In this document: positions 1 to 42,157 of the stretch, in pieces | How the letters are laid out: each line of letters starts with the position of its first letter | How positions within the stretch are numbered: position 1 is the stretch's first letter | Source of the DNA: Paraglomus occultum | Taxonomy: Eukaryota > Glomeromycota > Glomeromycetes > Paraglomerales > Paraglomeraceae | Assembly (NCBI GenBank): GCA_910592205.1 | Contig: CAJVPJ010000125.1 | Span: forward strand, 1 to 42,157 | Direction of reading: 5' to 3' | Length of the DNA stretch: 42,157 nt | The notes under the pieces: generated by a model | Told to the model about the DNA's origin: nothing | What the model saw: only the letters and a program-made list of their open reading frames with translations | Databases searched by the model: none | Program-made: the position numbers and the translations under genes

Positions 1-226
1 CAGACAATTGTGGGGGTGGAGCAGGCGTTGGTGTCGGAAGTGGTAATGAATATAGAGAATTCAGTGTAGCATTACTCTGTTGAGTGGGCGATATCAACGA
101 TACGGGCGGTGGGAGGGTAATTCTGATCCGCTTGGACTGGTGATCTGGTGCACCACCTGTGGATATATCGGGTATGTTGTCTTCGAGAAGCGTTCTTTTC
201 TGCGACGAAGGAGGAGGTTGGTCCAT
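1..226 (-). CDS. Start of an unidentified Pro-rich protein (partial)
   Basis: The minus-strand ATG is the complement of bases 224-226, and the frame stays open for 75 codons to the window edge, so only the N-terminus is present. It begins MDQPPPSSQKRTLLEDN. It is rich in Pro, Ser and Gln, has a small basic patch (SKRIRI) that could be a nuclear localisation signal, and carries Pro-Thr runs near the window edge. No catalytic motif or fold is visible. Low-complexity N-termini of this kind are common in fungal transcriptional or chromatin proteins, but that is only a guess and I do not recognise the gene. Codon use and the lack of stops support a real first exon. Confidence 0.55.
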   Translation of the reverse strand, partial: MDQPPPSSQKRTLLEDNIPDISTGGAPDHQSKRIRITLPPPVSLISPTQQSNATLNSLYSLPLPTPTPAPPPQLS

Positions 227-1845
227 TTTGTATGAGTGCATGTAGATAGGAGAAACGAAACGAGTTCGTGAGTGGGTAGGGTAGTGTGTGTATCAGAAAT
301 ATTATGTTTATGTATTAAGTAAATAACGAGAATTGGATGAAAGTGATTGATGCTCGATAGTTGACAAGAAGAATAAAGATTATTGTTCGGATAATGAAGA
401 GTATGTTAATGATAAAAAAGGGCCATGAGTGTACACAACAATAATTTGTGGTGGATGCGAGGAAATTTGGCAATCGGTGTCAGTTGGGATGCAGAAGTTG
501 TTTATGCAGAAATTGGGAACGGGAGGGAGAATTGGGGTAAATGTTCCTAGTTGCGATGATATGATAAAAGGCTTGCTTTGCTGAACAGAGAAAAAGAAAG
601 ATTAGAGACTGACGAAATAGGGTTCATATTTTAAGAAATGGAGGTTGATGAAGTAACAATGAGTGTTTGACTATAAGTCGGTCACTGATTAGAGTATTGT
701 TATTGACGATTGATTATTTGTATTGTACTACACGGATACATTATTTATATTATTTATACTATTTACACTAACTATGTTGATGCGATCATCATTCTATTTC
801 CCATCTCACAATCTAAGTTAAATAAATGACAGATACTCACTGCAAGTCATTGGACACGGCCGTATCCGGAAGGACTTTTGGAAGAGCAAAATAGTATAAT
901 GAATGCACGGCATACAATTTGATTAATAACAATTACGAAACAAAATAATAAATTTTACGTAAATTTCAAAAAATATGTATATATACATATATAACGCATG
1001 TCAGCATGTCAACCACAGACTATGTTGACATATTGTTTTACCTATTGACTATCACATGACTGCAATCACATGTAACTTTAATCCCCGTTTCCCATTGTCC
1101 CTAAATTGGCTGATAACGATATTCCTTTTTTTGGACGAAATAAATAGTCTGTTGTGCACGAATTCCATTGTAATTTGCACCAATTTTGTCGTGTGCGTGC
1201 TGCAAAGATTTAATATTATCACTGCGCATTCGTACACCGTAAATTGATGTCAATTTGAAAGCGTTTGGATAATATACTTTCTTCGTGTACGATTCTAAGA
1301 GATCAGACGTTATCTAATGACGAGCAATTATGGACATGACCTGTTCCTACGTGAGTTTTAATATTGAAACAGTACATATTTTATTACATTACTAAGAACA
1401 AGTAGTCATCATGAAAAGAGCAATCGATCTCAAGCGCTCCCATCGAGAATTTCGCATGGATTGAAAATATCAAGGTAAAGAAGGGGGGAAAGGGCCAAAT
1501 TGTGCGTACTGCAACAACCAGCCATGCAAAGTGCCACAACGTATTTTCAGGGGTTGCTAATCAGCAAGTGATACGAATTCGCATTTTATTATTATGTTTC
1601 ATAATGTCGATCTCTTATTATGATATATGCAAAAATTGACATCAAGTTAATTAAAGCGAATCAGTAATATAAGAAAAACTGAAGATTAAACGGATCTACG
1701 TTTTTTGCCTTTACAAGGATGTCGTAATCAACAATCTGGTATAACTATAGTTATAATCTACGGACTTTTAGTCTTGCACCAGTCAGTTCGCGCAATCAAT
1801 ATCATAAATCAAAGCTATCGATGAGTATAATTTTTATTGCAAAGC

Positions 1846-2085
1846 TTACAGTTGAGTGCATACCATGTTAGTAGCCTTTTCTATTAATTCAAGACGCTGT
1901 AACCAAACCCTCCCTGTCGTAAGGCCTCCAACGTCGCCTTTTACAAAAACCTGCCCGAACTTGTTATAAAACTGCAATGCTTGATGCGCGATCTGACCTA
2001 TACCAAGACATTTTTCAATACGAACGCATTTGTCAACCACTGTGTCGCGTACAACAATACGAAAGGAATCATGCGATTCTTAGAA
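1846..2085 (-). pseudogene. Exon-like fragment, unidentified
   Basis: On the minus strand, bases about 2085 down to 1846 encode an open stretch with protein-like composition (SFRIVVRDTVVDKC, then VRIEKCLGIGQ and FGQVFVKGDVGG). It has a possible splice donor GTATGC after an in-frame ATG near its 3' end. Upstream in the same frame there is a stop, and no partner exon was found. It may be one exon of a gene I could not assemble, or a decayed copy. The product is not recognised. Confidence 0.2.
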
Positions 2086-3199
2086 CCGCACACAAACTGC
2101 CCTTGTTGAGAAACATCACAAACCTGTAAAGTTTATGAGTATATCAACATGCTTGTCTATGCAAGTGTCTTGGCAAAGTTTGTACAGATATTCTTTGCGC
2201 ATGATAATCGAGTTGAATGTTAGTTACGCCCTACCTAAAACAGCCAGGCACTGAGCCACAAAAGCCACTCTGCTCATTTGTTTTTGAAATTATCACATGA
2301 ACTTGCTATGCATGAAGCAAGGGTGAACGTAAAGATTGAAATAACTACATCCAGGAATATTCATTCAACGAAACATTATAAACATGGATTTTAAACCGCT
2401 GATTTTGAACGGCTGTCTATGTGATAACAATCTAAAAGCTTATGCTTTCTGCATGAATTTTTTTTGGTAAACTTTCGAGATAACCTTACCAATCACGTCA
2501 ACGAAGAAAACGATGACAATTTAAGAAACTTCGGTCTGTACTATAGTAAGTTTGTACAATGTGAGAAGCACCCTAATAAACGTATCTCTTACTTGATATA
2601 TCGACCAAATTTGCAAGTTTGGAAAGAATGCGGGATATAAATTGCTAAAAGAAGAACCGACGTAATCTGTTAATTTCTATTTACTGATAATTTATGGGTC
2701 GTTTCGTTTAGTATACCTTTCCATAAAGACAAGGTGAAGACAAGTTTGCTCAACATTACGGTGTCGAAATATAGTGTCAGCAAGAGCATGAGCTGCTAAA
2801 TCCTCTCGCAGGCATTGGCTTAACGTATTATATGCAGCCATTTACTCACTCTATTAAAACTTTGCGAATGCAAATTTGCATGACTTTATTACCAGCTACG
2901 GATACTCGCTAATTGGAAGTGTACTGAAGAATAGGAACATAATTATGCGTGTGAAGAACATTAGTAAAAAAAATGGTTTAATATAGAGGGAGAAGAAAAC
3001 CAAGTTGAAAATAAAGAGTAAGCTCTATGATTTGTAATGGCAACAACGAGAGAGCTTAGTAAATTGGAAGAAGAAAGGACTAAAAGCTAGGGAGGTATAA
3101 TACGGATTTTGTGCGACAAAGTTCCGTCATATTATAGCAAAGTACGTTATATTCGATTTCGTTTTTGTGAGTTTTGCTTGAAAATTGATATGAAAAGCA

Positions 3200-3335
3200 T
3201 TGATCGAATCGTAATGCTACGAAGATCGTCGTTATAACGGAATTTGCAAGTGCTTGGTATAACACACAGTTCGATATAACGGAAAAAAGCGCTGGTCCCG
3301 AACAGTCCGTTATATCGACTTTCACCGTGTACCAG
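3200..3335 (-). mobile_element. pogo/Tigger-like transposon end (remnant)
   Basis: Read on the minus strand, the outer end begins near 3335 with CGGTGAAAGTCGATATAACG and continues with repeated CGTTATA/TATAACG words and a GGACCAG box. Phrases of this kind (a CAGT-like start, then GTTATAACG) are typical of Tc1/mariner-pogo (Tigger) termini and their MITEs. No matching opposite end was located, so this looks like a broken copy. Confidence 0.35.
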
Positions 3336-4479
3336 TACATCAGGGAATTGATTTAAAAGGCATTCACTTCGCAATCTGTTTATACACGGCGATAAAAGTA
3401 TTCGGTAAGTGCATATAACGTTTGCGTTGTCAATGAAGTACATGGCAAATTGACTGCAGTAATATATCATAAAAAAGCTACGTTGAGCATGCAATGGCAG
3501 AAATATTCAACGGAGGCGAAATGATTTAATCTTTGATAATGACGCATCGTGCATAGTACCAGTAAACAACAAAATGAATTTATAATTATAGAGGACGTAG
3601 TTAGTAACGTAAATGATGTTGTTAAAAGTATCGATATTATACCTAGACTTTGTCAAACATTGGGATGATGATTAATAAAGCGATTTATGGCAACTCAATT
3701 CTATAGAATGGATCAACTCAATAACCTTTAAATATTTTGCATCATTTATGCTTTGATGAGAATACAACTTTACTGGAATGGAGGCGAACAAACCCGGTAC
3801 TAAACAAGGGATGTACTATACTGGGGGGAGTACTACAAGTGCTATACGGCAATCGTAAATCAACCTCTGCTTTTCATTCTTGAAATCGTGTTAAGGGTTC
3901 TGACGATAGAATATGATTTCAATACTCGGGACGTAATTAATGAAAACATCTATCAATAGATTCAGCAATATATACGTGATTTGAAAAGCGTTAATGTTAT
4001 GAATATAGTATCATTGTTTCGTGCATTCCTTTTTCAAATCTTAACAAGTTGAGGCTTAATCTGTATAATATGCGCTCACCTCTGGAAAACGCATCAGCAG
4101 GATGAGTGAGGAAATCAGAAGGTTAACGACGGAGGAATTCTGTTTGTAATAATAGATGTCAAAATAAGTCACGTAGTAAATAGCACAAAGCAAATGTCTT
4201 GCCTTTCGGAAATTGAGTATTCGATTCATCACATTTTAATTGTATTTATGATTCGTCATAGACGCTTATTCAACAATATACAATGTTAAAGAATATGAAC
4301 TAGGTATGGCTCTCTTTCTTTGAAAATTGTTACATATTTGTTGTGCTGACGTTTATACATATGCAAAATTGATATATGCATAAAATATGAAAAATATAAA
4401 CACGTTAGATGCGTCCACTGATCTTCTATTTAACGACTCGAGATCCATTTTGCTATTCTCAAGACTTTACCACCATGTT

Positions 4480-4690
4480 ATCTGGATACGAAAAAGCGCT
4501 TTACTGTGCGACGGGAACTTGAACTTCGGTTATAACGAAGATCTGTTTATAACGAAGATTTTCTCTAAGCCAATTATAAATAGTCATAATCTTAGCTATA
4601 AAAAGTGACCTTCGTTATAAGGAATTTCTGGTTATAAAGAATATTTTCTCTGGTCCCGTAGAATTCGTTATAACCAGCTTTGACGGTATT
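4480..4690. mobile_element. pogo/Tigger-like MITE remnant
   Basis: The right side ends in GTTATAACCAGCTTTGACGG, preceded by GGTCCCGTAGAATTC. The left side contains two TATAACGAAGAT words and a CGACGGGAAC box that roughly mirror the right arm. The arms are strongly diverged. The wording matches the remnants near 3.3 kb and 24.7 kb, which suggests one old family. Confidence 0.4.
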
Positions 4691-5139
4691 GGTATTTGTT
4701 CGAATTGTAACACAAACTTGTCATTTTATTCTCTTCCTCCACATGCAAGTCGAACAGCTTAAACCGGAGCTTTCGAGCACTCGTTGTGAGTAAAGGTTTC
4801 TCGCAATGTTATCGGCTATAATTAATGGATCAGATGATTTTACTACAAAATTTTCGCATTTGCAATACCCCAAATTTTGAAATCACGTTTTATCGATGCC
4901 CAGAATATATAAATCAGGAAGGCCATCGGATAGCAGTCATCTTCAGAAGGATGCTTCATATAGTAAGATTATTATATATTTAGAATAGATATAAGCATAA
5001 GCTATTTATTAAATTAAGTTATATATAGAAATAATTTGCTTTCTTTATCGTTGTATATAATTACGGGATCTATTAGTCCATTTTTATGCTTGTAACAATG
5101 GTGTGATTTCATAATAAAGTTACACAAATATAATTATTT

Positions 5140-5785
5140 GTTATGAATTTTCTCATAAGACAACCGAACTGTAACAATCATTAAACTTAAGCGTCTTCTT
5201 AAGTCTAACCATTTTGCTGTTACAGATGTTAAAAATAACGATTTGTTAAAGAACTATATTAAAATTAAAGTCAAGGTGCTTTTTGAGCTCTTGAGTAAAA
5301 TTCTTCTCAAGACATTTGCGGATTTTCCAATAAATAATACATCAACAAGCATACTACGAAAGGTTGATATGAAATGCATGCACACTGGAGAAGATAGCTG
5401 TGGACAAACTGCAATTTTACCCATAGAAATCGGTACTGCAATTTATTCTATTTACTAAAACAAAAAATTTTTTCCAAGCGATTTCTATGGGTAAAACTGC
5501 AATTTGTCTTTTCCTATACGCATAATGCATCCACATCAGACTTTCATAGTATGCTTGTTGATGTATTATTTATTGGCAAATCAGTATAAATCGCAAATAT
5601 CTTGGGAATAATCTTACTCTAAAGTTTAAAAAACACCTTGACTTTAAGCTAAAAGCTCTTTAACAAATCATTATTTTTAACACCTGTAACTGCGAAATGT
5701 TAGAACTTAACAAGTGTTTAAGCTTAATCAGTATCACAGTTGTATTAATATCTATGAGAAAATTCAAGGTTATTCGGCGCACATG
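5140..5785. repeat. Long imperfect inverted repeat (foldback element)
   Basis: The two halves are imperfect reverse complements over roughly 300 bp each, with the centre near 5460. Good anchors: GTTACAGATGTTAAAAATAA at 5219 pairs with the complement of the sequence ending at 5690; TTTTACCCATAGAAATCG near 5415 pairs with CGATTTCTATGGGTAAAA near 5480; and GAATTTTCTCATA near 5144 pairs with TATGAGAAAATTC near 5753. The short open frames inside are products of the repeat, not genes. It is probably a foldback or long-TIR non-autonomous element. Its outer ends and target duplication are unclear, so the limits are approximate. Confidence 0.7.
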
Positions 5786-8046
5786 GGTGACCCCTGAACA
5801 AATAAATTGGGTTTGCGTACTAATGTATATGTTATCTGTAGTTGGGCAATACATTAAAGACATGTCCCGTGTCTGGTAGCGTGCCTCCAACCAGATTTTT
5901 TTGAAATTGACCCGTGATCACAGTATCGTACAATCCCACACCATATTGCTTCTTTCCTTTTTAAAGTTTGGTTGACAAGGGCATTATTAATATACTAACA
6001 CAGTTAGAATTTCAAGTAGTACGTTATCGACAGATTGATGTGCTTTATCATTATCATGTCAAATTAGCTATTTAGTAGACTACGATCAATAACGTTCAAT
6101 ATTAGTATTGGAATATTTAAACCTCTTCGCAATTGTCCTAATATAATATTAATTCCGTGATAGAAAAGTTTAGTAAAAGACCCGTCAATCAAAAAACTAT
6201 TTGACCGCACGAAGAAACGTAAAAACAATAGTCTTTTAATTAATCAATTAGCGTAAGATGAATAGTCAGAATTCGCTTATGCATCCCACAAAGGCTTGAT
6301 TTCTAAGATATTGGCACAGGGAGATTTTATTCAAAGTATTAATAGGGAATTCATTGAATTTTTATGCCAACAGGATTGTTCGGGACTTTCTGTATGCATA
6401 GGCACATCATCTAATATCACAACCAATGATCAACTTTATGTGATAATAGCGAAATTGTGCTTATTTCGAACTGAGCCGGCCAGATTTGAATCGGTTGAAT
6501 TTCGCTACGGGCTAGAACATTGCTATCAAGTAACTTGCACGTTTATCAGTGTCAATAAATTGAGGCCATTCAATTTTAAGTTGCGAAATCAATAATAATT
6601 CAAATTTTCCTTAAATCAATGGATGGGTCATGGGAATATTGTAACAATCGTTTAATGGATGTTGTTAATATTATTGGAATCGCGAGGAAGATTGGGGGAA
6701 AATAACCATATGCTGCGATATGCTAAATGTAACATTGTTGAATGGCTCTTGAAAGGAACAAATTAGTAGTTTGGTAAGGGATATTTTTTAGAAATCGAAA
6801 CAAATTAAGGCTCATGAGCAAATCATCTAACGCTAAAACCTTAATAATGGAAGAACGTCGAATAAAAATTTGACCTTAGATCTAATCGCAAAAAATAAAC
6901 AAAAAATGAAAAAAGAACCTATAACTTTGCCTCTACTTGATGTCATCTGCCATGAAAGTGAGACGATCTATCCGTTGTGCGACATATTGTTGTTGTTTAT
7001 TATTAGTGATTGACGTTTGATTCTCACATGTGTGATGCGCCGCAGTTAGTTCGATACGCCTTATTATGGCTGCGGGTTTTTTAAGACCATACTGAGGTAG
7101 TAGTTTATTGAAGATTAAAAAGATAAAGAGAATTCCAGAACTGCTAAACGGTGTTTTCAGGGACGGTGACGTTCTAGACCATTCAACAAGTTCAACTATG
7201 GCAGAAATAGAACGATCCTAAGCGATTGAATTTTTTACATGACGGATTAGATAGTAATGGAAAGGTTGGAGCATAAACCAAAACCCGACTAGTGTGCACA
7301 GTTGTATAGGAAAAAAGAAAACGTGGGAACTGTTTAGCTAAATAAAGTTGTAAGGCGGGTTTGATGTTTATTCATATGATAATTTGGGACCTATGTTCCT
7401 ACTATGCATTTTCAAGCAATAGCATGTCAAATTCATCTTGAGCTTATTTTTAGTTCACGCATTGACGAGAGCGTAATACTTAAAATGTGCTATGAAATCC
7501 CGTCAAATCCAACCAATGGGAATTTATTTGACTCACCAAAGAAGGAAATCTTATGCAATTGTGAAACATCATAATCAATAGCGCGCTTTGGGCGTAGCGC
7601 GGGAATAAACGGGCTGTTTTTTGACTTGATGACTAATTATCCAAAATGTGTGGAGGCTATGCAAGTTAGAATAGACGTAATACTTAAAGTTTCCCCAACA
7701 AACAACGATTTGTAATATTACATAATAGGAATGAATGGGGCTTATTGGGTTGTTTTTACCTTTCATTTCTCACAGTATTAGTAAACTATAATTAGACCGA
7801 ATCTAACCGCCCGTGTTCTCTAAACGTTATTTGAACAAATATGGTAAAGTCCTTGTAATTTCTAAAAATATGTCCAATACTTTCCTCAGTTAAGCAATCA
7901 GAACGAACATGCCGTATACCAAAATGAGCACAAATTCTTCTAGATTGGGGAGGGGCTATGTGCATTATAACCAGTTACCAAAACAATATACCAGTCGCTT
8001 GCGGTTCTGTGGCGAGCAAATTTATTTTTATCTTCCTCCAAAGTCG
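5786..8046. other. Gene-poor AT-rich stretch
   Basis: No gene was recognised on either strand. An open frame at 6296-6595 (+) lacks an ATG start and conserved motifs, and I treat it as chance. The right end is the promoter region of the secreted repeat protein. Confidence 0.55.
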
Positions 8047-8053
8047 TATATAA
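8047..8053 (+). promoter_or_regulatory. TATA box of the secreted repeat gene
   Basis: TATATAA lies 122 bp upstream of the ATG at 8175. It is followed by an A-rich, CT-containing leader with no upstream ATG after about 8100. The spacing suits a strongly expressed fungal gene with a leader of roughly 90 nt. Confidence 0.55.
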
Positions 8054-8174
8054 GCGGGCAGAGAAACTGGAGGTGAGAGCATCAAAAAATCAAGCATCTG
8101 TTTATATATCCAATTTTAAAATCTAATTACAAAATCCCAATTCGTCTAATTCTAATACCTATCTCATATTCATC

Positions 8175-8870
8175 ATGAAATTCATTTGCATTTCCACTCT
8201 TGTAGCTATTCTAGCTACAACCACCATTGCCAGGCCTGTAGCCAACGATGCCACAGCATTGCTTCAAGGTGATATTTTTACCACAAACGGACAGGTCGTC
8301 GGTGACCGCAAGCGTGACTTTTTCATCACAGACGATGTCGTGAAACGTGCAACATTCACTAACAACAACAACAACGGACTGCCTTTCCCTGTTGGCAAAT
8401 GTCCTGGTAACAATAACAACAATAACGGCCCCGGAAATAATAACAATAATAACAACAACGGTGGCACTAACAACAACAATAATAATAACCCTCCTGGCAA
8501 GCGCGGCTTCTTCGTCCCCAACAACAACAACAACAACAATAACAATAACAACGGCTTCGGTACCCCCAACAACAACAACAATAATAATAATAACAACGGC
8601 TTCGGCTTTGGTGCCAACAACAACAACAACAACAACAACAACAACGGCTTCGGTACCCCCAACAACAACAACAACAACAATAATAATAACAACGGACGTA
8701 CTAAGCGCGACTTTTTCGGTGCCATCAGCAACAACAATAATAATAACAACAATAATAATAACGGCTTTTTCGGTACCAATAACAATAACAACAACAACAA
8801 CAACGGCTTCGGCTTCGGTGCCAACAACAACAATAACAACAACAACAACAACGGCTTCGGCTTCGGTGCC

Positions 8871-8905
<35 letters not shown>

Positions 8906-10325
8906 CGGCTTCGGCTTCGGTACCCCCAACAACAACAATAATAATAACAACAACAACAACGGCTTCGGTACCCCCAACAACAATAACAACAACAACAACA
9001 ACAACGGACGTACCAAGCGCGGCTTTTTCGCTCCCAACAACAACAATAACAATAACAATAATAACAACATCGGCTTCGGTACCCCCAACAACAATAACAA
9101 CAACAACAACAACAACAACAACGGACGTACCAAGCGCGGCTTTTTCGTTCCCAACAACAACAACAACAACAATAACAATAACAATAATAACAACTTCGGC
9201 TTCGGTACCCCCAACAACAACAACAACAACAATAATAATAACAACTTCGGCTTCGGTACCCCCAACAACAATAACAATAATAACAACAACAACGGACGTA
9301 CCAAGCGCGGTTTTTTCGTTCCCAACAACAACAACAACAACAATAACAATAATAACAACTTCGGCTTCGGTACCCCCAACAACAACAATAACAACAACAA
9401 TAATAACAACTTCGGCTTCGGTACCCCCAACAACAATAACAACAATAACAACAACAACGGACGTACCAAGCGCGGTTTTTTCGTTCCCAACAACAACAAC
9501 AACAATAACAATAATAACAACATCGGCTTCGGTACCCCCAACAACAATAATAATAACAACAACAACAACGGCTTCGGCTTCGGTGCCAACAACAATAATA
9601 ACAACAACAACAACAACAACGGCTTCGGCTTTGGTGCCAACAACAACAACAATAACAACAACAACAACAACGGCTTCGGCTTCGGTGCCAACAACAATAA
9701 CAACAACAATAACAACAACAACGGCTTCGGTACCCCCAACAATAATAATAATAACAACAACAACAACGGACGTACCAAGCGTGGCCTTTTCGGTGTCCCC
9801 ACCCCCAACAACAACAACAACAACAACAACAACAACGGCTTCGGTATCCCCAACAACAACAACAATAACAACAATAACAACAACGGCTTCGGTACCCCCA
9901 ACAACAATAACAACAACAATAATAACAACGGTTTTGGCTTCGGTGCCCCCAACAACAACAATAACAATAATAACAACAACGGCCTCGGTACCCCCAATAA
10001 CAACAACAATAACAACAACAACAACGGCCTCGGAACCCCCAATAACAACAACAATAATAATAATAACAACAGCGGCCTCGGAACCCCCAATAACAATAAC
10101 AACAACAACAACAACAATGGCCTCGGTACCCCCAACAACAACAATAACAACAACAACAACGGCGGCCTCGGAACCCCCAATAACAACAACAACAACAACA
10201 ATAACAACAGCGGCCTCGGAACTCCCAATAACAATAACAACAATAACAACAACAACAGCGGCCTCGGAACCCCCAATAACAATAACAACAATAACAACAA
10301 CAAAACTCCTCGAGCGCATTTGTAA
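8175..10325 (+). CDS. Secreted Asn-rich repeat precursor with Kex2 sites (KEP-like)
   Basis: Intron-less 716-aa protein. Residues 1-19 form a clear signal peptide (MKFICISTLVAILATTTIA, cleavage before RP). A short spacer with DRKR and VVKR follows. The rest alternates Asn tracts, mostly 9-14 residues, with short GFGTP, GFGFGA or GLGTP linkers. Nine Lys-Arg sites are present, six of them in the exact context GRTKR and mostly followed by GFFVP or GFF/GLF. This is the architecture of Kex2-processed repeat proteins (KEPs), in which a Golgi Kex2 protease releases several similar peptides, as for mating pheromone precursors and ustilagin-type peptides. Predicted peptides would start GFFVP, carry two or more Asn tracts and end GRT after trimming of KR. 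The C-terminal quarter has lost the KR sites and uses GLGTP. The function is unknown. The signal peptide and Kex2 layout are seen directly; secretion and processing are inferred. Confidence 0.88.
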
Positions 10326-10346
10326 AGACATTTGGGCGAGAAAAAA

Positions 10347-10352
10347 AATAAA
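10347..10352 (+). terminator. Poly(A) signal of the secreted repeat gene
   Basis: AATAAA lies 22 bp after the stop codon, with a second copy at 10418-10423. Either could serve as the cleavage/polyadenylation signal. Confidence 0.5.
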
Positions 10353-10423
10353 ACATTAATTTAGCGTTAGCGTTACTATTATCAACTAGATAGTTCAAAT
10401 GTTTACTTGTTACTGATAATAAA

Positions 10424-12494
10424 ATTTATTGGATAATCGAAATTTAATGTTTGACCCGTAGCATTATTGTAACCAGAGATATATGTTTGCTGTTGTATTA
10501 TTTGCGCTGATTTTCTGTCTACTTGTGATGAATATTACGCGATGCATGCCGAACGTTTAAATATGAGGATGTTTATCAGAACGCGACACTCCCAATAATT
10601 CATTGTGGCAACATCTAATTTATATGTCGATGTCACAAGTACATTATAGCTCTATTTGGGAACGTTTACGTAATTAGTTTATAAATAATAATAAATTCCG
10701 TAGTGAGCCAACTAATTAGCGGCCACAAATCACGTGCAGAATGATCAACCGATTGATAACTCGTAGAAATTAAATTAACTTGCAGAAAAGTGACGAAAAG
10801 AGGATATTAAAGAGAACGTCTTTGCTTGAACGATAGATTAATAATAATGTCTTCAATATTATCAGTATTGTTCAAGACTTGTCTGCGTGCTACCAGACAT
10901 CGTCATTCATTCATGCATGCGACTTTATTTATTTTAAAGGTGGGAATTATCTTCCTTCTATTGCAGTCTCTATCTATGGATAAAACGTTACCAAAAACTT
11001 CGTTATAAAGACATCTTCGTTACTGTGTAATACTGTAGTCGACACTTTTCAAATCCCAACGTTCAAATTCTTACAAAACAAATCAAAGTTAATTTAGTTT
11101 GCCAAATCGAAGTGTTACGCAGAGGCTGAGACAGCAGTCGGAATTCTACCATAACAAGGAATACGTTAATAATCCAACCATAACAAGGAATACGTTAATA
11201 TTAATAATCCAACCATAACAAGGAATACGTTAATAATCCAACCATAACAAGGAATACGTTAATAATCCATTATTCGGCTTGAGTTTCACAATTTCACTTG
11301 CCAAATATTGAGCACATGGTAATTTGTGCGTTCTGCTTTAAACAACATACGGGATTGTTGTACGACAGGCTAAACTTTTGTTTTGTTTCGACAAGTTACT
11401 CATGTCACAGGCGCTCGATCGCAAACGCTAATGAATTTGTAGCGATCATCGCAAATTATTCGGGAATACGTATTTGGTGTTGTGCAACTCACGTTAAACA
11501 TACGATCAACGGATAATATAAATCAGGAAACAACAACGTGTAGCAAGTCTGTCTCTGTATTTGTGTAACATCCCATTGTTACGATTTAGACTTTGCTTTA
11601 ATTCAGCGAAGCAAAGCAACCTTATTTACAGTGTACGTTGCTTACTCAAGCAATCTTGACTATCCAGCATTTAATCTGCTAATTAACCCAGAGATTCTGA
11701 GACGTAGTTAATCAGTTCTTGTATTAAAAAGTTGGCAGCACATTTAATGGGGAAGAAAAACGGCAAATGAAAATTAATTTTATTAGGTTTAATTATGAAT
11801 AATGCACCATATCAATGTGTTTTCGTAAGTATCCATGTTAGAGGTCTGGCATGCAAAAAAGATTTTCGTAATGCTATAGCTGATATAAGTTAGCAGTCAC
11901 ATCAGGAACATCGGACGGTTGTCATACGCGCTATAAAAGATTAAATGGGAAATATCTACGATTGATCACATTGTGAACTGTTGTTCTACATGTCGGAAAT
12001 TGGTAAAGTCTATCAATATCAAAATAATACTTGGTAATATAGCAAGTTTTATACCAGCTTACGGGTAAATAGCGTGCTACAGATGGAAATTCTGGTGAGA
12101 TGCAATGTCATCATATGGAACACTCTGTTAAGCAAAAACGAACCGCGTTAAATAACGCACGATCAGATAAGTTCGGATTACCAAAAATGCAGTCTAATTT
12201 TGACATTTATTTAAATAAAATGTAATCGAGAAGACTGGTTATCAAACCCAACTTGAAAACAATTCCCCACTCCCAGTCTTTTTATTTTCACCTGCTGAAA
12301 GTATTCTTGAAGACTGAGTCGAGGGTACAAAAATTGGAGCAATAAGAGTGAAAGCCGTAATATCCAAATAGAGTTATTAATAGATTAACAACCGAAAAAG
12401 GCTGAAAAGAGGAGAATATAGAGAGGCATACGTAATTTATTTACTAAAAACCTGTATCATAATTTCAATAATAATCCGAGCATACTTGACGACA
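10424..12494. other. Gene-poor stretch before the MFS gene
   Basis: No gene was recognised. It contains a tandem repeat (11149-11269) and TTCGTTATAAAG/TTCGTTACTG words near 10998-11022 that resemble decayed pogo-like elements. The last few hundred bases should hold the promoter of the MFS transporter. Confidence 0.5.
11149..11269 (+). repeat. Tandem repeat, four copies of about 29 bp
   Basis: The unit starts CCATAACAAGGAATACGTTA and ends ATAATCCAA (29 bp). Copies: 11149-11177, 11178-11212 (35 bp, with an extra internal TTAATA), 11213-11241 and 11242-11269. The copies are otherwise near identical, so the array is young. It is not in a coding region, and there are no spacers of the CRISPR type. 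Confidence 0.9.
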
Positions 12495-15316
12495 ATGACA
12501 ACTACAACAACATTAACGACGACCACCACCACCACTACTACAACGACAGAGTTTGATAACCATAACTCAAGTAATCTCATGTCGGCAGAGGAAAATTGCA
12601 AAGACGAAACCAGAGATAGTTGGATCGAACTCAACCTAACCCCGGTTCAAAGCATATGTAGCGACGACCGCTATTCGCAGCATACAAAGGCAAGCTTTAA
12701 TAGTATCGAAAACGTCGTAAAACATTATGGTAATAGCGATAAAAGGAAAAGTTGGGTCGATTTAATAGCACCTTATCCGACATTAGTTACGAATCTACTC
12801 AACCATAATCGCGAGTCTAAAAATAGCAGTATAATAGCAGAATCTAAGCATAGCTCGAAATACTTTACACCGACAGACAGCATTGGCGAACAGATCACTG
12901 AAGACTATAATCGAGAATTATCGAAAAACGAGAAAACTGCTTTGGTTATTGTGTGAGTATAGGGTAAACGAAGTAAGGCGTCAGAGAAGAGTGGAGCAAT
13001 GTATGAGAAACTAAAGGACTTGTTGAACTTACCTTTCCACGTAGGATGAGTCTTGTTGTATTCTTAGCATCGATCGAAGTAACTGCTGTCCTGTCCATAT
13101 CAAATGAAGTTGCGTCGTTCTTTGACAATTTCGAGTCATACCGATGGGTAAGAAATTTTCTGATACTTAATTGATCATGTATGCGTATATCGAGATATTA
13201 AATTTTTTTTTTACCTCCGCTGCATATTTAACTACAGCCCGTAACAGCTTACCTTATTACGTTTTGTGAGTATTACTATTGGCGTACTATGTAATCGGCA
13301 TATTCCTTTCACATGTTAACCCATATTTCCCTGATAGGCACATCTCAACCTATTTGTGGAAAGCTCTCTGAAATATTCGGTAAGTGTTAAGCACTTTAGT
13401 CTTTGTAGAATTGGCATTTTTATATACAATATGTATATTTTTTGAAATCATTGGCTTTTTATTTAATCTTCAGATCGAAAGCCCATCATATTATTTGCCA
13501 CGGCAATCTTCTTGTTTGGCACGCTTGGCACTGGCGCAGCAACGAGCATGTCTATGTTTATTGCGTTTAGGACACTACAAGGACTCGGCGGGGGTAGTAT
13601 GTTATGCATAGCTAGGATCATAGTATTCGACATTGAAAAAGGAACAAAGTACAGCACAATCATTACAGTCATATATGGATCGGTAAGGCAAACCAGAAAT
13701 GAAGCGTATAACTGCTTACTAGTAATAACCAAGCATCACTAATACCAACAAACTGATCAGACAACATTAATAGGTCCAATATTTGGAATTCTTTTCGCAA
13801 ATGAGCATTGGCAATGGATATTTTACATGAACGTCGCCATGGGCATCTTTCTCCAAATTGCTTTGGTATTGCTCATGCACACCCCACACGAGTCCAAACC
13901 CTTTTTGGCTGGCCTCAAATCCTTCAACTATATAGAGATATTTTCCCAAATATCCTGTGTGACATGTTTTCTTTCGGCACTTGCGTTAATTGCTGAAAAC
14001 AATCAAAAACGAGGGCAAGAAGGAAACGTTCCCGCGCTGTTCATCTCGTCAGCAATATTCCTAATAATTTTTATTTATTTGGGGAAGAAAGCAACTAATC
14101 CGTTGATTCCTCGGGAATTCTGGAATAAAGAAATACTTGTCGCGTCTGCTTGTGCTCTGTTCACCGGAATAACTTTTGCGTTAGTAGCATGTTATGTTCC
14201 GCTTTATTGTCGAGTCGTACAACACGCCTCTGCGTCAGATATTGGAGTGAATATATTTGCACTGCTACTAGGATTTGTTGCTACGAGCATTGTTTCAGCG
14301 GCTCTCGTACGTCGATTGGGGTTGTATGGGTCATTTCTTGTGGTGGGAGGCCTCTTTAACGTTATCGGATTCGGGATTTTAATCGCGTGGAATCAATATA
14401 CGCATGGCGCTGGAGAGTACATGTGTTTGTTTCTGATAGGATTGGGTAAGTAAAAAAAGATGTTATGATTGGGTGAATGAGTTATAAAGGGCAACAAAGA
14501 CTCCATCGGATCAATTTCATTGATATAATCTAACTTCGACAGGTATGGGATGTATCCTACACACAAACTTGCTCGCCACTCAAAGTGTGGGCAAGCGTTA
14601 TAAGATTATATCCAGCACTTGGGTGAGTAATGTTTTTCATTGTGCATTAACACTCAAATCAACGTGCGGAATTAATCAATATGTTTTTACTGCATGCTAT
14701 AGTGTCAATTTGTAACTACAACGGGTGTAGCTATTGGAATCACAATGTTTGCAGCCATTCTGCAAACAGGAATAAGCGCCAATTTCCATCGGCTTGATTC
14801 GGAATCTGCTGTAAGTTTGATTCCCAACATTTAAGTTTTACATTAATTAATACAAACGTTATTCTGACCCCGCGTCTCATTAATCTACAGACGGAAATTT
14901 TAGCATTATCGCCTCAAATACTGCTAACATACGATACCGGCAAGCTTCCTGAAAAATATGTCGCAATCATGCTTGACAACTTTGGTCGTGCCTTCCGTGC
15001 GGTATTCATATGCGTCACTTTAATGGCTTGTTCTGGTTTGATCTTTGGTATCCTCTTCTCGTTCTTACATGGTGCAACTGCTCAAGACTGTGAAAGTCAT
15101 ATATCTACTACTACGACTGCGAGTACTTGCCATCGGTATAATAATGTCGATAATAATAATATCCAAGTCGACGTGACAGAGGTCAAAATCTCCAAAGTCT
15201 ATGCGCAACCTCCACGTAAACATAGCACCGTCGTCCCGCTGAGTTATGCAATCGATCATGGAAATGGACAAACTTATAATTCGCGAAGGGTTACAATTTT
15301 CCCCGTGCAACAGTGA
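12495..15316 (+). CDS. MFS transporter, DHA2-type drug/ion antiporter
   Basis: Nine exons: 12495-12952, 13045-13147, 13238-13265, 13338-13379, 13474-13682, 13761-14445, 14543-14622, 14703-14810, 14891-15316. All junctions are GT-AG, and the model closes in frame at 712 aa ending in TGA. A hydrophilic N-terminus of about 150 aa starts with a Thr run. The first membrane segment reads VVFLASIEVTAVLSI, as in DHA2 multidrug/siderophore-type carriers. Motif A appears as GKLSEIF-DRKP across the exon 4/5 junction, with Asp where Gly is usual. The segment FRTLQGLGGGSM and the PIFGILF-W-WIFYMN region are also typical of DHA2. The C-terminal tail is hydrophilic. It should sit in the plasma or vacuolar membrane and act as a proton antiporter; the substrate cannot be told. 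An in-frame TTG lies 9 bp upstream of the ATG. The gene converges on Grx5. Confidence 0.9.
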
Positions 15317-15637
15317 TAAAAAGTTGGACTTTGGGTCGTCAATGTATGAAGGCTAGAATAGACATTACGGGAGTTTTCACTTGTATAATTTTTCCTTAAT
15401 ATGTAATACTACACGAAATAATTAATTCCCTTTACTCTTGCATATAATTCTTTTCATTTCCTCTTTTAGCAACTAGAAAGTATCTAGAGCATAGAATGTT
15501 CAAGTCACCCGTTATCGACTTGAAAATTTAAATTAAATTAGTAGATGAATAGAAGAAAGTTCGCATTTTAGATACATTTCACTCTTGAAGGGTGCTTATT
15601 CGCGCCCTCTCTTGCGATTACTGACAGTAAAAGACTT

Positions 15638-16509
15638 TTATCCAGCCTTTTGGTGCTCAGTCTTAGTCTCCCCGTCTGTCGTTTCTGTTGGATTTACGAC
15701 CAATTTCTCTTTCATCAGCAGATCTTCTAATTCTCCAGACTGGTGCATGTTCAGCATTATATCACATCCGCCAACAAATTCTCCCTTAACGTAAACTTGG
15801 GGAAATGTTAGCCATGATCTAAAATGTTGGCGCGAAGAGAGTGAGGGGTAAGAATGGAATAATGAGAACAAATTTCTACACAAATATCCAATCACAAACT
15901 CACGAATATTCTTTTAGACCCTCTCGGAGATCTTGATCTTGTAATATGTCAACCGTCTTGAGCTTACTAAAGTCAAGCCCTTTGTGAAGGAGAAAAAATT
16001 ATATAAACCAATTCTTACTGTAATAATAGAATGGATGAACAAGTCCTTCCGGTCCTGCTCGTGTTATCATACCTTGGATACGGAATATTTGAACCACTGC
16101 CCGACTGAACCCGCACTAACAAAAGATGTTTCCAAGTTAGTGGACTGATTGATCACTTTACATGCCCGGTTAATAAGAGCTTTATGGAAAACATTTGGAG
16201 TTCTCCACGGTCAATTATTACAAAGAGTCCTTTGAAAACAAACCTGCGGTGCTTCAGGAGTTCCTTTCATGAATAAAGTCACATCATTACTTTTTACAAT
16301 AGTGTCAATGTCCTTCCTTAGTGAATCAGAAAGCTGTCTCACAAAGACCGGTGTATTCTGTCGAAAGCCTGGCTTTCTCGACAGAGAATGTGTAAAGAGC
16401 GATGATAGACGACCCTACAAAGAAAATAATCATAAGGAAATCGTACAAAAGATAGGTGGAATTTCATTGTATGACTTACGAGACGTGTAGCGGCTTTGAA
16501 TACGTTCAT
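15638..16509 (-). CDS. GRX5: Mitochondrial monothiol glutaredoxin (Grx5)
   Basis: Five minus-strand exons: 16509-16480, 16414-16244, 16115-16073, 15979-15904, 15818-15638. The model closes at 166 aa. The N-terminus ([10 protein letters not shown], then a Ser/Arg-rich stretch) looks like a mitochondrial presequence of about 35-45 aa. The glutaredoxin domain follows: [13 protein letters not shown], the monothiol active site CGFS with C68, then [19 protein letters not shown], with the cis-Pro/TFPQ region and GG-CD glutathione-binding elements. Family knowledge: Grx5 binds a glutathione-ligated [2Fe-2S] cluster and passes it on from the Isu scaffold in mitochondrial iron-sulfur biogenesis. The C-terminal tail (about 20 aa after EDLL) is slightly longer and more acidic/basic than usual. 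W-L-T replaces the common W-P-T. The identification is secure. Confidence 0.94.
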
Positions 16510-18611
16510 GTAGAATAGACAAATTATTGATTTGGTATCTGCTTAATAATTTATTTATAAGCTTTCCGGTGTAACATCCAACATTATGTTTAACATTATT
16601 GGCCAGAATGTTAAGATATATAGCTTACTATTAAGGCATGGCATTGAATTATGCTTATGCTGGACTTGCAATTTAAATTGTTAAATCAAAATTACCTTCC
16701 AGCTGTACGATTTGGGAATCTAACAGCTAATAGTAATAGAATCAAGCCTGTAATAATAGTTTTACCTTTAACAATAAAGCTTGAAGCGAGAATAGCTAAT
16801 TCGCCAAGGCTGCGGTATGCAGATCACATTTAATTAAAAATGTCTTTCGTATTCGCGCCACACATATTTTCTACACCCGTACGAAAAAATCGATAATATT
16901 TGCCAAACGTTCTGTGCTTGAATGCACTGTTCTTTTGCCAAAAATCTTGCAACGGATTTACGAGAAAGAAAAACATTCAATGTCTTCTTTACTTTCAGAT
17001 GTTTATATCATCAAAAAGATGGCTTCTGAAGCAGTTTTTACACATGCCTTTGAAAGACGTCAACACCACATCATGTGCCAATCATATATGTTAATATCTG
17101 CCAGTTCGGTTTTCTCTCTTTCTTGTAACATTAATAGAGTGAATGACCATGTTCTCTGATGTAATATAACGATAAAATAACATAGATGATCAGTCGACTG
17201 AACATTAACTTTACATGTTTGATTATACGTTGGTCGTATGGTTACTCTGTTTAATTTAAGTAGTAGTAAACTCAATATAATTGACATGTCCCTTTTCAGA
17301 ACTGATTACACTCGCATGTTCTTCACATAGTAATCGTATTTCTCTTGGCAGTATATTTACTGAATTAAACGTAACTACGTTTTGTGCGACTGTTGGTTAC
17401 AAAATTACATTCTGATTATCGGTTGAGAACTGTAACTAAATTAAGTACGTTGTACCATATTTAATACAGCAAGCGGATAATTAAAAAACTCGGATAAAAT
17501 ATAAGGCGTCTTTGATGGCAAAGCCGTCGTTGTACTCAGTTAATCATTAGGATTAGTAATACTGACATAATTCTAAATAAACTCGTCGGCTAAAACATAA
17601 ATTAGTGTTAGGGGATATCCCTTTCTTAGTAAAGACAGATGATAATCCCAAAAGTTTATTTTTGGGGTGTAAAAATGTAAAAAAAAAGGAAGTCAGGTAG
17701 TGTTACCGTAACGTAAGTTTGAAATCACATGAAAAGTTTTCAGTCTAATAATAACAATAACAATAATATAAATAACCCAAAACCTGAAACAAACAAAACG
17801 CGGTCATCGACCGTTAATACACGGTGTGTCAGAATCCTACGTTAACATGTTTCGTAATGGATACAACCTCTTTTCTTTTCGGCAAATAAACAACGATAAA
17901 AATATGAGAAAATTCTCATAAAGACGCATCTTAATATAGCACTTTTAAATATATCGTTAATTGTTGTTCTAATAATAGATTTTTTTGTGTGCCATCGCTT
18001 AAAAGGAAGCGTCGAATAACATCTGACCGTGCTGAGCGGTTATCGCGATGTCAGACCAAACCGGGAAAGAATATATTATTCTTATTAGTTTAGTTTCGAG
18101 TGATGGAAAACCCCGCCTAAAATGTTAGCGTCGGAGAACCGCGTGCTAGAGCTAATTGGCAATCTTCCCTAGACACAGGTAATTAACACAGGCAATTATA
18201 TTCCCGTTCTCTAATATTGTTTTCAAATCGGAATGACGTAATGAATTTTTATGAGGGGACATATTAATATATATTCTAATGCAGTAATTAAGAAAAAAGC
18301 TAATTTTATATTGCGACTAGTATATTGTCCATTGAACATACTAACTAGTATTAGTTAACCAAAGACTATAATTCTTGTCACCTGATCAACCAAACCCCTA
18401 ATATTAACAAACAGATCTACAAACCAATTCGTTCGCACGTAATATCATCATTGGCGTATTCACAAGTACGCCAATTGGGAAACCCTATACTTCTCTTGGC
18501 ATTCGTCTTTAACCTTAATAGTTCGACTACAATGCGTGTATTAGAACTCGGAAAGACTTAAAAGTGCTACTCTTCGACCCCCTCGAAATCCATACCTATT
18601 AACCTATCTGA
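16510..18611. other. Gene-poor stretch between Grx5 and the H+-ATPase
   Basis: This is a divergent intergenic region of about 2.1 kb that must carry both promoters. No clear gene is seen. On the minus strand near 16690-16815 there is a short hydrophobic open stretch (LGELAILASSFIVKG, then LILLLLAVRF) flanked by possible splice signals. It could be part of a small membrane protein, but I could not assemble a gene. Confidence 0.45.
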
Positions 18612-21600
18612 ATGACCAGCAAAGATCACGTAAAGTCGCGATTTATCGAAGCGGATCTGGATATCAACCCCGACGCCTCAGACCAACAAGACAATTCCGC
18701 GGAGCAGCAACAAGACAATTCCGCGGAGCAGCAACAAGACAATGCCACGGAGCAGCAACAAGACGAATGGGAGTTTTGGTCTGATGACGAGGATGATGTT
18801 GATATGACACGAACAGCAACGATGCGTTCGGTGACCGATGAAAATTTGAAATATTTGAACACGAACGTAGACGCTGGTCTGAGTGATGTAGAAGTTAAAG
18901 GGAGACAAAAAATCTTTGGCAAGGTTCGAACATGCTTTTATATGGAGAGGGGAATTGTGATAGTAAATTGAATGCGGAAATTCCAAGTCGAAAATAAAAA
19001 ATCCTAACAAGGGATATGGAACGCGATTCAAGTGAATTGAGTGCCATGATGCTAAACATTGAAGTTCTTCTTGTAGAACATGTTAAAAGAGGAGAGAGAA
19101 AGTACATGGAGAAAGATTGTGTCGTATTTCTGGGGACCAAGTGGGTATCAAATACGGCCCATCTGGTTGATGAATCGAATTATAAATGTGTTAATCATGA
19201 TATTCATTTTTGATATTAGTTCAAGCTATGATTGAAGTTGCGGCTATTCTTGCAGCCGCGTTGAGAAAATGTAAGTTGAAACACTAAACACTTGAACCGA
19301 TCACATTACCAGCGTGATAAATTTTGGAAAGGCTTTAGTAACCTCAATTAATTATTCTTAAAATATAGGGGTAAGATATTCGTAAATTCTTGTCTATTTT
19401 AGACATAAGCTACTTTACTCCATAATTTCGCTCTCTACGATATTTATTCAACGCAGGTGGACATGGTGAGCGAAAATATGCAATTTTGCGTTCGTCTGGT
19501 TCCCAATTTCCTTCCTCAATTAAACATATCCATTGACCTAACCTTAGGGTGTCATCATCGGATTGTTAGTTCTCAACGCTGTAGTAGGATTTTTGCAAGA
19601 AAAACAGGCTGGGGATGCTATCAAGGAACTAACAAAGGAACTCGCACTCAAAGCGAGAGTAAGGAGAAATGGAAAAATTACGGAAGTTGATGCAACTGGT
19701 AAGCGTAAGAATATATCTATTGGAAGCACGAAATGATTGAATTTTGCTCAATGGTCAAAATGGTGTAGAATTGGTCGTTGGCGACATCATTCATTTAGCC
19801 GAAGGAGATGTGGTAAGTAGCTAAGCATATAAGCGTGGTTATATAGTTACTATATTTCTTATTTAGTTAATTTCATCGTTTAGGTGCCAGCTGATGCCAA
19901 AGTGCTAGGCCAGGGCGCGTTTGTTCAAGTGGATCAATCGTCCATAACTGGTAAATACAAGATGACAATGGATTACATAAACAGTATGTCCCGGTTTTCA
20001 CAAGTTTGTCACCGTGATCATATTACTCTAGGTGAATCCCTACCTGTTCGTAAAGGGGAGAATGATGTTCTCTATTCCAGTTCAGCCATAAAACGCGGAG
20101 AAGTTACTGCTATAGTGGTGGCGATCGGTGACCAAACTTATATCGGACACGCGGCATCGCTTGTCCAGACTACGAAACGTGTTGGACACTTTTCGGCAGT
20201 GCTAAATAAAATGGGGAAAGGGCTAATATTTGGTGCCTATATTTGTATCTTTATAGTCATCATAGCTAGTTACTTTCGCGGAGCAGACTTTTCTACGATA
20301 TTTGCACTCGTAGCAGGTTTGGTAGTGGTTGCTGTCCCTATTGCATTACCAGCTGTGATTACGACTACTTTGGCCGTTGGCGCCACAGATTTGGCTAGGA
20401 AGCATGCCGTTGTGCGCGAATTGGGAGCCATTGAGAGCTTGGCGGCTGTCGACGTGCTTTGTACGGATAAGGTATGCGTGAGTGACGATGCGTTATTCGT
20501 ACAATTGAAGGCAGGAAACAAGAATATAATTTCTAATCGTTAGATGTATAGACAGGAACGCTTACCATGAACAAACTGAAAGTAGCACACCAATTCATTA
20601 TGGAGGGTACTACTACCGACGTGCTTTTTACAGTTGCTGCCTTAGCCTCACAGAGAACACGTAAGGGAATAGACGCAATTGATAAATCTATAATGAAGCA
20701 TATATACGCCCATTATAGGCACCTTATTCCTACGATTAACAGCTATAAAGTTGTGGAATTCAATCCATTCGACCCAGTATCGAAAAGGTATTGTTTCTAT
20801 CAAATGTTATTGTGGGTAGTATCCGTCATAACGTCGATTCATTTCTATATTACAGAATTCTCGTAAAATTAGAGAAAGACGGTAAAGAGTATATAGCCAG
20901 TAAAGGCGCCCCGCAAGTAATCCTCCAGATGGTACAAGATGACTCTCCGATTGACGAACAACATCTCGATGATTACAACAACGCTGTGAATGAATTTGCC
21001 AAACGCGGTTTTCGTTCCATTGGAGTTGCGTTCAAGGAGCCAGACTCAAAGTGGCAAATAATTGGTATAATTTCTTTATTCGACCCTCCTCGTCATGATA
21101 CCAAAGAGACTCTTGCACAGGCCCTTACCCTCGGATTGAAAGTCAAGATGTTAACTGGAGATCAACTAGCTATTGCCAAGGAAACAGCTCGACAATTGGG
21201 ACTGGGGCTGAACATATACGATAGTACGAAGTTAGGTTTAGGTACTAGGGGGAAAGACAACCGACAGCAGGAGAGTAGTGAGCTGATCGATTTTGTCGAA
21301 AATGCTGATGGATTTGCGCAGGTGTAAGTTTGTAATTTTCACTTATTGAAACTAGATTAGTGCCAAGTATTGTAAGCTGACGCGTTTAGGCTGTCCCCAT
21401 CTGCGCAGATTTCCTGAGCATAAGTATAAAGTGGTCGATATTGTGCAAAAAAGGAAACACATTGTTGCAATGACTGGCGATGGAGTTAACGATGCTCCAT
21501 CACTAAAGAAGGCTGACGTTGGTATTGCTGTAAAAGATTCTTCTAACGCGGCCAGAGTAGCGGCCAGTATCGTTGTCATGGAAGCAGGATTGAGTGTAAT

Positions 21601-22856
21601 CATTGACGGTTGGTATTAAGAGGATTGTATTGATGTTTGTATCGAACGAGCAGCTGACAAGCATGCTTTCTCTATCGTGTGGACAGCTATAAAAACTTCG
21701 CGGAGAATTTTTCATCGCATGGAAAGTTACGTTCAATTTAGAGTCGCCCTTTCGCTCCATGTCCTAATATGTAAGCGTCACCACATGCTAGATATTCACA
21801 TCGATCAAGGTGTATAACTGGTAATTTCGATTTACAGATTTGACAACAGCCATTATTATCTTTGGTAAATCACCTATAAATCTGACAATGATTGGTAAGT
21901 TAACATTTTAAACGTAAACATTCGTCAAGCTATTGCTAATGACGCGCACTTTACGGTTTACGAATGGTAATTCCGTGCAACAGTTTTCATCGCCATATTC
22001 AGTGACATATCTACTTTGGTAAGCAAATAAAGAATTATCATCTCTTGTCTTTCCAGTAAGTATTAACTCAAAATATCACAACTCTGCAAATATTTGGAGA
22101 AAATAGATGATTGCGTAAGTACTTGGTTAAAATGGTTTGTTTGCACACGACAATGTTTCCTCAGTGCTGATAATGATCCCGCAACCAGATATGATCGAGC
22201 ACCATATTCACAAGTACCTGTCAAGTGGGATATGGCCTTGATCCTTTTTCGTGCCTTCATACTCGGGATTTGTCTCGCTGTCGGGACATGGGTTGTTCAC
22301 GCAACTACTCTGGTAGGCCCTGAATACATGGGAAATACGGCTGCGGCCGCCTTTTTAGGTAATACATGATTAAGTGCATATATGCAATCTGCGTACATGA
22401 ATCTCACGTTTTTTTTATTTATATTCAGAGGTTGCTTTATCCCAAAATTGGACTATACTTAGTACTCGCACAGGTGGAGGTTTCTGGCGTTTTCTTCCCG
22501 GCTGGCAACTGGTCTTGGCCATTCTAACTGTCGATATTGTGGCTTCAATCATGGTTATTTTTCGAACGTTCGTGGATCCCATAAGTATCTTGGCCGTCGT
22601 TCGAATCTGGCTATACTGTATTGGTGTGTTTTTATTTGTAGATTTTTGCAACATCATATTGACGAGAAGCAGAACTTTGGGGAACTTTCGGAGAAGTAAA
22701 AGAGGGACAGATATGGCCTTATTGAGGACATTAGAAGATCATGGATTTGTACTTGCCAAGATCAGTGATATCCATGAAGGTGATACGTTTGCATCGCTCG
22801 GCGGTCGGAAAGGAAAGGAAAAAAAGGAAACCGATGAGGAGAAGGAGATTGGGTGA
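18612..22856 (+). CDS. PMA1: P-type (P3A) plasma membrane H+-ATPase
   Basis: Eighteen exons: 18612-18923, 19077-19140, 19220-19270, 19369-19370, 19457-19465, 19548-19698, 19769-19812, 19884-19950, 20032-20471, 20552-20787, 20856-21323, 21409-21608, 21687-21770, 21838-21894, 21984-22018, 22107-22114, 22165-22358, 22429-22856. The model closes at 949 aa. Signatures are intact: TGES (about 233-236), the phosphorylated Asp D379 in DKTGTLT (split by an intron), [14 protein letters not shown] and TGDGVNDAP (637 on). M4 has VPIALPAV, and M6 has the conserved Asp in FSDIST. It pumps protons out of the cell to energise secondary transport. The N-terminus is acidic with three QQDNSAEQ repeats. The C-terminal extension, ending in a Lys/Glu-rich tail, could be autoinhibitory. 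A 2-nt and an 8-nt exon are needed to keep the frame. Confidence 0.92.
18684..18755 (+). repeat. 24-bp coding tandem repeat, three copies
   Basis: The unit starts CAACAAGACAATTCCGCGGA and ends GCAG, with copies at 18684-18707, 18708-18731 and 18732-18755. The third copy differs by two bases, and a partial fourth follows. It encodes QQDN(S/A)(A/T)EQ in the acidic cytosolic N-terminus of the H+-ATPase. Near identity at DNA level points to recent slippage and likely length variation between isolates. Confidence 0.85.
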
Positions 22857-23297
22857 GCGAGTGAGTGAGGGGGATATTATGTAACTTTTTCTAGGACGCA
22901 TAGTAGTACAGATGGATGAATTTTGTTTGATGCATTGCGCATTTAATACTAACATAGGTTTTATGTGAATTTCGGAAATCAAAAAACAAACGCAAAATTA
23001 GGGGGTTATAGTTTGCTTTCTTGCGAACCACTGGCGTCTACATGTCCCGACAGATCAGCATAAATTTAAATATTTCTCCGTATTTTTAAACAGACATTTC
23101 AAAAGCTTTATGTATAATAATTAATAAATTTTATGTTTTCAAACATCCTCTGGTTATGAACTTCCATAAATGTTAATGTTTGTGGTTTGCAATATAGTTT
23201 TTTAAATAGCGGGGAGAATTACCATCGTAATCTCACGACTCCTGTTACTCTTGATTAAAACACAACGCCTCCACAAGTCACTCTACAAATTATTGTA

Positions 23298-23493
23298 CAG
23301 TCGTACCCCTTTATAGTCACCCTCTCTATAAGCACATCATATAAAAACCTCTTTATTAGCACACCATGTTTGAGAACCAATTACTATGGAACTTATAGGA
23401 AAAACCCTCTATACAGTCACAACCTCTTTATAAGCACATTTTCAACAAAAGTTGCATTGTTCCCGACTGTGTGATTATAGGGGGGTACGACTG
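23298..23493. mobile_element. MITE, Tc1/mariner-pogo type, 196 bp
   Basis: The left end is CAGTCGTACCCCTTTATAGT and the right end is ATAGGGGGGTACGACTG, giving terminal inverted repeats of about 25 bp that both begin CAGTCGTACCCC. TA dinucleotides flank both ends (23296-23297 and 23494-23495), the TA target duplication of Tc1/mariner-pogo elements. Internally the word CCTCT(C/T)TATAAGCAC recurs two to three times. There is no coding capacity, so it would depend on a transposase elsewhere. Confidence 0.8.
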
Positions 23494-24599
23494 TATAAGC
23501 TCATTATGTTAAGAACCCAATATTGCTATTGAGAAAACCATACGTTTACTCCATTAATTTTCGTGACAAATTTTCCGTCACGGCAAGAATGTGTAAGAAG
23601 CTCGAATTTCATCATCAAAATAAGCATGCTTAGTATGCTTGATTGTTGAAATATTGGATAGATCTTTATTCGATAATTATAAATAAACGACTTTGAATCG
23701 AATTATTTTCTTTCTTTCATCATTGAAATATCAATTAACGGATCTACTATAAGAATGGCTCACATAAAAGCTGTAAATGTCCGTTGATCAATTACGCGAA
23801 TAACGGAACGAGAAACTATAATTAAGATCATTGTTTAATTAATTTGCTATCATTGGCAATGATTTAACTAACGTTTATCAATTTTAGGGCAGAACCACCG
23901 ATAAGCGAATTTCATACTTAAATAAATTGACGAGTACAGCAATATACGGATTTAATGCATAAAACTTGGTTAGCTTATGACAAGTTGAATCGAACGAAAG
24001 GACAACAAACGAAATTATAAATTGTTATTGACGCTCTTATAATAACGGCAAGACAAAATAACCTATGCGTCGAGTCTATTGTGAAAATGGTTATTACTCG
24101 CTTAAACGTATCGTGTTTATACAACGGAGCAATGTAATCGTTTACAACGGGGCGATACGTTAGCGGTTTATGATATAACGAAGCGATCGCTGAATACAAT
24201 TTATCTACTATACAACGACGCAAAACTATTTTGAGAAAACCGACGAAGGAACGAAATTTAAAAACGTGTTAGTAATATTATTTGATGGTAATAATGAATG
24301 ACATCTCCTATTTATATTACAAATTTTGAGAGTCATGACAGTTCTTTATTAATATCCTGGATTGTTGTGATAGAGACTACAAACGTGGAAGAACAAACGA
24401 ACAGATTAGTAATAGTAATAGTCAACTATTTTTTGACTTCTCATCGAGCTTGACAATCTATCTGCTAATACATATTCCTTTTCCAAGTTGCTGATGAAAA
24501 CCGGCTTCTGGCAGAGTCACTCGTTTCCCTTTGCTAAAGTCCAAGATATCGTAGTAATAGAAAGCATTCTGACTCAAACGGTGAAGATCGCTCATCTGT

Positions 24600-24715
24600 C
24601 TTCGATTTATTTAGTAAATTCCAAGTAGATCCACAGACGAGTTTCCATAATACACGTATATTTTTATAACGCGATTCCATTGTAACGGGATCCATTACAG
24701 CGAACTTTGACTGTA
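24600..24715 (-). mobile_element. pogo/Tigger-like transposon end (remnant)
   Basis: Read on the minus strand from about 24715, the sequence starts ACAGTCAAAGTTCGCTGTAA and continues with GGATCCCGTTACAATGG and CGCGTTATAA. This matches the style of the other CAGT-starting ends in this window. No partner end was found. Confidence 0.4.
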
Positions 24716-25498
24716 TTAACACTAAGCCCGATTACTGCGGTAGATATAAAGCGACCTTTCTCTAGTTGCAAAACTAAAGCTCATTAAAGTCTAACTATCG
24801 TTGAAATGAAAGTCCAATTATTCTCACTATAAATAAAAATGATTTACCCTTCCTGATTAACACGGATTTTAATGCATAACAAAACCTCGTTAGGCTTGAA
24901 AACTTTATTAGCTTATTCAGTGAAGAATACATACACCAATATTGTCAACTTTTTCCTTCAAAACTTCAATTTTACGTCATTCCTCTGGGCCTAGCGTTAT
25001 ATAACATAATAAATATCAATAGTCGGCCCGACATCGAAGTGAGTGTTCTTGCACAGAAACATTGTCTCGCTGGCGATGTCGGTCGCTTAGGATCAGGGGG
25101 CCTCAAAACAGCCGATCGCTATAAATTGAGCAAGCCTCACAAATGCCACCATATAAATTAGTTGACTTTTTTGCCACATCAGCTCTTTTAGCTGACATTG
25201 CACAAATTCCTACAAATTTTGGGGGTTGGGGTTCTCAGGTCACATGAAATTCTTGGCGCATACACAATCATAATTGGTCGATACGAAATCCATGCATGTG
25301 GGAATTCGCTATATTATAGCGTTATGAATGTGTTGTTCGAGTTACAGAAGAAGTTTTAACAATCGACGATATTACGTCCAATTTCATTCATTCAGAAATT
25401 CGGTGTTTAGTTTTACGGTCTATACTGAAGCGGTAGAGAAGGATAACGTACAAGCAGTGCCTAGTGGATAGAATTATTTATATATAAACAGAAATAGA

Positions 25499-28400
25499 AT
25501 GGGTATTCCAAAGTTTTTCCGTTGGATGAGGTGCGTGAATAATTATCTACCTTACCAGACTGTGTAAAAGGTGGAACGAATTTATATCGATGATTTTACA
25601 ATAGCTAATTAGCCAGGTTGTGCAAATACGTGTTTTTTACATATACTTTCTAAACTTTTGATACGATTTTTGTAGCGAGCGGTATCCGCTTTGTAGTCAG
25701 CTAATTACGGAAAATAGGCAAGTGCAAGAATTCATAGATTTTTCCTTGTCGAGGCTTGAGCCGACAATAGTTCACATAATGTCGTGTGATGACCGCTAAT
25801 GTTCACTTATGCGCTTTATATTAATCAATAGAATTCCGGAATTCGGTGTGTGTTTGCAATGATTACATAAATCGGAACGCAATTGGCTTTGCTCTCTCTT
25901 TTTCTGTTCGCATTAACTCATTTGATTTCATTGATTTCGCTTGTTGCATGGTAGACAATTTATACCTCGATATGAACGGTATCATTCATCAATGCTCTCA
26001 CCCGAATGACGTGGATGCACATTATCGCATATCGGAAGAGAAAATCTTTATTGATATTTTTAACTATATCGATCATCTGTTCACTAAAATAAAACCTAAA
26101 AAATTATTCTTTATGGCCGTTGATGGTGATTATTCGAACACTGTTGGTCTATTGTACAATAATATTTTTACTAACATGTATTACATATTAATTGCGTAGG
26201 AGTGGCACCACGGGCCAAGATGAATCAGCAACGATCGCGGCGGTTTAGAACTGCTAAAGAGGCTGCGGATGCCATTGCAAAGGCAAAAGCGAAAGGAGAG
26301 GAGTTACCTAAGGAACCACCGTTTGATAGTAATTGTATTACGCCAGGTTGGGACAGTCAATATACGAATAAACTAGCCAGTTTACTGTGATTTATGTGTC
26401 GCTTCTGACTGAATGCAAGTATATGACTAAATCTGCGCTATTACAGGCACGCTGTTTATGAAAAAATTGTCACTTCAACTCGAATACTTTGTGCATAAGA
26501 AAGTTTCGGAGGATGCGAATTGGCGTAACGTGGAAGTAATATTATCAGGGCACGAAGTTCCCGGTGAGGGAGAACACAAAATCATGGAATACATTCGAAC
26601 GGCAAAGGCACAGCCCGATTACAACCCGAACGTAAGGCACTGCTTGTATGGGTTGGATGCGGATTTGATTATGCTTGGGCTATTAAGCCACGATCCACAT
26701 TTTGCCCTCCTTAGAGAGGAGGTTACTTTTGGTCCAAGAAAGAAAAAGAAAGGGTCAGTGAAACTCAGAAAAGGCATTCACAGTTGATCATTGTGTTTGG
26801 TTTGAATTTGACGAATTATTATTTTTTATTATAGAGGAGTAGAATCACAGAACTTTTATTTAATGCACATTTCTCTTCTGCGCGAGTACTTGGATCTCGA
26901 ATTTTCAGCCTTACGAGACCTTCTTCCGTTTGATTATGATTTGGAGAGAATCATTGACGACTTTGTTTTACTCGCGTTATTCATCGGAAATGATTTTGTA
27001 CCACATTTACCTAAATTGCACATTGCAGAAGGGGCATTGGGTCTAATGTTTAAAGTCTATAAACGAATTCTACCGGAAGCAGGTGTGATAACTTGCGTAT
27101 TATCTGAAAAGTCTGAATTATTCATTCTCTAACGGCAATTAATTTATCCTATAGGCGGGTATATTAATGATGGCGGCACTTTAGATATGGAGAGATTAGA
27201 ACTTATGTTCAAGGAATTATCGCAATTCGAGCGAGAAGTTTTTGAGAATGACCATGATGACTCTAAATGGTTCAAGGGAAAACGGAAACCCGTTTTAAAT
27301 GAAGTGGATATAGAAGCATCAAAAAGAAGCAATGGATTTGGTACGAAACTTTGTTTTTATACCTAAACCTGCTCTATTGAGCGTAGATTCATATACCATT
27401 GCTATCTCATATCTAGAAATGACACCGAAGCAGCGCGAAATATATCAGCAAATAAAAACTTTTGTAATATCCAAAGACCAAGAGGCTCTTCACTTTCCCC
27501 CTGATTATCCGGCAAGGGACAGGAAATTTATCCAAAATCTGGCGGCTGATTTAGGTATTCGTCACGCTATTGAATACCACGAAGTAAATAACGAAAAGCA
27601 TGTATACGTCGAATTTAACTCGGACAGTGAAGACGAGGATGACTCACGGGAGGGAGTTTGGAAGAAATATGAGGAAGCAGACATTGTAGATGATTCACAA
27701 ATAAATACAGAAGCAATTGAGAAGCAGAAATATGAAGAGAGGTTTGACAAATGGAAGAAGGACTATTATCTTACGAAGATGGGTCTGGATTATGATGACA
27801 GCGAACAAATGTACCAACTTGTTCGCTCATATATAGAGGGATTACAGTGGGTACTTCACTACTATTATAATGGTGTTGCCTCGTGGGGATGGTTTTTCCC
27901 TTACCATTACGCGCCGAAGATTTCAGGCATGTTTGACAATTTCTGTTCGCCTTTTATGATTTCATACTGTGCTGACTCTATGCTTCAAATATAGATCTTC
28001 AGGATCTGGTCAGGTTCAAAGATTTGAAATTTGAACTTGGTCAACCATTTAGACCATTTGAGCAGCTAATGGGAGTTTTACCCGAAGGCAGCAAAACTTT
28101 ATTGCCGATACCTCTCCAGGTATTACATCATCCACGTGTGCGTTTTTTATTGATTTGCTCTTGATTACTAATAACACGCTGTTTCGATATAGGATTTGAT
28201 GGTCAATCCAAATTCACCAATTATAGACTTTTATCCGAAAGACTTTGACACAGACATGAACGGAAAGAAAGCAGATTGGGAAGCTGTTGTCAAAATTCCG
28301 TTCATAGATGAAGAAAGATTAATTGAAGCTTTGAAAGGTTTGTAATACATTTACACAATAGTTAACGTTTTTGGCGAAAGGTTGTCAAACTAATCAATTG

Positions 28401-31337
28401 CATTGTAGGAAAAGAGCACTTACTGACCAAAGAAGAGAAGAAAAGAAACAGTTTCAAGGAGAGTCAGAGATTCGTCTTTGATGAAAACGTGTCAGGAAGA
28501 TATCCTTCGCCAACGCCAGGTCGATTCCCAGGTAAGATCGTACTTTCAATTAGTACAATTACGCGTGTATAAATTGCGCTTACAAATGTCTATAATTACG
28601 ATAGAAATTAATATTCGATGTCGAGTCGAGACATACAATCTCCCTGTTGTCAAGAACGTGGAACTTGTTAAAGGACTTTGTGACGGAGTACAGCTTGGGG
28701 CTAAAGCTATGGCCGGATTTCCATCTTTGGAGACTATTCCTCATAGTGGCGAAATTAAGAAACACGGTGTTAATGTCTTCAATTCCGAGAGCAGGTACAT
28801 AATTTATCAAATGATTCGGCGCAGCGTCAAATCAGCGCATTATATTATAACGCTTATCAAACACTTATTGTTACAATTAATAATGCAGAAACGAGACTAT
28901 TGTTATCACTCTATACAATGTGTATGAAAATGTAGAAACTAAAGCAATTGCCCAAGAAAAGATTGGCAAAAGGATATTTGTTGGTAAGTATGATATAATA
29001 ATGCATACCCAGAGTTACATAACGATATGAGTTACGAGACTGCTTATCTCGCATTAGGGTGGCCGTTTTTGCAAGAAGGTCTCGTGAGTGCGATATCAGA
29101 TTCAAATGTCCGATACGAGTTGTCTACTCAAGCGGACGGAACAACCGAAATTATTGAGAAAAGACATAAAGCAGATAATACTGAGCAATGGAAAAGGAGA
29201 GCGGGCAAGCTGGAACACGAGTATAGCAAAAAAAGGGGGACTATTATTGGAACTGTTAACGTATTGGTTCACGTGAGAATGCTGAAAGGTAGTGAAGATT
29301 GTCATGTTTATCTGATATAGAGTTTATACCCTACTCATCTCTGCGAATACGTAGGTCTGAAGCACAAGGATGATGGATCTCTAGTTAAAGAATATTTACC
29401 TCCAGATCAGGAGTCAGACTACGCTATGCAAACTGTAGTCGAAAATGTCGAATGCGAGGATGCGAGGTATGCCGAACAGCCCGCTCAACCTATCTCGGAA
29501 GAATTTCCGCGGTTCACGGAAGTATTCTTTTTGGGGAATGTCAACTACGGATGCCCTGCTTGTGTGGTTGGACAATCGAAGAAATCGCTTGCGGTCCAAT
29601 TGGTATAGTATTATAATTCTTTGATATTCTATTTGAAGATTACATGTTAATAATCAGTAATACTTAATAATATTGATTCAACCTATCAGGCTGCTCCAGC
29701 CCATTCTGGAGATGATCATGTATTTGGCTTGGAAGTGGCTAATCAGTTTCACAAACGGGTTCAATATCATCATTCGTATAACGTGGCGAAAAAACTTGGC
29801 ATAAGCGGGTTGGCACTGAGCAAGCTAACATCAAGCTTGCATGTGATTTGCGAACAGCATCGTGTCAATCTGGGTCTGAACTTGAAGTTTGAGGCGAAGA
29901 AGCAGAAAGTCCTGGGTTATACACGGAAGGCAGTAGAGGGAGGATGGGACTATAGTGATAAAGCAATTGAATTGGTAGCAGAATACAAGGTATGTTTCAT
30001 CTGTCCAGGTACTTTTGCAGGACGGGTTGAGGATTTCCCTAACTTTGACAATTGTCTCACTTAGAGAAAGTTTCCAGAATTTATTGCGGCCCTAGAAAGT
30101 AAACACAAAGATGGTAAATATTAACTATAGTTGTAAATATTTGGAGCCACATATATCCGTCTCGCTTATTATTTTTAATATACTATTGTTATTATTCCAG
30201 AAATCTATCGTGCGGAAGATTTCTATCCTCAAGATGTCGCATCAGCGAAGATACATGAAATTAAAACATGGTTGAACACGGTTGAAGTCAGCGATCTCGA
30301 GAGGGTATCGCTTGATGCGGAGCAGTTGGATAAGGAAGCAATAGCTGAGATTGAAAAGCGCGCAGAACAGTTTGTATGCCATGAAAATGATTTCAAAAAA
30401 ATTGTAGTCAAGAATATTCCACGGCAGGTATAGTATATTTAAACATAAATAACGCTGAGTTTATTATGGGGGACTCGTCTTTGAGAACCTGTACTGTAAA
30501 TTACATGTCGCGCTAAGTAATGCTTTATTTTCCAAACGCAATACAAGGCTTTACTCAAACCATCACATGCCGCCAATCGCCTGCAGGATCAAGTATTCCG
30601 TCTGGGTGATCGAGTCGTGCATGTGCAAGATTCGGGAAGCGCACCTATTGCAGCTAAGGGTGTTGTCATTGGAATTGATAATAATAACATTGATGTTGTA
30701 TTTGATGTTTCTTTCATAAGCGGAACTACGCTAGGCGACAGGTGAGTGCAATTAGTGCTAAACTTTTTTCTTAACTGATTTAACTCTATGCTTATATCCC
30801 TTCACCTTCAATAGATGTTCACCGTATCGCGGTATGACGGTGCTCAACTCTTCCTTGTTAAATCTTTCATATCGTCAATATGGACCCAAGTATGGACGAC
30901 AAGCTGACCAGCGAGCAAAATCCTCTGAGGTTGGAAGAGCTCAATCCAATATGAACCATTCGCGCGGCAATAATGCTACACATGGTCGTGGCAATCAATC
31001 GCACAACAAACAAGTAGCCATAGCCCCACGTGCACGCGGAGCACCAGTCGGCGGCATTAATGGACGTGGATACGTCAACGGACATGCGCATCCAAAGTCT
31101 TCTGCCGACGGTGTGTATAATCGATCCCGACCATACAGTCAGCAAGGTAATTTCAGTAGATTTGGGAATGCGCATTTCCATGATCAATTTAGTCATCGCG
31201 GTGGATATGGTGGGTCACGTAATGTTCCAGGATTTGTTCCGGGTGGGCGTGGTGCTTCTGGACATAACCAGAGAGGGAATGGTCGTGGTGGAACGTTCCC
31301 TAATAATGCACCGCATCGTGGAAGAGGCCGAAGTTGA
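25499..31337 (+). CDS. XRN1: 5'-3' exoribonuclease 1 (Xrn1/Kem1)
   Basis: Twenty-one exons: 25499-25530, 25676-25717, 25832-25845, 25955-26125, 26200-26346, 26447-26753, 26835-27082, 27155-27340, 27417-27926, 27995-28119, 28193-28337, 28409-28531, 28605-28794, 28889-28983, 29058-29288, 29355-29602, 29690-29989, 30065-30113, 30201-30427, 30548-30741, 30815-31337. They close at 1368 aa. The enzyme degrades decapped mRNA 5'-3' in the cytoplasm. Catalytic residues fall at canonical numbers: D35 (YLDMNG), D86 ([18 protein letters not shown]), E176/E178 (GEGEH), D206/D208 (LDADLI). [19 protein letters not shown] is the family signature, and the D1 and SH3-like regions follow. The C-terminus (about 170 aa) is rich in RGG/GRG and Asn, shorter than in yeast, and probably binds RNA. 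Introns after exons 2 and 9 use GC donors. A possible poly(A) signal is AATAAA at 31628. Confidence 0.96.
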
Positions 31338-32673
31338 TTTGAAAATTTGTGGGCAGCGATACTCTATTTACTCTGGCTTATAGACAAGTTTGGTCTAATG
31401 TGTAATATAACCTGCAATAATTTGTTTATATCAATTGAATTGCATTTCTTAAGTTATTATTCTATATACACTTTATCATGTAATATTGATCCTGTTCCAT
31501 AGTTTTTTTTTCCTTTCGAAAATGAGTTGATTAGCTGAAATGTTTATAGAGATAGTCGACGTGTAAATGGAGATAAACAATACTTCGGAAATGCATTACA
31601 ACCCAATTGGGTATTGTCTAGACGCCAAATAAAATGACAGTAGAGATGAGCAACATCCCCCCTTCCTCTCTTTTTCTATTTTACCTTGTTAGTGACGTAG
31701 ACTTTTGCGTGTCTAGATAACAATAAATATGTAAGGGCTTGAAACAATCTTAGCAGTTCGATACGTTTGACAAGTTACAGCTGCAAGAGGACAACTTTTA
31801 CACATTCAAGCCTATTTTACATCATAGAACAAAAGTTCCCAGTCGTTATATTAGATCAACCAAGTAATGAAACTACGAAAGCGCTCATACAAATATTGAA
31901 AAACACAGTTTAGAAACCAACCGCACCAAAGCTCAAAATGAATTATTTAAACAAGCACTTTGATGTCGATAATCAAAATTAAGGTGTTTCATGATAGTGT
32001 TGTTTTCCTGTGAGAATCAACAGAATCAAGACGTCATTGTCAGTTGGCATTGTTTAAAAAAGAGGAAAATAGTGTAGCTTATAAATATAATTATATTGAC
32101 TGTTCCGCTTTTGTTTAACAATATCTCGTGATCCTATTTTCCAATAAGGTTCGTAGCACTTTTATGTTACGTTATTTATTATATTACCCTTCATACTATA
32201 TTTTGTGCGAGTATGACCTTGTGCTAAGTAGCAGAGAAGGGGTGTGTGTATACTCATTGAACGTAAACTTTCTGAATTAGTTGGGCGTATCCGACAGATT
32301 TTAACATTTGAAAATCTGGAATAAACCAGTTTGCCGTCAGTCAAGACCAGGTGTTGGCAACCACTTTTCTCCGATAGGTTTGACGATCGTACGTTACACT
32401 ACATGTGAAATGCAACATCCGAGAGTATTTACACTAAATATTCGGACACTTTGACTCTAATGTCAATCATTGCACAAGGCGGAAGAAATCACAATTGCAA
32501 CATCTGTCAATCTGAACTTTATATTGTAATATGAATATCGGTTGATGTCAATTTACATCTGTAAAATAAGAAAAAAAGAAAATAAAAGAAATAAAAAGGG
32601 AGAAGTAAAAATCGAGACTTTCGTCATCTGGTTAAAATATCCATTGTCCTCGCGCCTATCAAAAACGCTTGGA
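31338..32673. other. 3' flank of XRN1 and gene-free stretch
   Basis: The XRN1 3' UTR with AATAAA at 31628-31633 lies here. Beyond it I see no gene, RNA gene or clear repeat up to the stop codon of the leftward small gene at 32674. Confidence 0.5.
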
Positions 32674-33090
32674 TCAATAACAGTCCGATCGTAATAAAAT
32701 GTCCTCGTCATTTACATTTTCTTTTTCGTTAATCCAACATTGAATTGTCTCTCTGGTCTTTTCCCGCGGATTTATTCTTCGAAGGTAGAAATTTGTTATT
32801 GTAGCTGCAGCAGCAGTGGCTTTTTGTATGTCGAGCAACTTATAAATTTTGGACGTCATTTCGATAAATAAAAATTGTTGTATAATCGTGATCAGATCGT
32901 TCCACAACTTTTCGAATTCTGGCGAATAAATTTTGTTCGTCGCCGACAGTTTTGTTATGAATTGTAACTTCGTCGTTTGAATTAAGGCTTCCATATTGTT
33001 AGGCCCATTACAAAGCATGCTATTTAGCAACAGGCCGAGAGCGAAGCCAATAAATACTCCAAAAAAGAATTTGCTTGTGATTGTAAGCAT
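32674..33090 (-). CDS. Small single-pass membrane protein, unknown
   Basis: Intron-less 138-aa frame with an ATG at 33090 and a TGA stop. Residues about 8-27 (FFFGVFIGFALGLLLNSML) form one strong hydrophobic segment next to the N-terminus, so it is a signal anchor or an uncleaved signal peptide. The rest is soluble, likely helical (LWNDLITIIQQF, KIYKLLDIQKATAAAATITN), with a charged C-terminus containing acidic NVNDEDI. No family is recognised. It starts 319 bp from the divergent ATG at 33409, so the two genes may share a promoter region. The reading frame, composition and membrane segment support a real gene, but there is no homology evidence. Confidence 0.6.
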   Translation of the reverse strand: MLTITSKFFFGVFIGFALGLLLNSMLCNGPNNMEALIQTTKLQFITKLSATNKIYSPEFEKLWNDLITIIQQFLFIEMTSKIYKLLDIQKATAAAATITNFYLRRINPREKTRETIQCWINEKENVNDEDILLRSDCY

Positions 33091-33408
33091 TTTTCGTAGA
33101 GTTATTGTGGAAATCGACAGATTTGTTTTATTACTTTAAGCGCTGTATTGTTTCAACGAGTTTTCTGAAAGTAAGCGACTAGTGCTTGCTTCTATAATAA
33201 ATCTTGCGATGATGCTTAAATAAACAAATGCGCGTTGCTGCGCATCAATTATCATTGGTTATTCTGCATACAATGGATAATCGCAGCAATTGTGAAAGAT
33301 CTCGAATGTTCGTAATAATTACGTCATTGATTAAGCCACTAGTATATTACGGTATTAGATCACAACGCGCGCAACACATCTTCTCTTCTAACAAACAAAA
33401 AAAAAGAA

Positions 33409-35567
33409 ATGGCAAGCATCGAAGAAATCAGACAAGAATTGAGAAAAGCGGAGGCGGAAAAAGCAAAGGCTGAGGCTGTGGTGACGGCGTTCGAAGAAAG
33501 ATATGGGGCGAGGCTGACGTGGTTGGAAAATAAGTTGTGGGGAAGTGAAGGGACTGTGACAGAGCGAGCTGAGTGGAAGGAGGAAAAGGATGAACTGAAG
33601 GCAGAAAAGAAGCAGCTGGAGGCAGACCAAAGGGAGTGTAGGCATCAGGTAGAAAAACTGCAACAAGACCTCACGGAAGCATTGAAAACTCAAACAGGTA
33701 CGACTTTGTGACTCGGGCATTGGGGACATAGAGTAGTGTGTACATTAATATGTACACAGTAATATGATTTTCTTATTACGAGTTCTGGAGTTTGTTGGGT
33801 GTATACTGTTGCTAATTTATGATTCTCAATATTGAACCACATAACCTAATCTATTGTCCCTTTTGTATTTCAAGTTTCTCGTTTTATGGACCTCTCACCC
33901 TCGCGTTCGTCTTCTGTGTGGGGCTCTGCCATCAAGAAACATCCACACTACCTAACTCTCGAAAATTATGACTTTTTGGATGAGCTCACACCCGAAGAAA
34001 CGCGCTTCATTGAAGCAAAATACGACAAACTTAACCAAACCATAAGAACGATTGGAAAGATGAAATCAAGGATGTGCACCCTTGGGTTCAGACGGTTTAC
34101 AAATCTTTGGCGGCAATATGGGGTCTTGCCATTATCAAGGATACGCATAATGGTGGTCCTAGTGGTAGCATATATGCGGATCATTACCTCACAAACCCGT
34201 TTAATAAGGATTTATACACCAAACACAATAAAACAATTGATTGGACGAGATGCTATGCATTTGAAGACAAATTGAAATTGTTAGAGACCGCCCTAAACGA
34301 AGCAATGGTTCAATGTCACAGATACTCCAAGCATTTCTTCAACGCGAGCGAGAATAGGGAACGTAAATATGTCTCAATCATTACTGACGGTTCCGACTAT
34401 GCACTTTGGTATTCATACTGGGACAAGGAATTGCGTGATACAAGGGGTGGTTTGACGGATAGCATAACGTGGAGCAAGGAAACGCTGCTGACTGTCGGAC
34501 GTGTATTCAAGACTTTCGCCGAAGCTGGAATTGGCAGACTCCGTGCTAATGCTTCTCCACGAGAGCTGGAAAGCTTTTTTCCCGACAAAGACATTGCAAA
34601 CGTCGATTCTCCTAATACAACATCTACCTCATTCACTCATCGACATTTGAACATAAATAAAGGGTTATACAACGTGATTCTGCAATGGGCAGTAAAACGC
34701 TCTCAATTCGGTCTTCCGATTGTGTCGACAAGTATCGGTGAAGTTGAAGCATATCGAATTTTAGGGACTGGGTCCAGTTCTATTGTTTTCGAAGCGTACA
34801 CCCCGGAGAATGTACGGGTAGCACTTAAATACAGTTTGGATGATCGTTGTCTGGAACGCGAAGTTCAGATGTTGAAAAAATTCGAAAAACTCGAGGGTAT
34901 TCCGAAATTATTGTACGAAGATCTCCACAATCCTATTATGAGTATCCCATGCATTGTCACCAGCATGGTTGGATTGAAAATCATGAAGGTTGATGTGATA
35001 ACTGCCTGCAACATCATCGCCGATGTTATTGAAATTCTAAAGGCCCTTCATCAATACGGGTACATTCATAACGATATTCATCCTGGGAACATTGTAAATG
35101 TTAATAGTAAATATCGTCTGATAGACTTTGGCTTTGCCGTTCCGCTCTCCAAGAAGAGAGATAATGTCCCCAATAGTTGGCCAGAAGGCCATGTAATATT
35201 TGCCTCTCATAATAGAGGTAAGTGTCTCGGAGCTGGAGATGACTTGGAATCCCTTTGTTATACAATTGCATTTATGTACGATTCGAACAAGGCATATTGG
35301 GACACTGTCACCAAGGATCCATACCAGGCAATTCATATGAAAGAAAGAAAACTCACTTATCTGTTTGACGGGCTTCCACTAGTATTTCAAGACTTTTTTG
35401 ACTATGTCTACGATCTTGACATCACGGTGACGCCGGACTATGAATATTGGCGGAGCTCGTTCCTGGAGACTGTGGGAAGTTGTTCTCGACCAAAAAAACA
35501 CCTTCGAGAAACGTCACAAGGAAGTTCTAACCATAACCGACGTCGAATTGAGCAACAGGTCTGGTGA
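33409..35567 (+). pseudogene. Coiled-coil + protein kinase protein (CRN-like), apparent frameshift
   Basis: Exon 1 is 33409-33697, encoding a charged coiled coil rich in Glu, Lys and Ala. After a GT-AG intron the frame resumes at 33875 and switches frame near 34042-34046, where one base appears missing in an A run, then stays open to TGA at 35567. The C-terminal part is a protein kinase with all key residues: Gly-rich loop GTGSSSIVF (about 34765), VALK lysine (34826), helix-C Glu in EREVQML, HNDIHPGN loop (about 35067) and DFG (about 35124), of CK1/bacterial-like style. The middle region (containing ITDGSDYALW) is unassigned and may be nuclease-like. Coiled coil + middle domain + kinase recalls Crinkler/CR-type proteins abundant in Glomeromycotina, but no LxLFLAK header is present. 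A weak intron (about 34073-34160) could bridge the frames instead, in which case the gene is intact. Confidence 0.65.
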
Positions 35568-35891
35568 AAAGCAATTCTAAGTGTCCTCACTGTCAATAGA
35601 ATCCCTGTTATCATTGCTTTAGAAGTAAATTCTGCTTAAATTTCTGCATACTAATGCAAATAAAATAGATCACGTGTAAAATACTACATTTCAGCACAAT
35701 AAAGGATAATATGTTCTGGCAAATTTTGTCTATGACCATGAAACTTGATTTGCTGCTATTACTGTTCTAATGTTATCACTGTCATTTTCAAAAGAATAAG
35801 TAACAAGCTTTCTATTTTCGACCAGAAATCTAACCAGTCAAACAGGTTTAACGGATCTACTGTTAAAATTATTATATAGGATTACCCGTAT
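35568..35891. other. Spacer between the kinase gene and the UGA-reading segment
   Basis: The AATAAA-like 3' end of the upstream gene (near 35659) lies here. Somewhere in about 35700-35880 the sequence should pass from fungal to foreign DNA. I cannot place the join from composition alone. No inverted repeat or target duplication is obvious. Confidence 0.4.
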
Positions 35892-37655
35892 ATGATAAAT
35901 AACGAATATAATGGTTCCACTGAATATGAAAAAGCAATCCGTTTCTTAGAGATAGGTTGCAATTGTGGTTGCTCAGAAATGATTCCGAGAGAAAGGTTTG
36001 CCGAATTACGTGAAGCGTTTCAAGCTCTCTCTAGATCCGAACAAGATATATTTTTAATGGCTCAGCTGAAAGCAATGAACGGTGGAGAAATAACTGCCAG
36101 TCGACGTCTTAAAAAGAAAACACGTACTAATAAGCGAACGTTTTACTACTGAGATCGCAATACGCCGCTTTGTCAGAAAACGTATCTAAATATGTTAGGA
36201 ATTGGTCGTACCCATTTCGAAAACGTTAGAAACCATCTCGCAACCAACGGTATAATGCCACGCATTCACGGTAATATCAAACGAGTGCCGCGATGGAAAA
36301 CCAAAATAACCATTGATATCACTGTCGCTACCGCTGTGAAAAATTTTCTCGAAAACTATGCCGAAATTCATGGATTACCAAGTCCGGGTAGAAATGTCAA
36401 TCGTATTACTCAATCGCTTACACTTCTGCCAGCTGAAACGAGTTACAAGTCAGTTTATCGTCATTTTATTGCCGGTCTCGAAAATGATAACGCGTTGAAA
36501 TTGTTAAAATATGATGCATTCCGCAAGTTATGGCATCAATTAACGCCTTATATTCAAATCATGAGTCCAAGAACAGATTTATGTGACACGTGTCAACATT
36601 TTCGGAACGGCTTGCAATACAATGCTCGCAAGGAAGAAGAAGCGAAAGATTTATTGAAAAAATTCAAAGAACATCTAACTAAAGCTAAATTAGAAAGAAA
36701 TTATTATAACAAAAATACGAAATTAGCAGAACAACAGAGAAAATTGGTAGATGAGCATTTTATAACAAGAGGTAAAGCTTATTGTAGCATTGACGCGACG
36801 GCGCATTACAGTTACGATTGAGCGCAAAACGTTCACGTGCCCCATTCTGATCAACAGGTAAGTAAAATTTATTATCTCAGTCCGCGTAAAGTGCATTTAT
36901 TTGGTATCCAAGATGAAGCAGTACGCAAACAAATTAATTACGTTCTTGATGAAGACGAAATTATCGGCAAAGGCCCTAACGGCACCCTGAGCCTGGTATT
37001 CGATGGGATTAAGCGATTGAATAAAGGTGAAAAGCATTTAAAGATTACTTGTGATAATGCGGGTGGTCAGAATAAAAATAACGTCACGATTTGATTTTAC
37101 CTATATTTAGTAATCTGCGGCTATTATGAAAGTATCGAATTAAATTTTATGGTGCCTGGACATACTAAATTCAAATGTGATGGTAGTTTCGGACTGATTA
37201 AAAAACTTTATCGAAAAATGACAGTGGATTGTATAGAACATATCGTTGAGGTTGTGAAAAGATCAAGTACAGCCGAATTAAACAAAGCTCAGTGCTATGA
37301 AAACGGCAAAGGCTTTCAATATTTAGATCTTAATTCCGTATTGGGAATTTTCTTTAAAAAATTGAGTGGATTACAAAAATATCAGCATTTTGTATTCGAA
37401 GCAGTCAAACCTGGTATTGTCAAGGCTCAGCTGGTTGCTAATGGTGCTTATATGGAATTTAATTTATTGAAAACCAGAAAAGCAAGTGTTTCCGAAATTA
37501 CCAAAGAAATTAAATCTTTTTCTATTTTAGTTCTAACTCCGCCTCCTTTGGATTACAAAAGACAAGAATATCTTTATCATAATATTCGCCCATTCGTTAG
37601 AGATAAATTCAAGGATATTACTTGTCCCAAACCAATCTATACTGAGAATAAATAA
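35892..37655 (+). CDS. DDE-like transposase with three in-frame UGA (Trp) codons
   Basis: A single frame of 588 codons from ATG 35892 to TAA 37653-37655, interrupted only by TGA at 36150, 36819 and 37092. Residues around them read FYY-*-DRNTP, YSYD-*-AQNVH and NVTI-*-FYLY; Trp fits the last two well. Two TGG codons also occur. Features: an N-terminal Cys cluster (GCNCGC), a GIGRTHFENVRNH helix-turn-helix-like stretch, a zinc-type knuckle DLCDTCQHF, a coiled-coil-like charged region, then SIDAT, CDNAGGQNKN and GHTKFKCDGSFG, which look like a DDE/RNase-H transposase core. The DNxGGQNKN style is shared with a eukaryotic transposase-like family (DUF7869-like, from memory). Under code 4 it is an intact 587-aa protein; under the standard code it is broken in four. 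Base composition resembles the fungus more than the next frame does. Confidence 0.75.
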
Positions 37656-37752
37656 AAATATTTCAGTCAACCACAAATTTTATTATTTTATTAGTTTCGT
37701 TTGTTCTATTAAATTCTTTATATTTAATCTTTTAACGATATTAATATTAAAA

Positions 37753-37758
37753 TATAAT
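37753..37758 (+). promoter_or_regulatory. Possible bacterial -10 box
   Basis: A perfect TATAAT sits 7 bp before the first ATG of the following A-rich frame, and 34 bp before an in-frame ATG at 37793. No convincing -35 element is seen 17 bp upstream, so this could be chance in AT-rich DNA. Confidence 0.3.
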
Positions 37759-37765
37759 ATATTAC

Positions 37766-38384
37766 ATGATAAAAAAAAAAGAAATTAAAATCATGACATT
37801 CAATAAAAATGATATAAATACAATAGATGAAGCAAAAGAATACTCCAATTATTATGGAGGAGTCCTTAAACCGGAAGAAAAGTCTATCTTTGATAGTTCT
37901 CTTTTAACAGATGTTTCTTTAATTCAAGATACTGCTCAGTTATTAAACAATTGAAGAGAATCCAGAGAAAAAATAAAAAAAGAAAGAATGGGTTTAAGTT
38001 CAGAAAGTCATAATTTATTGGCTTCTATTTTAAAAGAGCAAAAGGCTGAATCTATTCCTTATCAAGTTGTTAATAATCTAAATGACAATAAACCAGTTGA
38101 TAAGGTTGTTAGTCAATTTGAAGATATTTTGTTTAGTGAATCTGATCCTGAATTTGATCAAAAAATAGAAGAGGCAGCACTTAAAATTAATGATTTGAAG
38201 GAAAAAGGAGAAGCTATTGATAAAGAAATTAAAGAGTTAAAAAAGAAATATAATGATTTACTAGAAAAAAAACAAACTGTTTTAGAAACTAAGATTAATG
38301 CAGCAGTTGCTGCTTTAAAAAATGATCTTAGAACTATTGGTGCAGGTGGTCGCAGGTTTTTTGAAGAAACAATTAATACTATGT
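37766..38384 (+). CDS. Coiled-coil protein with in-frame UGA, truncated at junction
   Basis: The frame opens at ATG 37766 (or 37793), meets TGA at 37952-37954 and continues in the same frame without another stop until the sequence joins fungal DNA near 38384. Read with UGA as Trp it is at least 206 codons and lacks its true C-terminus. It is very rich in Lys, Glu, Asn and Ile. Residues about 130-190 (EEAALKINDLKEKGEAIDKE and following) are a strong coiled coil, ending in ALKNDLRTIGAGGRRFFEE. The A-rich codon choice (AAA, GAA, TTA, AAT) is far from that of the fungal genes around it and suits a Mollicute. I recognise no family. It follows the transposase after a 110-bp AT-rich gap. Confidence 0.6.
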
Positions 38385-39001
38385 CAAGTTTATGCAAATA
38401 TAACAACCCATCACTAATCCCCAAAGCCAGCTTGTACTTGTCCTCCCACGTCAGCTTAGGGAAATATTTCTGCAGATGTTCAAACAAAGTTCCGCCGTCT
38501 GCATATTCAAAGACCATGTGATAGGGCCCAGATAAATCTATTCAGATATATTAATATGGAATTGGATAAGTTGTAATCGTTATGTACGGAAAACATGACG
38601 TTAAGTATAAGTTATGCACCTTGACATATTCCCAAGAAGCGAATAACGTTTGGATGATCGTCCACTTGTTTATGAGTTCTCAGCTATCACATTATAATTC
38701 AATTTATACAACGTTCAAACGCTATACAACGACGACGACGATACGTAAGTAGTACCAACCTCTTTGACAAACTGTTTATATAATTCATCTTCACATCCGT
38801 ATCGATTTAGAAACAAAGTTTTCATAGCGACCAATTTTCCAGAATGCTTTATCCGGGCTTTGTATACGACGCCATATCCACCATGGCCGAGAAGTGTACG
38901 ATCCAGGATGTCTCTTCCGAATAGTGTTTGATAATTCCTTCTTGGATACTCTTAGCTAACCACTCCTTGTATGTATTGTCATTCGATTGACTTTGGGACA
39001 T
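38384..39001 (-). pseudogene. Fungal protein kinase, N-terminal half, broken
   Basis: Minus-strand exons: 39001-38760, 38683-38626 and 38537-about 38384. It starts MSQSQSND with a KEWLAKSIQEGIIKHY stretch, the usual head of the expanded Glomeromycotina Tyr-kinase-like family. The N-lobe follows: GHGGYGVVYKA loop, VAMK lysine, HPNVIRFLGI, MVFEYADGGTL hinge, then GISDGLLYLHKLDIV. The next residues should be HRDLH, but the sequence instead becomes the complement of the A-rich foreign frame, so the catalytic loop, DFG and C-lobe are missing. An earlier defect near 38913-38920 (one base missing between EEGIIKHYS-type and ILDRTLLG-type frames) also breaks the frame. The C-lobe was not found elsewhere in the window. 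It may have been dead before the join. Confidence 0.72.
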
Positions 39002-39538
39002 ATTTTGGGGAGACTAGTCGAGAGATCATACGGAGAAATTCGTTATCAACACCGAGATGTGTCATACGTAATACAGCCTATGTGATACAGTAATTACCAA
39101 GTCCGGCCGGTAGATTGGATGATAAAAGGAAATTGGTTCTTGTTGACGTCAACTGTAGAAAAGACAGTGCTCACAAAACGAGTGATTCAAAATCAGTATC
39201 AGACTTGAGAGGTTCAGACAAATTCTAACTACATAATCGCAGCAATTTATGTGTAAATATACAATCATTATATTAATTTTAAATTCAATATGTATAGTAC
39301 CAACAGTATATTTTATTAAGCATAATAATATAAATATCGTACAAGTATTCTGTACGACAGGGTAAATTTCGTGGGGTATAATTTTAAAAAAAAAGGTCCA
39401 GGCGTCTCTTACTTATTAACCCTTAAATATTTACCATAACTGATAATGATTATCAATCAGTTGCTATAATAATAATCATCAATCACTTTTCTACAATTTG
39501 AAACACTTCTGATCTCGTACTCATAGGCGTATTAGCTA

Positions 39539-40005
39539 CACCCCTCTGCCAAAAGTATAAATACGGTACAAGATTTTACTAGTAAAACATATAAAAAATC
39601 GAAATTTTCAACTCGCTAACTCTCCACATCTTCTCGAACAAGTACCAGTAAAATTTATATCATATTAAAGCTAAATAGCTGTAGTTTTAATTAAGAGATA
39701 CCAGCAATTTGAAGATATTATTAATTGCTGTCTATACTCTCAACAAAAAGTATACGATTTATGTCGATCATTTAATATTAATTAAGCATGTAAAAGTTTC
39801 ATCTCCTTCTCACATGCAACAGTAATATTCTTAAAATTGCTAATATCTCTCACTTAAAACTACAGTTATCTGGCTTTAAAATGACATAAATTTTATTGGT
39901 GCTTGTTCGAGAAGATGTGGAGACTTAGCGATTTGAAAATTTCGATTTTTTATATGTTTTACTAGTAAAATCTCGTACCGTATTTATACTTTTGGCAGGG
40001 GGGTG
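39539..40005. mobile_element. MITE with about 195-bp terminal inverted repeats
   Basis: The left arm starts CACCCCTCTGCCAAAAGTAT at 39539, and the right arm ends ATACTTTTGGCAGGGGGGTG at 40005. The arms are about 90% reverse complements for roughly 195 bp and enclose about 75 bp. TA flanks both ends (39537-39538, 40006-40007), which fits Tc1/mariner-type insertion. There is no open frame. The high arm identity implies a fairly recent copy that could fold into a long hairpin RNA if transcribed. Confidence 0.85.
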
Positions 40006-40211
40006 TATTAGTAGTAGTAATCTGGTCCAATGACGGATTGGTAGTACAGGATCTTTGAATGCAAAGAATACCATTCTCACACCTATTAACGTCAGCAAAG
40101 CTTCATTACGACCGCGTATTTGCTCTGTAATTACTCGACACAGCCATTACTATTGAAAGCCAAAAGGGCTGTTCACTGCATTTGACGATATTGTATAAGA
40201 GATATCAAACT

Positions 40212-42157
40212 ATGACGGTTCCTCGAAGTAAGAGCTCTTCTATTTCTTGTCTCGCCAATCTTTTACTCCATTTTGACAAAGAATCGATTGTTAGTTACGA
40301 TAAACGATAATACACATGATAAGTCCCTGTCCGTCACATCAGTCTCGAAGACTCCTCCTGCTCTTCCTCCCCGTAACCCAACCACAAGCGTTTTCGCTAT
40401 CACAGCAGACCTAACACAATTCTCTTCGCAAGAGGGAAGGATTCCCGCCGCATGGCTTGTTGCCCTAACGCGTCATAAGGGAGACGAGCCCCACGTTCAT
40501 TCATTCTGGCTATCACATTTATTTGACAATGACGCGTCAACTGTCTTTTTATGTAAGCAATGTCATTACTGGTTTGCCATAACAGTAACTAGGCCAAAAG
40601 ATCAGCCACCTGAATCATCAACAGGAATATGTCCAGTCAATCAAGAGAATTCTTTTCACCATTTGCACACTACTACTGAGATAGCGTCGAGTATATCGGC
40701 ACATTGCTGTCAATGTGATTTTACTGTTAACGTCAATATTACAGATCCCTCCATACCAATGGAGATTATGAATGATCTACTCAGGAATAGGAGACTTCCA
40801 TATACGTACGATAGTCCTTCAATAACTAACGGAACAGAAACCACAACTGAACTGAGGGACACTGTATTAGCATTGGCAAAATATCTCTCCGAGCTTTTGT
40901 CTGGTAACGGTAAAGGGATAAGAATAACTGACGAAGAATTTGGATTCGATGGTGTGAGGTTGGTGTTATCCAATTTCGTTTGAAGAATTTTTTTTTACGT
41001 TGTTGTTTCTGACTGGTTTTTTTCTCTAGCCAGGCTTTCTTCCAAATCATGGATTTTCACATGGGAGAAGATGGATATTATGAACCTCCGCTTCTTGACA
41101 ATCAAGGAAGAATAGATTCTGTAAAACGCGTGCAGGAAGAATTATATATGATGGTGCTTGATAATTGTGAGTATTTTGTACAACTGATAGATTGGTTTGC
41201 AATATTGTGTAAAAACATGTGATAGTTTCCTTTTGCAATGTGTTATGAACCGTCTTAGGTATTCGTGCAGTTTGTAATTGCTCATATTGATTAACTGTTC
41301 TTTTACCGCAAGCTGGTTACATTAATGAAACGATACCAAAGTATGAAGATCCATACACGAAACTAGCCAATATTATTGGAACACAACGTCAGTACTTAGC
41401 GTCTACGAACTTCACGTGTCTTCAAGTTTATTTCTCAATCTGACGTTTTTCCCCCCTCTGAATCTTGGTACCTGAAGAACCTCTATTCACTATAGCAAGT
41501 GCGCTTGATCCATCTCGTATATCACTTCGATCAACCGGCTATGCTGTACTCGGCTGTGTTGAAGATGTACAAGATGAAGTGATAGAGTGGGCGTATAAGC
41601 GGGCAATTGATCATGCACCTGGACATACTCTTTCATATTTGGAGGCGCTACGCTTGATAGCTGGAGAGAGGAATTCTGACAAATTGGGTGTCCTTTTCGC
41701 TATGGAAGAATCCAGTGGTACATATAAACATCCTTTTATTCCGCATGGTTCTATATCTAGTAATTTCATTGCGAGCTGTTAACAGCACGTAATTCTCTGT
41801 AGGAAAGATCTGCCTGAGCGACCTTAAAGAAGCATGCAGAGAATTGAACTTGTCAGAAGAAACTGTTTCTGACCATGAAGCGGTGGCGGCATATAAATCA
41901 TTGGTAGATATAGTGACGTATTTGTTACTTTATTATCCCTATATAATGTCTCAATATTTGTAAATATATTCAGGCGAGAGCTTATCCCGAAAATAGATCA
42001 AGTTATCGGAAGCATCTATCGACGATAGGGAAAGCATTGAACAGTCGGCTATTATCTGACGAAGATTATTCCGGTAAGAAAGGAATTATCCAACACGGTA
42101 TACGCAATGTTTTCTGTTGTTAATTTATACTTTACAATAGGTTATCATATGATGGAT
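40212..42157 (+). CDS. UBP2: Ubp2-type ubiquitin C-terminal hydrolase (5' part)
   Basis: Exons: 40212-40293, 40343-40977, 41034-41166, 41313-41387, 41478-41747, 41803-41903 or -41912, 41974-42073, 42141 to the window edge. The catalytic USP domain would lie beyond the window. Visible: a CKQCHYWFAI Cys pair, then CCQCDFTVNV, as in the zinc-binding N-terminal region of Ubp2 proteins, then a copy of the RPT repeat of UCH proteins (GYAVLGCVEDVQDEVIEWAY to LEALRLIAGERNSDKL). Family knowledge: Ubp2 is a large deubiquitinase that trims K63-linked chains and opposes the Rsp5 ligase. The first exon and its weak donor (GTTACG) are the least certain part; the long second exon has no ATG of its own. The donor of exon 6 has two equal choices. 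Confidence 0.75.

What the first reader, a model, noticed from the sequence alone, without database searches (positions are those of the whole stretch)
35892..37655. Transposase gene whose only internal stops are UGA: read with genetic code 4 inside a standard-code genome
Seen: 588 codons, three internal TGA, no TAA or TAG. At two of the TGA sites Trp fits the surrounding residues (YSYD-*-AQNVH, NVTI-*-FYLY), and at the third it is plausible. Random decay in AT-rich DNA should give TAA and TAG too, plus frameshifts; none are seen. Neighbouring host genes (XRN1, H+-ATPase, MFS) end in TGA and use TGG for Trp. Known: Mollicutes, including the Moeniiplasma-type endobacteria of arbuscular mycorrhizal fungi, read UGA as Trp. 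Inference: this element lives, or lived, in such an endobacterium and now sits in, or next to, the fungal chromosome.
Basis: partly seen in the sequence, partly recalled or inferred. Interest (0 to 1): 0.92.

Follow-up and report, generated by a model that had tools for sequence, protein, structure and literature searches.

The report
Bacterial-code transposon dispersed through fungal chromosomes
A jumping gene that makes sense only in the genetic code of the bacteria living inside these fungi sits roughly ninety times in the genome of a plant-root fungus, as if it had been copied in from the bacteria again and again.

Summary
In detail: window 35892-37655 (Paraglomus occultum) is one 587-codon frame with three TGA and no TAA/TAG before its end. 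The product has a predicted DDE/RNase H integrase fold (DUF7869). It is one of a family: about 92 left ends in this assembly; 30 of 31 flank pieces tested look fungal. In 52 aligned pieces, five Trp columns read TGA 89, TGG 50, TAA/TAG 8, other 3 of 150; other stops number 24 in 15,875 codons. Among 26 well-covered copies, dN/dS (code 4) is 0.10 at dS 0.54, closest pair dS 0.33. So they diverged mostly while UGA meant Trp, with little sign of recent multiplication in the nucleus (one exact local duplicate, outside that set). The nearest named bacterial relative is in Candidatus Moeniiplasma; the assembly also holds a bacterial contig with TGA inside its frames. Gene models from five other mycorrhizal genera skip the same Trp columns. 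Best reading: a Mollicutes-code transposon that entered fungal chromosomes repeatedly from endobacteria and cannot be read there. Code-4 origin and nuclear residence are well supported; repeated cross-domain transposition is inferred. No copy was shown on a bacterial contig.

The parts
34035..35567 (+). Fungal protein kinase ORF (single exon), left neighbour; TGG for Trp, TGA stop
   Evidence: Pfam PF00069/PF17667; 12 TGG, terminal TGA
35865..35894 (+). Left end of the element (AAAATTA..ATAT|AGGATTACCC..ATG)
   Evidence: 22-mer at 35873-35894 has 98 matches in the assembly at <=3 mismatches, reversed-pattern control 1; 6 of the 98 are closer to a related internal motif, leaving about 92; most of the 20 upstream stretches compared differ from one another outside it, with a few shared flanks
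35892..37655 (+). DDE transposase-like gene, code 4 (TGA=Trp), DUF7869 family
36150..36152 (+). TGA at Trp column 87
   Evidence: TGA 35, TAA 1, TGT 1 of 37 aligned pieces
36819..36821 (+). TGA at Trp column 310, beside the putative catalytic D309
   Evidence: TGA 18, TGG 10 of 28
37092..37094 (+). TGA at Trp column 401
   Evidence: TGA 18, TAA 3, TGG 1 of 22
37766..38381 (+). Second (passenger) gene, code 4, truncated on the right; TGA at 37952 read as Trp
   Evidence: P0054; 20 matching pieces in the assembly; 25 relatives, the named ones all from mycorrhizal fungi
38382..38410 (.). Right junction: the passenger gene departs from its relatives and runs into fungal kinase-like sequence; the element's usual right end was not found here
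   Evidence: exact base of the junction not fixed
38411..39001 (-). Kinase-like gene pieces cut at the junction (GHGGYGVVYKA readable in one frame)
   Evidence: three-frame translation, read by eye; not confirmed by a profile search

Best explanation
The locus is a nuclear copy of a DNA transposon family that lives, or lived until recently, in the Mollicutes endobacteria of arbuscular mycorrhizal fungi, where UGA means Trp. SHOWN: the genes are written in code 4; copies are dispersed through contigs that look fungal and share a left end, and a right end where one was found; the well-covered copies diverged from one another under strong purifying selection read with code 4. INFERRED: a transposase made in the bacterium (DDE chemistry, probably D309/D388/D430) cuts the element out, and element DNA, perhaps still carrying bacterially made protein, reaches the fungal nucleus and inserts at ATAT-like sites. 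There its genes cannot be read in full, because the fungus stops at UGA, so each copy is dead on arrival and decays. The bacterial pool keeps evolving and keeps sending new copies. A small co-travelling ORF with a basic C-terminus (PRKKRKL, like a nuclear localisation signal; resemblance recalled) may help nuclear entry (speculative).
For: Code 4: five Trp columns TGA 89, TGG 50, TAA/TAG 8, other 3 of 150 cells; off-Trp stops 24 among 15,875 codons. Selection: 26 copies, 321 pairs, median dN/dS 0.10, dN 0.055, dS 0.54, closest pair dS 0.33; long end branches, short inner ones. Nuclear: 30 of 31 flank pieces score fungal; a copy with an open 589-codon transposase frame (4 TGA) lies on a 146-kb contig that also carries Rax2. 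Not bulk transfer: one match each for bacterial 16S and the rpoA-like protein, both on C537. The resident bacterial contig has TGA inside its frames. Relatives: joined to the Moeniiplasma group by a fork at 100/99. Other fungi: 22 gene models (Ambispora, Geosiphon, Diversispora, Gigaspora, Funneliformis) skip Trp columns 310 (14 of 15), 87 (9 of 11), 401 (9 of 14); median over all columns 17%, mean at columns over 25 residues from any Trp 10%. No standard-code provider seen: every match to a Rhizophagus relative that spans 230 or more of its 636 residues has a TGA, and no stop-free match spans more than 194.
Against: No copy was located on a bacterial contig, so the donor pool is not seen directly. 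C771 holds two copies of one decayed piece, 100% identical over 1,100 bp and 8,290 bp apart, so local nuclear duplication (or assembly redundancy) does occur. Some copies share host flank (window/C1306/C260; L019/L024) although their transposases are no closer than other pairs, and some share about 40-75 bp of flank; this needs target preference or another process. The two ends are not inverted repeats, and the ATAT beside them (9 of 13 right ends) was not tested on an empty site. Trp column 87 is never TGG, so it shows no toggling. Recombination among source lineages could mimic the star-like tree. The weakest flank scores (-39, -44) are not far from the element's own (-34, -26). Whole-genome searches score only part of their candidates, so absences are soft. 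The assembly contains bacterial DNA, and reads were not available.
Confidence: 0.68

Rival explanations
1. One or a few ancient transfers from the endobacterium, followed by amplification inside the fungal nucleus by a transposase supplied in trans (a standard-code relative such as the Rhizophagus-type protein).
For: About 92 left ends at a common boundary look like a transposon burst; Rhizophagus carries a 636-aa relative (P0026); one exactly duplicated piece exists on C771.
Against: Copies spread in trans would diverge neutrally: expected N/S 3.87, while shared variants show 0.36 and singletons 1.53; dN/dS 0.10; no pair below dS 0.33 among 321. The C771 pair lies on one contig and strand, as a local duplication would. 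No intact standard-code relative was seen in the assembly (introns could hide one).
Confidence: 0.14
2. The family is active in the nucleus, and the fungus reads UGA as Trp in these mRNAs (readthrough or a suppressor tRNA).
For: Purifying selection between copies in the fungal assembly; several mycorrhizal genera carry such copies.
Against: 25 of 28 loci checked have a frame change or TAA/TAG in the matched span; only the C1 copy and two pieces at contig ends are open. The host kinase uses TGG 12 times and ends in TGA; two other host ORFs use TGG 8 and 9 times (ORFs chosen as open in the standard code lack TGA by construction). Public gene models omit the sites.
Confidence: 0.08
3. Assembly artefact: endobacterial transposon copies joined to fungal contigs by misassembly or amplification chimeras.
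For: The assembly does contain bacterial DNA; mixed endobacterium/fungus assemblies are reported (PMC11423566, passages read).
Against: Copies carry graded decay (TAA/TAG, frame changes); flank/element junctions recur in diverged host duplicates; Geosiphon gene models with the same gaps come from contigs up to 1.19 Mb (P0011).
Confidence: 0.06
4. Mitochondrial origin: many fungal mitochondria also read UGA as Trp (recalled).
For: Code 4 is shared by both.
Against: The nearest named non-fungal relative is a Moeniiplasma protein on a 124-kb contig. Profile searches named no family for the passenger genes, which neither supports nor excludes this.
Confidence: 0.03
5. Ordinary decay of a standard-code transposon with G-to-A bias (TGG to TGA).
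For: TGG to TGA is a transition; TAG also occurs at Trp columns (4 of 150 cells).
Against: TGA is the commoner state at columns 87, 310 and 401 across copies; off-Trp stops are rare; dN/dS 0.10.
Confidence: 0.01

Closest known systems
Candidatus Moeniiplasma glomeromycotorum DUF7869 protein (MAG I3273_02745 = P0030)
   Same: 52% identical over 56% of the query; Trp at 310 and 401; its group joins the window family at a fork of 100/99; bacterium of the same kind of host
   Different: Shorter (329 aa); its codons were not seen (no DNA of that record was found in the collections)
Rhizophagus irregularis GLOIN_2v1769618 (P0026), DUF7869 protein on a 2-Mb contig
   Same: Same domain and putative D/D/D positions, 37% identical, Trp at 310
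   Different: Long fungal gene model that keeps the columns of all three sites; Y at 87 and F at 401
DDE/RNase H transposases and integrases (Mos1, IstA, retroviral integrase)
   Different: Roughly 8-15% sequence identity; not assignable by sequence; ends lack matching inverted repeats
Gene exchange between mycorrhizal fungi and their Mollicutes (PMC10507103, PMC5982333 and PMC10386755, passages read; Naito 2015 and Torres-Cortes 2015 only as cited there)
   Same: Same partners; transfer documented
   Different: The direction reported in those passages is host to bacterium; PMC5982333 states that its bacterial donors to Rhizophagus were not known endobacteria; no mobile element in the host nucleus is described in the passages read
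Nuclear copies of organelle or Wolbachia DNA (recalled)
   Same: Endosymbiont DNA in host chromosomes, non-functional there
   Different: Those are arbitrary fragments; here one element with common ends, and the two chromosomal markers tried were found only on the bacterial contig

Membership tests
Pfam PF25273 (DUF7869) | Profile score above the curated cut-off | tested here: met
   62.9 bits against 26
DDE/D RNase H-like transposase | RNase H-like catalytic fold | tested here: met
DDE/D RNase H-like transposase | Three conserved acidic catalytic residues | tested here: inconclusive
   D388 and D430 invariant, D309 nearly invariant in 25 rows; assignment as triad is inferred
DDE/D RNase H-like transposase | Terminal inverted repeats and target-site duplication | tested here: inconclusive
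   Common ends found; ATAT after 9 of 13 right ends and on both sides of the C1 element; no matching inverted repeat seen at C1; no empty site tested
Mollicutes-code (table 4) gene | TGA at conserved Trp positions, interchangeable with TGG | tested here: met
   89 TGA and 50 TGG of 150 cells; both states at four of five columns, column 87 TGA only
Moeniiplasma-type endobacterial element | Nearest named bacterial relatives in Moeniiplasma | tested here: met
   Group with P0030 joined at 100/99; one named Moeniiplasma row only
Moeniiplasma-type endobacterial element | Presence on an endobacterial chromosome with TGA-coded Trp | not testable with these tools
Bulk endosymbiont-to-nucleus DNA (numt-like) | Unrelated pieces of the bacterial chromosome also inserted | tested here: not met
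   One match each for 16S and the rpoA-like protein, both on the bacterial contig C537; only two markers tried, and the 16S search scored 5 of 208 candidates
Known bacterial IS family in NCBIfam | Score above a transposase model cut-off | tested here: not met
   No NCBIfam match above cut-off for P0001

The most novel reading that the evidence does not exclude
An inter-domain transposon: an element replicating in Mollicutes endosymbionts inserts directly and recurrently into its host's nuclear chromosomes, roughly ninety times in one fungus and also in other mycorrhizal lineages, possibly aided by a co-travelling small protein with a eukaryotic nuclear-localisation-like tail. The family may itself have come from a fungal transposon that was recoded in the bacterium and then returned.
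Probability: 0.4. Interest if true: 0.96.

Novelty: new variant of a known kind. Interest (0 to 1): 0.86.

Why it matters
Movement of DNA from endosymbionts to nuclei is usually seen as rare, passive leakage of random fragments. Here the foreign code works as a built-in label: TGA at a Trp column marks a gene that was written and selected where UGA means Trp. That makes it possible to count and date separate transfers in living fungi, and to ask whether a bacterial transposase can act across domains. It would also explain a class of broken or chimeric gene models in public mycorrhizal genomes.

Tried and rejected
Scans of genome contigs with the protein and with an alignment led by the Moeniiplasma row found nothing, so the donor's own DNA was not seen. 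Profile searches gave no usable family for the passenger genes or the small ORF; sub-threshold hits (including a weak Viral_Rep hit for P0205, 17.2 bits against a cut-off of 26) are not used. I first took a motif near the right side (TATAGGATTACCTCTATATA) for an inverted repeat of the left end; in the copies seen it lies some 200 bp inside the real right end and is not a terminal repeat. I first read the shared kinase flank of three loci as proof of one insertion followed by duplication; the transposases of the window and C1306 copies are as distant as other pairs (dS 0.61), so I dropped that reading. A search for an inverted repeat left of the C1 transposase found only a best match with 16 of 37 mismatches. 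Frameshift counts from nucleotide gaps overstate decay in divergent copies (the open C1 frame shows 14), so I use the protein-level check instead. Composition of the element itself lies between the fungal and bacterial models and decides nothing. Literature: nine full-text searches listed no title or abstract start reporting a UGA-recoded transposon in a fungal nucleus. Passages of seven papers were seen (PMC11134847, PMC9453076 with its section 7, PMC5982333, PMC10386755, PMC11291939, PMC11423566, PMC10507103); none was read whole. Subscription papers and preprints are not held.

Full report

WHOSE GENOME. The best match to the window's H+-ATPase exons (77% with intron-derived residues in the query) is a Paraglomus occultum protein on a contig of 42,157 bases, exactly the window's length. 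The assembly (32.3 Mb, 1,408 contigs) also holds contig C537 with a full bacterial 16S, tRNA-Asn, a protein that by eye is RNA polymerase alpha (here 'rpoA-like'), and TGA inside its frames. I take it for the Mollicutes endobacterium; its taxonomy was not tested. Reports of endobacterial contigs in such assemblies exist (PMC11423566, passages).

THE FAMILY. The transposase gives 99 matching pieces in the assembly, several copies contributing more than one; 74 of 802 candidates were scored, so this is a lower bound. The best-kept copies have TGA only or nearly so; the more decayed ones also have TAA and TAG. From 46 fetched stretches and other loci, 52 pieces align to the window's frame (the window's own copy is not among them). 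At the five Trp columns the codon is TGA 89, TGG 50, TAA/TAG 8, other 3 of 150; per column: 87 TGA 35 of 37; 135 TGG 20, TGA 8 of 32; 214 TGG 19, TGA 10 of 31; 310 TGA 18, TGG 10 of 28; 401 TGA 18, TGG 1 of 22. Elsewhere 24 stops occur (the 15,875 codons examined include the Trp columns). TGA and TGG thus behave as synonyms at four of five columns, and column 87 is fixed for TGA.

SELECTION. For the 26 rows (window included) with at least half of the frame and over 80% identity (the others were dropped, among them the divergent C1 copy), 321 of 325 pairs had enough codons. Median dN/dS with code 4 is 0.10, dN 0.055, dS 0.54; the smallest dS is 0.33. Variants found in two or more copies have N/S 0.36, those found once 1.53, against 3.87 without selection. 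The FastTree tree has long end branches (0.05-0.11) and short inner ones (0.004-0.020), many weakly supported. I read this as copies drawn from many lineages that had long been under selection while UGA meant Trp, then decaying after insertion: 25 of 28 loci checked at protein level have a frame change or TAA/TAG. Amplification inside the nucleus would have left close pairs and neutral divergence. One such close pair exists outside the 26: a decayed piece on C771 occurs twice, 100% identical over 1,100 bp, 8,290 bp apart on the same strand, which looks like local duplication or assembly redundancy. Recombination in the source pool could also flatten the tree.

NUCLEAR RESIDENCE. With a 4-mer model trained on the window and on C537, 30 of 31 flank pieces from 21 loci score fungal (-39 to -130); one (L010, first 1,000 bases) scores +32. 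Held-out fungal pieces score -57 to -104, held-out bacterial ones +5 and +25; the element itself scores -34 (window) and -26 (C1), so the weakest flanks are not cleanly separated from it (small training set). The copy on C1 (146 kb) lies near a Rax2 gene; its transposase frame is open for 589 codons with four TGA, while its passenger frames appear broken. The bacterial chromosome as such was not found scattered: one match each for 16S and the rpoA-like protein, both on C537 (two markers only).

OTHER FUNGI. Of the 52 protein relatives, 26 bear fungal names; I compared 22 (Ambispora, Geosiphon, Diversispora, Gigaspora, Funneliformis) and left out four more distant ones (P0026, P0031, P0042, P0043). 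The models skip Trp column 310 in 14 of 15 spanning cases, 87 in 9 of 11 and 401 in 9 of 14; columns 135 and 214, mostly TGG in P. occultum, are skipped in 3 of 14 and 5 of 14. The median over all 527 columns is 17%, the mean at columns more than 25 residues from a Trp 10%; by rank, 310 is among the top 3, 87 the top 13 and 401 the top 31. Where the residue is present it is always Trp. One Geosiphon model (contig 1.19 Mb) ends at residue 400, just before column 401. So TGA-bearing copies very probably sit in those genomes too; their DNA was not seen. Some models run on into passenger genes that by eye are of the same types (P0019, P0027, P0041, P0046).

RELATIONSHIP. In a 30-row tree the window's clade (11 rows, which I labelled 'code4' although codons were seen only for P0001 and P0204) is one side of a branch at 100/99 and joins a group with the Moeniiplasma protein at 100/99; beside them lie Rhizophagus-type proteins. 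The root is arbitrary, so a fungal origin of the bacterial family is possible but not shown.

ANATOMY. A right end, TGTTCACTTTGTCTGGTTTTGTTGCAG(TC, CA or TA)TGCCCC with small changes, was found at 13 places in the loci held then, followed by ATAT in 9. The left end reads ATAT|AGGATTACCC; the C1 element has ATAT on both sides. Passenger genes differ between copies: coiled-coil proteins, a CxxC protein, the window's gene. An 86-residue ORF without Trp, ending in PRKKRKL plus four residues, lies near the right end in several copies and beside the transposase in C1; it has at least 150 matching pieces in the assembly (150 scored of 414 candidates). Its dN/dS has a median of 0.145 over 26 pairs of eight short sequences, six pairs having saturated dS; about 0.155 over the other 20. 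Its nuclear-signal reading is from memory of known signals, not a test.

UNSOLVED. Some unrelated copies share host flank: window with C1306 and C260, L019 with L024, and shorter pieces in L050/L059, L054/L056/L068 and L010/L023. Their transposases are not closer than other pairs where this was measured (window/L010 dS 0.61, L019/L024 0.53; the L010/L023 flank pair involves the other copy on L010 and was not measured; L050/L059 are 90% identical over 633 bp; the first 74 bases of the C260 frame are identical to the window's). Target preference would explain this; it was not tested.

VERDICT (my odds). Code-4 origin and nuclear residence of the family: about 0.93. Repeated entry from the bacteria rather than nuclear amplification: about 0.7. 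Transposition across domains as the way of entry: about 0.5.

Noticed in passing
window 8127-10425: Overlapping ORFs of 566-732 aa in five frames with extreme strand skews: a low-complexity or tandem-repeat block.
   Followed up: no
L009 842-1102 (P0205) and >=150 matching pieces in the assembly: Small ORF with C-terminal PRKKRKL, apparently more numerous than the transposase; may also exist as a separate short element.
   Followed up: partly
L050/L059, L054/L056/L068, L010/L023, L019/L024, window/C1306/C260: Left flanks of unrelated copies fall into shared classes of about 40 bp to over 1 kb: target preference, upstream module or recombination.
   Followed up: partly
C771:400-1500 and 8690-9790 (L072, L073): A decayed element piece duplicated exactly (100% over 1,100 bp) on one contig: local duplication or assembly redundancy.
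   Followed up: partly
public proteins P0024 (Geosiphon G9A89_008622), P0045 (Funneliformis), P0025 (Ambispora): Fungal gene models that fuse host genes (kinase domains in P0024 and P0045) with pieces of the element: probable annotation artefacts.
   Followed up: partly
L038 (C537:7000-13000): Endobacterial contig (16S, rpoA-like protein, tRNA-Asn) in the fungal assembly.
   Followed up: partly
window 38382-39001: Kinase-like gene on the minus strand interrupted at the element's right junction; its pieces lie in different frames.
   Followed up: partly
C35 near 60,470 (L047): A paralogue of the window's left flank ends in the right end of another copy in the opposite orientation, perhaps a nested insertion.
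   Followed up: no
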